64,000 bases of DNA from an uncultured Clostridia bacterium (GTDB lineage Bacteria; Bacillota; Clostridia; Lachnospirales; Cellulosilyticaceae): positions 1 to 64,000 of the forward strand of contig CALJNR010000021.1 of assembly GCA_937981575.1 (NCBI GenBank), read 5' to 3'. A program made the translations under genes and the position numbers. The notes beneath the pieces are model-generated. The model was not told where the DNA came from, made no database searches, and saw only the letters and a list, made by a program, of their open reading frames with translations. This document shows, piece after piece, positions 1-64,000 of the stretch; position 1 is the stretch's first letter, and the number at the start of each line of letters is the position of its first letter.

Positions 1-973
1 GGCGCCAAAAGGCGGATTATTACCAGTACTTGCAGGTGTTTTAGTTTCAACAGTAGTAACCTTCTTAACAGCATCTGTACTCATTAAGAAAACAAATGAA
101 GATGAAGGTGATTTTGAATCAGCTAAAGAAAAAATGACAGAGCTTAAAGGCAAAAAATCAAGTGTTGTAGCGACATCAGATGTTGTCACAGCAAAAACAG
201 GTGTTAGAAAAATCGTTGTAGCATGTGACGCAGGTATGGGGTCAAGTGCTATGGGTGCCAGTAGGCTTAAAAGTAAAATCAAACAAGCTGGACTTAATAT
301 TGAAGTTATAAATACAGCTATTGAGGCTATTCCTAAAGATGCAGATATTGTTATTACTCATGAAAGACTAACAGCAAGAGCAAAAAAAGCGGCACCTTGG
401 GCAGAGCATATTTCATTGGAAGACTTTATTAATACGCATCTTTATGATGATCTAGTAAAAGAATTAGTTATTCTTCAGAATCCAGAAACATATGGTACAT
501 TCAATGAAGCAGATGCAAAAGAATTGCCAGAAGAAGTGGTTGAAGAAAGCGGTCCGCTTAGCAAAAAGAACATTAAGCTTGGTCTTAAAAGCGTAAGTAA
601 AACAGAAGCTATCAAAATGGCAGGACAGCTTCTTGTAGACAGCGGATATGTAGATCCTGAATATATTGATGCCATGCTTGAAAGAGAAGCTGGACTTACA
701 ACCTATATTGGCAATGGAGCAGCAATCCCTCATGGCGTTTATGAGGCCAAAGAAAACATTCATAAAACAGGTATCAGTATTTTGCAGTTTCCAGAAGGCG
801 TAGATTTTGGAGATGGGCTCGCGTATCTGGTAATAGGGATTGCAGGAATAGGCAATGAGCACCTTATGATTCTAGCTAATTTGGCAGAAATGCTGGAAGA
901 TGAAACAAAGGTTGAAGAACTTAGGAAAACAACAAGCGTAGATTATATGTACAAACAATTTGCAAGACAATAA
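1..973 (+). CDS. mtlA: PTS mannitol-type permease EIICBA, C-terminal part (left edge cut)
   Basis: Membrane permease and phosphotransferase that takes up a hexitol, probably mannitol, and phosphorylates it. The reading frame is open from base 2 at the left edge. It begins with a hydrophobic segment typical of the end of a mannitol EIIC domain, then a linker, a EIIB domain with the phospho-cysteine loop VVACDAGMGSS (Cys codon 224-226), and a EIIA domain with phospho-histidine in AAIPHGVYEA (His codon 731-733). Fused EIICBA of this order is known for Firmicute and enterobacterial MtlA. The ATG at 134 is an internal methionine, not the start. The gene leads an operon with a 1-phosphofructokinase-like gene, a SorE-like dehydrogenase, HPr and EI. 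No MtlD-type mannitol-1-phosphate dehydrogenase is present in the visible part. Substrate is inferred from EII class only; fructose cannot be excluded. Confidence 0.9.
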   Translation, partial: APKGGLLPVLAGVLVSTVVTFLTASVLIKKTNEDEGDFESAKEKMTELKGKKSSVVATSDVVTAKTGVRKIVVACDAGMGSSAMGASRLKSKIKQAGLNIEVINTAIEAIPKDADIVITHERLTARAKKAAPWAEHISLEDFINTHLYDDLVKELVILQNPETYGTFNEADAKELPEEVVEESGPLSKKNIKLGLKSVSKTEAIKMAGQLLVDSGYVDPEYIDAMLEREAGLTTYIGNGAAIPHGVYEAKENIHKTGISILQFPEGVDFGDGLAYLVIGIAGIGNEHLMILANLAEMLEDETKVEELRKTTSVDYMYKQFARQ

Positions 974-978
974 GAAGT

Positions 979-1083
979 AAAGTACCTATTAGGCAAGCAC
1001 CACAAATAAGAAGCTGTAAGGGCTATACTAGCCTATTCATCACCTAAGGGATTTAGGATGTGTTTACCTAATAGGGCTTAACA
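979..1083 (+). other. intercistronic folded RNA segment between mtlA and the kinase gene
   Basis: The 125-base gap holds a long stem: CCTATTAGG (985-993) pairs with CCTAATAGG (1067-1075), continued inward by AAGCAC (995-1000) with GTGTTT (1060-1065). It encloses two smaller hairpins, GGCTA/TAGCC (1021-1033) and CCTAA/TTAGG (1043-1057), giving a three-way-junction-like shape. There is no T run after it, so it does not look like an intrinsic terminator. It may set mRNA stability or processing between permease and enzyme cistrons; function is unknown. Confidence 0.5.
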
Positions 1084-1098
1084 AGAAAGGGAAAAGCG

Positions 1099-2031
1099 AT
1101 GATTTATACAGTAACATTAAACCCAGCTGTTGATAAAACTATTTTATTAAGTAATCTGACAGTGGATCATGTGAATCGTGCAGAAACTGTAAGGGAAGAT
1201 ACAGGAGGAAAAGGAATCAACGTTTCTAAAATGATCAAAAACCTCAAAGGAGAAAGTATGGCCTTGGGTCTTTGTGCAGGAAAAACCGGAGAATTTATAG
1301 AGGAGCAACTGGATAAAATGGGCATTAAGCATCATTTTATAAAAGCTGAGGGGCAGACAAGAACCAATATAAAAATCGTGGATAAAATGCAAGGCACTTA
1401 TACAGATATCAATGAGGTAGGTGCGGGGGTAAAAGAGGAAGTTTTAAAAGAACTGGAAGAACTTATCTTTAGTTATTTATCTGAAGGTGACTTTTTAGTA
1501 CTTGCTGGCAGTGTGCCAACAAATGTTTCTAAAGCAATTTATAAAAAGTGGATTCAAAGGGCTAAGGAAGTTAATGCAAAAGTTGTATTAGATGCAGACA
1601 GAGAGCTGCTTAAAGAAGGTTTAGAAGCAGGGCCATACCTCATTAAGCCTAATATTCATGAACTAGAAGAATTATGTGGACAAAAAATAGATTCGCCTGA
1701 AATGGCAGTTAAGCTCGCAAGAGATTTGATGAAAGATAATATCGAAGTAATTGTGATTTCCAGAGGAGATAAGGGATGTATTGTTGTAAAAAAAGATGAA
1801 GCCCTTTTAATAGAAGGTCTTAAAGTATCAGTAAAAAGTACTGTTGGAGCAGGAGATTCTATGGTTGCCGCCCTTACTTACGCCCTTCACCAAAAGGACT
1901 CATTAAAGGAAGCCATTACACTTGGAGTAGCTGCCAGTGCAGCAACTGTTATGCAAGAAGGAACAATTATGGGAGAATGGGAAACCATCAAAGAGCTTAA
2001 ACAAAAAATTAATATTATGGTGATAGAATAG
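1099..2031 (+). CDS. fruK: 1-phosphofructokinase-like PfkB family kinase
   Basis: Cytosolic sugar-phosphate kinase, most likely fructose-1-phosphate + ATP to fructose-1,6-bisphosphate. The 310-residue length fits FruK. It starts with the family signature TVTLNPAVDKT, has the substrate-site glycines TGGKGINVSKM near residue 40, and the ATP/anion-hole and catalytic aspartate motif VGAGDSMVA near residue 250. Tagatose-6-phosphate kinase (LacC) is a close relative and cannot be excluded by eye. The start ATG follows AAGAAAGGG. It lies 11 bases before the dehydrogenase gene, so they are clearly co-transcribed. Its presence in a mannitol-type operon is unusual because classical mannitol catabolism gives fructose-6-phosphate and needs no such kinase. 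Confidence 0.85.
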   Translation: MIYTVTLNPAVDKTILLSNLTVDHVNRAETVREDTGGKGINVSKMIKNLKGESMALGLCAGKTGEFIEEQLDKMGIKHHFIKAEGQTRTNIKIVDKMQGTYTDINEVGAGVKEEVLKELEELIFSYLSEGDFLVLAGSVPTNVSKAIYKKWIQRAKEVNAKVVLDADRELLKEGLEAGPYLIKPNIHELEELCGQKIDSPEMAVKLARDLMKDNIEVIVISRGDKGCIVVKKDEALLIEGLKVSVKSTVGAGDSMVAALTYALHQKDSLKEAITLGVAASAATVMQEGTIMGEWETIKELKQKINIMVIE

Positions 2032-2042
2032 GAGAATAAGGT

Positions 2043-3302
2043 ATGAAAACAAGAGCAGTAAGATTATATGATGTGAATACATTAAAACTGGAAGAGTTTG
2101 AACTTCCACAGATTAAAGATGATGAGATCCTTGCACAAGTTGTATCAGATAGTATCTGTATGTCCACCTATAAAGCAGTTATTCAAGGCTCAAAACACAA
2201 AAGAGTACCAGAAAACATAGCAGAACACCCAACGATTATGGGACATGAGTTTGCAGGTATTATTGTAGAAGTAGGCGATAAGTGGAAAGACCAGTTTAAG
2301 CCAGGTGAAAAGTTTGCGATTCAGCCAGCTTTAAACTATAAAGGAAGTCCCTATGCACCAGGCTATTCATTCGAATTTTTTGGAGGCAATGCAACTTATA
2401 CGATTATTCCTCAGGAAGTTATGGAGCTTGGATTTTTGCTGAAATATGAAGGAGAAGGTTTTTATGAAGCCTCTTTAGCAGAACCTATGTCTTGTATCAT
2501 CGGTGGTTTTCATGCTAACTACCACACTGAAACAGGCAAATATGTACACCACATGGGAATCGTGGAAGGTGGAAAAATGGCACTATTAGCAGGCGTTGGT
2601 CCTATGGGACTTGGTGCGATAGATTATGCTCTTCACTGTGATAGAAAGCCAGGAATCCTTGTGGTGACTGACATTGACGAAACAAGAATCAACCGTGCAA
2701 AAACCTTATTTAGTGAAGACCATGCAAAAGAATGCGGCGTTGAACTTATTTATGTGAATACAAAAGATATTGAAGATGTTCCTGGATATTTAAACAGTCT
2801 TGTTGGCAATACTGGATATGATGATGTTTTTGTTTATGCACCAGTACGTAAGCTTATTGAAGATGCTGATAAAATTTTAGGCAAAGACGGCTGTATGAAT
2901 TTCTTTGCAGGACCAACTGATACAGGGTTTTCAGCCTCTGTTAACTTCTATAACGTTCACTATACACCAACACATATCATGGGTTCAACAGGCGGTAATG
3001 ATGATGATATGAGAGAGTCGCTTGAAATGTCAGCTAAAGGTCTTATCAACCCAGCTGTTATGATTACCCACGTAGGAGGGATTGACAGTACTATTGATGC
3101 GATCTTAGATCTTCCTAATATTCCAGGAGGCAAAAAGCTTATTTACAATGGAATAGATATGCCGCTGATTGCCCTTGAAGACTTTAGAGTAAAGGGCGAA
3201 ACGAATGCTTTTTATAAAGAATTAGCAGATATTATTGACAAACATAAAGGATTATGGTCTGCTGAAGCAGAGCGTTATTTATTAAATCATTTCGGACAGT
3301 AA
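2043..3302 (+). CDS. SorE-like zinc-binding sugar-phosphate dehydrogenase (MDR superfamily)
   Basis: Medium-chain dehydrogenase of 419 residues, longer than ordinary alcohol or sorbitol dehydrogenases. The opening (LKLEEFELPQIKDDEILA), the HEFAG zinc-region motif near residue 70, the PGYSFEFFGGNATY segment, the nucleotide-binding stretch LAGVGPMGLGAIDYALH and the ending GLWSAEAERYLL resemble, from memory, L-sorbose-1-phosphate reductase (SorE) and its relatives. SorE works on the carbon next to the phosphate. Beside a mannitol permease and a 1-phosphofructokinase, a matching activity on mannitol-1-phosphate would give fructose-1-phosphate. The family call is fairly secure, the substrate is inference. 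RBS AGGAGAATAAGGT precedes the ATG. Confidence 0.75.
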   Translation: MKTRAVRLYDVNTLKLEEFELPQIKDDEILAQVVSDSICMSTYKAVIQGSKHKRVPENIAEHPTIMGHEFAGIIVEVGDKWKDQFKPGEKFAIQPALNYKGSPYAPGYSFEFFGGNATYTIIPQEVMELGFLLKYEGEGFYEASLAEPMSCIIGGFHANYHTETGKYVHHMGIVEGGKMALLAGVGPMGLGAIDYALHCDRKPGILVVTDIDETRINRAKTLFSEDHAKECGVELIYVNTKDIEDVPGYLNSLVGNTGYDDVFVYAPVRKLIEDADKILGKDGCMNFFAGPTDTGFSASVNFYNVHYTPTHIMGSTGGNDDDMRESLEMSAKGLINPAVMITHVGGIDSTIDAILDLPNIPGGKKLIYNGIDMPLIALEDFRVKGETNAFYKELADIIDKHKGLWSAEAERYLLNHFGQ

Positions 3303-3313
3303 AGGAGATTATT

Positions 3314-3586
3314 ATGGAAAAAATTACATTAACTTTAACAAATGCACAAGGAATGCATGCAAGACCTGCAAGTCTGCTTACTAAACTAGTAAAAGATTTT
3401 CAATCAGAAATTTATTTTTATAAAAATGATATAGATAATAAAAAATATCAGCCAAAGAGTATTCTTTCTGTTATGTCTGTAGGCGCTATGAAAGGCGATA
3501 AACTCACTTTTGTTGCAGAAGGAAGTGATGAGAAAGAAGCTATAAAAGCGATAAAAGAATTTATTGAGGGCGGATGCGGCGAATAG
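3314..3586 (+). CDS. ptsH: PTS phosphocarrier protein HPr
   Basis: Cytosolic phosphocarrier that passes phosphate from Enzyme I to sugar-specific EIIA domains. It has 90 residues. His15 lies in the canonical GMHARPAS motif, and the regulatory serine lies in QPKSILSVMSVGAMKGD at residue 49, three positions later than the textbook Ser46 because the preceding loop (YKNDIDNKKY) is longer. The conserved serine context suggests control by HPr kinase/phosphorylase as in other Firmicutes. The gene sits 11 bases after the dehydrogenase and just before Enzyme I, so general PTS components are co-expressed with this sugar operon. Confidence 0.95.
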   Translation: MEKITLTLTNAQGMHARPASLLTKLVKDFQSEIYFYKNDIDNKKYQPKSILSVMSVGAMKGDKLTFVAEGSDEKEAIKAIKEFIEGGCGE

Positions 3587-3596
3587 GAGGTATACT

Positions 3597-5315
3597 ATGA
3601 TCAGCATACAGGGGACACCTATTTCTCCAGGGATAGCCATTGGAAAAGTTGTTGTAAAAGGAAACGCTAAGCATGACATTCAATTTATACAAGGGAAAAA
3701 CCCTAACGATGAAAAAAGACGTTTTAATGATGCAAGGCTAAAAGCAATAAAAGAAGTCAATAAAATTTATCAAGAAATGAATGAAACTAAAAGTGCAAAT
3801 GAGGCTCAGATCTTTGCAGCACATATCACGATGCTGGAGGATACAGAGCTTATTGATGGCGTAGAAGCAGTTATTGACGAACATAGCTGTAATGCAGAAT
3901 GGGCGCTCCAGCATGTAGCCAATTACTTTATAGGCATTTTTGAAGAAATGCAGGATGACTATATGAAAGAGCGTGCGCTGGATATCAAAGATATTACCAG
4001 ACGCATTCAAAGAGCTTTATCTGGTGAAGAAGATTTTAATTTTTTAGATTTGAAAGAACCTGCAATCATTTTAGCTGATGATCTAACCCCATCTGATACA
4101 GCGCAGATGAATCCAAGTTTAGTTTTAGGCATTATTAATGAGATAGGAGGCCCTACCTCTCATGCGGCAATTATTGCCAGAATGCTAGGTATTCCACTTA
4201 TCGTTTCTCCTAATATTACTTCTGTCATTAGTTATGGACAAGAAATAGTTTTTGATGGAAGCACCGGTGTGATCTACGTTGAACCGACCGAGGAGTGTAT
4301 AAAGAAGTATGAAGAAAAGCAGAAGGAACTGGCAGATAAAAGAGCTGCTCTTGAAAAGCTTAAAGGGACAAAAAGTATAACTCAGGATGGTTTTAAGGTA
4401 GAGCTAGCAGGAAATATTGGGGCGCCTAAAGATGTAAAAATGGTTTTAGAGCAAGATGGAGAAGGAGTAGGTCTTTTTAGAACAGAGTTTCTTTATATGG
4501 AAAGAGAAGATTTTCCGACAGAAGAAGAGCAGTTTGAAGCCTATAAAGAAGTTCTTGTAAAAATGGAGGGGCGTCCAGTCGTTATAAGAACGCTGGATAT
4601 TGGCGGAGATAAGGAACTTGATTATCTTGAAATTCCAAAAGAGATGAATCCTTTTCTTGGCTGCAGGGCCATAAGATTTTGTTTAACAAAGCCAGAACTA
4701 TGGAAAGTACAGCTTAAGGCACTGCTTAGAGCAAGTATTTACGGAGAACTTCGTATTATGATTCCTATGATTGCAGATATGGAAGAACTCTATGAAGCAA
4801 AGACAATAATAGAAGAAGCTAAGAGAGAACTAAGAGAGCAAAATATAGCATTCAATGAAAAGATCCCTGTGGGTATGATGATGGAAACACCGGCAGCGGC
4901 AGTGATGGCGGACCTGTTTGCTCAAGAAGTAGACTTTTTCAGTATAGGGACCAATGATCTTATTCAGTATACGATTGCAGTTGATCGTATGAATACTGAG
5001 GTGTCTCACCTGTATTCCCCTTATCAGCCAGCTGTTATCCGCCTTATTAAAAACATTGTGGACAGTGCCCACCGTGCTGGCATTTGGGCAGGAATGTGCG
5101 GAGAAGCAGCAGCGGATAAAAACCTGCTTCCTGTCTGGATCGGGCTTGGAATTGATGAACTTAGCATGTCTGCACGATCTATTTTAGAAACGAGAGAATA
5201 CATTCAGAAGTTATCTCAGAAAAATTGTATAGATTTAGTGCAAGAAGTGCTTTTACTTAAAACAAAGCAGCTTATTGAAGAGAGGCTAGAAAACGAAACA
5301 TTAAAGCGCTTTTAA
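3597..5315 (+). CDS. ptsI: PTS Enzyme I (phosphoenolpyruvate-protein phosphotransferase)
   Basis: Cytosolic enzyme that autophosphorylates from phosphoenolpyruvate and donates to HPr. I choose the ATG at 3597, which follows ATAGGAGG with a six-base spacer, giving 572 residues; an earlier in-frame ATG at 3564 lies inside ptsH and has no such site. Visible motifs: active histidine in GGPTSHAAIIARMLGIP near residue 188, the PEP-binding VGMMMETPAAAVMAD, the signature DFFSIGTNDLIQYTIAVDR, and the C-terminal cysteine in AGMCGEAAAD. Domain order (HPr-binding, phosphohistidine, PEP-utilising barrel) is normal. It is the last gene of the operon and is followed by an intrinsic terminator. Confidence 0.95.
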   Translation: MISIQGTPISPGIAIGKVVVKGNAKHDIQFIQGKNPNDEKRRFNDARLKAIKEVNKIYQEMNETKSANEAQIFAAHITMLEDTELIDGVEAVIDEHSCNAEWALQHVANYFIGIFEEMQDDYMKERALDIKDITRRIQRALSGEEDFNFLDLKEPAIILADDLTPSDTAQMNPSLVLGIINEIGGPTSHAAIIARMLGIPLIVSPNITSVISYGQEIVFDGSTGVIYVEPTEECIKKYEEKQKELADKRAALEKLKGTKSITQDGFKVELAGNIGAPKDVKMVLEQDGEGVGLFRTEFLYMEREDFPTEEEQFEAYKEVLVKMEGRPVVIRTLDIGGDKELDYLEIPKEMNPFLGCRAIRFCLTKPELWKVQLKALLRASIYGELRIMIPMIADMEELYEAKTIIEEAKRELREQNIAFNEKIPVGMMMETPAAAVMADLFAQEVDFFSIGTNDLIQYTIAVDRMNTEVSHLYSPYQPAVIRLIKNIVDSAHRAGIWAGMCGEAAADKNLLPVWIGLGIDELSMSARSILETREYIQKLSQKNCIDLVQEVLLLKTKQLIEERLENETLKRF

Positions 5316-5335
5316 AATTGCCAGAAATTACAAAG

Positions 5336-5370
5336 GAGCATGTGAATAAGAGTTCACTTGCTCTTGTTTT
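5336..5370 (+). terminator. intrinsic terminator after ptsI
   Basis: Eleven-base stem GAGCATGTGAA (5336-5346) with TTCACTTGCTC (5353-5363), one mismatch, six-base loop, followed by CTTGTTTT. Confidence 0.8.
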
Positions 5371-5409
5371 ATAAATAAGATATAATTGATTTAAAAAGGG
5401 GGAAGAACA

Positions 5410-6600
5410 TTGAAAAGGTTTTGGAATACAAAAATATCAGCTATTTTAGGTATCTTCTTGCTAGCCTTAAATCTGTTCCTTTGTGTGTCATTGTATTTTG
5501 TACAAGCTCTGTCTAGTGCTCCAGTTGCCAGTGTAATATTAAAGATAGTGCCTGCACTGATGGGCGCAGTATCAGTCAGCATGTTTGTAGCGTTCTTTGG
5601 ATTTAGAAAGGCTGTTAAAGAACACATGAAGGAGATTCAGGGATGGATTCATGCTGTAAGTGAGCATGATTTTAACTATGAGCTTCCAAATGAACATACA
5701 GACGAAATAGGCTTAGTACATAACAGTCTGAATGAAATGTCAAATAAGCTGAAAGCGGAATATAATAGGGCTGCAACTATAATGCAGACAAATAATGCAG
5801 AAGATGCTCAATTTAGAAGTGACATGGATCAAGGTAAGCAGGTCGTTCATAAAGTTAAAAAGTCCATGCAGGAAGTTGAAGATAAGATGCATGCCCAAAT
5901 GAGTATTTCAAATAAAATAACAGATACGTTTGCTGAAATTACAAAAGGCATGAATGATATTGACAGTGATCTTCAAAATTTTGTTGAAGCTTTTGTCGGC
6001 GCATCTCTAAAAGCAGAAGATGGCGCAAAAGTTATTAATCTTGTTTTCAATCAGATGAAATCCATAGGAGAGAAGTTCGACCTTTCAACAAGAACAATCA
6101 ATCATTTGGAAGACAATTCAAAAGAAATTGGACGTATTGTATCAATCATAACTAATATTGCCCAGCAGACCAACCTGCTTGCATTAAATGCGGCAATAGA
6201 AGCAGCCCGTGCAGGAGATCAAGGCAAGGGCTTTGCAGTTGTAGCTGGGGAAGTTAAAAAGCTTGCAGAACAGTCAGCAGGAGCAGCCAGCGAGATTGGC
6301 AGTCTTATTCAGAAAATCCAGCTTGAAATTAATCAGGCAGTTGTATCTATGGGAGAAGGGAATGGCGCTATTGAAGTAGGGGTTTCAATGGTTGAAGATG
6401 CAGGGAAATTCTTTGATAATATTTTCAAAGACATTGAACAAGTATCTACTCAAATGATGGATGTTTCAGCTGTTATAGAAGAAGTATTTTCGGCTACGCA
6501 AAATACAATTAAGTCTTCAGAAGAAATATGCAGAATTTCAACTCAGCTGGAAGAGCATATTACAATACTTTCGGCAGATCTAAGCAAGGTTTCAGCGTAA
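5410..6600 (+). CDS. methyl-accepting chemotaxis protein without an extracytoplasmic sensor domain
   Basis: Membrane chemoreceptor of 396 residues. The start is a TTG after AAAAAGGGGGAAG. Two hydrophobic segments (about residues 9-34 and 40-66) form a hairpin with almost no outside loop, so the usual ligand-binding domain is missing. A HAMP-like and coiled-coil stretch follows, then the signalling hairpin tip with the strongly conserved region [19 protein letters not shown] and [18 protein letters not shown]. It would couple to CheA/CheW, which are not in the window. Sensing may be through the membrane or cytoplasm; the ligand is unknown. It is monocistronic, lying between two terminators. 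Confidence 0.88.
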
Positions 6601-6705
6601 CAGGCAGTATAAAATCACATTTTTCTAGGGATAGTATTAAGATGCCTAGCCTTATTAAGAGATAAGATGGCAGTTGAAAAATGAATAGTATTAAGGTCAA
6701 TCAAG

Positions 6706-6732
6706 CTCCTTTCACCTGAAGGGAGTTTTTTT
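6706..6732 (+). terminator. intrinsic terminator after the chemoreceptor gene
   Basis: Stem CTCCTTTC (6706-6713) with GAAGGGAG (6718-6725), loop ACCT, followed by seven T. It lies about 105 bases after the stop codon. Confidence 0.8.
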
Positions 6733-6847
6733 AGTAGAACTATTTATTCCAGCAGAATGGGGCATAATAAGCTTAGCTTTTTATACTTCAATAAAAGTAA
6801 GTAATCTAAATGGTAAGAATAAAAACTATTCTATCTGGAGGTAAATA

Positions 6848-7978
6848 ATGAAAGCCATAACTTATCAAGGAATGAAAAATGTAGAAGTGAAAAATGTAGC
6901 TGAACCCAAAATCATAAAAGATGATGATCTTATTCTTAAAGTTACGTCTACAGCAATCTGTGGATCTGATCTACACCTTATCCATGGGATGATTCCAAAT
7001 ATGCCCCATGACTATATTATCGGGCATGAAGCAATGGGGATTGTTGAAGAAGTAGGAAAGGACGTTAAAAAAGTAAAAAAAGGAGATAGGGTCATTATTC
7101 CTTTTCCTATTTCATGTGGGCACTGTTGGTACTGTGAACATGAACTTTGAAGCCAATGTGATCACTCTAATGCCAATGGAGAAGTAGGGGCAATATTTGG
7201 TTACAGCAAAACTTATGGGGGCTATGACGGTGGTCAGGCTGAGTACCTAAGAGTGCCATATGCCAATGTAGGGCCGGTTGCAGTACCAGAAGAGCTGAGC
7301 GATGAGCAGGTTCTGTTTTTAACTGATGTTTTGCCAACCTCATACTGGGGAGCAACGAATGCGAATGTTAAGATTGGAGATACAGTCGTTGTACTAGGCT
7401 GCGGTCCGGTTGGACTTATGGCGCAGAAATGGGCAGCTTATTTAGGAGCTGGGAGAATCATAGCTGTTGACTATATAGATTATCGGTTAAAACATGCCAA
7501 GAAGCATAATGATGTGGAAACATTAAACTTTGAAGATTATGATAACGTAGGGGAATATATAAAGGAAATTACAAATGGCGGAGCAGATGTAGTTATTGAC
7601 TGCGTAGGTATGGATGGTAAAATGTCAGGAATAGAACGCATCGAAACACTCTTAAAGCTTCAGGGAGGATCGAAATCTGCCCTTGAAATTGCTACTCAGG
7701 CAGTTAGAAAAGGAGGCATTGTCTCAATTGTAGGTGTGTATGGCGCAAGGTATAATAACTTTCCGCTGGGAGATTTTTTTGCACGTAATATTACGTTGAA
7801 GATGGGGCAATGTCCAGCTCATTCCTATATTCATCCTATTTTAGAACTCATTAAAGCAGGCAAAATTGATCCTACGGACATTATTACGCATAAGCTTCCT
7901 TTAGATAAAGGAGAATATGCCTACGAGATTTTTGATGCTAAAAAAGACGGCTGCATTAAAGTTATCTTGAAACCATAA
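6848..7978 (+). pseudogene. zinc-dependent alcohol dehydrogenase interrupted by one in-frame TGA
   Basis: Both halves are in the same frame and together give a full-length medium-chain alcohol/polyol dehydrogenase of about 376 residues. The first half has AICGSDLHLIHG and GHEAMGIVEE (catalytic zinc) and the structural-zinc cysteines CGHCWYC. The second half resumes with SQCDHSN (fourth cysteine), then the nucleotide-binding VVLGCGPVGLMAQ. The only lesion is TGA at 7148-7150 between EHEL and SQCDHSN. From my memory of the family a tryptophan (TGG) is expected there, so a single G-to-A change would explain it. TGA is used as a normal stop elsewhere in the window (for example uppP). Alternatives are a sequencing error or readthrough. 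RBS CTGGAGG precedes the ATG. Confidence 0.75.
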
Positions 7979-8071
7979 TCCAAAATTAAACCATTTACCT
8001 TATTAGGATTTCGTAGTAGAATAAAAATGACAATGATGTCACTTTTGGAATTCTTAGAAAAGGTGGTAAGT

Positions 8072-8956
8072 ATGGAAAAGAAGATTTGTATTATTACAGG
8101 TGCAAATGCAGGAATAGGCGAAGCTGCAGCCGGGCAGGTAGGAGCCGCAGGACATCACGTTATTTTAGCATGCAGAAGTAAAGAAAGGGGAGAATCTGCA
8201 CTAAGAAAGCTGAGATCAAACAACATCCATATATCAGCTGAGGTTATGATATTAGATATGTCACTACAATCTTCCATTCATCGGTTTGTAAGAGCATTTA
8301 AAGCAAAATATGATCACCTTGATATTTTAATCCATAATGCTGCTTATTTTGACATTTCACAAAAGCAAGCTATTAAAACGACTGAAGGAATAGAACAAGT
8401 ATGGGCAACAAACCATTTAGGTCCTGTACTTTTAACAAATCTTTTATTAGGATATTTAATGGCTAGCCCTAACGGGCGTATTTTAACCATTGCATCTAAA
8501 GGTTTGGTTATTATGAGACATACCAAGGTAGATTTAGAAGACCCTGAATTTGAAACACGCAGATTTTCAGTTCCTAAGGCTTATTATCAGTCAAAATGTG
8601 CACAGATTATTTATACTTACTGGCTCGCTAAAAAGCTCAAGGAAACTTCTATTACTGTGAATTGTATCCGCGTAACAAATGTCAAAATAGATATTAGCAG
8701 ATATCCTAATATTTCTCGTTTTAATAAATGGCTTTATAAACAAAAGTCAAAAAAGTCTATTACTCCAGAAGTAATGGCCAAGACTTATACATTTCTAGCA
8801 TTAGATCCTAGGTTTGAAAGGGTAACTGGCAGATATTTTAATGAACACAATGAAGAGGTAAAGTCATCTGCATACACTTATAGTGAGGATGAGGCTGAAA
8901 AAGTAATGAAACTCACTTTTAGTTACTTTAAAGAAGGCGCAGAAGAAAATGCCTAA
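8072..8956 (+). CDS. short-chain dehydrogenase/reductase, retinol-dehydrogenase-like
   Basis: NAD(P)-dependent oxidoreductase of 294 residues from the ATG at 8072, which follows AAAAGGTGG; an upstream ATG at 8027 would add a non-conserved tail. It carries the cofactor glycine motif TGANAGIGEAAA, ILIHNAAYF in place of the common NNAG, the catalytic serine in LTIASKG and the YYQSKCAQ (YxxxK) motif. The substrate cannot be told. The 3' end overlaps the TetR gene by eight bases, so the pair is translationally coupled and the reductase may be controlled by, or detoxify the inducer of, that regulator. Confidence 0.85.
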   Translation: MEKKICIITGANAGIGEAAAGQVGAAGHHVILACRSKERGESALRKLRSNNIHISAEVMILDMSLQSSIHRFVRAFKAKYDHLDILIHNAAYFDISQKQAIKTTEGIEQVWATNHLGPVLLTNLLLGYLMASPNGRILTIASKGLVIMRHTKVDLEDPEFETRRFSVPKAYYQSKCAQIIYTYWLAKKLKETSITVNCIRVTNVKIDISRYPNISRFNKWLYKQKSKKSITPEVMAKTYTFLALDPRFERVTGRYFNEHNEEVKSSAYTYSEDEAEKVMKLTFSYFKEGAEENA

Positions 8957-9581
8957 GCACACCTTCTATGATCTAAAGCCTCAAAAAAAAGCAATTGTTT
9001 TCCAAGCTGCTGTCAAAGAATTTGCCGTATATTCATTTGATGAGTCAAATATATCCCGTATTGTGAAAGCGGCTGATATTGCGAGAGGAAGTTTTTATCA
9101 GTACTTTGAAGATAAGGGAGATCTTTACCTTTATGTACTTGAGGAAATTGGAAAAGCCAAAAGAGAATTTATAGAACCTGCTTTAGTAAGAGTAGAGGAG
9201 TTAAACCTTTTCGAATACTGCAAAGCCGTTTTTGAGAGAAGCATTTTATTTGCAGAAGGATTTCCTGACTATCACGCTATTGGAGAACTGCTTATTAAAA
9301 GACCCAGTACTGAAATCAAAAAGAGATTTATTCAGTATGCATCAGATAGTAAAGATGAAGGGATATATAAACGGGCTGTTGAGGCAGCTATAGGCCGGGG
9401 CGAGCTAAGAAAAGATATTCATGCAGCAGCTCTTGTCATGCTGCTCGAACAGCTGAGTTTTTCGGTTATGGATAATGTCGCTAAAGAACTAGGTTATAAA
9501 GAATTGAAAAAAATTCAAGCAGTTTATGAAGAGATGCTTAATATTATCCACAAGGGATGTATAAGGAGTACAGAGAATTGA
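8949..9581 (+). CDS. TetR/AcrR family transcriptional regulator
   Basis: Dimeric DNA-binding repressor type, 210 residues. The N-terminal helix-turn-helix is clear: IVFQAAVKEFA, then ISRIVKAADIARGSFYQYF with the FYQYFEDKGDLY signature. The C-terminal ligand domain is helical and divergent, as usual. Start ATG overlaps the end of the SDR gene (8949-8956). Likely autoregulates the SDR-tetR pair; no clear palindromic operator was picked out upstream of 8072. Confidence 0.88.
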   Translation: MPKHTFYDLKPQKKAIVFQAAVKEFAVYSFDESNISRIVKAADIARGSFYQYFEDKGDLYLYVLEEIGKAKREFIEPALVRVEELNLFEYCKAVFERSILFAEGFPDYHAIGELLIKRPSTEIKKRFIQYASDSKDEGIYKRAVEAAIGRGELRKDIHAAALVMLLEQLSFSVMDNVAKELGYKELKKIQAVYEEMLNIIHKGCIRSTEN

Positions 9582-9599
9582 ATGTGCATAGTTTTTTGC

Positions 9600-9628
9600 T
9601 TGAAATTGTAAAATAGAGGTGTTATAAT
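9600..9628 (+). promoter_or_regulatory. sigma-A promoter of the fluoride-riboswitch transcript
   Basis: TTGAAA at 9600-9605, 17-base spacer, TATAAT at 9623-9628. The predicted start near 9635 coincides with the first base of the riboswitch aptamer. Confidence 0.8.
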
Positions 9629-9634
9629 CATATA

Positions 9635-9758
9635 AGGGAATGAAGTTCTCCCTTGGCTTAGACCAAAACCGCTTATTAAGCTGATGACTTCTATGATAAT
9701 TTATTGCATGTAATAACTAATTGCGTGCGATAAATTGCCATAGAGCATCGGCTTTTTT
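9635..9758 (+). promoter_or_regulatory. fluoride (crcB-type) riboswitch with terminator expression platform
   Basis: The aptamer (9635-9696) matches the crcB consensus as I know it: GGGAATGAAGTTCTCCC, then AACCGC, then GCTGATGACTTCTATG. The expression platform is visible. The aptamer's 3' strand AGCTGATG (9679-9686) plus CTATG (9691-9695) can pair with CATAG (9739-9743) plus CATCGGCT (9746-9753), followed by six T (9753-9758). A 13-base inner stem (9698-9710 with 9724-9736) brings the arms together. Fluoride binding would hold the aptamer strand and stop terminator formation, so this is predicted to be an ON switch for the antiporter gene. Confidence 0.9.
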
Positions 9759-9789
9759 GTTTGATTATACGTTTGATAAAGGAGATTAT

Positions 9790-10968
9790 ATGATGCTATT
9801 AAGTCTTGCACTCATTCTAATGATTGGTTTTTTGTTAAGTGGCCTTTTTAAAAAACTAAAGCTTCCAGGGCTGTTAGGAATGCTTCTTACCGGTATTATG
9901 CTGGGACCCTATGTGATGAATCAGATCCACCCGCAAATTCTTACTATTTCATCTGAGCTTCGGCAGATCGCGCTCATTGTTATTCTGATCCGTGCAGGAC
10001 TTGCATTAGATCTTGACGATCTCAAAAAGGTTGGGCGTCCTGCACTCCTTATGTGCATTGTGCCAGCGTCTTTTGAAATTGCAGCAGTTACGCTGCTGGC
10101 ACCGCTGTTTTTTAAAATATCTTATGGAGAAGCAGCTATTTTAGGCACCGTCTTAGCAGCAGTATCCCCGGCAGTTATTGTTCCGAGGATGCTGAAACTT
10201 ATGGAAAATGGTTATGGAAAAGCCAAAAGCATTCCACAGCTCGTTATGGCAGGTGCTTCAATAGATGATATTTATGTTATTATTTTATTCACATCATTTT
10301 TAGAAATGTATAAGGGAGAGGACTTCCGCTTATCGAGCCTTATCAGTGTACCAGCAGCCGTAATCATAGGGCTGGTAATTGGTGTGGTAGGAGGTGCAGT
10401 CTTAACATGGCTTTTCAAAAAGCTTCATATAAGAGATACCATTAAAATACTCATTATACTTAGTACGGCATTCGTATTTGTTTCGGCAGAAACCCTTATA
10501 AAGCCGTATGTGCCAATGTCAGGACTGCTCGCTGTAATGGCTTTGGGAGGAATGATTCTCAATCAGCATGAAGTGCTGGCTAAAAGACTTTCTGTAAAGT
10601 ATTCTAAAATATGGGTAGGAGCTGAAATGCTGCTTTTTGTTCTTGTTGGAGCTGCAGTAAATATTACCTATATAGGAAAAGCTGGAGTGATGGCAGCGGG
10701 GCTTATATTAGCAGCCCTTATAGTGAGAATGTCAGGGGTATGGATATGTATGCTGAAAACGAATCTGAGTCCTAAAGAAAAATTATTTTGCGGCATAGCC
10801 TATCTGCCAAAGGCAACCGTACAAGCAGCCATTGGAGGCATTCCGCTTATATCAGGCGTTGCAGCAGGAGAAGTCATTTTGGCTGCAGCTGTGATTGCTA
10901 TAATAATCACAGCGCCAATTGGAGCTATAGGTATAGACTTAACTTGGAGGAAGCTATTATCTAAATAG
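9790..10968 (+). CDS. cation:proton antiporter (CPA family) under fluoride riboswitch control
   Basis: Integral membrane exchanger of 392 residues with about twelve hydrophobic segments. I choose the ATG at 9790, six bases after AAAGGAG; the frame is open further upstream (TTG at 9721) but that lies inside the riboswitch terminator. The segment GASIDDIYVI carries the paired acidic residues expected in the ion-binding helix of CPA exchangers, and LRQIALIVILIRAGLALDL resembles the conserved helix before the unwound region. Fluoride riboswitches are known to precede antiporter genes as well as crcB/Fluc and CLC-F channels. The likely role is ion or pH balance during fluoride stress; the exchanged ion is not known. 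Confidence 0.88.
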   Translation: MMLLSLALILMIGFLLSGLFKKLKLPGLLGMLLTGIMLGPYVMNQIHPQILTISSELRQIALIVILIRAGLALDLDDLKKVGRPALLMCIVPASFEIAAVTLLAPLFFKISYGEAAILGTVLAAVSPAVIVPRMLKLMENGYGKAKSIPQLVMAGASIDDIYVIILFTSFLEMYKGEDFRLSSLISVPAAVIIGLVIGVVGGAVLTWLFKKLHIRDTIKILIILSTAFVFVSAETLIKPYVPMSGLLAVMALGGMILNQHEVLAKRLSVKYSKIWVGAEMLLFVLVGAAVNITYIGKAGVMAAGLILAALIVRMSGVWICMLKTNLSPKEKLFCGIAYLPKATVQAAIGGIPLISGVAAGEVILAAAVIAIIITAPIGAIGIDLTWRKLLSK

Positions 10969-11132
10969 AATCAGAAATAAAAACATAAACATACGTTAGT
11001 AATGACAAAAATATTTAGACGTACGAATGAACAAGTACAAATTGGGACATAAAAAATAGAAGGAAAAAGGAACTTTCTTAAAGAGACGACGTCTAGTAAC
11101 TTATCAATAACTTAAATAAGGAGAGACTACTT

Positions 11133-12140
11133 ATGAAAACAAAAAAATTTCTTTCTATTATTCTAGCATCCACTATTTTTGCCTGTACTTTGGCGACGGT
11201 TTCTGCTTCTTCACTAGAAGAAAAAGCAATGGTTCAATTGGTTAGTATTCAAGATGAAAGTGTGATTATGCCTATTAAACAGGAAAATGAAGATCAGGTA
11301 CAGTTTGCTGCCTTTACAGGAGTAGTTAAGGAAATAACAGATCATCATAGCTTAAAAGGCGCAAAATTTCTTTTAACAGAAAGTAAAGATGGGCAGATTG
11401 CAAATATTATTTTCTCCAACTCAACTTATGTTTTAGATAATGCATCTATTAAAGTGGGTTCAGAAATTATGGCATTTTATGATATGAATGCACCTATGAT
11501 TATGATTTATCCGCCACAATACAATGCAAGAGTCATTGCGGTGAGCAGCAACAATCAAATGGTTAAGGTAGATTTTTTTGATAAAAACCTGTTAAGTGGT
11601 GATCAATCCCTGAAGCTGAATGTTGGAGAAAGTACAGAGGTTATTACTGAAGAGGGAAAAACATTTAAGGGAGATTTAACGAATAGACATTTGGTTGTTG
11701 TATATGAGTTTATGACAAAAAGCATTCCAGCTCAGACAACACCTATTAAAGTCATTGTACTCTCAGATAAAAAAGTTGACTTATATAAAGGAGAAAAGAA
11801 ATTTTCCACTATGGATCTAATCATCAATGACAAAAAAATGAAGACTATTCCGGTACTTATTCAAGAAGAAAAAGTAATGATTCCTGTCAGGGTTATTGCA
11901 GAAGCTTTAGGCAATGAAGTAAGTTGGGATAGAAAAACTAAGGGTGTTCAGATTGGAAAGGCCATTTCGTTGGTGATTGATAAAGACTATTATTCTTATA
12001 TGAAGATGGCACCCATTGAGCTTGGAATGGCACCTATGCTTATAAAAGATATCACTTATGTACCGCTTGAATTTTTCCAAAGGGTGATGCGACTCTCAAG
12101 CGTTCAGCTAATGGAAGAACAGATTGTAATACGTGATTAA
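11133..12140 (+). CDS. secreted protein with copper amine oxidase N-terminal-like (stalk) domain
   Basis: Exported protein of 335 residues. A signal peptide (MKTKKFLSIILASTIFACTL, cut after SAS near residue 26) is followed by a beta-rich region of unknown family. The C-terminal third, roughly residues 225-330, has the repeat pattern of the copper amine oxidase N-like domain (VLIQEEKVMIPVRVIAEALG, then VSWDRKTKGVQIGKA, then DITYVPLEFFQRVM). In Clostridia this domain is common on surface proteins and does not imply oxidase activity. It is probably monocistronic. RBS AAGGAGAG precedes the ATG. Confidence 0.78.
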   Translation: MKTKKFLSIILASTIFACTLATVSASSLEEKAMVQLVSIQDESVIMPIKQENEDQVQFAAFTGVVKEITDHHSLKGAKFLLTESKDGQIANIIFSNSTYVLDNASIKVGSEIMAFYDMNAPMIMIYPPQYNARVIAVSSNNQMVKVDFFDKNLLSGDQSLKLNVGESTEVITEEGKTFKGDLTNRHLVVVYEFMTKSIPAQTTPIKVIVLSDKKVDLYKGEKKFSTMDLIINDKKMKTIPVLIQEEKVMIPVRVIAEALGNEVSWDRKTKGVQIGKAISLVIDKDYYSYMKMAPIELGMAPMLIKDITYVPLEFFQRVMRLSSVQLMEEQIVIRD

Positions 12141-12231
12141 GTCATGTTAATTAGAGAACTCAGGAGCTTTTAGGGAACCATATGATTTCAGCATAAAAGT
12201 TTCACCTTTCCATCAAGAAATGAATATAATG

Positions 12232-12340
12232 ATAGCAGAACAGGCAATATATTTTAAACATATATTGCTGGGCTGCTTTGCCAGCAACGGGTAAAAACCT
12301 GTGGGACTATAATGCTTATTATAGTCCCACAGGTTTTTTT
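12232..12340 (+). promoter_or_regulatory. NiCo-type (czcD) transition-metal riboswitch with overlapping terminator
   Basis: The order of conserved segments matches the NiCo riboswitch consensus I know from czcD leaders: CAGGCAAT, a variable hairpin, ATTGCTGGGCTGC, then GCCAGCAAC, then CCTGTGGGACTAT. The outer stem ATAG (12232-12235) pairs with CTAT (12307-12310). A terminator, AACCTGTGGGACTATAAT (12296-12313) with its exact complement at 12318-12335 and then a T run, uses the aptamer's 3' strand, so metal binding should prevent termination (ON switch). The next gene is a cation diffusion facilitator, the classic partner. A TATAAT at 12225-12230 may be the promoter, but it would place the start inside the outer stem. 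The ligand in vivo is debated (Co/Ni versus Fe(II)). Confidence 0.88.
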
Positions 12341-12478
12341 ATGAAAAGGGGTATATTTAGTTCCTTTATATAATGATTTTGCAATAAAAGGGTTAAAATG
12401 CTTAAAAACTTTTCTTATATGCTATTTATGATATATTGCTTAGGTTACATGTATTTTTAAAATCAGGGAGAGTTTGTT

Positions 12479-13375
12479 ATGGAAAAAGAATTATATAGAA
12501 GTCAGGAAGTAAAAAAAGTTACCGTGACAGGGATTTGGATCAATGCACTTTTAACAACGTTCAAGCTGTTTGCCGGCGTTTTAGGAAAAAGTCAGGCAAT
12601 GCTGGCAGATGGTATGCATTCGCTGTCAGACTTTGTGACAGATATTATTGTTTTAATTGGGTTTAAGTTTACCCAGAAGCCAGAAGACGCATGTCACAAT
12701 TATGGGCATGATAAATATGAAACGTTAGTTACAGCCGTCATAGGTATTTTATTAGCGGCAGCAGGTTTTGGAATTTTTAAAACAAGTATTGTTTATATTA
12801 TGAGAGTGTTAGGGGGAAATATCCTGCCTAGACCTAGATTATTTACGCTGGCAGCAGCGGGAGCTTCAATTATACTTAAGGAGTTTTTATATCAATATAC
12901 CCTCCGGGCTGGCAAAAGGATAAAAAGTCCAGCGGTTAAAGCGAATGCATGGCATCATAGATCAGATGCGTTATCTTCAATAGGTACATTAATTGGTATT
13001 GGCGGAGCCATTTTCTTAGGAGAGGGGTGGACCGTTCTTGATCCTATAGCATCTGTTGTTGTAAGCATTCTTATTTTCAAAGTTGCAATAGAAATTTTTC
13101 TGCCTGCAGTTAATGAACTCTTGGAGTCATCTTTAAGCCAAGAGGAAATAGAACATATTAAAAACATTATTGAGACCAACACTAAAGTTCTTAATTTTCA
13201 TAAGCTGAGAACAAGAAGAATAGGAACAAAAGCAGCCATAGAATTTCACATTCTTTTAGATCAGAATTATGATTTGAAAAAAGCTCATGATGTGGCTACC
13301 GAAATAGAAGAAGCATTAAAGTCAGATTTCAATGATAAAAGCATCATTACCATTCATGTTGAGCCATTTGAATAA
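12479..13375 (+). CDS. cation diffusion facilitator metal exporter
   Basis: Membrane exporter of divalent metal ions, 298 residues. Six hydrophobic segments are followed by a cytoplasmic C-terminal ferredoxin-like domain (about 210-298). Metal-site motifs are visible in the second helix (MLADGMHSLSDFVTD) and fifth helix (AWHHRSDALSS). Metal specificity cannot be read from sequence, but the riboswitch upstream points to Co, Ni or Fe(II). The start ATG follows CAGGGAGAG. It is monocistronic with a hairpin directly after the stop. Confidence 0.92.
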   Translation: MEKELYRSQEVKKVTVTGIWINALLTTFKLFAGVLGKSQAMLADGMHSLSDFVTDIIVLIGFKFTQKPEDACHNYGHDKYETLVTAVIGILLAAAGFGIFKTSIVYIMRVLGGNILPRPRLFTLAAAGASIILKEFLYQYTLRAGKRIKSPAVKANAWHHRSDALSSIGTLIGIGGAIFLGEGWTVLDPIASVVVSILIFKVAIEIFLPAVNELLESSLSQEEIEHIKNIIETNTKVLNFHKLRTRRIGTKAAIEFHILLDQNYDLKKAHDVATEIEEALKSDFNDKSIITIHVEPFE

Positions 13376-13378
13376 TAA

Positions 13379-13416
13379 AATGAAGCTGTTTGGAGGTAAA
13401 GCCACACAGCTTCATT
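13379..13416 (+). terminator. hairpin after the cation exporter gene
   Basis: ATGAAGCTGT pairs with ACAGCTTCAT around a 16-base loop. The following bases TTTAGCTT are only partly T-rich, so termination may be weak. Confidence 0.55.
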
Positions 13417-13548
13417 TAGCTTCTAAGAATATAATAGTGGAAGCTGGATAAAATAGGAGAATGAATACATAACAGGCTAATAAAGAGTGGCAGATATTTT
13501 ATTCATACAGGAGAATAGATTACATATAAAGTACAAAGAGGTGAACAA

Positions 13549-14247
13549 ATGTTTAAAGGGTCGATTGCACAATTAACGGTTGAACTTATAGCGGGCTTTT
13601 TTGCATTGTTTATCCTGACTAAGTTTGTACGAAAAGCAGAGATTAACGCCATTACTCCTTTTGACTTTATATCAGCAATTGTACTTGGGGAGCTACTAGG
13701 AAATGCTATTTATGATGAGAATATTACAATTTGGTATATCATTTATGCACTCTGCTTATGGGGAGCTTTAAAATACTTTATTGAACTGATTACTCAAAAA
13801 TTCAGAAGGACAAGAAAGCTTTTAGAAGGGGATCCGGCAATCATCATTAGAAACGGACAAATTGACTATGATGTAATTAAAAAAGAAAAGCTGGATATCA
13901 ATGAGCTGTTAAGTCAGTTAAGGCAAAAAGATGTTTTTTCAATACGGGAAGTTGAGTTTGCGATTTTGGAGCAGAGTGGAGCAATGAGCATATTAAAAAA
14001 ATCACAATACAGCACACCTTCTTTTCAGGATTTAAACCTTCTTTATAAGCCGGTATATCTTTCTATAACATTGATTCTTGATGGAGAAGTTATAAAGGAT
14101 AATTTGAAGGCTATCGGATTCGAGGAAAAATGGCTTTTAAGTCAAGTGCATTCAGCAGGGGTTAAAGGCATAGAAGATGTTTTCTATGCAGAATGGAAAC
14201 AAGATGAAGGTATTCATATCGTTTCAAGAAAAAATAACAGAGACTAA
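13549..14247 (+). CDS. DUF421/YetF-family membrane protein
   Basis: Membrane protein of 232 residues with three N-terminal hydrophobic segments (about 5-25, 38-52, 60-80) and a cytoplasmic domain. The motifs NAITPFDFISAIVLGELLGN and LLEGDPAIIIRNGQIDYD are typical of the YetF family (DUF421). Some YetF relatives in bacilli are linked to spores, but the biochemical role is unknown. RBS AAAGAGGTG precedes the ATG. It is transcribed towards the convergent blaR1-like gene. Confidence 0.85.
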   Translation: MFKGSIAQLTVELIAGFFALFILTKFVRKAEINAITPFDFISAIVLGELLGNAIYDENITIWYIIYALCLWGALKYFIELITQKFRRTRKLLEGDPAIIIRNGQIDYDVIKKEKLDINELLSQLRQKDVFSIREVEFAILEQSGAMSILKKSQYSTPSFQDLNLLYKPVYLSITLILDGEVIKDNLKAIGFEEKWLLSQVHSAGVKGIEDVFYAEWKQDEGIHIVSRKNNRD

Positions 14248-14318
14248 CTCTCCTTAAGATCAAGTTGTTCCTGTGAAGATCTTGCTATTAGAGAATACTT
14301 AAATAGAACATTTTGAAC

Positions 14319-14381
14319 CTTATAAAACAGATCAAAAAAGATGCCTTTACAATAAGACATCTTTTTGATCTGTTTTATAAG
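14319..14381. terminator. bidirectional terminator between the YetF-like and BlaR1-like genes
   Basis: Very long stem: 14319-14343 pairs with 14358-14381 with a single bulge, and both sides carry A/T runs, so it could serve both strands. A second perfect nine-base hairpin, CTATTCTAA/TTAGAATAG, follows at 14395-14415. The rest of the 304-base gap (14248-14551) shows nothing else I recognise. Confidence 0.75.
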
Positions 14382-14551
14382 TGTATAGGATAGCCTATTC
14401 TAAAAATTAGAATAGAAGAAAGCTCTTATGGCTAGAATGGGGTGAAAAGGGCTGCCGATATAATGTTAAAAGGATTAACTATACGACTTAAGAGACGACC
14501 AATGAGGTATTAAAACAGGAAAGCATCCTTATTGCTTATAGAATCTTAATC

Positions 14552-16822
14552 TTATGTTAAAGGAATTTCCTCTCCTGTTATTTTTCTAAGCATAATATTA
14601 TGTTGGCTGTTAGTTTTTAAATGCTCGATAAGATTATGCATCAGCAGCTCAGAGCGAGGGTTTTGGTTGCCATAGTCTTCAAGTATTTGATCAGAAAGTC
14701 CTTTTATGATTTTCTTAGAGACAGGCATAACTGAGAAGTCTTTAATAGATGTAACAAAATAGGAACCATCCATAGCTTCGAGGTACTCATCTAATTGATA
14801 GCTGCCATCAATATTTCTAGAAAAGGTAATGGCTGCAGGAATAATACCCCCGCCAGATTCAACCAGTTCCTTACCATAAAGATTATAGTAGTTAATATAA
14901 ACTGTTGCAAAAATCTTTAGTTTATCATCTTCTTCATAGCTTCCATATAGAGTGGGAGCAACAACCATAAATCCACCTGAGCGGTTTCCGTATTTATTTA
15001 TAACTGCATCATAAACGAGCTGCTCTATAGGATCAGAAGACTTAGCACTAAAATGAGGCAATCTTATTTCTGTATGGGGTGAAAGCATAGAAAACCATTC
15101 AAGTGGCAATAGACTTTCGTCACGGACATTATTTCGGCTTCCTAAAAGGTCTTTGCATAGTGCCATTATAATATGTCCTCTTACGTCATTTGACACGTTT
15201 CCGTTTTCAAACTGGGCAAGCAGATAATTGAGTGCAGGCTCTCCCATTTTCAAGATAGACTCATATGAAGTGGAATGGGCTTTAATATAATCATAAGGAT
15301 TAGATGATGTATGGGCTAAGGACACAATGACCTCAAGGGAGTTTTCAATCTGTTCATTATAGGAGATATTCTGAATAGAGTTGTCAGCTTTTATGTCAAA
15401 TGAAATAAGGTGAAGCTTATCAATGAGCGTTTTCAGTGCATCAGTATGGGTGCTGTAAGAGCGTACATCTTCACCTAGGCGTTCTTCGACCATCTTGCGT
15501 GTAAAAGTAAATGCATAAGAAGCTCCAGTATATTCACCGTTATGATCAGAAACTTGGTAAGTGATATTGCTTGCATTATCAATAAGGCTAAAAAGGATAG
15601 CGGCATTACGGAATAAAGTATTTGTACTTAAGGCATTCTGATAAGTTATATCGGAAGCATCCTTCATAGATAAATGAATCGTAAGCCCATAGGGAGGTGC
15701 TTTGGTTTGGAGTTCTATTGTATCGCGAGTAATGTCTTTAGGTAATGCTATGGAATCAACAAGTGAGACAACCTTGCTATGATTACCTATATAAAGTGTT
15801 TTATTTGAGATGAGAGCATTGACATTATAACCAAAGTAAGTGTCCGCTAAATCCACTTGTTCATTTTTAGGGTTTGCAGTAAAGCATATGATGAGCATGA
15901 TTATTAGTACAATTAAAGCTGAAGCAATCCAGAAGGATGGTTTTTTATAGTTTATAACATTTTTTACTCTAGATGTAATGTAATTTTCTCCAAAGGCAAG
16001 TGGGCTGCCTAATTGTAATTGATTTTTTTGAACAGAAAGAGAAACAAGTAGATGACTGTAGCGGCTTTTAATTGTTATGCCCATTTTTTTAATTACGCCC
16101 TCATCACAAGACATTTCCATATCCTTGCTCATAAGGACAAAGGCCAGCCAAACTAAAGGATTAAACCAGTGAAGGATAAGCAGCAAAAAGGCCATAGGTT
16201 TTATTAGATAATCCAGTCTTTTAATATGGGTTTGCTCATGGAGAACTACATAAGAGCGTTCTTCTTTAGCAAGTCCAATAGGGAGATAAATTTTAGGTTT
16301 AAAAAATCCACAGACGAACGGGGTAGATATTCTATCCGTTTCGAAGATATTGGATTTTATGCGAGTTGCAGTTTTTATAGTTTTGAGGACTCTACGATAT
16401 GAAAGCATACTATAAAGAAGCAGCAAAACGATGCCGGCTGCCCATATTAGGGAGGCAAATTTTATTAATGTCTGTAAGAATAAGCTCTCAGACATGAGAG
16501 AAGTATCAGGCAGCGAAGTGCTAAAATACTGGGGGGTGTTTAAAGCACTAATAGCCTGAGAAGGTTCTAGCTGGCTAATAGTACGAGAGATATAGCTACT
16601 AGTTATAGGGGATGCAGATTCCTTTAGGTTTATAAGATTTAAGAAGCTAAAGTCAGAATGAAAGCTAGAAGGAAAGACAAGTCGTATGAAGACAGGGAGC
16701 CATAAAGCGTAAGAAAAGATTTTTGGAAGTTTCCTAAAGAATAACCTTATGAGGAGTACCGCAAGAATCACATAGCTGGCAGTAATACTCATCTTAAAAA
16801 TAGTATGAAATACCTCAATCAT
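14552..16822 (-). CDS. BlaR1/MecR1-like M56 family sensor metallopeptidase with DUF4825-like region
   Basis: Membrane protein of 756 residues. Four hydrophobic segments surround a zinc metallopeptidase site HEQTHIKRLDY near residue 193, with the downstream MEMSCDEGVIKKMG motif of M56 peptidases. The segment after the last membrane helix (about residue 320 onward; DTYFGYNVNALI and YIGNHSKVVSLVDS) resembles DUF4825, not a penicillin-binding domain. By analogy with BlaR1, an outside signal would trigger cleavage of the BlaI-like repressor encoded just upstream. The two genes overlap by four bases. The signal is unknown; beta-lactam sensing should not be assumed. No beta-lactamase is nearby. Confidence 0.85.
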   Translation of the reverse strand: MIEVFHTIFKMSITASYVILAVLLIRLFFRKLPKIFSYALWLPVFIRLVFPSSFHSDFSFLNLINLKESASPITSSYISRTISQLEPSQAISALNTPQYFSTSLPDTSLMSESLFLQTLIKFASLIWAAGIVLLLLYSMLSYRRVLKTIKTATRIKSNIFETDRISTPFVCGFFKPKIYLPIGLAKEERSYVVLHEQTHIKRLDYLIKPMAFLLLILHWFNPLVWLAFVLMSKDMEMSCDEGVIKKMGITIKSRYSHLLVSLSVQKNQLQLGSPLAFGENYITSRVKNVINYKKPSFWIASALIVLIIMLIICFTANPKNEQVDLADTYFGYNVNALISNKTLYIGNHSKVVSLVDSIALPKDITRDTIELQTKAPPYGLTIHLSMKDASDITYQNALSTNTLFRNAAILFSLIDNASNITYQVSDHNGEYTGASYAFTFTRKMVEERLGEDVRSYSTHTDALKTLIDKLHLISFDIKADNSIQNISYNEQIENSLEVIVSLAHTSSNPYDYIKAHSTSYESILKMGEPALNYLLAQFENGNVSNDVRGHIIMALCKDLLGSRNNVRDESLLPLEWFSMLSPHTEIRLPHFSAKSSDPIEQLVYDAVINKYGNRSGGFMVVAPTLYGSYEEDDKLKIFATVYINYYNLYGKELVESGGGIIPAAITFSRNIDGSYQLDEYLEAMDGSYFVTSIKDFSVMPVSKKIIKGLSDQILEDYGNQNPRSELLMHNLIEHLKTNSQHNIMLRKITGEEIPLT

Positions 16823-17178
16823 CTTGTGGCCTCCTCGATAATGCGTTTTAATTCTTCAGCCTCTTTTTGCGTAATAGATTTTTCACCTAAAAAAGCTGTT
16901 AAAAATTTGGGCAGTGAGCCTTCGAAGTTTTTTTCAACTACTGTTTGACTTTCATATTTTTGAACATCTTCTTTTTTGACAAGAGATGTAACCATGGCTT
17001 GCTCATTTTTTAGAATTCCCCGTTCGCAAAGTTTTCTTAAAACGGTATAGGTTGTAGATTTTTTCCAGCCTAGTTTTTGAATGCTGAGTTTTACAAGATC
17101 TGTGGAATTAATAGGCTCATTTTCCCATATTAAGCAGGCAAACTTGTATTCGGCATCAAATAATTTATAATCATCCAT
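16819..17178 (-). CDS. BlaI/MecI/CopY family repressor
   Basis: Winged-helix repressor of 119 residues. The start chosen is the ATG at 17178 (minus strand), nine bases after GGAGG; a longer frame to 17217 runs through the operator region. The family signature is clear: EYKFACLIWENEPINSTDL followed by KSTTYTVLRKLCERGIL, the recognition helix and wing, and a C-terminal dimerisation helix rich in E and K. It forms an operon with the M56 sensor protease and probably represses itself through the two dyads upstream. Confidence 0.9.
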   Translation of the reverse strand: MDDYKLFDAEYKFACLIWENEPINSTDLVKLSIQKLGWKKSTTYTVLRKLCERGILKNEQAMVTSLVKKEDVQKYESQTVVEKNFEGSLPKFLTAFLGEKSITQKEAEELKRIIEEATR

Positions 17179-17196
17179 TCGTATTAACCTCCATAA

Positions 17197-17240
17197 GTTT
17201 ATTGCAGTAAACCTCATGTGTAAAGTTTACTCTAATAAAC
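17197..17240. promoter_or_regulatory. pair of 16-bp operator-like dyads upstream of the BlaI-like gene
   Basis: Two copies of GTTTAnnnnnnTAAAC occur at 17197-17212 (GTTTATTGCAGTAAAC) and 17225-17240 (GTTTACTCTAATAAAC), 28 bp apart start to start. The first on its complementary strand differs from the second at two bases. They lie immediately before the ribosome binding site of the repressor gene, as expected for autoregulation by a BlaI/MecI-type dimer. Confidence 0.7.
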
Positions 17241-17367
17241 CTAATATGTCAATAAAAACGATATTTTTCAATAAAAGATCATTTAAGCATAATCAATTCC
17301 GTGAAAGGAGAGAATAAACAAGTTTTCAGATTTTGTAAATAGATATTAAAGAAAGGTGCTGAGGCCT

Positions 17368-19407
17368 ATGAGTTTGGATACTAAAATAAAACCTAATAGA
17401 TTAGCTCAAGAAAAATCTCCATACCTCCTGCAGCATGCTTATAACTCTGTAGACTGGTATCCGTGGGGATCAGAAGCATTTGAAAAGGCTTCAAAAGAAA
17501 ATAAACCGGTCCTCCTTTCCATAGGTTATTCGACTTGTCATTGGTGTCATGTGATGGAGCAGGAATCTTTTGAGGATGAAGAAATTGCTAAACTTATTAA
17601 TAACCATTTTGTAGCTATTAAGGTAGATCGGGAGGAAAGACCGGATGTAGACAGTGTGTATATGACTGTGTGCCAGGCACTGACAGGATCAGGAGGCTGG
17701 CCGATGACGGTCATGATGACAGCTGATCAAAAACCTTTTTTTGTGGGCACTTACTATCCTAAAGAGGCTAGATATGGAAGACCAGGTCTTATGGACTTAC
17801 TAAGTAACGTTGCAAAAAAGTGGGATATGGAGAAGGAAAGTCTTGTTGAGATAAGTCATAAAATGTTAAGTATCCTTTCAGACGAACTCAGCTTTAAAGG
17901 AAAAAGAGGAGATTTATCTAGAAATATTATTAAGAGGGCAATAGTATCTTTTAAAGATTCTTTTGATTCTATTTACGGAGGGTTTAGAGAAGCACCTAAA
18001 TTTCCAACGCCACATAATTTGATGTTCCTGTTAAGATACTATAAGCTAGAAAAAGATGGTAAGGCTCTTGAAATTGTAGAAAAAACACTGGATCAAATGT
18101 ATAAAGGCGGTATTTTTGACCATATTGGATTTGGTTTTTCAAGATATTCAACAGATAATATGTGGCTGGTTCCTCACTTTGAAAAAATGCTTTATGATAA
18201 TGCACTGCTAACAATTATTTACTTAGAAGCTTATCAAGTAACAGGTAAAAAACTTTATAAAATAGTGGCTGAAAAGGTTATGGACTATGTACTAAGGGAG
18301 CTTACTGATGAAGCCGGAGGATTTTACTGTGCACAGGATGCTGACAGTGAAGGAGAGGAAGGAAAATATTACGTTTTTACGCCGGATGAAATAATAGTAC
18401 TTCTTGGAGAAGAGGATGGGGCATATTTTAATAATTACTTTCACATTACGGAACGAGGCAATTTTGGAGGCAAAAGTATTCCAAATCGCATTCGAAGTAG
18501 GAATTTTGAAGAAAGCGATGAAAAAATAGAGAAGCTGTGCAAAAAGGTGTATGCTTATAGGCTCCGAAGGACACACCTTCATAAAGATGATAAAATCATT
18601 ACTTCATGGAATGCACTTATGATTGTTGCATTTGCAAAAGCCTATAAAATTCTTCAAAAGGATAAATATTTAACGACAGCTAAAAGTGCTGTCAGATTTG
18701 TCGAAGAAAAATTAATAAATCATGAAGGAAGACTGCTTGCAAGATATCGAGAAGGAGATGCTTCTTATTTAGGGTATCTTGAGGACTATGCTTTTTTTGT
18801 TTGGGCGCTTATGGAAATCTATGATGCGACTTTTGAAATCAGCTTTCTTAATAGAGCCTTTAAATTGAATCAAGATATGATTGAACTTTTTTGGGATAAT
18901 AAAAATTTCGGGTTTTATCTTTATGGAGTTGATGGTGAAAGGCTGATTGGAAGGCCAAAAGAACTTTATGATGGGGCAGTACCGTCAGGCAACTCAGTTG
19001 CTGCTTATAACCTAATTAAACTTGCAAGATTAACTGGAAATAACAAGCTGGAGAAGCTGGCTGACAGTCAGCTTAAGTTCTTTATTCCATCGGCTAAAGA
19101 TTATCCTATGGGATATAGTTTTTATATGATGGCTCTTTTACTCGTTCTTTATCCATCGAAGGAAATTATCTGCATTCTAAAAGATGAAAAGGATCAACAT
19201 AAGATAAAAAAGGTATTAGAGCGTAAGTTTATGCCAAACAGCATATTACTCATCAAGCATAACAATAATGAAAGAGAAGTAAATACCCTTATTCCATTTA
19301 TAAAAGAATATAAGCTGGACAACAATAAGGAGACTTACTATATTTGCAGCAATAATACATGTTCAGCCCCTATATATTCTATAGAAGAACTTGAGGAGTA
19401 TCTTTAA
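17368..19407 (+). CDS. DUF255 / SPATA20-like thioredoxin-domain protein (YyaL family)
   Basis: Cytosolic protein of 679 residues from the ATG at 17368; a GTG at 17356 would add four residues. The N-terminal thioredoxin-like domain (about 1-170) opens with [20 protein letters not shown] and has the CxxC site [14 protein letters not shown]. It is followed by an alpha/alpha-barrel-like domain with [26 protein letters not shown] and [16 protein letters not shown]. The family is widespread and its biochemical role remains unclear. The gene is single, with a terminator after it. Confidence 0.9.
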
Positions 19408-19504
19408 TCTCGGGTGTAATAGATAATAAAGTGGTTGTATATTCATTTAGAGTTTAAAAATGTAGTATACGTAAGTAAAACAGCAGTAGTCTTAAATATA
19501 AAAC

Positions 19505-19537
19505 TATCCCCAATCTTGTTGCAGCTGGGGATAATTT
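19505..19537 (+). terminator. intrinsic terminator after the DUF255 gene
   Basis: Stem TATCCCCA (19505-19512) with TGGGGATA (19526-19533), followed by ATTTT. Confidence 0.65.
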
Positions 19538-19612
19538 TACATTTAAGGCTAGTAGGAAGCCTTCAATGTGAATATTAAGTTAAATACAGATTGTTTGGCT
19601 CATAAATATCTA

Positions 19613-19888
19613 TTAAAGCTGCGCCTGTTGTGCAAACTTTTTCTTAGTTTGATTGATCATTTGCTGCTCTGCAAAAGGGGTTGGATAATAACCTCTTGCG
19701 TGCATTTCTTCAAAAACTTCTGCTTGAATATCATGTTCCTCATTTAAAAGGTCGAGCATGACATTTCTGATTTTGCTGTTTGTACATTCGTTAGTAAATG
19801 AATTATAATCACTGGTAATTGATCTTTCTGCAATGAGTGCGTCATTTAGCATATCTTTTTCGCCGTAACTTGGAATATTATAGGACAT
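19613..19888 (-). CDS. CotF-like spore coat protein
   Basis: Helical protein of 91 residues resembling the CotF coat protein family. The segment YGEKDMLNDALIAERSITSDYNSFTNE, shown here only by its key residues Y, EKDML and ERS, plus a four-helix-bundle pattern and NEEHDIQAEVFEEMHARGYYP with the family's Gly-Tyr-Tyr ending, support this. A clear AGGAGG-type site precedes the ATG (GGAGG on the minus strand near 19900). It pairs with the smaller gene at 19904, so the two likely act together in the coat or inner spore. CotF-like proteins are also found outside strict coat roles in Clostridia. Confidence 0.8.
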   Translation of the reverse strand: MSYNIPSYGEKDMLNDALIAERSITSDYNSFTNECTNSKIRNVMLDLLNEEHDIQAEVFEEMHARGYYPTPFAEQQMINQTKKKFAQQAQL

Positions 19889-19903
19889 AATATTTTTACC
19901 TCC

Positions 19904-20089
19904 TTAGTTAAGTTGTGCATACAGTTTATCAAAGTGTTTTTGATGCCTGTGCGAAATATCACTGAATTTTTTCTTAAGTTCACTGTCTTCAGCTGCATCA
20001 GCTAACATCTGGAATTTTTTAATATTAAGTTCTTCAATACTTAGTAGGTCTTGAATGGCAGAGAGTTCTTTTGCTGTTAATGTAGTCAT
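19904..20089 (-). CDS. small CotF-associated helical protein
   Basis: 61 residues, predicted all-helical: TAKELSAIQDLLSIEELNIKK and a C-terminal HRHQKHFDKLYAQLN. Such short ferritin-like or CotF-like partners are commonly encoded next to CotF genes in Clostridia. RBS AAAGGAGG stands seven bases before the ATG on the minus strand. The stop lies 15 bases before the CotF-like gene start, so they form one operon. Confidence 0.75.
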   Translation of the reverse strand: MTTLTAKELSAIQDLLSIEELNIKKFQMLADAAEDSELKKKFSDISHRHQKHFDKLYAQLN

Positions 20090-20275
20090 AAGTTTCCTCC
20101 TTTGAATTCTTCATTTATTATTATTTGATAAATAGAATTTATTATGCGGCAGAAATGCTTTTGAGAAAAAGTAACGTTTTTTTATTTATATAAGTTGTGC
20201 AGTGTCTACTGAATAATAAAAATAATTTAGGCAAAACTAGTTGACGAATAGTTATTATAAAAAGGAGGCATTTTG

Positions 20276-20872
20276 ATGAAAATAAGATTAATTATGGGAT
20301 CTGTAGTATTAGCTGCTGTAATGTTAGCAGGATGTACGCCAGCTCCAGCTCCAGCCCCAGCACCTGCTCCTCAGCAGACAGAAACAGAAGAAAATACAGA
20401 AGAAACTCAGCAAGAGGCTGAAGGAGAAACCGAGGAAGAACAGACTGACGCTGTAACAACAGCTTCTATAGTCGATGAAGAGTCGGCTTTTGAAAAGGCA
20501 ATCAGTAAAGATGGCACGTGGATTATTGCTACGCTGAAAGATTTAACTTTTGATAAAGATCTTGTACTTGAAGGCGAATTTAAAAATGAAAGAGATGAAA
20601 TTCAGCGTAAAATAGCTCTTTATACTCAAGACAGTAATAGGAATGTAACTAATCGATTTACATTGACAGCCCCATCCTTAACCATCAAGAGTCCAAATGC
20701 CAGGATTCAACATGGAAACTTTAAGGGTAATCTTTATGTAGAAACTACAGATTTTCAGCTTGTAGATACTAAGGTTGACGGGGATATCTATTTCACTAGT
20801 GAAGAAGCTAGATCAGGATTTAAAATGGATGCTGAGTCATCAATAAGCGGCATACAGGAAGTAAAAAACTAA
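20276..20872 (+). CDS. lipoprotein with PA-repeat linker and C-terminal beta-repeat region
   Basis: Exported lipoprotein of 198 residues from the ATG at 20276, seven bases after AAAGGAGG. The lipobox is VMLAGC with the lipidated cysteine near residue 21. A low-complexity linker of PA repeats and then a Glu/Thr-rich stretch (to about residue 70) leads to a C-terminal region with short beta-strand-like repeats (LTIKSPNARIQHGNFKGNL, VDTKVDGDIYF), reminiscent of polymer-forming or parallel-beta proteins. No enzyme motif is seen; function unknown. Confidence 0.75.
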   Translation: MKIRLIMGSVVLAAVMLAGCTPAPAPAPAPAPQQTETEENTEETQQEAEGETEEEQTDAVTTASIVDEESAFEKAISKDGTWIIATLKDLTFDKDLVLEGEFKNERDEIQRKIALYTQDSNRNVTNRFTLTAPSLTIKSPNARIQHGNFKGNLYVETTDFQLVDTKVDGDIYFTSEEARSGFKMDAESSISGIQEVKN

Positions 20873-20896
20873 TACAATAAAAATCTAAAATAGAAT

Positions 20897-20960
20897 AGGC
20901 TCTATTGATGACTGGCAGATTTACATTTTTGCTGCTTGTCATGAATAGAGCCTTCTTATT
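20897..20960 (+). terminator. intrinsic terminator after the lipoprotein gene
   Basis: AGGCTCTATT (20897-20906) pairs with AATAGAGCCT (20944-20953), with inner pairing of ATGAC with GTCAT, followed by TCTTATTTTT. Confidence 0.75.
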
Positions 20961-20985
20961 TTTCGGCATTTAAGCTGAGATATTG

Positions 20986-21100
20986 TATAGATTTCACATC
21001 TCTAAGTTTAAGTTATTTAAGACGACACATGATGTGAAACCACCCTGAGAAACAACTCTTAATAGATGAATAATTTAAGTGTATAGGTTGTTGCTCTATA
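20986..21100 (+). repeat. dispersed intergenic element, copy A
   Basis: About 115 bases, similar to three other intergenic stretches in this window (31739-31893, 37871-37985 inverted, 40842-40955). Order of parts: TATAGATTTCACATC, then GTTTAAGTTATT, then GATGTGAAA, then GAGAAACAAC, then AATAATTTAAGT, then GTTGTTGCTCTATA. The first and third parts pair (hairpin 1), the fourth and sixth pair (hairpin 2), and the second can pair with the fifth (loop to loop). It lies between two convergent genes and reaches the stop codon of the CoA-disulfide reductase gene. No open reading frame. Could be a small non-autonomous mobile element or a structured RNA. Confidence 0.75.
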
Positions 21101-23578
21101 TTAGACGAACAAATTAAGACCGGCATCATCCGTTTCGGCAAGATAAGAAGCTACGCCGCCAAAGTCTATTCCTTCAATGAGCTCTTCTTGTTTGATGCCC
21201 ATAACATCCATACTCATTGTACAGGCTACAATACGAACGCCGGATTCTAAGGCTTTTTGAATAAGTGTTTCAAGTGTATCAACATTTTTGCTTGCCATAA
21301 CGCCTTTCATCATGATGGAGCCCATGCCGCCCATATTCATTTTAGAAAGCTGCAGCTTCTTAGCACCCTTGGGCATCATCATACCAAACATCTTTTCTAT
21401 AAAAGACTTGTTTACTTTTGGAGAATGGGTTTTTCGAAGAACATTAAGCCCCCAAAAAGTAAAGAACATCGTTACCTTTTTACCCATAGCAGCGGCGCCG
21501 TTGGCAATGATAAAGCTTGCCATAACCTTATCAAAATCTCCACTGAAAACAACTAAAGTAGTCCCTTCTTTATCAGAGGCTGGCAGGTCAGAGTGAACTT
21601 GCATGGTATGATGCACTGCAGTGGTTCCCTTTTGAATGACAGCAGATACCCTGCCATCTTGAGAAGAAGCTTCAATGCAGGTATTACCTGTTTTACTGCA
21701 CCATTTTTCTATATCTTTTTTAAATCCAAAGTCGCTGGCGCTGACTTTAAGCCGGTCACCATCGTTAAGCGTCTTTAAAGTTTCGTTCACTTTCATAATG
21801 GGGCCTGGGCACTGAAGGCCGCATGCATTAAGCTCAACCACTCTAACTGAAGTGTCGGCAGAGGCCGTTTGGTTTTTATCCATATTATTATCTCCTTTAT
21901 CTAAGGGAACTAAGGCTAAATCTCCACTTTTTTTAAGCGCATAAACTTCATAGCTTTTGAGTCCGCCATCCAAGTTTAATACTTGAAAACCATGCTGCAT
22001 AAGAAGACGAGCAGCAATATACCCTCGAAGACCTACGGCGCAGACAGTAACAAGCGTTTTGTCTTTAGGCAGCGTATCAAGTTTTTGACGAAGCTCACCA
22101 AGTGGAATATGAAGGCTGCCAGGAATATGAAAAAGCTCATACTCAACTGTTTCACGCACATCTATAATCCTATGACTGTCTAGCGACAAGCAGGAGATAG
22201 CCTTACCTGACATGATTTTGATTTTGTGATTCAAGATATTTTGCGCTATATATCCCAGCATATTGACTGGATCTTTGGCTGAGGAGTAAGGTGGAGCATA
22301 ACAAAGTTCTAGATCCGCAAGTTTTGGAGCCAAAGCACCAAGCTGCATGGCTGCAGCGATGACATCAATACGCTTATCTGTGCCAACAGAGCCTACTCCT
22401 TGTGCCCCAAGGATCTTGCCGTTTTCACTGTCGAAAATAAGCTTCAGACTCATCATAGCAGCATCAGGATAATAACCGGCATGGTTATAAGGATGCGTAT
22501 GAATGGCTGTAAATGACTTTTTTAATTTCGTAAGTGTTTTCTCATTGGCTCCAGTGAGTGCAATCGTTAGATCAAATACTTTAGCTATACTGCTGCCATA
22601 AGTTCCTTGATAACTGGCAGTATGTCCGGTTAAAATATCAGCGAGGATTCGGCCTTGTTTATTGGCAGGGGAAGCTAGGGGAACAAAGGCAGATTCATGG
22701 GTTACTGCGTCAGTGACTTCTATTGCATCGCCTATGGCGTAGACATCTTGAATGCTTGTTTCAAACCGTCCATTTACTTTGATTGTATTTTTGACGCCAA
22801 GTTTACCACCAGCTTTTTTAACAAGCTCATTTTCTGATATAACCCCTATGGCAAAGACAATAAGATCAGTTGATAATATCTCTTTGTTATTCACCACAAC
22901 ACAGCGGCCGCTTTCTTTAACATCTGTAATTTCTGATTCGAGAAGAAGTCTAATCTGATGCTCTTTTAAATGCTCTTCCACAATAGCGGCCATCTCAACG
23001 TCAAGTGGACTCATGACCTGACTAGCTTTTTCAATCAATGTAACATCAAGACCAAGGTTCTTAAGATTTTCCGCCATTTCAAGGCCGATAAATCCTCCGC
23101 CGACTATAACAGCCGACTGGGACTTATGGGTTTTAATATATTCTTTGATTTTAACTGAATCAGGAATGGTCCTTAACGTAAAAACGTTTGATGCATCAGA
23201 GAGCCCTTTGATATCAGGAACAAAAGGTTTTGCACCAGGAGATAGAATAAGGTGATCATAAACTGTCTCTATGTTTTCTCCTGTTTTTAAATTTTTAGCA
23301 GATATTTTTTTTGTTTCAGGAAAGATATTTGTCACTTCAGTTTGGGTATGGATGATGATATTAAATTTATTTTGAATCTCTTCAGGGGTCTGAAGGATTA
23401 AGGCATCTTGATCGGTAATGGTGTCACCAACATAATAAGGCAGTCCGCAGTTGGCAAAAGAAATATATTCACCGCGTTCGAACATGATAATGGTACACGT
23501 TTCATCTAATCTTCTTAGCCGCGCCGCGAAGCTGGCGCCGCCTGCAACACCACCAACAACAACATAGGTTTTATTCAT
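21101..23578 (-). CDS. CoA-disulfide reductase fused to rhodanese, TusA and DsrE domains
   Basis: Cytosolic multidomain sulfur-transfer flavoenzyme of 825 residues. Residues 1-450: FAD/NAD(P)H pyridine nucleotide-disulfide reductase with YVVVGGVAGGASFAARLRR and the single redox cysteine FANCGLPYYVGD (Cys44) typical of CoA-disulfide reductase/NADH oxidase. About 460-555: rhodanese, RIIDVRETVEYELFHIPGS and active-site cysteine in TVCAVGLRGYIA. About 580-655: TusA, LNACGLQCPGPIMKV. About 675-825: DsrE-like, with VVFSGDFDKVMASFIIANGA and a conserved cysteine in IVACTMSMDVMG. The domain order suggests passage of persulfide sulfur from reductase to carriers. This fusion is known in Firmicutes. Monocistronic; the start follows AAGGAGGGAAACT. 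Confidence 0.92.
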   Translation of the reverse strand: MNKTYVVVGGVAGGASFAARLRRLDETCTIIMFERGEYISFANCGLPYYVGDTITDQDALILQTPEEIQNKFNIIIHTQTEVTNIFPETKKISAKNLKTGENIETVYDHLILSPGAKPFVPDIKGLSDASNVFTLRTIPDSVKIKEYIKTHKSQSAVIVGGGFIGLEMAENLKNLGLDVTLIEKASQVMSPLDVEMAAIVEEHLKEHQIRLLLESEITDVKESGRCVVVNNKEILSTDLIVFAIGVISENELVKKAGGKLGVKNTIKVNGRFETSIQDVYAIGDAIEVTDAVTHESAFVPLASPANKQGRILADILTGHTASYQGTYGSSIAKVFDLTIALTGANEKTLTKLKKSFTAIHTHPYNHAGYYPDAAMMSLKLIFDSENGKILGAQGVGSVGTDKRIDVIAAAMQLGALAPKLADLELCYAPPYSSAKDPVNMLGYIAQNILNHKIKIMSGKAISCLSLDSHRIIDVRETVEYELFHIPGSLHIPLGELRQKLDTLPKDKTLVTVCAVGLRGYIAARLLMQHGFQVLNLDGGLKSYEVYALKKSGDLALVPLDKGDNNMDKNQTASADTSVRVVELNACGLQCPGPIMKVNETLKTLNDGDRLKVSASDFGFKKDIEKWCSKTGNTCIEASSQDGRVSAVIQKGTTAVHHTMQVHSDLPASDKEGTTLVVFSGDFDKVMASFIIANGAAAMGKKVTMFFTFWGLNVLRKTHSPKVNKSFIEKMFGMMMPKGAKKLQLSKMNMGGMGSIMMKGVMASKNVDTLETLIQKALESGVRIVACTMSMDVMGIKQEELIEGIDFGGVASYLAETDDAGLNLFV

Positions 23579-24102
23579 AGTTTCCCTCCTTGTTAAAAAA
23601 ATAGGTTTCTTAAAATAATTAGCTCTTAGTTATAATATAATCTTTTATGATCAGAATGAATGTAACTATGTCACACAGCAGGCAGAAACAACCTGATTTT
23701 CAATACAATAAAGATGTAGTGTAATTTTAATATAACTGAAATCTAATTGTATTAATTCTTTGCTAATATATAAGTAGGGATTGATAGATACAATGTTTCC
23801 CCTTTTATTTTTATAAAGGCCCTTATGTTCTCTGACGTGAGCATGAGGGTCTTTGATTTTCAGGCAGAAAAATGTGCCTTGCAGAATGTGAACAGACTTT
23901 CCTAGCTTATATACGCACATTTATTGCTAGGCGTGTGGAAGAAGTTAAGCATAGGGTGCAGCCGCCTCAACGTGAGGGGCTGTTTGAGAGAGATGATAAA
24001 AGTTTATAGGAGACTAGTGATTGCCAAATAAGATAAAATGTACTAAACTAATATGATTGCAAAAAAATAGTACAAAGAGATAAAAGGAACGAGGCGGATT
24101 TA
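23579..24102. other. 524-base intergenic region with two hairpins
   Basis: Divergent region between the CoA-disulfide reductase (-) and MATE (+) genes. A hairpin at about 23817-23852 (GGCCCTTATGTTCTC with GTGAGCATGAGGGTC, several G-T pairs) is followed by TTTGATTTT. A GC-rich hairpin CAGCC-CCTC/GAGG-GGCTG lies at 23959-23982 without a T run. An 84-codon frame at 23666-23920 (-) looks non-coding. I see no riboswitch I can name. Confidence 0.4.
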
Positions 24103-25473
24103 ATGGATAGACAAAAGGAACTGGCTGAAAAACCAGTTGGTAAGTTACTGCTCAAGTATTCAATTCCAGCTATCATAGGGATGCTGGTAAATGCTTTATA
24201 CAATCTAGTAGACAGGATGTTTATTGGAAATATCCCGGGAATAGGCGGGCTTGCTATAACAGGAGTTGGCATTACAATGCCTATTATTACAATCATTCTT
24301 GCTTTTGCTTTATTAATAGGAGCGGGAGCAACTGCTAATATATCAATAAAGCTTGGACAGGGCAAGAGGGAGGAAGCAGAAGTCATTTTAGGAAATGCAG
24401 TAAGCTTTGCAGCTGTGGTAGGGCTTATGCTAACCATTTTGGGTATTGTTTTTTCAGATAAACTGTTAATGCTTTTTGGAGGAAGTGAAAATACGATACA
24501 ATATGGCGTAACGTATATTCATATTTTTTTACTGGGAACAATCATTAATTTAGTGGGATTTGCGCTTAATCATATTATGAGGGCAGATGGTAACCCTTCT
24601 ATGGCTGCTATTGCGATGGTGACAGGATGCGTGATTAACATTATTCTAGATGCCGTTTTTATATTTGTCTGGCATATGGGGATTGCCGGTGCAGCCCTTG
24701 CAACCATTATCTCACAGGCTGTTACTGCAGCTATTGGTATCTATTATTTTACGGCAGGAAGGTCACATCTTAAAATTAAAAAATGCCATTTAAAAGTTCA
24801 GCTTAAATATATACTCCCTATTGCGGCTATAGGCAGTGCACCTTTTATGATGCAGATTGCCATCAGTATTGTACAGGTTATTATGAATAACCTTTTAAAG
24901 GCTACTGGAGAAGAAATCGCTATAGGGGCAATGACAGTTATTATGTCTATTTTGATGCTTATACTGATGCCGATCTTTGGGATTAATCAAGGGGCACAGC
25001 CTATTATAGGCTATAACTACGGAGCCAAAAACTATGGACGTTCTAAAAAAGCCCTGATGCTTTCAATAGGAGCGGCAACAGCGATCTTAACAACGGGATT
25101 TGTTATTATACAGGCTATGCCGCAGGTATTTATCAAGCTATTTGATGGTCAGGGCAGTATGATGGAGATTGCTGTACCGGGACTGCGTATCTACGCGGCA
25201 ACGATGCCGATCTTAGCTGTTCCTATCATAGGCTCTAACTATTTTCAGGCTATAGGAAAGGCTAAAGTTGCAATGTTTCTAAGTCTTTTAAGGCAAGTAG
25301 TTGTTCTTATTCCAATGCTCTTTATTCTTTCAGCAGCATGGGGACTGACGGGAGTGTGGATTGCGCAGCCTATAAGTGATATTATTTGTTTTGGGGTGAT
25401 AGGAGCCTTTATCTTTAAAGAATTTAGTACCTATAAAGCTGCTGAAGGTTATCAGGAAGTTGAAACAGCCTAA
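24103..25473 (+). CDS. MATE family multidrug/organic-cation exporter
   Basis: Membrane exporter of 456 residues with twelve hydrophobic segments in two halves. Typical MATE features: LLLKYSIPAIIGMLVNALYN at the start, DRMFIGNIPGIGGLAITGVG, and in the second half GINQGAQPIIGYNYGAKNY with the IGYNYGA signature of the DinF/NorM-like bacterial branch. Exports cationic drugs or metabolites in exchange for Na+ or H+; substrate unknown. The start follows AAAGGAACGAGGCGG. It is monocistronic and convergent with luxS. Confidence 0.93.
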   Translation: MDRQKELAEKPVGKLLLKYSIPAIIGMLVNALYNLVDRMFIGNIPGIGGLAITGVGITMPIITIILAFALLIGAGATANISIKLGQGKREEAEVILGNAVSFAAVVGLMLTILGIVFSDKLLMLFGGSENTIQYGVTYIHIFLLGTIINLVGFALNHIMRADGNPSMAAIAMVTGCVINIILDAVFIFVWHMGIAGAALATIISQAVTAAIGIYYFTAGRSHLKIKKCHLKVQLKYILPIAAIGSAPFMMQIAISIVQVIMNNLLKATGEEIAIGAMTVIMSILMLILMPIFGINQGAQPIIGYNYGAKNYGRSKKALMLSIGAATAILTTGFVIIQAMPQVFIKLFDGQGSMMEIAVPGLRIYAATMPILAVPIIGSNYFQAIGKAKVAMFLSLLRQVVVLIPMLFILSAAWGLTGVWIAQPISDIICFGVIGAFIFKEFSTYKAAEGYQEVETA

Positions 25474-25498
25474 AGAAGTTCTTGACGCTTATAAAGCA

Positions 25499-25547
25499 AA
25501 AAAGCGGCCATTCGAAATCATTTTAGATTCGAATGGCCGCTTTTTTG
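25499..25547. terminator. bidirectional terminator between MATE and luxS genes
   Basis: Perfect stem AAAAGCGGCCATTCGAA with its complement TTCGAATGGCCGCTTTT, A run on one side and T run on the other, ending one base before the luxS stop codon. Confidence 0.9.
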
Positions 25548-26027
25548 TTAGTCCGGATAATTAAGGTTTTTATCATTTAGGTTATACAGCGTATTTTCCA
25601 GATATTTTTTAGCTTCAAATTTTGCCATTGGCAGATTAAGATCCAGATAATTGCCGCAGTCTCTGGCAGAAGCTCCAGGAATCTCACCTTCAAACTTTGA
25701 AGCAAATTCAAAGAGTTCTGTAACAAGAGGAGCAATTTCTTGTGAAGTACGGCCGCCTTTTAAAATAAGGTAAAAGCCTGTGCGACAGCCCATAGGGCCA
25801 AAATAGATCACTTCATCTGCAAAGACGCTGTGATTACGCAAAAACGTAGCCCCGATATGTTCAATAGCATGAATTTCTGCCGTATTCATAACCGGTTCAA
25901 TGTTTGGAGCCTTCATGCGTAGGTCATAAGTTGTAAGGGTATATTCTTGAAGCGTATCTATGCGGGATACATAAATACCAGGTAATAAATCAAGGTGATT
26001 CACATTAAAACTAGCAATTTTTTTCAT
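25548..26027 (-). CDS. luxS: S-ribosylhomocysteine lyase
   Basis: Cytosolic Fe(II) enzyme that cleaves S-ribosylhomocysteine to homocysteine and the AI-2 precursor DPD, in the activated methyl cycle. 159 residues, normal for LuxS. Metal ligands His53 and His57 are in HAIEH, with the third ligand Cys124 in GASARDCGNY. The catalytic cysteine is Cys81 in GPMGCRTGFYL. The start follows GGAAAGGATG on the minus strand. It stands alone; no pfs or metK is near. A role in signalling is not shown by the sequence. Confidence 0.95.
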   Translation of the reverse strand: MKKIASFNVNHLDLLPGIYVSRIDTLQEYTLTTYDLRMKAPNIEPVMNTAEIHAIEHIGATFLRNHSVFADEVIYFGPMGCRTGFYLILKGGRTSQEIAPLVTELFEFASKFEGEIPGASARDCGNYLDLNLPMAKFEAKKYLENTLYNLNDKNLNYPD

Positions 26028-26242
26028 TCATTTCATCCTTTCCTTATACTAAGTTATTCTATAAATAACATTTAAAGTTTCATTTCAACTACATTCAAAG
26101 AAGTCTATACTTTAAATAAGGCATATAATTATATTATATACTAACACTTAGCTATTCGTACAGAACTAATGACTTTTTCCTTGATTTCACTTAGATTGTT
26201 TGATAACATTGAGTAAGATCATGAAATGAAGAGGTGCGCGAA

Positions 26243-27250
26243 ATGAGTGAACAAAAGAAAGTCATTTTTAGTGGCATGCAGCCATCCGGGGTCATTACCC
26301 TGGGAAATTATCTGGGAGCACTAAAAAATTGGACAAATCTTCAAGAAGAATATAATTGTCTTTATTGTATTGTAGATATGCACGCTATTACTGTAAGGCA
26401 AGATCCGGCTACGCTTAGAAAAAATGCCAGAGATTTATTGATGCTTTATATAGCTGCAGGACTTGATCCGGAAAAGAACATTATTTATATGCAGTCCCAT
26501 GTTTCAGCTCATGCTGAACTGGCTTGGATTTTAAACTGTTTTACGTATATGGGTGAACTGAGCCGTATGACACAGTTTAAAGATAAATCCAATAAGCATA
26601 GTGATAATATTAATGTAGGGTTATTTGCCTACCCTTCACTGATGGCGGCAGATATTTTGCTTTATCAGACTGATTTGGTTCCTGTAGGGGTGGACCAAAA
26701 GCAGCATTTAGAATTGACCCGTGATATAGCTATCCGTTTTAACAATGCTTATGGAGAGACATTTAGAGTTCCGGAGCCTTATATATCAAAGGTAGGGGCT
26801 AAAATTATGAGTCTTCAGGAACCTACAAAGAAAATGTCTAAATCAGACGAAGATATCAATGCAACACTCTCTATTTTAGATGATCCAGATACTATTGTGC
26901 GTAAGTTCAAACGTGCCGTTACAGATTCTGATGCAGCAGTACGCTATGATGAGCTGCAAAAACCTGGTATCAGTAACCTGATGACAATCTACAGCGTTAT
27001 CACAGGTATGGGAATGGATCAGATCGAAGCAGAGTTTGAAGGAAAAGGATATGGAGACTTTAAACTGAAAGTTGCTGAGGCAGTAACAGAAGAGCTAAGA
27101 CCGCTTCAAGAAAAATTTAAAGCACTTTCGAAAGATAAAGCTTATATTGACACAATTATTAAGAAAAATGCAGAGACAGCCAATTATTTAGCAACTAAAA
27201 CACTGCGCAAAGTACAAAAGAAAGTTGGTTTTCCACCCGTAATGAGATAA
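26243..27250 (+). CDS. trpS: tryptophanyl-tRNA synthetase
   Basis: Class I aminoacyl-tRNA synthetase, 335 residues from the ATG at 26243 (eight bases after GAAGAGG; a GTG at 26234 overlaps that site). Class I motifs: SGMQPSGVITLGNYLGAL (HIGH-like, here GNYLG) and KKMSKSDED (KMSKS). The tryptophan-pocket region LMAADILLYQTDLVPVG is present. The leader (26028-26242) has no T-box hallmarks such as a GGTGG antiterminator bulge, so control is not by T-box. Monocistronic. Confidence 0.95.
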   Translation: MSEQKKVIFSGMQPSGVITLGNYLGALKNWTNLQEEYNCLYCIVDMHAITVRQDPATLRKNARDLLMLYIAAGLDPEKNIIYMQSHVSAHAELAWILNCFTYMGELSRMTQFKDKSNKHSDNINVGLFAYPSLMAADILLYQTDLVPVGVDQKQHLELTRDIAIRFNNAYGETFRVPEPYISKVGAKIMSLQEPTKKMSKSDEDINATLSILDDPDTIVRKFKRAVTDSDAAVRYDELQKPGISNLMTIYSVITGMGMDQIEAEFEGKGYGDFKLKVAEAVTEELRPLQEKFKALSKDKAYIDTIIKKNAETANYLATKTLRKVQKKVGFPPVMR

Positions 27251-27351
27251 TTTTCGAGATGAAATTTACTGATTCTGCAGCTGCAGATGAAGGATAGAGT
27301 ATTAGAAAATAAATTTGTTAAAGCTAGACGTTTATGAATCTTAAGCCCAAA

Positions 27352-27382
27352 GTAGAACAAGCGCTGCATCAGCTTGTTCTAC
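27352..27382. other. perfect 11-bp inverted repeat after trpS
   Basis: GTAGAACAAGC (27352-27362) and GCTTGTTCTAC (27372-27382). No T run on the plus side. It may be a weak 3' hairpin for trpS. Confidence 0.5.
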
Positions 27383-27445
27383 AAACCTCTAGGGCAAGGC
27401 AGTATAAATAAAAGAATACCCTAAAGAGTTGGCTACTCTATGGAA

Positions 27446-27474
27446 TTGACGAGAGTATATTAAAGTGATATAAT
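27446..27474 (+). promoter_or_regulatory. sigma-A promoter of the CNNM-type gene leader
   Basis: TTGACG (27446-27451), 17-base spacer, TATAAT (27469-27474). The transcript would start near 27481, about 230 bases before the coding region. Confidence 0.8.
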
Positions 27475-27477
27475 GAT

Positions 27478-27643
27478 GTCTAAAAATGAGAGGATGAGGC
27501 ATGGTGGATGATTCACCGATGTATAATCAAAGCCAAGTCAGATTTGAGACAATTATATATTTTATTAAATATATAAGCATTATTAGTTAGCATATGGGCT
27601 AAAGGCAGGGTTAATTCCTGCTAATTAGTTTGTATGTTTTTTT
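27478..27643 (+). promoter_or_regulatory. structured leader with intrinsic terminator: candidate riboswitch or attenuator of unknown class
   Basis: The 5' part (27478-27550) can close on itself: GTCT-AAAAT with ATTTGAGAC outside, GGC with GCC inside, and CATGGTG/CACCGATG as an apical hairpin. Then an intrinsic terminator: 27590-27602 pairs with 27625-27637 (thirteen pairs, five G-T), inner stem GCAGG/CCTGC, and seven T at 27637-27643. The gene starts 67 bases later. This layout is that of a transcription-attenuating leader. It does not match M-box, yybP-ykoY, NiCo or fluoride consensus known to me. A caveat is that the outermost four pairs lie at or before the predicted start site. Confidence 0.55.
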
Positions 27644-27710
27644 GTGCTTATAAGGGAAGTATTTTAAATAACTAAATATACATTAAAACAATGGGAGTGA
27701 ATTAATTTAT

Positions 27711-28952
27711 ATGGATAGTCATAGTAGTACATTAATTATTGCTTTTGGAATTTTGCTTCTCATGTCATCTTATTTTTCAGCTACAGAAACGGCCTTTTCA
27801 AGTATTAATAGAATAAGAATGAAACATATGGCAAACACTGGGAACAAAAGGGCCTTACATACCTTGCTTCTTGCTGAAGATTTTGATAGGGTACTTTCTA
27901 CCATACTAATTGGAAACAACATTGTAAATATTGCTTCAGCCTCAATTGCCACAGTCCTATTTACAAAGTATTTTTCAGATGCAGGGGTAACTATATCAAC
28001 AGTAGTAACCACTATTTTAGTCCTTATTTTTGGTGAAATTACGCCTAAGAGTATTGCTAAGGAATCCCCAGAGACCTTGGCAATGTTGTCTACACCATTT
28101 CTCAAGTTTCTTATGTATTTTCTCCAACCCTTAAACTTCATTTTTTCTTTATGGAAAAAGGGTCTCTCCAAAATTTTCAAGTTCACAGATAAACAGTCAA
28201 TCACCCCGGAAGAATTGATTACGCTTGTAGATGAAGCTGAGAGTGAAGGCGGAATAGATTTTCATGAAGGAGAGCTTATTCGATCAGCTATCGAGTTTAA
28301 TGATCTGAATGTTGAAGAAGTCCTTACATCTAGAGTGAATATGGTAGCGGTAAACGAAAATGCATCTATTGATGAAATTAAAAATTTGTTTATATCTCAT
28401 GGGTTTTCAAGACTTCCAGTTTATAGGGACACGGTTGATAATATCATAGGGGTAATACATGAAAAGGATTATTATAATATGCTCGACTGTTCTAATAGTA
28501 GTATTGAATCCATTATTAAAAATGTTATGTGTGTTGCGCCACAAATGAAAATTTCAGAACTCTTAAGAAGACTACAGCACTCAAAAACGCATATAGCAGT
28601 TGTAGTTGATGAATACGGCGGCACTATGGGAATTGTCACTTTAGAGGATATTCTTGAGGAACTTGTAGGGGAAATATGGGATGAACATGATGAGGTTATT
28701 GAACATTTTAAGAAAACGGAAGATCATAAGTATTATGTAGACTGTAATGCTGATCTTGAGGAACTGTTTGATCGATTTGAGTTAAAGAATAAGCGTGATG
28801 ATTATGACGCTGTAACTGTAAGTGGTTGGGTAGTTCAAGTATGTGGGAAAATACCTAATGTAGGTGATGAGTTTGATTATGAACATCTTAAAGTAACAGT
28901 TACAAAAACAGATTTTAGACGTGTTCTGGAGATTATGATAGATACTAGATAA
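27711..28952 (+). CDS. hemolysin-family CNNM/CorC-type transporter with CBS domains
   Basis: Membrane protein of 413 residues. Residues 1-190 form the DUF21/CNNM transmembrane domain (SSYFSATETAFSSINRIRMK; LIGNNIVNIASASIATVLF; FGEITPKSIAKE). A CBS pair follows (about 205-325; FSRLPVYRDTVDNIIGVIHEKD; KTHIAVVVDEYGGTMGIVTLEDILEELVGEIWDEHD), shown in part, and a C-terminal CorC/HlyC domain. The family is linked to Mg2+/Co2+ resistance or Mg2+ export; the old hemolysin name is misleading. The long leader suggests ion-responsive control. The start ATG at 27711 has only a weak ribosome binding site (GGGAGTGAATTAATTT at 27692-27708). Confidence 0.9.
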   Translation: MDSHSSTLIIAFGILLLMSSYFSATETAFSSINRIRMKHMANTGNKRALHTLLLAEDFDRVLSTILIGNNIVNIASASIATVLFTKYFSDAGVTISTVVTTILVLIFGEITPKSIAKESPETLAMLSTPFLKFLMYFLQPLNFIFSLWKKGLSKIFKFTDKQSITPEELITLVDEAESEGGIDFHEGELIRSAIEFNDLNVEEVLTSRVNMVAVNENASIDEIKNLFISHGFSRLPVYRDTVDNIIGVIHEKDYYNMLDCSNSSIESIIKNVMCVAPQMKISELLRRLQHSKTHIAVVVDEYGGTMGIVTLEDILEELVGEIWDEHDEVIEHFKKTEDHKYYVDCNADLEELFDRFELKNKRDDYDAVTVSGWVVQVCGKIPNVGDEFDYEHLKVTVTKTDFRRVLEIMIDTR

Positions 28953-29076
28953 AATGAGGTATGATACGAAAGGTTAATAATAGTTATGCAATGCTGTCCT
29001 ATTTGAGGACCAATATGTAGAAATGAATTAGGGTTTTATTAAATAATAGGCTATTAAGAGTAAAAGTATTGATTAC

Positions 29077-29146
29077 TACATCTTATGTATAAAAATGATA
29101 CATCTTGATCAAAACATATTTTAAAATTCTAAAAGATAAGTATAAT
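29077..29146 (+). promoter_or_regulatory. possible activator-dependent promoter with 22-bp-phased direct repeats
   Basis: TACATCTT occurs at 29077-29084 and again at 29099-29106, exactly 22 bp apart (two helical turns). TATAAT lies at 29141-29146, and no good -35 sits at the expected place. This geometry is that of LytTR-type or similar response-regulator promoters of peptide systems. It is about 250 bases upstream of the small peptide gene. No regulator gene is in the window. Confidence 0.45.
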
Positions 29147-29255
29147 GAAGATAAGTAATAAAGCAAAAGTTATCAGCCCAAATTTCATGTGAGTCTATAT
29201 AAGAAGAACAAACATATTACGTAAAGTTTGTCTTTGAGTATTTTATACTATATTT

Positions 29256-29293
29256 ATTATCAGGCTAATTATTTATAGCATTAGTCTGATAAT
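29256..29293. promoter_or_regulatory. 14-bp inverted repeat upstream of the peptide gene
   Basis: ATTATCAGGCTAAT (29256-29269) and ATTAGTCTGATAAT (29280-29293) pair over 14 bases with one G-T. The following TTATATAT is not a clean T run. It may be an operator or a weak terminator in the AT-rich gap 28953-29392, in which I see no other gene. Confidence 0.5.
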
Positions 29294-29322
29294 TTATATA
29301 TAGAACAAATATCTGGATTATT

Positions 29323-29350
29323 TTGATGTTTAACGCGCGGAACGTATAAA
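29323..29350 (+). promoter_or_regulatory. candidate sigma-A promoter directly before the peptide gene
   Basis: TTGATG (29323-29328), 16-base spacer, TATAAA (29345-29350); predicted start about 35 bases before the ATG. Confidence 0.55.
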
Positions 29351-29392
29351 TAATCAGAAAGATGTTCAATACATACAAAGGAGGTCATTGAG

Positions 29393-29596
29393 ATGACAGA
29401 TAACTTAGAGTTAAATAGAAGTTTTGTTCACTTATCAGCAGAGGATTTGCAAAGTGTCGATGGGGGCGTTGCTCCTTTAGTAGTATTTGGAGTTGTTATT
29501 ACTAAAAAGCTTGTAGCTACTGCAGTAGTAAAAGGTGTAATAAGCGGAGCTGCAGCTTATGGCACAAAAAAAGCTCTTGGAGCAATCTTTGACTAA
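29393..29596 (+). CDS. bacteriocin-like or pheromone precursor peptide with double-glycine leader
   Basis: 67-residue secreted-peptide precursor. The first 25 residues form a canonical leader ending LSAEDLQSVDGG, the recognition pattern for C39-peptidase ABC exporters (LS-x-E-x-L-x-x-V-x-GG). The 42-residue core is hydrophobic and cationic (KK at residues 38-39, GVISGAAAYG, TKKALG), like two-peptide or pore-forming class II bacteriocins. No cysteine, so no lanthionine or disulfide bridges. RBS AAAGGAGG with eight-base spacer gives strong expression. The downstream gene encodes an M50 intramembrane protease. No ABC exporter, immunity gene or histidine kinase is found nearby, so the export route is unknown. 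Confidence 0.75.
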   Translation: MTDNLELNRSFVHLSAEDLQSVDGGVAPLVVFGVVITKKLVATAVVKGVISGAAAYGTKKALGAIFD

Positions 29597-29609
29597 TACT
29601 TATTGATCT

Positions 29610-29650
29610 AAACCTAAATGTCCATCATAAAATGATGGACATTTAGGTTT
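29610..29650 (+). terminator. strong intrinsic terminator between peptide and M50 protease genes
   Basis: Perfect 19-base stem: 29610-29628 with 29632-29650, loop of three A, ending in TTTTC. Partial readthrough would give much peptide mRNA and little protease mRNA. Confidence 0.85.
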
Positions 29651-29688
29651 TCTATACTATAGTCTATTTACCTAAAGAGGAGTTAATT

Positions 29689-30633
29689 ATGACGATGCTA
29701 TTATATATTATAGGAATAATGATTATCATTTTTGTCCATGAGATAGGGCACTATATGGCAGCTAAAATGGTTGGGTTTACTATTGAAGAATTTTCAATGG
29801 GGTTTGGATCAAAATTGATAAGTAAAAAATATAAAGATAAAATATTTAGCTTAAGAATGATCCCTTTAGGTGGCTATGTTACAATAAATGAATTTAATAC
29901 TGACTATGTTATTCCTAGAGAACAAGTTAGAATGTTCTCACTGAAGAAAATAGCGGTATGTTTAGCAGGTCCTCTATTTAATTTTTTATTAGCTATATTT
30001 ATATTTTTGTTCACAGGAAATATAATGGGATTACAAATAGATCATATGACAAATCAGCAGTTTATTTCGCAAAATGTTAATATAGGTGATTATTTAAGAA
30101 GTATAAATGGACAGAGGATATTTAAACAAAAAGATATGCAGTTGTTTTTAAAAACAGATGATATCAATATTCTAACTATAGAAAATACTAAAAGTGAAAG
30201 ATATTACATTCTGTATCAAGCAGATACAAATAAGCTAAATAATGTTGAATTTAAAAAGCAAACAGTATTTACAAGAATTGATAGTACAATGCAGATAACA
30301 AAAATTATGATTAAAACTTTTGTAGAAGCCTATGCAGATTTATTTAATGGAAAAAGTTCAATAGTTCAAGAAGCAGAAAATCCTTACAAGTATCTTAAGG
30401 ATACAAGGAGTAGTAAATCATCTTTTGGATATACATTTAATAAATTTATGCTTATAACAGCAGTATTTTCTTGGAGTGTATTTATGTTTAATTTGCTGCC
30501 TATTGTAATATTTGATGGATTTAAAGTTATAATGAACTTTTTTTCTTTATTAACAGGAAAATCATTAGGGGAAAAGTGGTTTTATTTTTTAAATGCAATA
30601 GGAATAATAGTAACACTACTATTATTTTTGTGA
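29689..30633 (+). CDS. M50 family (site-2) intramembrane zinc metalloprotease, RseP/Eep-like
   Basis: Membrane protease of 314 residues. The first helix carries the zinc motif HEIGH (His17-His21). The conserved second block near the C-terminus reads NLLPIVIFDGFKV; the aspartate ligand is kept but the usual LDGG is FDGF. RMIPLGGYVTINEF after the first helix is typical of RseP-like members. The middle (about 115-190) is a short PDZ-like insert. Unlike housekeeping RseP it is short, AT-rich and not beside dxr or proS, so it looks like a dedicated protease. It could process the adjacent peptide, its leader remnant, or provide self-protection. RBS AAAGAGGAG precedes the ATG. Confidence 0.85.
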   Translation: MTMLLYIIGIMIIIFVHEIGHYMAAKMVGFTIEEFSMGFGSKLISKKYKDKIFSLRMIPLGGYVTINEFNTDYVIPREQVRMFSLKKIAVCLAGPLFNFLLAIFIFLFTGNIMGLQIDHMTNQQFISQNVNIGDYLRSINGQRIFKQKDMQLFLKTDDINILTIENTKSERYYILYQADTNKLNNVEFKKQTVFTRIDSTMQITKIMIKTFVEAYADLFNGKSSIVQEAENPYKYLKDTRSSKSSFGYTFNKFMLITAVFSWSVFMFNLLPIVIFDGFKVIMNFFSLLTGKSLGEKWFYFLNAIGIIVTLLLFL

Positions 30634-30669
30634 TATACCCTACTACTTTAAAATAACATGAGTTTGATG

Positions 30670-30720
30670 AACAAGCTTAACCCCTCGAAAGGTCTACTAA
30701 GGTGTTAAGCTTGTTTGCTT
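30670..30720. terminator. terminator between M50 protease and yitT-like genes
   Basis: AACAAGCTTAAC (30670-30681) pairs with GTTAAGCTTGTT (30704-30715), followed by TGCTTTCTTT; convergent genes may share it. Confidence 0.65.
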
Positions 30721-30727
30721 TCTTTGG

Positions 30728-31585
30728 TTACCTTGTATAATGGATAAAGCCTTTGCCGTTACCAATCACTTCGGCAGCTTCGGAGACCGTCATAAAGGCG
30801 TTAGGATCATATTTAAGAATAACATTTTTGACTCTTGCAACTTCACGAAGTCCAACTGTTGTATACAGAATATATCTAGGTTCTTTGGTATAAGCACCTG
30901 TTGCAGAAATAACTGTAACACCCCGGTGAACTTCCTCAATAATATGATGAGCAATCAGTTCATAATGCTCTTGTTTTGTAATGATAAACAATGTCCGCTT
31001 GTAGTTAATTCCGTCCACAACAAAGGTTGTTATTTTGCTGCTTACAAACATCGTACTAATTGTAAGGACTGCAATATCCATGCCGAACAAATAAACTGAG
31101 GATAATAGAATGATACTGTTAATCGTAAAAGTTAATGTAGCCATACTTATTGAAAAATATTTGTTAATAATTTTAGCAACAATATCTATCCCGCCAGTTG
31201 AACCATCAAATTTAAAAATAATGCCAAGACCAACGCCGTATAAAACCCCTCCGGTTACAAGAATTGATAGGTCATTTGCAGCTGGCAGTATGATATGATC
31301 TGTCAGCTCAAGCCAAAAAGACAGCATCAGCATACCAAATAAGCTATAGAGTAAATAAGTTTTTCTAAGAAAGAAAAATCCTAAGATAAAAATCGGAATA
31401 TTAAGCAGTAAAATAAGAATGCTGATTTTAAGACCCAGGAGAAAGTGAAGAAGTATAGAGATACCTGTAATGCCGCCGCTAAGCAGCCTATTGGGAATAA
31501 AAATACCATTGGCAGCAATGCTTAGCAGCAAGGTGCCTCCTATAATACTTAAAACACGTTTGATATCAAGTATGAAATGCTTCAT
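30728..31585 (-). CDS. YitT family membrane protein with DUF2179 domain
   Basis: Membrane protein of 285 residues. Five to six hydrophobic segments carry the family pattern IAANGIFIPNRLLSGGITGIS and GIIFKFDGSTGGIDIVAKI. The C-terminal DUF2179 domain (about 205-285) has RGVTVISATGAYTKEPRYIL and DPNAFMTVSEAAEVIGNGK. The family is common in Firmicutes with several paralogs; transport role unproven. The start follows GAAGAGGTG on the minus strand. Confidence 0.9.
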   Translation of the reverse strand: MKHFILDIKRVLSIIGGTLLLSIAANGIFIPNRLLSGGITGISILLHFLLGLKISILILLLNIPIFILGFFFLRKTYLLYSLFGMLMLSFWLELTDHIILPAANDLSILVTGGVLYGVGLGIIFKFDGSTGGIDIVAKIINKYFSISMATLTFTINSIILLSSVYLFGMDIAVLTISTMFVSSKITTFVVDGINYKRTLFIITKQEHYELIAHHIIEEVHRGVTVISATGAYTKEPRYILYTTVGLREVARVKNVILKYDPNAFMTVSEAAEVIGNGKGFIHYTR

Positions 31586-31738
31586 CTTTTCACCTCTTCA
31601 TAATAGGAATAAATGATTATTTTTCAAAAGCTTCGAGATTGAGTGAAACTGTGATGTAAACTATGTATTTATAATAATATGTGAAACATGGCCTTTTAAA
31701 ATACATAGAATATTGTATAATGATAGTTATAATTTATT

Positions 31739-31893
31739 TATAAATTTCACATCTTTATATTTATATTACTCACGATGGTAATGATTTCGTATCTTAAGAT
31801 TTAAGTTGTTCCGGATGATGCATGATGTGAAATCATTATGAGAAACAACTTTATAGAGATGAATAGCTTAAGCTTACAGGATGTTTCTCTATA
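31739..31893 (+). repeat. dispersed intergenic element, copy B (longer variant)
   Basis: Matches the family core: TATAAATTTCACATC, GATTTAAGTTGTTCC, GATGTGAAATCA, GAGAAACAACTTT, GAATAGCTTAAGC and TGTTTCTCTATA. It has about 38 extra bases inside the loop of hairpin 1, making it 155 bases. It lies in the 428-base divergent gap between yitT-like (-) and PHP (+) genes; the rest of that gap (31586-31738, 31894-32013) shows nothing I recognise. Confidence 0.75.
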
Positions 31894-32013
31894 CACGGAG
31901 GGAAATCGTTGTGGAGAACAACTTTACATAGAGGAAATGCTTAATTACATCTATTAATTCTTTATAACAGGTTATGAAAGAAGTTGCTAATTTAGTAAAA
32001 GAGAGGCAAAAAG

Positions 32014-32736
32014 ATGAAATTTTTAACCGATACACATATTCATACAATAGCGAGTGGACATGCATACAGTACATTTGATGAAATATTAAGATATGCGAGC
32101 AAGAATGGAACAAAACTTGTGGCTATTACGGATCATACCAGCGGCTTGCCGGGAGGAGCTCATGATTATCACTTTATGAACCTTTGTGTATTTCCAAAAG
32201 AAATTTACGGTGTTAAGATTCTGACTGGAGCGGAAGTTAACATTATAGATCACGAAGGAAATCTTGATGCAAGTGAGGAAGTTATGAAAGCTGTAGATCT
32301 TGTTATTGCAAGTCTTCATCCGCCATGTATTCCTTTTGGCAATAAAGATAAGATGACCCATTGCATTGAAAAAGTCATGGAAAATCCTCTTGTTCATATT
32401 ATAGGACATCCAGGGGATGCGAGATACCCGCTAAATTTTGAGAAGATTGTTCAAAAAGCCAAGACAACAGGCACACTTCTTGAAATTAACAATGCTTCGC
32501 TGAAGCCTTCCAGTTTTAGGCCGGGAGTAAGAGAAAATCTGATAGAAATGCTTCACTACTGCGAGCGGTATGAGACAGAAGTTGTGATAGGATCTGATGC
32601 ACATATTTTTTGCGATGTCGGCGAACTTCAAGAGTCGTCGGACCTATTGGAGGAGATGAATTTTCCAAGTCAGCTGGTACTTAATACAGATCCACAAAGA
32701 CTCCTTCAATTTATTTCACAAAAGCGATTGAAATAA
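32014..32736 (+). CDS. PHP-domain phosphatase, YcdX-like
   Basis: Cytosolic metal-dependent hydrolase of 240 residues. It has the four PHP motifs: DTHIHTIASGHAYST, AITDHTSGLPGG, the conserved GAEVNI and LVIASLHPP, IIGHPGDARYP and the late VIGSDAHIFCDVG. These histidines and aspartates build a trinuclear metal site. YcdX relatives act on phosphate esters. It is followed closely by the yerC-like gene (63 bases) and then pcrA, so the three may be co-transcribed. Confidence 0.9.
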   Translation: MKFLTDTHIHTIASGHAYSTFDEILRYASKNGTKLVAITDHTSGLPGGAHDYHFMNLCVFPKEIYGVKILTGAEVNIIDHEGNLDASEEVMKAVDLVIASLHPPCIPFGNKDKMTHCIEKVMENPLVHIIGHPGDARYPLNFEKIVQKAKTTGTLLEINNASLKPSSFRPGVRENLIEMLHYCERYETEVVIGSDAHIFCDVGELQESSDLLEEMNFPSQLVLNTDPQRLLQFISQKRLK

Positions 32737-32799
32737 GTAATTTTATACTGTAAAATGTTAAAGTGAAAAAGAATCTGCGAGGAGATGAAAATAAGTATT

Positions 32800-33087
32800 A
32801 TGAACTCGAAAATTAAAGATGATTTAACCGATAAGTTGTTTGAGGGCATTTTAACACTAAGCACGGTAGAAGAATGCTATGCCTTTTTTGAAGATATATG
32901 CACAGTTCATGAAATCAAGTCCCTTGCACAACGCTTAGAAGTAGCAAAAATGTTACAAGATAAGAAAACTTATATAGAGATTCAACAGGCAACCGGTGCT
33001 TCAACAGCAACAATCAGCAGAGTAAACAGATGTCTCAGCTATGGCTCTGACGGATATAAAATAGTACTAGATAGAGTTAAACAATAA
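32800..33087 (+). CDS. YerC/YecD family TrpR-like DNA-binding protein
   Basis: Small helix-turn-helix protein, 95 residues from the ATG at 32800. An in-frame ATG at 32785 directly abuts GGAG and leaves no room for the ribosome, while the 32800 start has a long spacer, so the start is uncertain. The TrpR-like core is clear: LSTVEECYAFFEDICTVHEI, QRLEVAKMLQ, and QQATGASTATISRVNRCL. The gene stands before pcrA, as in Bacillus and many Clostridia. Target genes are unknown. Confidence 0.85.
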   Translation: MNSKIKDDLTDKLFEGILTLSTVEECYAFFEDICTVHEIKSLAQRLEVAKMLQDKKTYIEIQQATGASTATISRVNRCLSYGSDGYKIVLDRVKQ

Positions 33088-33143
33088 ACAGCTTAAAGGC
33101 TGTTTTATTTTTCTGAAGTTTATGATCAAAGGAGAAATATGAA

Positions 33144-35414
33144 ATGGATTTTACAAAAGGACTCAATGATGAGCAAAGGGAAGCTGTACTGCATACTGAG
33201 GGGCCTCTTCTTATTCTGGCAGGAGCTGGCTCAGGGAAAACAAGAGTGCTGACCCACCGCATTGCCCACTTAGTGGAAAATAAAGGGGTATCTCCTTGGG
33301 CTGTTTTAGCGATTACCTTTACGAATAAAGCAGCCAAAGAGATGAAAGAAAGAGTAGCAAAGCTTATTGGAGAAGAGATGGTCCAAGATATGTGGATCAG
33401 TACTTTCCATGCTATGTGTGTAAGAATGCTGAGAAGATATGCAGAAAAACTGGGATATGGCAGGTTTTTTACGATTTATGATACAGCAGATCAAAAAGCA
33501 CTTATCAAAGATATTTTAAAGGTGCTTAATGTTAGTGAAAAAAACTTTCAGGTCGGGACAGTTCTTGGCGGAATAAGCAGTAAAAAGAATGAACTAATAA
33601 CCCCGGAAGCAGCAATTATTAAAGCAGGATCAGATTACCGTGAAAAAGTGATTGCGCAGGTTTATGAGGCTTACCAGAAGAAGCTAAAAGAAAATAATGC
33701 AATGGATTTTGATGATTTGTTAATGAATGCCTACTTGTTGCTGAGAGACCAGCCGGATGTACTTAGTTATTATCAAAATAAGTTTCAGTATATATTGGTA
33801 GATGAATATCAGGATACAAACGGTGCCCAGTATCAGCTGGTTGAAATGCTTGCAAAAGCCCATCATAACCTATGTGTTGTAGGAGATGATGATCAGTCAA
33901 TTTATGGATGGAGAGGCGCAGATATTCGTAATATCTTAGATTTTGAGAAAGACTTCAGGCAGACCAAAGTGATTAAACTTGAGCAAAACTATCGGTCAAC
34001 TAAAAATATTTTGGATGCAGCAAATCGGGTCGTAGCGCACAACCATGGAAGAAAAGCCAAAAAACTCTGGACAGATAATGAAGAAGGACAGAAAATCACT
34101 ATACTTCCAGCAAATAACGAATACCGCGAGGCAGATATGATTGCAGGACATATTATTAAAAGCATTGAAAGCGGAGAAAGAGATTATAGGGAATTTGCAA
34201 TTTTATACCGTACCAATGCGCAGTCCCGTATACTTGAAGAAAAGATGGTTGAAAATACGATCCCATACAGACTTTTAGGCGGAACAAGGTTCTACGAAAG
34301 AAAAGAAATCAAAGATTTAGTCAGTTACCTAAAAGTCGTGGCTAACATAAAAGATGATGTAGCGATCAAGCGGATTATTAATATTCCTAAAAGGGGAGTA
34401 GGAACTGCCAGTGTAAATGCCATAACAGATTACGCCCTAAGGCAAAACATGGACTTTTTTGAAGCGGCAAGATTATCATCAGAGCTGTATATCCTCGGCA
34501 AAGGGCCAAGTCAAAAAGTCCTCAGTTTCACATCCCTTATTGAAAAGCTTATTCAAATAGCAGCTTCAAATGATGTTAAAGCTTTACTTGAAGCTGTAAT
34601 TAAGGAAACGGCCTATCTGGATTATATCCGTCAGACCGAAGCTGAAACAGCGGAGGACCGTATTGCCAACATTGAAGAATTAATTGCAAAAACGATGCAC
34701 TATATGAAAAATGCTGAAGAACCAAGTCTTCCAGAGTTTCTAGAAGAGGTTGCACTCGTTGCAGACGTTGATAACTATGACGAAGAGAGCAACTCGGTTG
34801 TGCTCATGACTTTGCATAGCGCAAAGGGGCTGGAATTTCCGGTCGTATTTATTCCAGGAGCTGAAGAAGGCCTTTTTCCAAGTTATATGAGCCTTACGGA
34901 AGGTGAAGACAAATTAGAAGAAGAAAGACGATTGTGCTACGTAGGGATTACAAGGGCCAGAGAAAAGCTATATATGCTTTATGCTGAGCAGCGTACTCTT
35001 TTTGGAAGAACACAATACTGCCTTCCATCAAGATTCATCAAAGAACTTGGGGCTTTTGAGAATACTGGGCAACAACTGCGCCAAAATAAAGACCAGATGA
35101 AAACATTCAGCGGAGGATTGAAAGAAGAGAAAAAGGCTTTTACGACTAAATCTTTTCAAAAACCAGAATTGCCTTCCCTCAAAAATAAAGGGCCTATTGG
35201 CGGTTTATATGCGGGGAGTCCTTCAAAGATAGAAAACTTACCACAGCCAGTTTTAGATTTTTCAGAAGGAGATGTTGTCAGTCACAAGACATTTGGAAAA
35301 GGAACAATTACAAAAATTGATCAGATTAAAGGAGATGTATTTGCGACCATTCAGTTTAAAAGCGGTGAAACCAGGCAGCTTAGTACCAGGTTTGCAAAAC
35401 TCCAAAGATTGTAA
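33144..35414 (+). CDS. pcrA: ATP-dependent DNA helicase PcrA/UvrD
   Basis: Superfamily 1 3'-5' DNA helicase, 756 residues, for repair and replication fork clearing. Motifs in order: Q/I region GLNDEQREAV and ILAGAGSGKTRVLTHR (Walker A), AITFTNKAAKEMKERV (Ia), YILVDEYQDTNGAQY (II), VVGDDDQSIYGWRGAD (III), KLEQNYRSTKNIL (IV), VVLMTLHSAKGLEFPVVFIP (V), LCYVGITRARE (VI). The C-terminal tail after residue 640 ends in the Tudor-like GDVVSHKTFGKGTI module known to bind RNA polymerase in PcrA. It is followed by ligA after a small gene, a common Firmicute order. Confidence 0.96.
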   Translation: MDFTKGLNDEQREAVLHTEGPLLILAGAGSGKTRVLTHRIAHLVENKGVSPWAVLAITFTNKAAKEMKERVAKLIGEEMVQDMWISTFHAMCVRMLRRYAEKLGYGRFFTIYDTADQKALIKDILKVLNVSEKNFQVGTVLGGISSKKNELITPEAAIIKAGSDYREKVIAQVYEAYQKKLKENNAMDFDDLLMNAYLLLRDQPDVLSYYQNKFQYILVDEYQDTNGAQYQLVEMLAKAHHNLCVVGDDDQSIYGWRGADIRNILDFEKDFRQTKVIKLEQNYRSTKNILDAANRVVAHNHGRKAKKLWTDNEEGQKITILPANNEYREADMIAGHIIKSIESGERDYREFAILYRTNAQSRILEEKMVENTIPYRLLGGTRFYERKEIKDLVSYLKVVANIKDDVAIKRIINIPKRGVGTASVNAITDYALRQNMDFFEAARLSSELYILGKGPSQKVLSFTSLIEKLIQIAASNDVKALLEAVIKETAYLDYIRQTEAETAEDRIANIEELIAKTMHYMKNAEEPSLPEFLEEVALVADVDNYDEESNSVVLMTLHSAKGLEFPVVFIPGAEEGLFPSYMSLTEGEDKLEEERRLCYVGITRAREKLYMLYAEQRTLFGRTQYCLPSRFIKELGAFENTGQQLRQNKDQMKTFSGGLKEEKKAFTTKSFQKPELPSLKNKGPIGGLYAGSPSKIENLPQPVLDFSEGDVVSHKTFGKGTITKIDQIKGDVFATIQFKSGETRQLSTRFAKLQRL

Positions 35415-35544
35415 ATTGTTTGGCTATAGAGAGCTCTTTCTAAATGGAGAAGTAAGATGGGTTATTTTGGAGAACACATTGATTAATGGCAGATGAAGTG
35501 TTAAAATAGAAAAAACTAATGCTCTATGGAATATTAGAATAAGG

Positions 35545-35745
35545 ATGTGTGCCTTTTATATGTCATTACGAGAACTTATTAAAAGTGCAGAAGAATTTTT
35601 AAGGCTTGCAGATGAAATGTATAGAAGCGGAAAGATCACTTATGAAGAATATTATGAAATGACATTTATTAAAAAAAATTTTATAGATAATGCAAAGTAT
35701 AATGCTGCTGCACAGTTTAGGAAACAAACTAAGGATATCAAATAA
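35545..35745 (+). CDS. small hypothetical protein between pcrA and ligA
   Basis: At most 66 residues; starting at the ATG at 35560 gives MSLRELIKSAEEFLRLADEM and 61 residues. The AAGGA at 35541-35545 fits the second start better, though with a long spacer. Predicted helical with many Tyr, Lys and Glu (YRSGKITYEEYYEMTFIKKN). No family recognised. The codon pattern looks like its neighbours and a terminator follows, so I think it is real. Confidence 0.5.
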   Translation: MCAFYMSLRELIKSAEEFLRLADEMYRSGKITYEEYYEMTFIKKNFIDNAKYNAAAQFRKQTKDIK

Positions 35746-35770
35746 CCTTAAGCAAAATAGCCGCTCATGG

Positions 35771-35817
35771 AGCTCCTTAATAGCAGGAATTTTTCATTGC
35801 TTTAAGGAGCTTTATTT
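35771..35817 (+). terminator. intrinsic terminator before ligA
   Basis: AGCTCCTTAA (35771-35780) pairs with TTAAGGAGCT (35802-35811), followed by TTATTT. Confidence 0.65.
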
Positions 35818-35892
35818 ATGGGCCTTAAGCGTATAAAGATTGGTATTAAACAGCAGACTAAAAACAATAATGCATAGAGTTAGGAGAAAGCA

Positions 35893-37848
35893 ATGCCAGA
35901 GAGTCAAATGAAGAGGATGAAAGAATTAGTAGCTTTATTGGGAAAAGCAGCTTATGCTTATGAACAGCTGGATACAGAAATAATGAGCAACTATGAATAT
36001 GATAAGCTGTATGATGAACTAAAAAAACTGGAAGAAGAAACAGGCACTATACTTGCCGGGAGCGTAACACAGAAGGTAGGATATGAGGTTGTAGGCAGCC
36101 TTCCTAAGGTGGTTCATAGACAAAAAATGCTTTCTCTTGATAAAACTAAAGAAATCAGCAAACTTAAGTCATTTTTAGGCGAACAGACAGGAGTTCTCTC
36201 ATGGAAACTGGATGGACTTACGATTGTTTGTACTTATGAAAATGGGGAACTAAGTAGAGCTGTTACCAGAGGAAACGGGGAGATTGGAGAAGATATAACA
36301 AACAATGCTAAAACTTTTAAGAATATACCCCTTATGATAGATTATAAAGATGATCTCGTGATTAGAGGGGAGGCTGTTATTACCTATACAGACTTTCGGA
36401 AAATCAATGAAAGCTTAGGGGAAAAAGAAGAAAAATATAAAAATCCAAGAAATTTATGCAGTGGGAGCGTAAGACAGCTGGACTCTAAAATTACAGCCAA
36501 GCGACACGTAAGGTTTTATGCTTTTTCAGTTGTAGAAGGAGGCATCAAAGCTTTATCTAAAAGTGAGCAGATGGATTGGCTGGCTCTAAATGGCTTTGAT
36601 GTTGTAGAGTATAAGAAAGTGACAAAGGATATTATCGAAAATGAGGTGGATTACTTTTCCCAGGAAATAGCGAATCGGGATTTTGCTTCCGACGGCCTCG
36701 TCCTTACCTATGACAACATTGCTTATTCTAAATCACTAGGTGAAACCTCTAAGTTTCCAAAAGATTCAATAGCTTTTAAATGGAAAGATGAGATTGTAGA
36801 AACCAAAATCTTAAATATTGAGTGGAATACCTCAAGGACTGGACTGATCAATCCGGTAGCTGTTTTTGAACCTGTAGAGATTGAGGGAACTACTGTTGAG
36901 AGGGCTAGTGTTCATAATCTGAGCATACTTGAAGATTTAAAGCTGGGGGTTGGTGACACAGTTAAAGTTTATAAAGCCAATATGATTATTCCTCAGATAT
37001 CAGAAAATATTACTCAGTCAGGGCCAGTAGCCATTCCAGAAGTTTGTCATGTATGCGGAGCAGAAACACTGATTAAGCAGGAAAAGTCTTCAAAGACGCT
37101 TTATTGTACCAATGGAAATTGTAAGGCTCAAAGGCTTAGGGCTTTTGTTCATTTCACAAGCAGAGACGCGATGAATATTGAAGGATTATCAGAAGCAACT
37201 ATTGATAAATTCCTTGAAAAGGGCTATTTAGCAGAATTCAGTTCTTTGTATCATTTAGAAGAACATAAAGAAGAAATTGTAAAGATGGAAGGTTTAGGCG
37301 AAAAGTCATATAACAATCTCATAAACTCCATCGAAAAGTCAAGACATGTCAGTCTGCCACAGTTCATTTACGCACTTGGTATTGGACAGGTAGGACTTAA
37401 TACGGCAAAGCTTATCTGCAGATACTTTAATTATGACATCAGCAAGATCATGGAAGCTGAGGAAGAAGAACTTACACAGATCTCAGGGATAGGACCTGTA
37501 GTTGCCAAAACATTCAGCATTTATTTTGGCCTAGATGATAATAAGCAGATGGTTTATCGTTTGCTGCAGGAACTAGAGTTTAAAGCAGAAGCTGCACCTT
37601 TGGAAACTGAGTCTTCTATTAAAGACAAAATCTTTGTCATCACAGGAGAAGTACATCATTTTAAAAATAGAAAAGAGTTGCAGGCGAAGATAGAGTCATT
37701 AGGCGGGAAGGTAACAGGATCGGTAAGCAAAAGCACCCATTATCTTATTAATAATGACAGTACATCTGCTTCTGGTAAAAATAAAAAAGCCCAGGAACTA
37801 GGTATTCCTATACTAACGGAAGAAGCTTTTCTTAAACTGATTCACTAG
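35893..37848 (+). CDS. ligA: NAD+-dependent DNA ligase
   Basis: Replicative DNA ligase of 651 residues. The adenylation lysine lies in the KxDG motif SWKLDGLTIVCTYENG near residue 105, followed by TRGNGEIGEDITNN and RGEAVITYTDF. OB-fold, then zinc finger (CHVCGAE and CTNGNC), helix-hairpin-helix repeats (GLGEKSYNNLINSIEKS; ISGIGPVVAKTF) and a C-terminal BRCT domain (about 575-651, GEVHHFKNRKELQAKIESLG). All domains are present. RBS TTAGGAG precedes the ATG. Confidence 0.95.
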   Translation: MPESQMKRMKELVALLGKAAYAYEQLDTEIMSNYEYDKLYDELKKLEEETGTILAGSVTQKVGYEVVGSLPKVVHRQKMLSLDKTKEISKLKSFLGEQTGVLSWKLDGLTIVCTYENGELSRAVTRGNGEIGEDITNNAKTFKNIPLMIDYKDDLVIRGEAVITYTDFRKINESLGEKEEKYKNPRNLCSGSVRQLDSKITAKRHVRFYAFSVVEGGIKALSKSEQMDWLALNGFDVVEYKKVTKDIIENEVDYFSQEIANRDFASDGLVLTYDNIAYSKSLGETSKFPKDSIAFKWKDEIVETKILNIEWNTSRTGLINPVAVFEPVEIEGTTVERASVHNLSILEDLKLGVGDTVKVYKANMIIPQISENITQSGPVAIPEVCHVCGAETLIKQEKSSKTLYCTNGNCKAQRLRAFVHFTSRDAMNIEGLSEATIDKFLEKGYLAEFSSLYHLEEHKEEIVKMEGLGEKSYNNLINSIEKSRHVSLPQFIYALGIGQVGLNTAKLICRYFNYDISKIMEAEEEELTQISGIGPVVAKTFSIYFGLDDNKQMVYRLLQELEFKAEAAPLETESSIKDKIFVITGEVHHFKNRKELQAKIESLGGKVTGSVSKSTHYLINNDSTSASGKNKKAQELGIPILTEEAFLKLIH

Positions 37849-37870
37849 TTATTTTTAATTTTGTTATTGT

Positions 37871-37985
37871 TATAGAGAAACGACTTTAAAACTTAACTTA
37901 TTCATCTGTTTAGTATTATTTCTCACAATGATTTCACAGCAAATACTACCGTGAATAAATTAAACTTAAAACGGTGAAATCTATA
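37871..37985 (-). repeat. dispersed intergenic element, copy C (inverted, divergent)
   Basis: On the minus strand: TATAGATTTCACC, TTTTAAGTTTAATT, GCTGTGAAATCATTG, TGAGAAATAATAC, GAATAAGTTAAGT, GTTTCTCTATA. Hairpin 1 (ATTTCAC/GTGAAAT) and hairpin 2 (GAGAAA/TTTCTC) are kept, while the loop-loop pairing is weaker. It lies between ligA and proA, opposite to their direction, with no gene in the 270-base gap. Confidence 0.7.
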
Positions 37986-38118
37986 AGATAATGTTTGTAA
38001 GAATATTATAAAAAAGGTATAATAGACCTATGTGTTTTTTATCATTAAATGCTACTGAATTTTAATGCATTAATAATAGATGATAAATCATTAGATTAAG
38101 GCAAAAGGAGGAAAAGAT

Positions 38119-39399
38119 ATGGAGATATATGAAGCAGCAAAGGCAGCCAGAGAGGCATCCATTTTACTTGCGGCAATAAACGGAGATAAAAAAAATGAAG
38201 CACTGAAAGCTATAGCAGAAGCTATAAACGCAAACCAAGATGCAATAGAAAAAGCCAATGCTATTGATATAGAGAATAGTCAAAAAGAGCAAATAGCAAT
38301 GCCGATTTTAAAAAGGCTAAAGTTTGATGCAGGAAAAATCAAAGATGTGTTGCAGGGAATAGAGAGCCTTAGAGGACTTGAAGATCCTGTAGGCAAGATT
38401 CAGCTAAAAACGGAACTGGATGAAAATCTTATTTTGAACCGTATTTCATCGCCGATTGGGGTTATCGGGGTTATTTTTGAATCAAGACCCGATGCGCTCG
38501 TTCAAATCTCAACACTATGCTTAAAAAGCGGTAATGCCGTTTTGTTAAAAGGTGGCAGTGAGGCAAAAGAAACGAATAAAATACTTTATCAAATTATTAA
38601 GGATGCTTCAGAAAAAGCAGGTATGCCTGAAGGCTGGATTTCTCTAATGGAAAGCAGACAGGATGTTAATGCGATTCTTAAGATGGATGAGCTAATTGAT
38701 CTGCTTATTCCAAGAGGTTCCAATGAATTTGTAAGCTATATTATGAAAAATTCTAATATCCCTGTTATGGGCCATGCAGACGGTATCTGCCACACCTACG
38801 TAGATAAGGATGCGGATATCGAGCTGGCAGTTAACGTTGTAACAGATTCAAAAGTACAATACGTAGCAGTATGCAATGCTTTAGAAACGCTCTTAGTGCA
38901 CAAAGATGTTGCCGAAGTTTTTCTGCCTCAGCTAAAGGCTTCTTTAGATAAGTACAATGTAGTTATTAAAGGCTGCGAGCAAACACGAGAAATCATCGAA
39001 GCAGACTGCGTGGATGAAAGTGACTGGGAGACTGAATATTTAGACTACATTCTTTCTATTAAAATTGTAGACAGCCTTCAGGAAGCGATAAATCATATTA
39101 ATAAATATGGATCAGGGCATACGGACAGCATCATAACAACGGATCAAGATGCGGCAGATGAGTTTATGATGCTTGTAGATTCAGGGAATGTTTTTCATAA
39201 TGTATCTACAAGGTTCAGCGATGGTTTCAGATATGGCTTCGGAGCTGAAGTTGGAGTGAGCACAGCTAAGATTCATGCCAGAGGACCAGTGGGTATAGAG
39301 GGACTGCTGATTTATAAGTATAAATTATGCGGAAGCGGACATATTGTAGCTGATTATGCAAGTGGTAAAAAAAGTTTTACACATAAGAGAATCATATAA
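38119..39399 (+). CDS. proA: glutamate-5-semialdehyde dehydrogenase (gamma-glutamyl phosphate reductase)
   Basis: Second enzyme of proline synthesis, reducing gamma-glutamyl phosphate with NADPH. 426 residues. Typical motifs: RISSPIGVIGVIFESRPDA, LCLKSGNAVLLKGGSEA, MDELIDLLIPRGSNEFV, HADGICHTYVD, the catalytic cysteine in YVAVCNALETLLVH, and the end RGPVGIEGLLIYKYKLCGSG. The partner glutamate 5-kinase (proB) is not adjacent in this window. RBS AAAAGGAGG precedes the ATG. Confidence 0.95.
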   Translation: MEIYEAAKAAREASILLAAINGDKKNEALKAIAEAINANQDAIEKANAIDIENSQKEQIAMPILKRLKFDAGKIKDVLQGIESLRGLEDPVGKIQLKTELDENLILNRISSPIGVIGVIFESRPDALVQISTLCLKSGNAVLLKGGSEAKETNKILYQIIKDASEKAGMPEGWISLMESRQDVNAILKMDELIDLLIPRGSNEFVSYIMKNSNIPVMGHADGICHTYVDKDADIELAVNVVTDSKVQYVAVCNALETLLVHKDVAEVFLPQLKASLDKYNVVIKGCEQTREIIEADCVDESDWETEYLDYILSIKIVDSLQEAINHINKYGSGHTDSIITTDQDAADEFMMLVDSGNVFHNVSTRFSDGFRYGFGAEVGVSTAKIHARGPVGIEGLLIYKYKLCGSGHIVADYASGKKSFTHKRII

Positions 39400-39429
39400 T
39401 CTTAAATACTTTACAGAGGAGATAATAAA

Positions 39430-40773
39430 ATGAAGTGTGAAAAATGCGGAAACATGAATTCCGAAGATCAAGTTAACTGCACAGAGTGCGGCGAACCATT
39501 AGAGAAAACAGGTATTGAAGAAGTAGTAGAGTCAGTAGCCAAACCTTTGGTTAATTTGATAACAGCGGGGTTAGAAGAAGGAACAGAATCTGAGCCCGAA
39601 CAAAATAGTGAAAAAGCTTCTGCAGAATATGAAGAAGCCCCTTTAGAAGATGGAGAAGAAGCAGATGAGGCGGCATTAGAAGAAACAGAAGAAGCTGAGG
39701 ATACAGATTTAGGAGAAACGAGTGCTGCAGATCAACTGAATAATAAAAAGAAAAATACATTAAGAATGGCCTTAGGCATAATCCTCATTTTATTAGTTGG
39801 AACCTTCGCAGTTGTTTACTTTAATCAAAAAGGAAGAAATGCTGCTCCTGAGGAAATTAATGTTGAAGCCCCAACGGCGAATTCAGTTATTCCAGTTGGT
39901 AACAAGGAGACGGTTGCAACTCTTAATGATCAGCCAATCAAACAATCTGTTTTTAACCTATATTTCTGGATTACACAGCAAAACTTTGAAAGTGCAGGGC
40001 CAAATATATGGGAAATGGAAACAGGTGGGATGAAAGCTATTGATCTTGCTAAAGAAAGTACGCTTAAAGATATCAAGCTTTCTATTGCAGCAGTGCAAAA
40101 AACCAATGATTTAGGAATTGCTTTGACAGATGAAGAAAAAAAGATGGCATATGATCAAGCTAATGAGATCATGACAACCAACTTAGATTTAGGACCAAAG
40201 CTGCAAGCGGATATAACAGATATGGAAGAATTTCTTCTGCATAGAATTTATGTGCAAAAAGCACTTGAAGCCTTAAGCAACGCTTACAAGCCAACAGAAG
40301 AAGAAATTAATGCAGAAATGCAGGCAGTTCAAGCTAAATACGAAACAGCAACAGTGAAACACGTTTTGATTGGAAGCAAGGATGAAGAAGGCAAGGCGCT
40401 TGCGGAAGAAGTACTTCAGAAGGCTTTAGCTGGAGAAGATATGGCTGAGCTTGCAAAAGCTTATTCTGAGGATCCAGGATCAAAAGATTCAGGAGGAGAA
40501 TATACATTCCCAAAAGGACAGATGGTTGCTGAGTTTGAGAATGCATCATTTACAGGAGAAATAGGGAAAGTATATCCAGAGCTTGTTGAAACCAGTTTCG
40601 GTTATCATATCATTAAGGTAGAAAACAGAACCTCTGGAGACATCGCACAGATCAAAGAAGAAAGTGAAAGAGCTGCTAAATATAAATATGCACAAAATGA
40701 GATTATCAAACTTAGCGAAACCATTAAAGTGGAAACAACACCATTATATGATAAAGTAGAAGTTATTAAATAA
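39430..40773 (+). CDS. membrane-anchored PpiC-type peptidyl-prolyl isomerase with N-terminal zinc ribbon
   Basis: 447 residues. Residues 1-25 form a zinc ribbon (CEKCGNMNSEDQVNCTECGE). An acidic Glu-rich linker follows to about residue 105, then one membrane helix (NTLRMALGIILILLVGTFAV), then an outside chaperone region SurA-like (NDQPIKQSVFNLYFW) and a parvulin domain (about 300-400: TVKHVLIGSKDEEGKALAEE; KAYSEDPGSKDSGGEY; ETSFGYHIIKVENR). It likely assists folding of exported proteins, like PrsA, but is not a lipoprotein. The zinc ribbon-plus-acidic-linker front is typical of Clostridial membrane proteins. RBS AGAGGAG. Confidence 0.88.
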   Translation: MKCEKCGNMNSEDQVNCTECGEPLEKTGIEEVVESVAKPLVNLITAGLEEGTESEPEQNSEKASAEYEEAPLEDGEEADEAALEETEEAEDTDLGETSAADQLNNKKKNTLRMALGIILILLVGTFAVVYFNQKGRNAAPEEINVEAPTANSVIPVGNKETVATLNDQPIKQSVFNLYFWITQQNFESAGPNIWEMETGGMKAIDLAKESTLKDIKLSIAAVQKTNDLGIALTDEEKKMAYDQANEIMTTNLDLGPKLQADITDMEEFLLHRIYVQKALEALSNAYKPTEEEINAEMQAVQAKYETATVKHVLIGSKDEEGKALAEEVLQKALAGEDMAELAKAYSEDPGSKDSGGEYTFPKGQMVAEFENASFTGEIGKVYPELVETSFGYHIIKVENRTSGDIAQIKEESERAAKYKYAQNEIIKLSETIKVETTPLYDKVEVIK

Positions 40774-40789
40774 TAATAATTTGGAATAA

Positions 40790-40840
40790 AAGGCGTTTTC
40801 CTAAACATAAGCTATTTATGTTGGGAGGCGCTTTTTTTGT
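40790..40840 (+). terminator. intrinsic terminator after the PpiC-type gene
   Basis: AAGGCGTTTTCCTAAACATA pairs imperfectly with TATGTTGGGAGGCGCTTTT around the AGCTATT loop, then a seven-T run. Element copy D begins immediately after. Confidence 0.8.
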
Positions 40841-40841
40841 C

Positions 40842-40955
40842 TATAGATTTCACATCTTTGAGTTTAAGTTATCCTGAACAATGATGGTGTGAAATCATGG
40901 AGAGAAGCAACTTTGCATAGAAGGATAACTTAAGTGTATTTGTTATTTTTGTATA
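40842..40955 (+). repeat. dispersed intergenic element, copy D
   Basis: TATAGATTTCACATC, GTTTAAGTTATCCT, GGTGTGAAATCATGG, GAGAAGCAAC, AGGATAACTTAAGT, ending GTTATTTTTGTATA. The two loop segments pair over 14 bases (twelve Watson-Crick plus two G-T), including TCCT with AGGA, which is changed together relative to copy A (TT.. with ..AA). It lies between the PpiC-type terminator and the rubrerythrin promoter. Confidence 0.75.
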
Positions 40956-40988
40956 CTTTATGAATTTAAAAAAGTTTCGATAAGAGTG

Positions 40989-41016
40989 TTGACAAATAAA
41001 AAAAATATGATATTAT
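40989..41016 (+). promoter_or_regulatory. sigma-A promoter of the rubrerythrin gene
   Basis: TTGACA (40989-40994), 16-base spacer, TATTAT (41011-41016). Confidence 0.75.
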
Positions 41017-41029
41017 AAATATATGGAAG

Positions 41030-41044
41030 TAATAATTATTATTA
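41030..41044. promoter_or_regulatory. PerR-box-like palindrome
   Basis: TAATAATTATTATTA, a 15-bp palindrome just downstream of the promoter, matches 13 of 15 positions of the PerR consensus TTATAATnATTATAA. Binding here would block the rubrerythrin transcript. AT-richness makes chance matches possible. Confidence 0.5.
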
Positions 41045-41095
41045 ATTAATAAGAGTTATTATAAAATAAGTCAATGACTATGGAGGGAACAAAGA

Positions 41096-41638
41096 ATGAA
41101 AAAATATGTATGTACAATTTGTGGTTATGTTCATGAAGGCGATGAAGCACCTGAGAAATGTCCAATCTGCAAGGCACCAGCATCAAAATTTACTGAACAG
41201 GCAGCAGAACTTGCATGGGCAGATGAACATAGAGTAGGCGTTGCAAAAGACTTAGATGAAAAAGTTGTAGAAGGACTCCGCCAAAACTTCATGGGCGAAT
41301 GTACAGAAGTAGGAATGTACCTTGCGATGAGCCGTCAAGCAGACAGAGAAGGATTCCCAGAGATTGCTGAAGCCTACAAACGTATTGCGATTGAAGAAGC
41401 AGAGCATGCTGCTAAATTTGCTGAACTTCTTGGAGAGGTAGTAACAGGAGATACCCGTAAAAATCTTCAAATGAGAGTAGACGCAGAAAATGGTGCCTGT
41501 CAAGGTAAAAAAGATTTAGCAACACTTGCAAAAGAATTAGGATACGATGCCGTACACGATACAGTGCATGAAATGTGCAAAGATGAAGCCCGCCATGGTC
41601 AGGCTTTTGCAGGACTTTTAAAAAGATACTTTAAATAG
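41096..41638 (+). CDS. reverse rubrerythrin (N-terminal rubredoxin domain)
   Basis: Non-heme iron peroxidase of 180 residues for oxygen and peroxide defence in anaerobes. The rubredoxin module comes first ([21 protein letters not shown], residues 5-24 approximately), followed by a four-helix diiron domain with ligands in [31 protein letters not shown] and [12 protein letters not shown]. This reversed order defines the reverse-rubrerythrin type known from Clostridium acetobutylicum. Strong RBS (GGAGGG) and promoter suggest high expression. Monocistronic. Confidence 0.93.
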
Positions 41639-41660
41639 GATTAATAAAATAGAACATATC

Positions 41661-41706
41661 AAAAAGGATGATGAAAAGTTTGCAGCTTTTCATCATCCTT
41701 TTTTTG
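41661..41706. terminator. strong terminator after the rubrerythrin gene
   Basis: AAAAAGGATGATGAAAAG pairs exactly with CTTTTCATCATCCTTTTT around a seven-base loop; T run on the plus side and A run for the minus side. Confidence 0.9.
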
Positions 41707-41744
41707 GGCTAGGCGCTTAAGTGGCTATTAGAATTAGCGTTAAC

Positions 41745-41960
41745 TTATATGTCCCTTTTACTCCAAATCGTACAACTAAATATCAAAAGGATTAAGTGCA
41801 GTAAGCCAAGGACTGCCGGATGCAAAAAAACAATTTGCAGTAAGGCCGTTAAGATGAGAAGTACAGCAATATGTTTTAGCCATTTCTTTTTATTGATATA
41901 ATTTAAGAGAAGGAGAAAGATTCCTAAGATTATGGGAAGTAATATTTTTAGAAAAAGCAA
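41745..41960 (-). CDS. small hydrophobic membrane protein
   Basis: 71 residues with a TTG start; GAAAGGAT stands about nine bases upstream on the minus strand. Two to three hydrophobic segments (LLPIILGIFLLLLNYI; HIAVLLILTALLQIVFL; LGLLHLILLIFSCTIW). No family recognised. Convergent with rubrerythrin and sharing its terminator. It could be a real small membrane protein or a chance hydrophobic frame. Confidence 0.4.
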   Translation of the reverse strand: MLFLKILLPIILGIFLLLLNYINKKKWLKHIAVLLILTALLQIVFLHPAVLGLLHLILLIFSCTIWSKRDI

Positions 41961-42273
41961 ATAAAAGATCCTTTCTATAGGAAGATATTTTTTGGAAATA
42001 AAAGTTTAATCCGATAAAGGCGCTAAAAGTTATTCTAATAAGTAAAGAGCAAATCCTGGTATATAGCGAGAGGGAGAGATCTAAGGAGTGAAGAAAGAAT
42101 GAGTCAGAGAGAAAGCTTAGGATAAATTAATACATTAATTACAATGAGGGCAGTAATTACTCAATAAGGTTCCATATGTATACTCCTTGCGAATTTAGTA
42201 TAACATATTTATAATGAAAATAAAGATGATTCAATATATTCTATCATTTAATTTGATTTATGGGGTGACGATA

Positions 42274-42450
42274 TTGAAATATAAATTTTTAATAGTATTA
42301 TCTATTATTTTTTCTTTTGTTTGTATGATATTTAGCGGCTTAAATTTCAAAAATAATACGCAAGATAATATGGGATTAGTTGTTTTTTCTGCTATCATTG
42401 GAATAGTGTTGTTAGCAATCTATATGTTGCTTAATCGTACTAATAAATAG
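42274..42450 (+). CDS. small two-helix membrane protein
   Basis: 58 residues from the TTG at 42274, which follows GGGGTGACG; an ATG at 42214 gives 78 residues but has no good ribosome site. Two hydrophobic segments (FLIVLSIIFSFVCMIFSGL and GLVVFSAIIGIVLLAIYML) separated by a short polar loop. No family recognised. A strong terminator follows. The stretch 41961-42273 before it shows nothing else. Confidence 0.5.
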   Translation: MKYKFLIVLSIIFSFVCMIFSGLNFKNNTQDNMGLVVFSAIIGIVLLAIYMLLNRTNK

Positions 42451-42511
42451 TTAATTATAATACACTATTCTAGAGCAGATGGCAATTGGAATCTTATATT
42501 GAAAGCTAAAC

Positions 42512-42567
42512 AGCCCTTATTTTTTATGCGCTTCCATAGGGAAGGACATAAAAAATAAGGGCTTTAT
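42512..42567. terminator. bidirectional terminator between convergent small genes
   Basis: AGCCCTTATTTTTTATG (42512-42528) and its exact complement (42547-42563), with an inner CTTCC/GGAAG hairpin. Confidence 0.85.
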
Positions 42568-42577
42568 AAGTATAAGA

Positions 42578-43096
42578 TTAGTTAGTGCCAAAGTTGCTAA
42601 GCAGTTCTTGGAGGATTTCGAGCGTATTTAGAGCTGTTACCCTTGCACTAAAAAATTCATCTAGTAATTCGAGGCGTCTCATATCATCGGTTGTATTAAT
42701 TAATAAACTAAGAGTATATAAGCTGCTTTTGAGGAGATTAAGTACATTGAAGGTGAGTAAAACATGCCTGCTTCGTTCATTAACCCCTGGAATGGTAGCG
42801 AGGTAATCTTGAATAACTTTATTAAGTCTCTCAATATTATTATTAATTAAGTTGATACGTATCATAAGCCGGGGATCAGGCTGAGAGGGATTTCTAAGAG
42901 AAGATTGGGCGATATCAAATACTTGATTTTGAAGTTCTTGAATTTCCCTGAGGAACTGCTCAATAGTTCGTTTGTGCTCAGCATCACTAATGATGATATT
43001 ATTGCTAGCAGAAACACCAAAAGAAAAGGCGGAAAATAAAATAACACTTAATAACGAAAGTGAAATGAATGATTTTATTTTATAAATTTTTTTCAT
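42578..43096 (-). CDS. secreted helical protein of unknown function
   Basis: 172 residues with a signal peptide (FISLSLLSVILFSAFSFGV, cleavage after SAS near residue 31). The mature part is all-helical, with heptad-like segments (IEQFLREIQELQNQVFDIA; INLINNNIERLNKVIQDYL) suggesting a helical bundle. No cysteine and no catalytic motif seen. RBS GTGAGGTG on the minus strand. Family not recognised. Confidence 0.65.
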   Translation of the reverse strand: MKKIYKIKSFISLSLLSVILFSAFSFGVSASNNIIISDAEHKRTIEQFLREIQELQNQVFDIAQSSLRNPSQPDPRLMIRINLINNNIERLNKVIQDYLATIPGVNERSRHVLLTFNVLNLLKSSLYTLSLLINTTDDMRRLELLDEFFSARVTALNTLEILQELLSNFGTN

Positions 43097-43406
43097 AGGT
43101 CACCTCACAGGAGTTGAAAAACATATATATTTAAAATAACCACTTTCAAATGAGAGTATGTAATTTTTAAGCAGTCATATTATTTGTAAAAGGGCTTAGA
43201 AGCTTGATCTATGAAAATTTCAGGGTTACTATACTTATTTAGTATAAATAAGTTATCACTATAATAAACATGTTATAGGAAGATATTTTGCTGATGAAGT
43301 AGTGAGGGGCTGGAATCTAAGAATAACCATTATATAGAGCGGAATGTTTAAGCACAAGAAGACTTCAGCAGGTAAAACATCAGATAATAGAAAGAGGGGT
43401 TTTAAG
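43097..43406. other. 310-base divergent intergenic region with a 21-bp palindrome
   Basis: At 43233-43253 the arms ACTTATTTA and TAAATAAGT flank GTA, a perfect palindrome overlapping TATAAA. It could be an operator for the GDT1-type gene or for the secreted-protein gene. No Mn riboswitch (yybP-ykoY) consensus is seen despite the downstream exporter. Confidence 0.45.
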
Positions 43407-44111
43407 ATGACAAGAGAACTGCTGGGAGCATTTTTACTGGTATTTGCAGCAGAGATGGGAGATAAGACGCAGATTTTAGCGATGATGTTTGCAACGAAAT
43501 ATAGAGCAGTTTCGGTGTTAACAGGAATTTTTATAGGAGCGCTTTTAAACCATGGACTGGCTGTACTGCTTGGATGTCGTTTAGGATGTATTATTCCGAT
43601 ACCCGTTTTGACGACTATTGCTGGGTTAGCTTTCATTTATTTTGCTTTTTCTTCGCTAAAACGAGAAGAGAGTGAAAATGGAAAAGTTAGAAGATATAAA
43701 AGTGCAGTAATAACAGTGGCTTCTGCTTTTTTTATAGGAGAACTTGGAGATAAAACACAGCTTGCAGCGATTACCCTTTCAATGAGCGCAGCTTATCCGC
43801 TGCTTATTCTTATAGGAACTGTATCTGCTATGGTCATCACAGGGATGATGGGCATTTGGATAGGGAACAAAGTAGGCAAAAGAATACCAGAAGTTTTTAT
43901 AAAAACTATTTCAGCAATTTTATTTTTTATATTTGGCTCAACCAGGCTCATTATGACCTTTTGGAATAAGGTAGATTTCTTGTTTATACTGATGGAGACA
44001 ATTGTTGTAACAGCAGCCTTTATTTGGACAATTACACAGTTTATTCAGCCTTATTATCAAAATAAATCAGTTAAAAGACTTAAGAGGCTAATAAGAAGTG
44101 ATAAAATTTAA
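43407..44111 (+). CDS. TMEM165/GDT1 family divalent cation exporter (probably Mn2+)
   Basis: Membrane exporter of 234 residues from the ATG at 43407, seven bases after AGAGGGG; the upstream in-frame ATG at 43344 adds a charged non-conserved tail. Six to seven hydrophobic segments include the two family signatures AAEMGDKTQILAMMFA and GELGDKTQLAAITLS (ExGDK[TS]). Bacterial homologues export Mn2+. A final 25-residue charged tail is rich in Lys and Arg. Confidence 0.9.
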   Translation: MTRELLGAFLLVFAAEMGDKTQILAMMFATKYRAVSVLTGIFIGALLNHGLAVLLGCRLGCIIPIPVLTTIAGLAFIYFAFSSLKREESENGKVRRYKSAVITVASAFFIGELGDKTQLAAITLSMSAAYPLLILIGTVSAMVITGMMGIWIGNKVGKRIPEVFIKTISAILFFIFGSTRLIMTFWNKVDFLFILMETIVVTAAFIWTITQFIQPYYQNKSVKRLKRLIRSDKI

Positions 44112-44140
44112 TACTAGAGTAAGAAAATAAGCATAAAGAT

Positions 44141-44203
44141 AAAAACAAAAGATAAGCATAAAAGGGCAGCTGTGCTGCCCTTTTATGCTTATCTTTTGTT
44201 TTT
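44141..44203. terminator. 30-bp perfect hairpin terminator
   Basis: 44141-44170 and 44174-44203 are exact complements around TGT. It ends the GDT1-type gene and, on the minus strand, contains the stop codon of the small gene 44189-44332. Confidence 0.9.
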
Positions 44204-44332
44204 TGTTTGCCCAATTCCAGGCTGAACGCCACTGTTTCCATTGGTTTTATACCCATTTTCTGCATTCCAGGCATCTTTATTGTGATCAGCTCGGCTTTGG
44301 TTTTCAGATATAACTTTTTGCAAAGATTTCAT
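44189..44332 (-). CDS. 47-residue hydrophilic protein
   Basis: A short frame with a good ribosome site (AATAGGAGTGATACG before the ATG at 44332 on the minus strand). The product starts MKSLQKVISENQSRADHN, followed by KDAWNAENGYKTNGNSG and VQPGIGQTKNKR. It is rich in Asn, Gly, Lys and Gln and has no hydrophobic core, like small spore or stress proteins, but I recognise no family. The stop codon (44189-44191) lies inside the terminator stem. Another minus-strand frame over the same bases (44080-44274) has no ribosome site. Confidence 0.55.
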   Translation of the reverse strand: MKSLQKVISENQSRADHNKDAWNAENGYKTNGNSGVQPGIGQTKNKR

Positions 44333-44537
44333 CGTATCACTCCTATTTTTAAAAGCTACTAACATTTTTACCGAAGCTGCAGAAATTTATCCAAAATTAT
44401 TTATGTCGTATATTGGGAATGACATGGAATGAATAAGGCTGAATATATCATTACAAAATTGAAATAATTAAAGTATAGTTTTCATAAAAAAATGATTGTA
44501 TAATAAATAAGAGTAAATAAGAGTTAGGAGAGTACAT

Positions 44538-45380
44538 ATGACGATTTTAGAAGCAGCTACGCAAGGGGTTTTGCAGGGGATTACGGAATTTTTGCCTGTA
44601 TCAAGTTCGGGGCACCTGGCACTTTATCAATATTTTACAGGAATGGAGACGCAGCAGTCAACGCTCGTTATGGCAGTTCTGCACTTAGGAACATTAGCCG
44701 CAGTATGTGCTGTTTTTTATCAAACAATTTGGGAACTTATTAAAGAAACATTTATAATGCTTGGAGAAATCTTTAGTTTTAAGTTTACGCTTAAAAATAT
44801 GAATCCTAACAGAAAGATGATTATTATGCTGCTTACAGCTACACTTCCTTTGTTTATTCTTATTCCTGTTAAACCACTTTATAATAGTATTGTGCATCAA
44901 GGGAGTCTCTTAATACTTGGAATCTGTTTCTTATTTACAGCTTCTGTATTGTTTGCAGCAGATAGAAAAGATCATGGCAAAAAAGATATCAAAGAAATGA
45001 AGTACGGCAATGCTTTATTTATAGGTATTTTTCAAGGAATTGCCATTCTTCCGGGCATATCCCGGTCGGGATCAACGATTGGCAGCTCACTGATGTCAGG
45101 GTTTTCAAAAGAGTTTGCTGTTAAATTTTCTTTTATACTTGGCATTCCAGCCATTTTAGGAGGATGTCTCATTGAGTTTAAGGAAGCACAGGAAATAGGA
45201 ATAAGCTTTGAATTATTGCCTATGATAGTAGGATTTGCGGCAGCAGCCATTTCGGGGTTTTTATCTATCAAAGCCATTAAATGGCTTGTAAGGACAGATA
45301 AGTATAAAGTTTTTGCTTTTTATACACTGGCTGTAGGAATAGCAGTAATAGGTATCGATATACTAAGAACATTCATTTGA
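44538..45380 (+). CDS. uppP: undecaprenyl-diphosphatase (bacitracin resistance)
   Basis: Membrane phosphatase recycling the lipid carrier undecaprenyl pyrophosphate for cell wall synthesis. 280 residues with about eight hydrophobic segments. Family motifs: GVLQGITEFLPVSSSGHLAL at residues 10-29 and GIFQGIAILPGISRSGSTIG near 170. Monocistronic; a TATAAT at 44499-44504 is a likely -10. Stop is TGA. Confidence 0.95.
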   Translation: MTILEAATQGVLQGITEFLPVSSSGHLALYQYFTGMETQQSTLVMAVLHLGTLAAVCAVFYQTIWELIKETFIMLGEIFSFKFTLKNMNPNRKMIIMLLTATLPLFILIPVKPLYNSIVHQGSLLILGICFLFTASVLFAADRKDHGKKDIKEMKYGNALFIGIFQGIAILPGISRSGSTIGSSLMSGFSKEFAVKFSFILGIPAILGGCLIEFKEAQEIGISFELLPMIVGFAAAAISGFLSIKAIKWLVRTDKYKVFAFYTLAVGIAVIGIDILRTFI

Positions 45381-45439
45381 TAAATTTCTTTATCTAGAAA
45401 AAGCCTGAAATTCTATAAAAAAGAAGAGTTTTCTCTTTG

Positions 45440-45496
45440 TAAAATAAAAACGCTGGACAAAAACAAAAAAGTTTTTGCTCAGCGTTTTTATTTTAT
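45440..45496. terminator. bidirectional terminator between uppP and galT
   Basis: AAAATAAAAACGCTG...CAAAAAC pairs with GTTTTTG...CAGCGTTTTTATTTT; it reaches the stop codon of galT. Confidence 0.85.
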
Positions 45497-46965
45497 AGGA
45501 TGTGAATAAATGTCTTAAACTGCTCAATGCCAGTTGTATTTAATTTAAATACCCCTGCATCTTCCAGAACGCGTACGAACTTTTCTCCCAATGCATCCCT
45601 TACGAGTTCATCTATATTCATATCAGTGGTATAGGACCCTTTAAGTTCTTGGGCCCATTGTTTATGATAATCAGCTACAACAGAGGATTTTCCTACAATA
45701 TACTCTTTAATCGTCTCTAATTCTTCACGAAGTCTGCCAGGTAATATTGCAAGGCCCATCACTTCAATAAGTCCGATATTTTCTTTTTTGATGTGCTGAA
45801 CATCTTCGTGAGGATGGAAAATACCAAGGGGATGCTCAGCTGTTGTCCGATTATTTCTAAGTACAACATTCATAATATAGTGCTTACCGCGCTTTTCGGC
45901 AATAGGTGTAATCGTATTATGCGGTGTGCCATCGGTATGTGAAAGGATATCAGCTGAAGGGTCCGAATATGCTTTCCATGTTTTATAGATATAGTCAGTG
46001 CATTCAGCCACGTCTTCAAGATTTTCACTACTTAACTGAATCGTAGAAAGCGGCCAGTTCAGAATGCGGCAGTTCACATCAGGAAACTTAGGGATAATGA
46101 ACTCCCACAACGTATCTGAGGAATGAATAGGGAACTTATAGGCACCACCTTGATAATGTTCATGAGACAGAATAGAACCGCCGACAATTGGAAGATCTGC
46201 ATTAGAACCTATGAAATAATGCGGAAACTTTTCAACAAAACGAAGCAGATTGTAAAAGCTGTCTTTTGTCAGTTTCATTGGCTCATGATTTTCTGAAAGC
46301 AAAATACAGTGCTCGTTATAGTAAAGATAAGGAGAGTACTGCAGCCTCCAATTTCTATTATTAAGGTTCAGAGCTACCGTGCGGTGATTAGCACGGTCAG
46401 GCAGCTTAACTGTTCCGGCATAGCCTTCGTTTTCAATACAAAGTAAACATGCGGGATATTTATTGGGGGGAGCTGTTTTTAAAAGGGCAATTTCTTTTGG
46501 ATCTTTTTCTGGTTTTGAGAGATTGATCGTAATATCCACAGCGCCATACCTAGAAGCATATTTGTACTGTATGTTTTTGGCAATACGGCTCATTTTAACA
46601 TAGTTTGAATGAAGGCTGAGGTTATAGAAAAAGTTTGTTGCAGCTTCTGGTGCCTGCTCATAAGCTTTAAAAAATTTTTCTTCCACATAAGAAGGGGCAG
46701 GAAGAAAGACATCCATAAGTGTGCTTGTGAAGATGTCTTTTGCAAAAAGGCTGTCGTCGATCAACCTTTTTGCCGCTGCAAGTGCACTTAGCTCATCTAA
46801 AGTTTCATAAAGGTCAGTTTCAACGGCGGGAGATGCCTCATACTCAGCTTCGCCCATTAAAGCGAGTAATCTATTACGGGCGTAAATAGCATCTCTTTCT
46901 GAAATCATATTGCTTTGGATAGCAAGCTGAACAAGTCTGTCGATAAATCCGCATATGGTATTCAT
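45493..46965 (-). CDS. galT: UDP-glucose--hexose-1-phosphate uridylyltransferase, Firmicute-type (GalT family 2)
   Basis: Leloir pathway enzyme swapping UMP between UDP-glucose and galactose-1-phosphate. I choose the ATG at 46965 (490 residues): it follows AAAGGAGAATAGT and lies one base after the galE stop; a longer frame to 47124 overlaps galE and has no ribosome site. Motifs of this GalT class: PYLYYNEHCILLSENHEPMK (in part), GSNADLPIVGGSILSHEHYQGG with the histidine active site, and HNTITPIAEKRG. Third gene of galK-galE-galT. Confidence 0.95.
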   Translation of the reverse strand: MNTICGFIDRLVQLAIQSNMISERDAIYARNRLLALMGEAEYEASPAVETDLYETLDELSALAAAKRLIDDSLFAKDIFTSTLMDVFLPAPSYVEEKFFKAYEQAPEAATNFFYNLSLHSNYVKMSRIAKNIQYKYASRYGAVDITINLSKPEKDPKEIALLKTAPPNKYPACLLCIENEGYAGTVKLPDRANHRTVALNLNNRNWRLQYSPYLYYNEHCILLSENHEPMKLTKDSFYNLLRFVEKFPHYFIGSNADLPIVGGSILSHEHYQGGAYKFPIHSSDTLWEFIIPKFPDVNCRILNWPLSTIQLSSENLEDVAECTDYIYKTWKAYSDPSADILSHTDGTPHNTITPIAEKRGKHYIMNVVLRNNRTTAEHPLGIFHPHEDVQHIKKENIGLIEVMGLAILPGRLREELETIKEYIVGKSSVVADYHKQWAQELKGSYTTDMNIDELVRDALGEKFVRVLEDAGVFKLNTTGIEQFKTFIHIL

Positions 46966-46966
46966 A

Positions 46967-47959
46967 CTATTCTCCTTTGTATCCGTTAGGATGAGATTTG
47001 TGCCAGTTCCAAGCACTGGTGATAATAGCTTTGACATCTGTATACTTTGGTGACCAGCCAAGCACCTTTCTAGCTTTATCCGAAGAAGCAATAAGAACTG
47101 CCGGATCCCCTGCGCGTTTTTCACTAATCACAAGCGGTATTTCATGGCCGGTAACTTCTCTTGCTGCTTCGATCATCTCGAGTACAGAATAGCCGCTGTT
47201 GCTGCCAAGATTAAAGATATTACTTTCGCCGCCTTTAGTTAAGTAGTTAAAGGCAAGAAGATGGGCATCTACTAAATCTGTTATATGAATATAATCTCTA
47301 ATACAGGTTCCGTCTTTTGTAGGATAATCATCGCCAAATACGCTGATGTGAGGTCTTTGGCTAAGAGGAACCTGAAGGATAAGCGGAATAAGGTGGGTTT
47401 CCGTTGTATGGGCTTCGCCGATTTCACCACTTAAGTCTGCACCGGCTACATTGAAGTATCTCAGGCATACATAATGAAGATCGTGAGCCTTGCTGGTCCA
47501 CTTCAGCATTTTTTCAATTGCAAGCTTTGTTTCGCCATAAGTATTTGTAGGGCAGGCTGCCATTTCTTCGGTAATCGGCATCGTTTCAATATCTCCATAA
47601 GTTGCAGCTGTAGAAGAAAAGACAATGTATTTTACGCCTGTTTCGACCATAACTTCCAGAAGGGTTTGAGCACCATGAACATTATTATTATAATATTTTA
47701 AAGGCTTAACCATAGATTCACCAACTAAAGAGTTAGCTGCAAAGTGCATGACGCCGTCAAATTGTTCTTTTTCGAAAACTTCTTTGAGAGCCTCTTTGTT
47801 ACGGATATCAAGGTGATAAAAAGGTACACTTTTTTGAATACTTTCTTTATGTCCAGTTTCAAGGCTGTCAATTACAACGACATCAATATTTTTTTCCATC
47901 AATTGTTTTACTGCGTGAGAACCGATATAGCCTGCACCACCAACAACAAGTATTTTCAT
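46967..47959 (-). CDS. galE: UDP-glucose 4-epimerase
   Basis: NAD-dependent extended SDR interconverting UDP-galactose and UDP-glucose, 330 residues. Cofactor motif VVGGAGYIGSHAVKQLMEK; catalytic Ser in FSSTAATYGD; Tyr and Lys in NTYGETKLAIEKML; HYVCLRYFNVAGAD and DYPTKDGTCIRDYIHITDL are typical GalE strings. Fourteen bases separate its start from galK. The end of the gene carries the galT ribosome site. Confidence 0.96.
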   Translation of the reverse strand: MKILVVGGAGYIGSHAVKQLMEKNIDVVVIDSLETGHKESIQKSVPFYHLDIRNKEALKEVFEKEQFDGVMHFAANSLVGESMVKPLKYYNNNVHGAQTLLEVMVETGVKYIVFSSTAATYGDIETMPITEEMAACPTNTYGETKLAIEKMLKWTSKAHDLHYVCLRYFNVAGADLSGEIGEAHTTETHLIPLILQVPLSQRPHISVFGDDYPTKDGTCIRDYIHITDLVDAHLLAFNYLTKGGESNIFNLGSNSGYSVLEMIEAAREVTGHEIPLVISEKRAGDPAVLIASSDKARKVLGWSPKYTDVKAIITSAWNWHKSHPNGYKGE

Positions 47960-47973
47960 AAGAACCTCCTGAA

Positions 47974-49140
47974 TTAGTTTAATTGAATAGGACCATTACC
48001 GATAGAAGCAATATAGAATGAAGCTTCATAGCCTATTTCCTTCAGATATTTGCTATTCACACTTTCAATAAAAGTTTCAGCTTTCTGGTTTTCTACGATA
48101 GCAATAGCGCAGCCACCAAAACCAGCTCCTGTCATACGTGCCCCAAGGGTTCCGTCTGCATCCCAAGCTGCAGCGACTAATGTATCCAGCTCTTTGCCTG
48201 TTACTTCATAATCATCTTTAAGTGAAATATGAGAGGCATTTAACAGTTTGCCAAAAGTGAAAAGGTCATTATTTTCTAAAGCCTTTGTTGCATCGATAAC
48301 ACGGATATTTTCTGTGACTGCATGTTTAACACGTTTAAACTCTATAGGATGATTGATAATATCAGCAGCTTTTGTAAGGTCTTCTTCTTTCAGGTCACAT
48401 AAGGCTTTGATATCGAATGCATTTTGAAGCTTAGAGAGTGCACTTTCACATTCGCTGCGGCGTTCATTGTACTTAGAATCAGCTAGTTCACGGCGCTTGT
48501 TGGTATTCATGATGATAATGCTGTAGCCTTCAATTTCAAATGGAACATGCTGATATTCTGTAGTATTGCAGTCTAAAAGCAGTGCATGGTTTGCTTTGCC
48601 AAGGGCAATGGCGAATTGATCCATAATGCCGCTGTTTACGCCGATGTATTCATTTTCAACTTTTTTGCCCAAAAGAGCAGCTTCAGTACTTGAAAGGGAT
48701 AAGCCATAAAGATCAGTGCAGATTTTACACATCAGCATTTCTAAAGAAGCTGATGATGAAAGACCGGCACCGTTAGGAATATTTCCAAAGAATAAAAGAT
48801 CTAGTCCAGAAGGAACTTTATAACCAGCTTCAAGGAGATATTTAAGTACGCCTTTTAAATAGTTGCACCAGTTGTGCTCTTTTTGATAGGTTAAGTCATC
48901 TAATGAGAATTCTATGATGCCAAGGTTTTCAAAATTCATGGAGAAGACACGAAACTTGTTATCGTGACGTTTAGAAGCAGCAGCATAGGTACCAAGGGTA
49001 ATGGCACAGGGGAAAACAAGACCGCCATTATAATCAATATGTTCACCTATTAAGTTGACTCTGCCTGGAGCAAAAAAACTTGATTCTGATTCTTTTCCAA
49101 ATACTATATTAAATTTTTGCTGTAAAAGAGATAGTTCCAT
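47974..49140 (-). CDS. galK: galactokinase
   Basis: Phosphorylates galactose to galactose-1-phosphate, 388 residues (GHMP kinase family). Start: the ATG at 49140 is six bases from AGGAGG, while the ATG at 49146 touches that site. Motifs: galactokinase signature FAPGRVNLIGEHIDYNGG, ATP site IPNGAGLSSSASLEMLMC, and GARMTGAGFGGCAIAIVE near the C-terminus. First gene of the divergent gal operon, controlled by the promoter-operator region 49179-49225. Confidence 0.96.
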   Translation of the reverse strand: MELSLLQQKFNIVFGKESESSFFAPGRVNLIGEHIDYNGGLVFPCAITLGTYAAASKRHDNKFRVFSMNFENLGIIEFSLDDLTYQKEHNWCNYLKGVLKYLLEAGYKVPSGLDLLFFGNIPNGAGLSSSASLEMLMCKICTDLYGLSLSSTEAALLGKKVENEYIGVNSGIMDQFAIALGKANHALLLDCNTTEYQHVPFEIEGYSIIIMNTNKRRELADSKYNERRSECESALSKLQNAFDIKALCDLKEEDLTKAADIINHPIEFKRVKHAVTENIRVIDATKALENNDLFTFGKLLNASHISLKDDYEVTGKELDTLVAAAWDADGTLGARMTGAGFGGCAIAIVENQKAETFIESVNSKYLKEIGYEASFYIASIGNGPIQLN

Positions 49141-49178
49141 AATCATCCTCCTAATAATTTGTTTTAGGCTATATTTTT

Positions 49179-49225
49179 ATTATAGCGCACAGGTAAAATA
49201 AATCAATATTTTTACTAAAAATATT
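49179..49225 (-). promoter_or_regulatory. gal operon promoter with adjoining LacI-type operator
   Basis: On the minus strand TTGATT (49201-49206), 16-base spacer, TATAAT (49179-49184). A perfect palindrome at 49205-49225, arms AATATTTTTA and TAAAAATATT around one base, touches the -35 box. A repressor bound there would block RNA polymerase. Confidence 0.7.
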
Positions 49226-49327
49226 TTTATCTTGATAGAAAATGTAGAATTGGTTATAATAATAAATAAGGATTAAGTATAATGAAATCAAGAGGTTGGT
49301 TAGGGTGGTTGAAAGCTATTTTGAAGG

Positions 49328-50364
<1,037 letters not shown>

Positions 50365-50425
50365 TGTTTGATATGATGTTGAGTAGATTCAAACTATTTT
50401 GTATGTAAAAAAAAGAGGTGCACAG

Positions 50426-51472
50426 ATGGATATTACAAATTCTAAAGTAGTTTTTAAAAGCGGAAAAGAAGTGACAATCTATGAACTGGCTAATGATAAG
50501 GGAATGAAGGTTGAGATACTGGATTTAGGAGGTATCATCACTAAAATTATGGTGCCGGATAAAGACGGTCAGTTTGAAAATGTGGTACTGAATTGGGAAG
50601 ACATTGAAACCTATGAAACCAATCCTGGGTATTTTAATGCACTTATCGGCAGAGTAGCCGGAAGAATTCATGATGCCAAGGTAACAATTGACGGCGAAGT
50701 TTATACATTTGCTAAAAATAATAATGGCAATACCCTGCATGGGGGCATCGAAGGATTTGATAAAAAGATATGGATGGCAGCTACAGAAGTCACGGAGGAG
50801 GAAGCTGTTTTAAAACTGACTTATTTCAGCCCCGATGGAGAAGAAGGTTTTCCAGGTAATTTGAATGTTATGGTACTTTATAAGCTGAACAATCAAAATG
50901 AATTAACGATTGAGTATAAGGCGCATACAGATAAAGACACGATTGTTAATATGACAAATCATGCTTATTTCAATCTTTCTGGAAATGCTAAAAGATCTGT
51001 ATTAGATCAAGAAGTGTTTATTAATGGTGATAAAATATTGAACTTAGATGCTGAACTTATTCCAAATGGAGAGTTTTTAAGTGTGAAAGAGCATCCGGCA
51101 TTTGATTTTCAAGTAAGAAAGCCAATAGGAAGAGATATTAATGCCGATGATATTCAGCTGAAATACGGCAATGGATATGACCATCCTTGGGTTTTAAAGG
51201 ACGGAGATAGGGCTGTAGAATTTTATGATCCTATTTCAAAAAGATGTATGGAAATCAGCACAACTGAATCAGGGGTTGTAATGTATACAATGAATTATGC
51301 AGATACTCCTATTAAGCTTTCAAATGGAGAAGTGCAAAAGCCTCATTATGGGGTATGTTTTGAAACGCAGAATCTGCCTATAGGATATAATGAAGTTTTC
51401 AAAGAGAGAGTGCTTTTGAAGAAGGATGCTATTTATTCAACCGCTACTACTTTTGCGTTTAGTGTGAAGTAA
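50426..51472 (+). CDS. galM: aldose 1-epimerase (mutarotase)
   Basis: Interconverts alpha- and beta-galactose before galactokinase. 348 residues from the ATG at 50426, which follows AAGAGGTG; an upstream in-frame codon at 50399 adds nine residues. Motifs: GRVAGRIHDAKVTI, NGNTLHGGIEGFDKKIW (substrate His), MTNHAYFNLSGN with the catalytic histidine region, and GVCFETQNLPIGYNE with the catalytic glutamate. Downstream of galR in the same direction. Confidence 0.94.
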   Translation: MDITNSKVVFKSGKEVTIYELANDKGMKVEILDLGGIITKIMVPDKDGQFENVVLNWEDIETYETNPGYFNALIGRVAGRIHDAKVTIDGEVYTFAKNNNGNTLHGGIEGFDKKIWMAATEVTEEEAVLKLTYFSPDGEEGFPGNLNVMVLYKLNNQNELTIEYKAHTDKDTIVNMTNHAYFNLSGNAKRSVLDQEVFINGDKILNLDAELIPNGEFLSVKEHPAFDFQVRKPIGRDINADDIQLKYGNGYDHPWVLKDGDRAVEFYDPISKRCMEISTTESGVVMYTMNYADTPIKLSNGEVQKPHYGVCFETQNLPIGYNEVFKERVLLKKDAIYSTATTFAFSVK

Positions 51473-51519
51473 TAAGTCCATTAGGTACTTAGAGAAATAG
51501 AGAAAGATTAGGGTGTATT

Positions 51520-51650
51520 TGAGATTGTGGAAAAGGGCCGCGGAGCCGGGAGGGGCTGCCTCTCGCTTTTCCCGCCTACCCACAGCCAAACCCGAGTCAA
51601 ATCGATAGGCACCCCTCCCAGCACCGCTAATCATCGTTAGAGGCCGGTAT
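51520..51650. other. GC-rich, strongly folded non-coding island
   Basis: By my count 51535-51626 is about 68% G+C in an otherwise AT-rich region. A 13-bp stem joins GGGAGGGG-TGCCT (51548-51561) with AGGCA-CCCCTCCC (51607-51619) with one bulged base. A second hairpin is ACCG-CTAAT/GTTAG-CGGT (51623-51648). GGAAAAG (51529-51535) can pair with CTTTTCC (51566-51572), which would form a pseudoknot or alternative fold. An 85-codon minus-strand frame crosses it but looks non-coding. I cannot assign it to SRP, 6S, RNase P, tmRNA or any riboswitch. Strand unknown. Confidence 0.5.
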
Positions 51651-51761
51651 ATATTGGTATGAAAGAACTTCTTGGAATTATAAGAAGGGAGCATAACCTT
51701 TTTTACAATCCAGCATTTATTGTAGGCCTGAAACTTAACCGAATCAGGAAGAAAATTTTAC

Positions 51762-51823
51762 ATAATGCAAAAAAGCTTAGTTAGGTATCTTGAAAGATAT
51801 CTGGCTAAGCTTTTTTGCATTAT
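51762..51823. terminator. long perfect hairpin with T run
   Basis: 19-bp perfect stem (51762-51780 with 51805-51823) enclosing a second hairpin AGGTATCT/AGATATCT. It could end a galM readthrough transcript or an RNA from the GC-rich island, or be the end of a decayed element. Confidence 0.6.
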
Positions 51824-51935
51824 ATAAGGATAAAAATACACAGGAGGACAATTTATTTGTTGGAGGTATACTATTCGTGCAAAAAAAATGTGCCATTCGT
51901 AGTTAGTGCAAAATTAATGTAGGAGAAATTGAAAA

Positions 51936-52121
51936 AAGAGATGTATCCTTTTGGTATACTGTAATCGTCAAACCACACCAACAAAAGGAGCATCTCTTAT
52001 GGAAATTATTATAAAGGATTTTATGAAAAATGTCATGTCAATGACGTTGCAATTTTGTAAGAAAATAGTGTTTGAATTTATTCTGTTTAATTGTGTAAAG
52101 CTAAGATTATATATCAAATAA
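51936..52121 (+). pseudogene. remnant of an insertion-sequence left end and transposase N-terminus
   Basis: A hairpin leader, AAGAGATGTATCCTTTTGGT with ACCAAC-AAAAGGAG-CATCTCTT (51936-51998), is followed at 51999 by an ATG and a 40-residue frame MEIIIKDFMKNVMSMTLQFC, then KKIVFEFILF, that stops at 52121. The opening resembles N-termini of ISLre2-type transposases as I remember them. The rest of the gene is missing. From 52122 to 52440 I see only AT-rich sequence without recognisable genes. Confidence 0.45.
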
Positions 52122-52446
52122 AGTATTGATTGCGGATTTTGTTTCATTACCCCTTTCATTCCCTGGGATAGTAGCTTTCGCCTTGGATGCTAACAACTTG
52201 ACAATGATGTTGCATATCCGAAAATGCTTTGACCTAGACTGAGGATGGTTTATAGAAGCTAAAACAGTAGAGTTTTTCACACCTTTCTATTAGGAGTTGA
52301 AAAGGCAGATTTGCACTTCATATGCCCAAAGTAAGACATCCTGTTTGAACAATTATTAAATAAATCAGATTCAATTATATAAAGGATCGACTATTAAAGT
52401 AAGGTTCCAGCAAAAAAATAATATATTGGGATATAACATTTATAGT

Positions 52447-52488
52447 ACCAAGTTTTCATTTTACAGGATGAAAGCTTGGTCTTTTTTT
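52447..52488 (+). terminator. isolated intrinsic terminator
   Basis: ACCAAGTTTTCAT (52447-52459) pairs with ATGAAAGCTTGGT (52468-52480), then CTTTTTTT. No gene directly precedes it, which fits the idea that a gene or element was lost here. Confidence 0.75.
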
Positions 52489-52598
52489 GTTTTTGGAAAA
52501 GGAAGGTGTATTTCGTCTAATGCTTGATTTTTAAGGGGTTAGGGGAGAGGGGTCAGAAAGGTGGATGAGCAATTAGTAGAAATTTGGAAATTGGGTGG

Positions 52599-52675
52599 TT
52601 GACAAAAATGTGGAATAAATATATAATAACTTTGTAATAAGTTGTTAATAATTATAACAGATCTTTAACAACTTA
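52599..52675 (+). promoter_or_regulatory. consensus promoter and 5' dyad of the first NlpC/P60 gene
   Basis: Perfect TTGACA (52599-52604), 17-base spacer, TATAAT (52622-52627). Downstream, TAAGTTGTTAA (52638-52648) and TTAACAACTTA (52665-52675) form a perfect 11-bp inverted repeat at the start of the transcript, either operator or leader hairpin. Confidence 0.85.
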
Positions 52676-52699
52676 TATTAATGCATTAGGAGGAATACA

Positions 52700-53617
52700 A
52701 TGAGACTTAACAACATACTGATCATGGGGATTGTATCAATGTCGATTATGGGGACGGCTAATGCAGCGATCTATGGAACGCTAAAGACGGAAATTGAAAC
52801 AAAGAGTAAGGCAGCAGAAGTAGTTTTAGCACAAGGGGAAGAGGCCTTAGTGGATGAGGCAGTCTTAACGCTTCAAAAAGGGGAACTTGTTAAGATTGTT
52901 GCAAAACAAGAGGATGAATACATAATAGAAATAGATGAAGAAATTAAGCAGGCAGTAGACAGTGAAGCTATTGATTTAGTCGGAAAACTGACTTATACTG
53001 CCGCAGATGATACAAGACTTAGACAGGAAGCATCACCTGAAGCGGATATTATCGATTTTCTAAAAAGGGGTGAACTAATCCTTGTTTTAGAAAGACAAGA
53101 TGACTTTTATAAAGTAAAAACCCAGGATAAAGAAGGATACATTTACAAAACACAGCTGGATGAAACAGGGCTGAGCAGCCTTCCTTATTTTAAAACAGAG
53201 GCTGAAGCCGTAAGTACTGAAAGCGGCCGGGTTAAAGCAGAATCAACATACATAGGTGAAGAAGTCGTAGATTATGCCAGACAGTTTTTAGGTGGAAGAT
53301 ATGTCTTTGGTGGCAACAGCCTCACAAGAGGTGTAGATTGTTCAGGATTTACGCAGCAGATCATGAAGCGCTTTGGGGTACAGATTGAAAGAAGTTCAAG
53401 AGCGCAGTTTGCATCAAACGGTTATAAAGTCAGTGAAAAAGAACTATTACCTGGAGACTTAGTATTTTATGGTTCTAATGGAAAAACGATTGACCATGTA
53501 GCTATTTATGCGGGAAATGGACAGATTATACATGCAAGCGATGCAAAATCTGGAATAAAAATGAGTGCGCTTTATTATGGGAAACCAATTATTGGTATGA
53601 AACGTGTTTTAAGCTAA
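52700..53617 (+). CDS. secreted SH3b-NlpC/P60 peptidoglycan hydrolase
   Basis: Cell wall endopeptidase of 305 residues. Signal peptide (NNILIMGIVSMSIMGTANA), one or two bacterial SH3-like segments (about 30-90 and 95-155; LRQEASPEADIIDFLKRGEL), then the NlpC/P60 domain (about 185-305) with catalytic cysteine in RGVDCSGFTQQIMKRFG, histidine in KTIDHVAIYAGNGQ and third polar residue in IIHASDAKSG. It probably cuts peptide stems in cell wall growth or separation. RBS TTAGGAGG. Paralog follows at 53777 with a similar promoter. Confidence 0.92.
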   Translation: MRLNNILIMGIVSMSIMGTANAAIYGTLKTEIETKSKAAEVVLAQGEEALVDEAVLTLQKGELVKIVAKQEDEYIIEIDEEIKQAVDSEAIDLVGKLTYTAADDTRLRQEASPEADIIDFLKRGELILVLERQDDFYKVKTQDKEGYIYKTQLDETGLSSLPYFKTEAEAVSTESGRVKAESTYIGEEVVDYARQFLGGRYVFGGNSLTRGVDCSGFTQQIMKRFGVQIERSSRAQFASNGYKVSEKELLPGDLVFYGSNGKTIDHVAIYAGNGQIIHASDAKSGIKMSALYYGKPIIGMKRVLS

Positions 53618-53674
53618 ATTGCTGTACAAAATAATAAATTAGTTTAAACTAATTGTGAATAAGATAACCCCTAG

Positions 53675-53703
53675 TTGACACATAATTGATTATAGTATAT
53701 AAT
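53675..53703 (+). promoter_or_regulatory. consensus promoter of the second NlpC/P60 gene
   Basis: Perfect TTGACA (53675-53680), 17-base spacer, TATAAT (53698-53703). The bases from TATAAT onward match the first promoter over about 26 bases with one substitution and one deleted base. Confidence 0.85.
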
Positions 53704-53776
53704 AATTTTGTAATAATTGTTAAAAAGAAATACATAATGCACGACACTATACATAACTTTCTGGGGGGAAAGAAAA

Positions 53777-54475
53777 GTGAAAAATGGAATATTTAAGTAT
53801 CTACCAGTAATATTTGCAACATTTGCGATTTCCACTTTTAGCTTATCAGCAGCAGAGCTTAATAAAGGTATTGTAAAAGAAAGTACTGCAGCCTATAGTG
53901 TTCCAAACGAAGAGGCAAAAGTGAGTTGTTATCTGAGCGAGGGAGAAGAGCTTGTAATAGCTGACGAAACAGATGAGTATTATGGTGTATTTATTGAGAA
54001 TAACGAAGTTGTTTACATAGAAAAATCTTATATACATGTACAAAATAGTCCCACTTTTGAAGAGCCAGTTCAAAAGGCAGCTAAACAAGATGGTAAGCAG
54101 CTGGCTAAAGGCGAAGAAGTTGTGAGCTACGCTAAGCAGTTTATTGGACTACGCTACAGAAGCGGTGGAGCTGATCTGCAGACAGGTGTGGACTGCTCAG
54201 GATTTACGCAACAGATTTACGCTAAATTTAATATCAAATTACAAAGAAGTTCAAGAGATCAATTTGCTTCAAACGGCAGAAAAGTGACAAGAGCAGAGCT
54301 TATGCCTGGAGATTTAGTATTTTACGGTGTGGGCGGTTATGTAAGACATGTTGCAATTTATGTAGGAAATGATCAAATCATCCATGCTCCTGTTCCAGGG
54401 AAATCTGTATGTATCGTTCCTATTCAGCAAAGAGGCGATGATCCTATTATAGGCTATAGAAGAATATTTGAGTAA
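53777..54475 (+). CDS. secreted NlpC/P60 peptidoglycan hydrolase, shorter paralog
   Basis: 232 residues with a GTG start after CTGGGGGGAAAG. Signal peptide (YLPVIFATFAISTFSLSA), a single SH3-like segment (about 28-85), and an NlpC/P60 domain (about 112-232) with TGVDCSGFTQQIYAKFN (Cys), YVRHVAIYVGNDQIIHAP (His). The catalytic domain is closely similar to that of the gene upstream (RSSRDQFASNGRKV versus RSSRAQFASNGYKV), pointing to tandem duplication. A terminator follows. Confidence 0.92.
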   Translation: MKNGIFKYLPVIFATFAISTFSLSAAELNKGIVKESTAAYSVPNEEAKVSCYLSEGEELVIADETDEYYGVFIENNEVVYIEKSYIHVQNSPTFEEPVQKAAKQDGKQLAKGEEVVSYAKQFIGLRYRSGGADLQTGVDCSGFTQQIYAKFNIKLQRSSRDQFASNGRKVTRAELMPGDLVFYGVGGYVRHVAIYVGNDQIIHAPVPGKSVCIVPIQQRGDDPIIGYRRIFE

Positions 54476-54480
54476 GTAAG

Positions 54481-54508
54481 AAGCTCCTTTCTGCAGGAGC
54501 TTTTTTTA
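54481..54508 (+). terminator. intrinsic terminator after the second NlpC/P60 gene
   Basis: AAGCTCCT (54481-54488), loop TTCTGC, AGGAGCTT (54495-54502), T run. Confidence 0.9.
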
Positions 54509-54599
54509 TATGTAAAAGTTATGAATGAATAGATGGATGAGGGAAAATAATAATCCTTAGAAAAAAGAATACATTAACCTTTAGAAACAGGGAAATATA

Positions 54600-55514
54600 A
54601 TGAAAAATGATAACATACCGAGTGTAAGGCCTGGATATGCTTGTATTAATCTTTTGATGAAAAAGTCTTTTAGAACGTATCGGTTAAGTGCAGTAGAGAA
54701 TAGAGATAAAAACAAGATAACAGATGTAATCTGGCATAATATCAGACTTTTTCGCGAGATTATTGAGCATAATATAGCTCAGCATATCTATGTTTATAGG
54801 GTATCTTCTGATCTTGTTCCTTTTTGTACAGCTCCTTATGTCAAAGCACTTTATGAGGAAGTTGTTTTAAGTAATGAAGAAATGCAGGGGCATTTTCTTG
54901 AAATAAAGCAGCTAAGAGATGTTTATAATCTTAGAATAAGCATCCATCCCAGCCAGTTTAATGTGCTCTCAAGTCCAAAAACGGATGTCGTTAAGCGCTC
55001 GATAGAGGAAATTAATACACAGACTGAGTGGATTCGGGCTGTAAGCGGTCAAAATGTAGTTATTCATATGGGAGGAGCCTATGGCAATAAACCTGAAGCC
55101 ATAGAAAGGTTTAAAATCAATCTATGCTATGTGGATCATTCGCTGATATCGATAGAAAACGATGATAAGACTTATACAGCTTATGATGTCTGCTCTCTTT
55201 GTGAGCTGCTTAAAATAAAGTGGGTCTATGATTTTCATCATAACAGATGTCATCCGAGCCATGAAAGGGATATAGGCGCGCTTATTAAGGCTTATCCCCC
55301 TGATAAATATCATCTATCCAGCGGAAAGCCGTATGATCGTTCGGTTTCTCATGCTGATTACATCAAGAAAGAAGACTATATTCAGTTTTTAGAACTTTTA
55401 GCCGCATGCAGTATAAAACAAGCAGATGTTATTTTTGAAGCTAAGCAGAAAAATCTGGCTGTACTTAACCTATTAACACATGAACAAGACGGTTTTTGGA
55501 TACTTGATCAATAA
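54600..55514 (+). CDS. uvsE: UV DNA damage endonuclease (UvsE/UvdE family)
   Basis: TIM-barrel endonuclease that nicks 5' of UV photoproducts, 304 residues. Family motifs: RPGYACINLLM at the start, YRVSSDLVPF, RISIHPSQFNVLSSP, VIHMGGAYGNK, ISIENDDKTYTAYDVC, and VYDFHHNRCHP. These supply the three-metal site His, Glu and Asp ligands. UvsE is typical of spore formers such as Bacillus, fitting the organism type. The start ATG at 54600 follows AACAGGGAAATAT, a weak site. Monocistronic or leading into the deacetylase gene 78 bases on. Confidence 0.92.
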   Translation: MKNDNIPSVRPGYACINLLMKKSFRTYRLSAVENRDKNKITDVIWHNIRLFREIIEHNIAQHIYVYRVSSDLVPFCTAPYVKALYEEVVLSNEEMQGHFLEIKQLRDVYNLRISIHPSQFNVLSSPKTDVVKRSIEEINTQTEWIRAVSGQNVVIHMGGAYGNKPEAIERFKINLCYVDHSLISIENDDKTYTAYDVCSLCELLKIKWVYDFHHNRCHPSHERDIGALIKAYPPDKYHLSSGKPYDRSVSHADYIKKEDYIQFLELLAACSIKQADVIFEAKQKNLAVLNLLTHEQDGFWILDQ

Positions 55515-55592
55515 GTGGTATAAAAAGATGGCTGACTAGGAAAAATAAATTCGTATGTTTATGGGATGTGACAAATATAAGGAGGAGACCTA

Positions 55593-56384
55593 GTGAAATC
55601 ATTTTTAAGGATAAAACATTTCTTTTTTGGACTGACTGCCGCAGTGCTGAGTATTATGCCTTTAGGAAGTCATATATACGGCTATGCTGACAGCAGACCA
55701 GAAGCGGTGGAAGCATCAGCTTCAAAAAAGCTGCTTCCTATATACTGTGTCAATACCAATGGTGAAAAGCTGGTAGCCCTCACCTTTGATGCGGCATGGG
55801 GCGCTGAAGATACGGATCAGATCATAGCTGTGCTGGATAAGTATAATGTAAAAGCTACATTTTTTATTGTAGGAGACTGGGTAAGAAAATATCCGGATGC
55901 TGTAAGAAAGTTTGCAGCTAAAGGGCATGACATAGCCAATCATTCAGATAGGCACCCACATGTGACGCAGATGAGTAAAGAGGCGCTGAAAAAAGATATT
56001 ATGGCCGCCCATGCCGCTATTAAAGAAGTGACTGGCAAAGAGACCAATCTCTACAGGCCGCCTTATGGGGAATATAATAATACCGTTATAGAAGCAGCAA
56101 GAGAATGTAATTACCATACGATTCAATGGGATGTGGATTCACTGGATTGGAAAGAATATGGCCTAGAGGCACTGATTAACAGAGTGGTTAATCATAAGAA
56201 TTTAAGACCAGGCTCTATTATCCTGCTTCATAATGGATCAAAGTACACAGCCCAGGCTTTAGACGCAATTATTAGAGGCATACTGGATAAAGGATATAAG
56301 ATCGTTCCAATTTCTGAACTTGTTAAAACAGATAAGCCGTATAAGCTTGATTTTGAAGGCAGGCAGCATAGCATATGTCCATAG
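55593..56384 (+). CDS. polysaccharide deacetylase, PdaB/spore-type
   Basis: Exported carbohydrate esterase family 4 enzyme, 263 residues, GTG start after AAGGAGGAG. An N-terminal signal or anchor (FFFGLTAAVLSIMPLGSHIYG) precedes the NodB domain with motifs ALTFDAAWG (catalytic Asp), HDIANHSDRHPH (metal His), YRPPYGEYN and IILLHNGSKYT. The first motif TFDAAWG instead of TFDDGP is the variant found in PdaB-like spore enzymes. It probably deacetylates N-acetylated glycans of peptidoglycan in spores or cell wall. Confidence 0.9.
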   Translation: MKSFLRIKHFFFGLTAAVLSIMPLGSHIYGYADSRPEAVEASASKKLLPIYCVNTNGEKLVALTFDAAWGAEDTDQIIAVLDKYNVKATFFIVGDWVRKYPDAVRKFAAKGHDIANHSDRHPHVTQMSKEALKKDIMAAHAAIKEVTGKETNLYRPPYGEYNNTVIEAARECNYHTIQWDVDSLDWKEYGLEALINRVVNHKNLRPGSIILLHNGSKYTAQALDAIIRGILDKGYKIVPISELVKTDKPYKLDFEGRQHSICP

Positions 56385-56391
56385 CATAAAT

Positions 56392-56424
56392 AAAGGTTGT
56401 AAGAGCAGTGCTCTTGCAACCTTT
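56392..56424. terminator. bidirectional terminator after the deacetylase gene
   Basis: AAAGGTTGTAAGAGC (56392-56406) and GCTCTTGCAACCTTT (56410-56424) pair over 15 bases with one mismatch around a three-base loop. Confidence 0.8.
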
Positions 56425-56438
56425 AATAGTTGATGGAA

Positions 56439-56612
56439 TCAAAAAAGTATAATTGTTTCAAGTTGTTCTTTAAATAAGGGATTCATTAAATCATCTAATT
56501 TCTGGCTAAGCTGTAGTACTTCGGGAGCTGATAAGTCAAAATTATTCCTAAGGATCGCCTGGGATAATTCTTTTTTTAATGTTTTTATGATATAACTATT
56601 GGCGTTATTCAT
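56439..56612 (-). CDS. Spo0E-like aspartyl-phosphate phosphatase
   Basis: 57 residues from the ATG at 56612 (a longer frame to 56657 lacks a site). The Spo0E family pattern is visible: a helix with LKKELSQAILRNN, then LQLSQKLDDLMNPLFKEQ, where the conserved S-x-x-L-D motif (SQKLD) lies in the second helix. Such proteins dephosphorylate Spo0A~P and delay sporulation. It stands alone between the deacetylase and nrdJ. Confidence 0.8.
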   Translation of the reverse strand: MNNANSYIIKTLKKELSQAILRNNFDLSAPEVLQLSQKLDDLMNPLFKEQLETIILF

Positions 56613-56706
56613 TTTGTACGTTCGCCTCTCTTTGTTTATAGTATCTCTAGGTGTCAAATGATTTGCCTACTTATATAGTATGCAAAAGAGAGGAAAAAGT
56701 TACTCA

Positions 56707-59631
56707 TTAACTGCATCCAGTTGTTGTGCCGCACTCAATGCAGACTTTGCAGGTTCCATTTTTTATAAGCCTTTCACTTTTGCAGGAAGGGCATGTTTCT
56801 CCATAAATTTTAGGTGCGTTTTTTGCAGAAATTTTAGGCGCCATATCTAGTGATGCAAGAGGTTTTACTTGGCAGTAAGTAAAATCACCCAGCTCAATAT
56901 CGATAATTTTACTAATGAGGTCCGAAATAGAATCAGCCATTTTAATATAAGGGTGTCCATATACAAAACCGCTTGGTTCATATTTCTGTCCTCTGTACAT
57001 GCTTGCAATATCTGCTGCCTTAACACCGTATTGAAGCATTTCAGAAACAGTTGTGGAGATGCTGTCCAGTAAGCCTTTGACAAGCGAACCTTGCCTGCCT
57101 GCCGATACATAGACTTCTCCAAGTTTGCCGTTGTCATAAAAAGAAACAGTAATATACAGTTTGAGTCCGGCGATTTCTGCTTCGTGTACATGAGCTTTTC
57201 TGATGCCGGTAGGCTTAATGCGAAGCGGGGCCTGTGAAACAATCGTTTTTTTCTTAGCATATTCAAGCAGTTCGCTATAGCTTAAATCTTCCAGATGAGC
57301 GCCTGTTTCTTTGCTGATTACTGTATTCAGCGGCTGAGAGGCTTTGCAGCCGTCACGGTAAAGTGCGATTGCTTTAACACCAAGTTTCCAAGAAAGATGA
57401 TAAATGTCGGCTACATGTTCGATTGCAGCGTCACTTGGAAGGTTCACTGTTTTAGAGATAGCCCCTGAAACATGAGGGGTAAGAGCAGCCATCATTTTGA
57501 CATGTCCGTTTGGAGCGATATAACGGTTTCCTGTTCCGCATTTATTAGCTGTATCAAAAATGCAGTAATGTTCTTCTTTAAGATGAGGGGCATCTTCGAT
57601 CTTGCCGTCTACAAGCTGCATATAGCCGTCTTTGTCTTCTTTACGTAAGATATAATCCGTAATATCCTTGATTTGAGAAGAAGTGTAGCCAAGTTTAATA
57701 AGGGCGTCAGAAAGAATAGGATTGACAATTTCCATACTGCCTCCGCCTACAAGTTTTTTATAGGCTACATGGCTGAAAAATGGCTCAGACGATGTAGTTG
57801 CACAATCCATAGCAAAGGCGATAGTACCTGTAGGGGCAAGGACAGAAACCTGTGCATTTCTAAATCCATACTTTTCGCCCATTATAAGGGTATTTTTCCA
57901 GATTTCCTTAATAGTCTGGCTCATTTGATAGAAGCCAAGTTCAGACAGCATACTATGGGAGATAATCACTGGTGAATAATTAAGGCCTTCGAGAAGGTTA
58001 TCTGTATCACTATAGCCGCTGCACCTTGCGTGGTTGCGTATGACACGCATCATATGCGGTTTATTGATTTCAAAGTAAGTAAACGGACCGACCTGCTTCG
58101 CAAACAATGAAGAAATAAAGTAGGAGTAACCGGTTAGAATACTCATCACACCTGCACCAATCATACGCGATTCATCACTGTCATAAGGAAGACCCATCAG
58201 CATGAAGAGTGCACCGAGGTTGGTAAGGCCAAGTCCTGTAGTTCTGAAATGATAAGACTTTCTGGCAATATCAGGAGTTGGGAACTGTCCATGATGAATC
58301 GTTGCTTCAAGTACAATCTGAGTCATTTTAATGCAGTGCATATAGCCTTCTAGATCAAATTGGTGGGTGTTCGTATTGTAGAATTTCAGAATGTTGATAC
58401 TGGCAAGGTTGCAGGCTGTATCATCAAGGAACATATATTCAGAACAAGGATTGCTGGCATTAATACGATTATGAGGCGCATAGGCTTTGCCGTCTTCACC
58501 AGCAGGACAGGTATGCCATGCATTGATTGTATCATCAAATTGAATGCCTGGATCCCCGCAGCGCCAAGCAGCATGGGCAATTTTCTGATAAAGCTCCTTA
58601 GCTGAGATTTTATGAGAAACAGAGCCGTCTAATCTTTTGGTGAGATTAATGGAACTTTCAGCATCAAAAATTTTGTCCATAAAAGCATCTGTAACACGAA
58701 CCGAGTTATTGGCATTCTGCCCAGATACGGTTTCATAAGCTTCGCCGTCAAAATGCGTATTATATCCCATTTTGCCTAATGCCACAACTTTATCTTCTTC
58801 GTGAGCTTTCCAACTGACAAAATCCTCTATTTCAGGATGATCAATATTTAAGATATTCATTTTAGCTGCACGTCTTGTTGTTCCACCTGATTTAATCGCT
58901 CCTGCATTACGGTCAAATACCTTAAGAAAGCTCATAAGGCCGGAAGACTTGCCGCCGCCGGACAGCATTTCACCCTTAGCTCGGATGCTGGACCAGTTAG
59001 AACCTACTCCTGAGCCATATTTGAAAAGGCGGGTTTCAGTCGCCAGTTGATCTGTAAGCGATTTATCTCCTAAAAGAGAATCCTTTACGCTGACAATGAA
59101 GCAGGCTGAGCCTTGTGTGCGGGTGTACGCATCTTCAGCTAAAACAACTTCATTAAGCTGAGGATCAAAATAGTAGTGCCCTTGGCCAGGACCTGAGATG
59201 TTATAAGCAGATTTTAAGCCTGTATTAAACCACTGTGGACTGTTTGGGGCCCACATCTGAGCAATCATCATATAGGCAAGTTCATCATAGACAACAGGCT
59301 TTGATTCTTCGTTAATAAGGCCTTCATCATAGGCTGCTTCAGTCCAAAAGCTGGTCATGCGGTGAACGACTTGTTTAAATGAGTTTTCATAGCCGCATTC
59401 GGTGGGCACACCATTTTTTCTAAAATACTTACTGGCAATAATGTCGCAGGCAGATTGGGAAAAATGAGTTGGAAACTCTAAATGCTCCATATGTACAATA
59501 AGCTTACCTGTTTTATAATCGGTAATTTTAACGTCTATAAAATGCCAGGTAAAAAGGTCATATACAGTTTGACTGGAACCTTCTAAAGGCGCCGTGTAAT
59601 AACGGGTTATAAGGTCTTTTAAATGAATCAT
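56707..59631 (-). CDS. nrdJ: adenosylcobalamin-dependent (class II) ribonucleotide reductase
   Basis: Makes deoxyribonucleotides with or without oxygen. 974 residues from the ATG at 59631, ten bases after AAAGGAGA; a TTG at 59640 is in frame but too close to that site. Barrel motifs: SACFIVSV, GSGVGSNWSSIRAKGE, RNAGAIKSGGTTRRAAKMN (in part), NPCSEYMFLDDTACNLAS and VLAPTGTIAFAMDC. The C-terminus carries a zinc-binding cysteine cluster (CPSCKSERLIKNGTCKVC and CIECGTTTGCS), normal for NrdJ. No cobalamin riboswitch is seen upstream. CobO at 62217 could supply the cofactor. Confidence 0.95.
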   Translation of the reverse strand: MIHLKDLITRYYTAPLEGSSQTVYDLFTWHFIDVKITDYKTGKLIVHMEHLEFPTHFSQSACDIIASKYFRKNGVPTECGYENSFKQVVHRMTSFWTEAAYDEGLINEESKPVVYDELAYMMIAQMWAPNSPQWFNTGLKSAYNISGPGQGHYYFDPQLNEVVLAEDAYTRTQGSACFIVSVKDSLLGDKSLTDQLATETRLFKYGSGVGSNWSSIRAKGEMLSGGGKSSGLMSFLKVFDRNAGAIKSGGTTRRAAKMNILNIDHPEIEDFVSWKAHEEDKVVALGKMGYNTHFDGEAYETVSGQNANNSVRVTDAFMDKIFDAESSINLTKRLDGSVSHKISAKELYQKIAHAAWRCGDPGIQFDDTINAWHTCPAGEDGKAYAPHNRINASNPCSEYMFLDDTACNLASINILKFYNTNTHQFDLEGYMHCIKMTQIVLEATIHHGQFPTPDIARKSYHFRTTGLGLTNLGALFMLMGLPYDSDESRMIGAGVMSILTGYSYFISSLFAKQVGPFTYFEINKPHMMRVIRNHARCSGYSDTDNLLEGLNYSPVIISHSMLSELGFYQMSQTIKEIWKNTLIMGEKYGFRNAQVSVLAPTGTIAFAMDCATTSSEPFFSHVAYKKLVGGGSMEIVNPILSDALIKLGYTSSQIKDITDYILRKEDKDGYMQLVDGKIEDAPHLKEEHYCIFDTANKCGTGNRYIAPNGHVKMMAALTPHVSGAISKTVNLPSDAAIEHVADIYHLSWKLGVKAIALYRDGCKASQPLNTVISKETGAHLEDLSYSELLEYAKKKTIVSQAPLRIKPTGIRKAHVHEAEIAGLKLYITVSFYDNGKLGEVYVSAGRQGSLVKGLLDSISTTVSEMLQYGVKAADIASMYRGQKYEPSGFVYGHPYIKMADSISDLISKIIDIELGDFTYCQVKPLASLDMAPKISAKNAPKIYGETCPSCKSERLIKNGTCKVCIECGTTTGCS

Positions 59632-59789
59632 AATAAGCAAATCTCCTTTTAGAATGGAATTGATAATGGGAATAACAGTTAATTTAATTTACCATATAAT
59701 TTTTACAATTGCAAGTCAGATATACAATATATAGTATTACTATTATGAAAATCGTCAATATATACTACCTTTCTGGAAAGGATATGTGA

Positions 59790-59830
59790 AACTTTTAATG
59801 CTGATAGATGCAGCATTAAAAGTTGATTTT
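59790..59830 (+). other. terminator-like hairpin in the nrdJ divergent region
   Basis: AACTTTTAATGCTG (59790-59803) and CAGCATTAAAAGTT (59811-59824) form a perfect 14-bp stem followed by GATTTTT on the plus strand, with no plus-strand gene ahead of it. It may end a small RNA or act as an attenuator for the gene at 59915. Confidence 0.5.
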
Positions 59831-59914
59831 TAACTTTATGAAGTAAAAAAACATAAAAAAGTTATTTCTAGCAAAAACTAATCCATACTATATCAAAGTT
59901 AAAGGAGCTTGCTA

Positions 59915-60574
59915 ATGATTATAATAGGAATAGATAATACATTAGATATGGGAAATGATACACTTGATTATATTGCTATGGTCGGCAGAGCACATGGTAT
60001 CAAAATGCAGCACATTGCACCTCATAAACCTATTATTTATAAAAATAATAAAATATTATCTATAAAAAACTATGTGGAATGCTTAGAGAAAGAAGACAAC
60101 GTAGAGCTGCTCGTTATTGAGTTTAAAAAAACCAGTATAGAAAGTGAACTTTATAAACACATTAGCTTTGATATCATTGTACTTTTTGATCACTTTCTTT
60201 TGCAAAAGCCTTTTATTAGTCACAAAATTTACTTTGAACATAAGATTTTAAAACACTTTAAATGCAAATGCTTTTTGATTCCTGATACCTATAATTTCAA
60301 GCAAAAAGGATGCGTAACGTATGGATGGCATAAAGATGCAGATATTTCTTTATCCAGTGCAGAGGAAGATCCAGAAGGGCTGACAAAAATACAGTGCTGC
60401 ATACAGACATGTTTTCCAACTTATAAAGGGACTTTTGTCACGCCTATAGAATTTCCGGTGTATGGCAAGGCGAGATGTACAGAAGAGCTGCTAGCTGGAG
60501 CAGCTGTATTTATTCTCTATGGCTTTGATGCTGATACATTTGTTCAAGAAAATAATATTTACAACATGGTATAA
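59915..60574 (+). CDS. hypothetical protein, possibly Mur-ligase-like fragment
   Basis: 219 residues from the ATG at 59915 (seven bases after AAAGGAG). Opening IIIGIDNTLDMGNDTLDY; a middle region with HFKCKCFLIPDTYNFKQK; then VTYGWHKDADISLSSAEEDP followed by strand-like repeats TYKGTFVTPIEFPVYGKA. The TYG..ADI pattern recalls the central/C-terminal part of Mur ligases, but no ATP loop (GxxGK[TS]) is present, so it would not be a working ligase. Family not recognised with confidence. Divergent from nrdJ and followed by an SSB-like gene. Confidence 0.5.
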   Translation: MIIIGIDNTLDMGNDTLDYIAMVGRAHGIKMQHIAPHKPIIYKNNKILSIKNYVECLEKEDNVELLVIEFKKTSIESELYKHISFDIIVLFDHFLLQKPFISHKIYFEHKILKHFKCKCFLIPDTYNFKQKGCVTYGWHKDADISLSSAEEDPEGLTKIQCCIQTCFPTYKGTFVTPIEFPVYGKARCTEELLAGAAVFILYGFDADTFVQENNIYNMV

Positions 60575-60654
60575 AGTTGTACACCCATGAATAGATATTA
60601 TATTGACAGATGAAACTGTTAAAGAACAAATAGAGGATAAGGAGAGGGTAGGGA

Positions 60655-61302
60655 ATGGTAGAGCACATCTTAGAAAACAATGAGGTACAGCTTATTGGAA
60701 GAGTAGTTAGCAGTATTAAATTTAGTCATAAAGTATATGGGGAAGGTTTTTATACATTTAATTTAGAAGTACCAAGACTAAGTGATTCCTATGATATTTT
60801 ACCAGTAACTATTTCTGAGCGTATACTTCCAACACTTGGAAGTATTGAGGGGAAGGTATTAGAAACCGTTGGACAATTCAGGTCCTATAATCAGTATGAA
60901 GAAGGTAAAAACAGGCTTATTCTTACGGTATTTATTTTAGAAGCTAAGGAAGTTTCAGAGCAGGAACTAGCTAAAAATAAGAATTACATTTATCTTAACG
61001 GCTATGTATGTAAACCTCCTATTTATAGAACAACGCCTTTTGGACGGGAAATTACAGATCTTTTGCTTGCAGTAAATCGTTCTTATCACAAATCAGATTA
61101 TATTCCATGCATCACATGGGGAAGAAATGCAAGATTTGCTGAAAGTCTAAGTGTAGGAGATCATATTGAAGTATGGGGCAGAATTCAAAGTAGAAGTTAT
61201 CAGAAAAAGCTTGAGACAGGTGAAGCCTCTACGAAAATAGCTTATGAGATTTCAATTAGTAAAATGGAAATTGCAGAAAACAGTTTAAAAGAACAACCAT
61301 AA
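60655..61302 (+). CDS. single-stranded DNA-binding protein-like, two OB folds
   Basis: 215 residues. Two SSB-like OB-fold segments: first about 5-100 (NEVQLIGRVVSSIKFSHKVY; YTFNLEVPRLS), second about 110-205 (NYIYLNGYVCKPPIYRTTPFG; EITDLLLAVNRSYHKSDYIP; GDHIEVWGRIQSRSYQKK). The second is the closer match to bacterial SSB/PriB. It lacks the acidic DDIPF tail of the main SSB, so it is probably an accessory SSB. RBS AAGGAGAGG precedes the ATG. Confidence 0.8.
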   Translation: MVEHILENNEVQLIGRVVSSIKFSHKVYGEGFYTFNLEVPRLSDSYDILPVTISERILPTLGSIEGKVLETVGQFRSYNQYEEGKNRLILTVFILEAKEVSEQELAKNKNYIYLNGYVCKPPIYRTTPFGREITDLLLAVNRSYHKSDYIPCITWGRNARFAESLSVGDHIEVWGRIQSRSYQKKLETGEASTKIAYEISISKMEIAENSLKEQP

Positions 61303-61310
61303 TCACTATT

Positions 61311-61342
61311 AAGAGAGTATGCTTAGGGGCATCTCTCTTTTT
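61311..61342 (+). terminator. intrinsic terminator after the SSB-like gene
   Basis: AAGAGAG-ATGC pairs with GCAT-CTCTCTT, followed by a T run. Confidence 0.75.
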
Positions 61343-61521
61343 TGCGATTTAAACGATCTATAGGAGAGGATATAAATAGGTTGAACGGGATATTGCGTTT
61401 GGATAAAAATAAAAGGCTAAGAAAAAAGTTTCTTATGTAAGTTGTGTTATAAAGGAACAACCTATATACTGGATAAAGAAATAGCAATGTACAATTATTA
61501 TAAAGGCTAAGGAAAATGACT

Positions 61522-62190
61522 ATGTACCAGATTATAAGACAAAAAAGAAAAACAGTAGCTATTTATATAGATGAAAATATGGAGGTTATTATTAAGGTTC
61601 CAAATAAAATGAGTGCAAAAGAACTTCAAGGACTGATAGAAAAGTATCAGCCTCAGATTCAGAAAATGCTTCAGAAAAAAGAAGAATTGAGGCAAAAAAG
61701 TGACTGGCGTATAACAGGAGAAATTTTATATTTAGGCACATATAGAAAAGTGCATATTGCCCAGGAGTCTTATGGAAAATCGGATATATCATTTCAAGAG
61801 AATCAATTTTTTATCAAAACGCAAGGGAATAATAAAGACGAAGAAGCTAAGCAGCTTATTGAAGCATTTTATAGAAAAGAAGCTGGTATTATACTGACAC
61901 AGCTAACAAATTATTATGCTGGGATGATAAATGCAGAATACAAAAAAATTACTATCCGGAATCAAAAGACAAGATGGGGAAGTTGCTCAACCAAAGGAAA
62001 CATCTCTTATAATGTAAGATTGTTATGTGCACCGAAAGAAATGATAGCTTACGTTGTGCTCCATGAAGTCATGCATTTAAAGCATTTTAACCATAGCCTG
62101 ACGTTTTGGGAGGAGATTGGAAAAGTTATGCCTGATTATCGAGATAAAGTGAATTACTTTAAACGATTTGGACAAAACTTTATCCTATAG
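61522..62190 (+). CDS. YgjP-like M48-type metallopeptidase (DUF45)
   Basis: 222 residues from the ATG at 61522; the ATG at 61516 is too near TAAGGA. Conserved block: TRWGSCSTKGNISYNVRLL, then AYVVLHEVMHLKHFNHS with zinc motif HEVMH and a third ligand downstream (HSLTFW region). The family is widespread, sometimes beside type I restriction genes, and substrate unknown. Here it stands 26 bases before the corrinoid adenosyltransferase gene, likely co-transcribed. Confidence 0.88.
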   Translation: MYQIIRQKRKTVAIYIDENMEVIIKVPNKMSAKELQGLIEKYQPQIQKMLQKKEELRQKSDWRITGEILYLGTYRKVHIAQESYGKSDISFQENQFFIKTQGNNKDEEAKQLIEAFYRKEAGIILTQLTNYYAGMINAEYKKITIRNQKTRWGSCSTKGNISYNVRLLCAPKEMIAYVVLHEVMHLKHFNHSLTFWEEIGKVMPDYRDKVNYFKRFGQNFIL

Positions 62191-62216
62191 GTTACTATGA
62201 ATAAAGGAGTAAAGCG

Positions 62217-62714
62217 ATGGAAAAGGGACATGTTGCAATCTATTATGGGAGTGGGAGAGGAAAAACGACGTCAGCTATTGGACTTGGGATAAGAGCTGTT
62301 GGTAACAATCAAAAAGTTATTATGATACAGTTTTTAAAACAACATATAGAAGGAGAATGCAGAGTTCTAAAAGATTTGGAACCTTATTTTAAAGTATTTA
62401 ACTTCGAGAAAAGACATGAAGGAAAAGGCAGTTTAAAGGAAGATGAAAAAGAGGAATTAGTCAGTGAAATCAAAAATGCATTTAAATTCGCGGCTAAAGT
62501 CATGGATATAAGAGAATGTGACCTACTAATTTTAGATGAAGTACTTAATACAATTGAAAAAGGATTAATAGAGGAAGAGGAGCTTTGCAGCTTAATTGAC
62601 CATCATAAGCCTGAGGATATAACTCTGGTTTTAACGGGCCATTTGCTGCCTGAAGGTCTCGCTGAGCGTGCGGATTATATTAGTTTCATTCAAGAGATAA
62701 AGAGGAATGGATAA
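62217..62714 (+). CDS. cobO: corrinoid adenosyltransferase (CobO/BtuR type)
   Basis: Transfers the adenosyl group of ATP to cob(I)yrinic acid diamide or cobalamin. 165 residues. P-loop YYGSGRGKTTSAIGLGIRAV at residues 9-28, VIMIQFLKQ, and Walker B-like CDLLILDEVLNTIEKGL, then LVLTGHLLPEGLAERADYI. All are typical of CobO. RBS AAAGGAG. The class II ribonucleotide reductase in the same window needs its product. Confidence 0.93.
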   Translation: MEKGHVAIYYGSGRGKTTSAIGLGIRAVGNNQKVIMIQFLKQHIEGECRVLKDLEPYFKVFNFEKRHEGKGSLKEDEKEELVSEIKNAFKFAAKVMDIRECDLLILDEVLNTIEKGLIEEEELCSLIDHHKPEDITLVLTGHLLPEGLAERADYISFIQEIKRNG

Positions 62715-62832
62715 GAAAAAGATTGTAAAAATGTAATTGAAAAAATTACTTAGGAGGATTTTAGTAGGTTTACATACAGCTGATGTTTATTTTAATCTTC
62801 CTAAATCTAGTTCAGAAAGGCAGTATGATAAA

Positions 62833-62886
62833 GAAGGTGTATTGATTAATGGGACTTAGAGCGCATTATCAATACACCTTCTTTAT
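62833..62886. terminator. terminator-like hairpin after cobO
   Basis: GAAGGTGTATTGAT (62833-62846) and ATCAATACACCTTC (62868-62881) form a perfect 14-bp stem, followed by TTTATG. Confidence 0.7.
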
Positions 62887-62955
62887 GTTAGTTAAAGATC
62901 GGATGGGTTAGCTCGAAGAGAAACAGCGTGAGGGACATAAAAAATGGCCATAGAA

Positions 62956-63936
62956 CTAGAAAGATAAAACAGATTTATACCAATCGATAGTTTTAATGAT
63001 TCCATCATGAAAGCTAAAACTTGGATCATAATGCAATAGCTGTCTTGCTTTATTAATATCAGCGTAACTATGAGGAATGTCCCCTGTTCTAGCCTCACTA
63101 TATACAGGCATAATATCTTTTGATAATAAGCTTTTCAATGTATCATAAAGTTCGTTAAGCGTTATCTGCCCGCCATAGGCAATGTTAAACACTTCTCCAG
63201 CAGCTTCCAAAGGCGCAAGGCATGCCTTAAGATTAGCTTCTACAACATTAGCAACATAAGTAAAATCCCGTGAAAAAGTGCCGTCACCATAGATAGTTGG
63301 AACTTCATTATGCATCAGAAGGCGGATGAATCTAGGGATGACCGCACTGTACTCGGAATCTGGATCCTGTTTTTTGCCAAAAACATTGAAGTACCTAAGT
63401 CCTATAGTTTCAAGCCCATATAACTTAAAAAAGATATGTGCATATAATTCGTTTACTCTTTTAGTAAGAGCGTAAGGGGAGAGAGGCGTGCCTATGCGGC
63501 TTTCTTCTTTAGGCAGAGAAGGGTAGTCACCATATACCGAGGAAGATGAAGCATAAACAAATCGTTTAACCCTTTTTTCTTTTGCGGCCATAAGCATATT
63601 CAGAGTTCCTTTAATATTAATAGCTTCATATTCTAAAGGCAATTTAATAGATCTAGGGACTGAACCCCAGGCTGCCTGATGCAAAACATAATCTATGTCT
63701 TCGCAGCTTTTAAGACATAACTCTAAATTTCTGATATCTCCAATCACTACTTCTAAATTTTCATTTTGAATCCAAGGGGTCAAGTGACTAAGTTTACCGG
63801 TTGACAGATTATCAAGAACCCTTACTTTGCACCCTTTATTAAGAAGAACTTCTACGATATTTGCTCCTATAAAACCAGCGCCTCCAGTGACTAAAAATTT
63901 CGTTTCAGCAGGAAAAGTAACATCGCTGTATCCCAT
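62956..63936 (-). CDS. UDP-N-acetylhexosamine 4-epimerase-like (WbpP/TviC type)
   Basis: NAD-dependent extended SDR of 326 residues. Cofactor motif FLVTGGAGFIGANIVEVLL, HQAAWGSVPRSIKLPLEY, catalytic serines in VYASSSSVYGDYPSLPK, Tyr/Lys in LSPYALTKRVNELYAHIF, and LRYFNVFGKKQDPDSEY. These strings are closer to UDP-GlcNAc 4-epimerases of surface polysaccharide clusters than to GalE. It follows a gene end that looks like a nucleotide-sugar dehydrogenase by one base, so both probably make a sugar-nucleotide uronic acid for a surface glycan. Confidence 0.85.
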   Translation of the reverse strand: MGYSDVTFPAETKFLVTGGAGFIGANIVEVLLNKGCKVRVLDNLSTGKLSHLTPWIQNENLEVVIGDIRNLELCLKSCEDIDYVLHQAAWGSVPRSIKLPLEYEAINIKGTLNMLMAAKEKRVKRFVYASSSSVYGDYPSLPKEESRIGTPLSPYALTKRVNELYAHIFFKLYGLETIGLRYFNVFGKKQDPDSEYSAVIPRFIRLLMHNEVPTIYGDGTFSRDFTYVANVVEANLKACLAPLEAAGEVFNIAYGGQITLNELYDTLKSLLSKDIMPVYSEARTGDIPHSYADINKARQLLHYDPSFSFHDGIIKTIDWYKSVLSF

Positions 63937-63937
63937 G

Positions 63938-64000
63938 CTACAACCTCCAGTACAGATAGCCGAGGTCTAGGACTTCTTGCTTATCAAATATGCCCTTAAC
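63938..64000 (-). CDS. C-terminal end of a probable nucleotide-sugar dehydrogenase (cut at right edge)
   Basis: Twenty codons and a TAG are visible, ending VKGIFDKQEVLDLGYLYWRL. The D/VKGIFD and terminal YWRL pattern is typical of TviB-type UDP-N-acetylglucosamine/UDP-glucose dehydrogenases in Clostridia, as I recall. Its stop lies one base from the epimerase start, which uses the GGAGG within this gene's last codons. Confidence 0.5.
   Translation of the reverse strand, partial: VKGIFDKQEVLDLGYLYWRL

Follow-up and report, generated by a model that had tools for sequence, protein, structure and literature searches.

A proposed mannitol route through fructose-1-phosphate in a clostridial PTS operon with a SorE/YggP-like dehydrogenase

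It is proposed that an operon at the start of the window (the whole 64,000-nucleotide stretch of DNA analysed, from an uncultured Clostridia bacterium) serves mannitol use by way of mannitol-1-phosphate, fructose-1-phosphate and fructose-1,6-bisphosphate; we give this reading a probability of about 0.77. The EII, fed by the operon's own EI and HPr, would import mannitol as mannitol-1-phosphate; the dehydrogenase, a putative mannitol-1-phosphate 2-dehydrogenase, would oxidise this at C2, probably with NAD+, to D-fructose-1-phosphate; and the FruK-type kinase would convert fructose-1-phosphate to fructose-1,6-bisphosphate, so that the carbon would enter glycolysis bypassing fructose-6-phosphate. 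A zinc dehydrogenase of the SorE/YggP type would stand in this mannitol-utilisation operon for the mannitol-1-phosphate 5-dehydrogenase MtlD. The proposal starts from the observed gene content, the replacement of MtlD and the co-occurrence of FruK, with growth on mannitol taken from published papers, and comparative genomics supports the fructose-1-phosphate route better than any rival.

Gene content of the operon

The source is a draft genome (3.56 Mb, 92.7% complete), and the EII is present only as a 3' fragment because the window starts at base 1 of its contig (Table 1). The five genes form a tight run on the + strand between positions 1 and 5315, with gaps of 125, 11, 11 and 10 bases, and the sequence-only reading of one operon with EII, a FruK-like kinase, a SorE-like dehydrogenase, HPr and EI is confirmed. 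The EI open reading frame is open from a TTG at 3564, with its first ATG at 3597; a search for terminator-like or promoter-like signals returned none above chance. G002, a genome from the same genus that is 100% complete, shows the order MtlR-EII-FruK-SorE-HPr-EI without mtlD. An mtlD gene just upstream, which the earlier reading had named as evidence that would overturn it, is not what G002 carries there: its upstream genes are MtlR and EIICB, and an mtlD hidden beyond the contig edge is rejected on the evidence of that genome.

Table 1. Genes of the operon, in window positions
Feature	Position	Strand	Basis
Mannitol-type PTS EIICBA, 3' part	2..973	+	Open at base 2; NF011663 (mannitol IICBA); mannitol IIA and IIB structures
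FruK-type PfkB-family kinase, 310 aa	1099..2031	+	TIGR03828; PDB 2abq
SorE/YggP-like zinc-dependent MDR dehydrogenase, 419 aa	2043..3302	+	Similarity, motifs, AlphaFold2 fold
HPr phosphocarrier	3314..3586	+	PF00381; TIGR01003 81.5 bits (cut-off 47.9)
PTS enzyme I	about 3597..5315	+	TIGR01417 656 bits (cut-off 341.7)

The EII fragment comprises the end of IIC, a complete IIB with its ACDAGMGSSAMG phosphocysteine loop and a complete IIA with the AIPHG phosphohistidine site. Across the surviving part it scores 311 bits against the mannitol IICBA model, and its best PDB matches are the E. coli mannitol IIA (1a3a) and IIB (1vkr). An intact Defluviitalea homologue passes both NF011663 (867.6 bits, cut-off 589) and the mannitol IIC model TIGR00851 (543.9 bits, cut-off 468.4). 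The fructose IIA model TIGR00848 gives the window EII a score of only 49 (cut-off 103.5), indicating that no FruA-type EII lies by fruK; with its mannitol-type EII, the operon does not belong to the fructose PTS operons (fruRKA).

The kinase scores 340.6 bits against the 1-phosphofructokinase equivalog model (cut-off 292) and only 159 against the 6-phosphofructokinase II model (cut-off 353), and its best PDB match is a fructose-1-phosphate kinase. It is proposed to act on fructose-1-phosphate, making fructose-1,6-bisphosphate.

With an annotated Klebsiella SorE the dehydrogenase shares 46% identity across 99% of its length, and with E. coli YggP 51%. Full-length similarity and the conserved C-M/L-S-S/T and HK(R/K) motifs place it in the SorE/YggP superfamily. 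Its AlphaFold2 model (pLDDT 90) has a sorbitol-dehydrogenase/ADH fold, and comparison with solved structures returned no close relative. An Asp follows the second Rossmann strand (VVTD) and points to NAD+, not NADPH, as the likely cofactor; SorE has an Asp at this place too, and the two enzymes show no NADP versus NAD contrast. One branch of the dehydrogenase tree (98% SH-aLRT) has 73 rows, of which 70 adjoin a mannitol-type EII in the sequences analysed, 53 of them also with FruK, and a neighbouring clade (100%) unites the E. coli and Photobacterium YggP with three clostridial PTS loci. The Klebsiella and LpSorE sequences lie beyond a 100% SH-aLRT branch, outside the group of the window enzyme, on long branches that make their placement rough. 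What had been called a SorE-like enzyme is hence better described with a restriction: it is a zinc MDR protein with the stated identity to SorE, but it belongs to a sister group and not to SorE proper. SorE-like proteins of 58-65% identity also occur in non-PTS clusters with aldolases and a PDH-like complex; the family is therefore not limited to mannitol.

Replacement of MtlD beside mannitol EIIs

The draft genome contains two PF08125 genes, one for a tagaturonate reductase by uxaA and one for a fructuronate-reductase-like protein by uxuA. The mannitol-1-phosphate dehydrogenase models recognise a control MtlD but neither of these two. The absence of MtlD that the sequence-only reading had noted in the operon holds: the genome has PF08125 genes of the UxaB and UxuB types only, and the canonical MtlD (PF08125, about 385 aa) was found neither in the operon nor in the rest of this draft. 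Across 30 operon-bearing named genomes, PF08125 is absent altogether from 12; set against this, three of the genomes hold four PF08125 matches of MtlD-like length.

A wider comparison covering 294 genomes of the order took the EII (mannitol IIC domains), not the dehydrogenase, as its starting point and yielded 52 mannitol-EIIC loci in 48 genomes. A SorE-like neighbour was scored within 8 kb and FruK within 6 kb, with tblastn used for all FruK counts. A SorE-like gene lies beside 31 of these loci and MtlD beside 20; none has both and one has neither. Next to mannitol EIIs, the SorE-like enzymes and MtlD are strict substitutes for one another. FruK is found at 18 of the 29 scorable SorE-type loci and at 0 of the 20 MtlD-type loci (Fisher p = 3e-6, a value that overstates independence given the kinship among loci). 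The linkage occurs in several gene orders (EII-FruK-SorE, FruK-SorE-EII and FruK-EII-SorE). What comes after EIICB-MtlR-EIIA varies by lineage, being MtlD at loci L199, L204 and L205 and FruK-SorE at loci L187, L219 and L220, as if one had been exchanged for the other in situ. At the 11 SorE-type loci lacking a local FruK the gene is not missing from the genome: fruK is encoded elsewhere in all nine genomes of this kind, and it is missing from two of the six MtlD-type genomes checked. The FruKs of the operons form a lineage apart from other FruK-like genes within the genomes compared, consistent with co-inheritance.

A scan of species genomes for close relatives of the dehydrogenase gave 80 loci, more than half beside a mannitol-type EII and usually with FruK as well, among them loci of Defluviitalea, Geosporobacter, Halanaerobium, Clostridium, Petrocella, Fusibacter, Hespellia and Butyrivibrio. 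The genome search that the earlier reading had called for finds this neighbourhood of dehydrogenase, EII and usually FruK to be common across clostridia, with the full MtlR-to-EI set in G002.

Two isolates connect the operon with growth on mannitol. Defluviitalea phaphyphila Alg1, whose genome is 100% complete, has one mannitol EII and one FruK, both in the operon, and a PF08125 search of this genome found none; according to Ji et al. 2016 (PMC4818487), this organism grows on mannitol and ferments it to ethanol, with a yield of 0.47 g per g. Petrocella atlantisensis, which grows on mannitol (PMC6647913), also has the operon, and its PF08125 genes are only of about 490-540 aa and lie away from the EII. 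Operon-bearing isolates may instead use a non-phosphorylating mannitol dehydrogenase of another family. The succession from mannitol-1-phosphate through fructose-1-phosphate to fructose-1,6-bisphosphate, as the sequence-only reading had drawn it, gains support from the 31 and 20 loci with no overlap, from the FruK counts and from D. phaphyphila, the catalytic step itself being a prediction.

Stereochemistry and competing explanations

SorE interconverts L-sorbose-1-phosphate and glucitol-6-phosphate, acting at the carbon next to the phosphate. Read from the phosphate end, the hydroxyls of glucitol-6-phosphate are L,L,R,L and those of mannitol-1-phosphate are L,L,R,R; the two substrates therefore match over the three carbons closest to the phosphate. 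Oxidation next to the phosphate converts glucitol-6-phosphate to L-sorbose-1-phosphate and mannitol-1-phosphate to D-fructose-1-phosphate, and the stereochemical argument made earlier from the sequence is right on this point. Glucitol was considered as a substrate and rejected, its product under SorE stereochemistry, L-sorbose-1-phosphate, giving no pairing with FruK; for galactitol, D-tagatose-1-phosphate needs the opposite configuration and the product would otherwise be L-tagatose-1-phosphate, again with no FruK pairing. Of the hexitol phosphates considered, mannitol-1-phosphate is the only one that has the SorE-like local configuration and also leads to a substrate of FruK. Which carbon is oxidised, what the kinase acts on and which cofactor is used are inferences.

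The replacement of MtlD would be explained equally well if the SorE-like enzyme carried out MtlD chemistry, oxidising mannitol-1-phosphate at C5 to fructose-6-phosphate, with the kinase acting as a 6-phosphofructokinase or serving incoming fructose as fructose-1-phosphate. A local FruK is missing from 11 of the 29 SorE-type loci, as this explanation would allow, and the text of Ji et al. 2016 (PMC4818487) likewise assumes fructose-6-phosphate as the product from mannitol-1-phosphate. However, FruK is tied to SorE-type loci and absent from all the MtlD-type ones, the kinase matches the 1-phosphofructokinase model and not that of 6-phosphofructokinase II, and each of the ten operon-type genomes checked carries an ordinary PfkA, so a second fructose-6-phosphate kinase is unneeded. 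The known SorE reaction, beside the phosphate, also speaks against oxidation at C5, and we consider this explanation unlikely.

Another or a broader substrate range is less likely still: the operon might serve fructose together with mannitol, or a different polyol, with FruK taking fructose-1-phosphate made by the EII. SorE-type and MtlD-type loci have EIIC domains that group separately without interleaving (2 changes), which leaves room for a difference in sugar specificity; the distinct lineage of the operon FruKs means that their substrate could differ; and CmtA of E. coli, which belongs to a related locus, is termed cryptic. Set against this are the scores of the intact EII homologue above both the mannitol IICBA and IIC cut-offs, the fit of mannitol-1-phosphate alone to both enzymes, and growth of D. 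phaphyphila on mannitol (PMC4818487) without any other mannitol EII.

The reverse direction, in which fructose-1-phosphate would be reduced to mannitol-1-phosphate for mannitol or osmolyte formation, has in its favour that SorE carries the name of a reductase, but it is highly improbable given the position of the gene with a PTS importer, EI, HPr and, where the upstream end is visible, MtlR, the consumption of mannitol by operon-bearing isolates (PMC4818487; PMC6647913) and the VVTD Asp, which suggests NAD+ rather than NADPH.

Relation to known systems

The canonical mannitol PTS (MtlA, MtlR and MtlD, leading to fructose-6-phosphate) shares with the operon the EII family, an MtlR-like regulator in the intact operons and, as predicted for the window operon, mannitol-1-phosphate as the first intermediate. 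It differs in having MtlD, in whose place there is here a zinc MDR dehydrogenase, usually with FruK, and a probable entry at fructose-1-phosphate and fructose-1,6-bisphosphate. Klebsiella SorE (L-sorbose-1-phosphate reductase) has the same catalytic motif region, and the same carbon beside the phosphate is proposed as the site of reaction. The Klebsiella sor operon, however, has a mannose/fructose/sorbose EIIABCD, whereas the window operon has a mannitol-type EII, a FruK kinase and a dehydrogenase of a different clade; an SDR partner of the sorbitol-6-phosphate type, annotated only as 'SDR family oxidoreductase', accompanies the Klebsiella sorE and is absent from the window operon. By clade placement as by its neighbours, which include neither EIIABCD nor a sorbitol-6-phosphate dehydrogenase, the window enzyme is not a member of SorE. 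In Haloarcula hispanica (PMC11519228) mannitol carbon likewise passes through fructose-1-phosphate and a 1-phosphofructokinase, but after ABC import, oxidation of the unphosphorylated sugar to fructose and a ketohexokinase, with no PTS and no mannitol-1-phosphate.

The earlier reading had taken the route to be undescribed. A search of the open literature for conversion of mannitol-1-phosphate to fructose-1-phosphate found no explicit description, subscription papers, including the sorbose enzymology of the 1970s-1990s, being mostly outside its scope; a figure legend of Ji et al. 2016 (PMC4818487), however, names MPDH and FRUK among the enzymes by which D. phaphyphila uses mannitol, so that the earlier view is right only in part. 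That organism has the same operon, and the accessible text of the paper, which gives fructose-6-phosphate, assigns neither a gene nor an enzyme activity.

We lean towards a wider claim, that a second bacterial mannitol pathway, in which a SorE/YggP-family mannitol-1-phosphate 2-dehydrogenase forms fructose-1-phosphate, is widespread, occurring in many Clostridia, in Halanaerobium and, with yggP beside cmtAB, silently in nearly all E. coli. If this is true, an alternative to a textbook step of catabolism, with an enzyme activity that is new, has gone unrecognised; annotation based on MtlD would miss or misassign mannitol growth in many anaerobes; and carbon would avoid fructose-6-phosphate and phosphofructokinase control, which is relevant to seaweed fermentation. 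E. coli yggP and the cryptic cmtAB would also gain a definite function that can be put to the test. The E. coli locus cmtB-cmtA-yggP-glpX, a cryptic mannitol PTS, likewise has a SorE-like gene of the same broader clade straight after a mannitol-type EIICB, but it differs in lacking a local FruK and has a class II fructose-bisphosphatase next instead. CmtA scores above the mannitol IIC cut-off, yggP lies directly 3' of its gene, and 5340 of the 5426 E. coli genomes compared have the cmtA-yggP pairing.

SorE-type mannitol loci and the E. coli relative

In four SorE-type mannitol loci from other genomes (L210, L211, L212 and L215) the dehydrogenase is highly similar (74-76%) and FruK is absent, and a block of other genes 3' of SorE is common to L210-L212. 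YggP of Escherichia coli, encoded at the cryptic mannitol PTS locus L116, is a relative of the window's SorE-like dehydrogenase, and its gene adjoins that of a mannitol-type EII; a survey of 5426 E. coli genomes found the cmtA-yggP pair in 5340.

SorE-like dehydrogenases in clusters without a PTS

No PTS lies beside the SorE-like dehydrogenases (58-65% identical) of eight further loci (L061, L065, L070, L077, L080, L083, L097 and L098), where the neighbouring genes encode a fused E1, the E2 and the E3 of a pyruvate/acetoin-dehydrogenase-like complex, lipoate ligase, class II aldolases and a sorbitol-6-phosphate-dehydrogenase-like SDR. In many cases this SDR carries a class II aldolase domain in the same polypeptide. 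These clusters, which occur in Bacteroidota, Clostridia and Spirochaetota, represent a putative sugar or polyol pathway.

Genes downstream of EI

The chemoreceptor-like gene is kept across the genus (also at L035, L036 and L113) and might link PTS sugars to chemotaxis. The second zinc alcohol dehydrogenase gene is broken by one in-frame stop after codon 100, its frame being otherwise open.

Features in the window and at the E. coli locus
Feature	Location	Strand	Remark
Chemoreceptor-like (MCP) gene	window 5410-6600	+	directly 3' of EI
Second zinc alcohol dehydrogenase	window 6848-7978	+	FdhA/Tdh-like, interrupted
cmtB-cmtA-yggP-glpX-fumE-yggC	L116 5127-10481		E. coli
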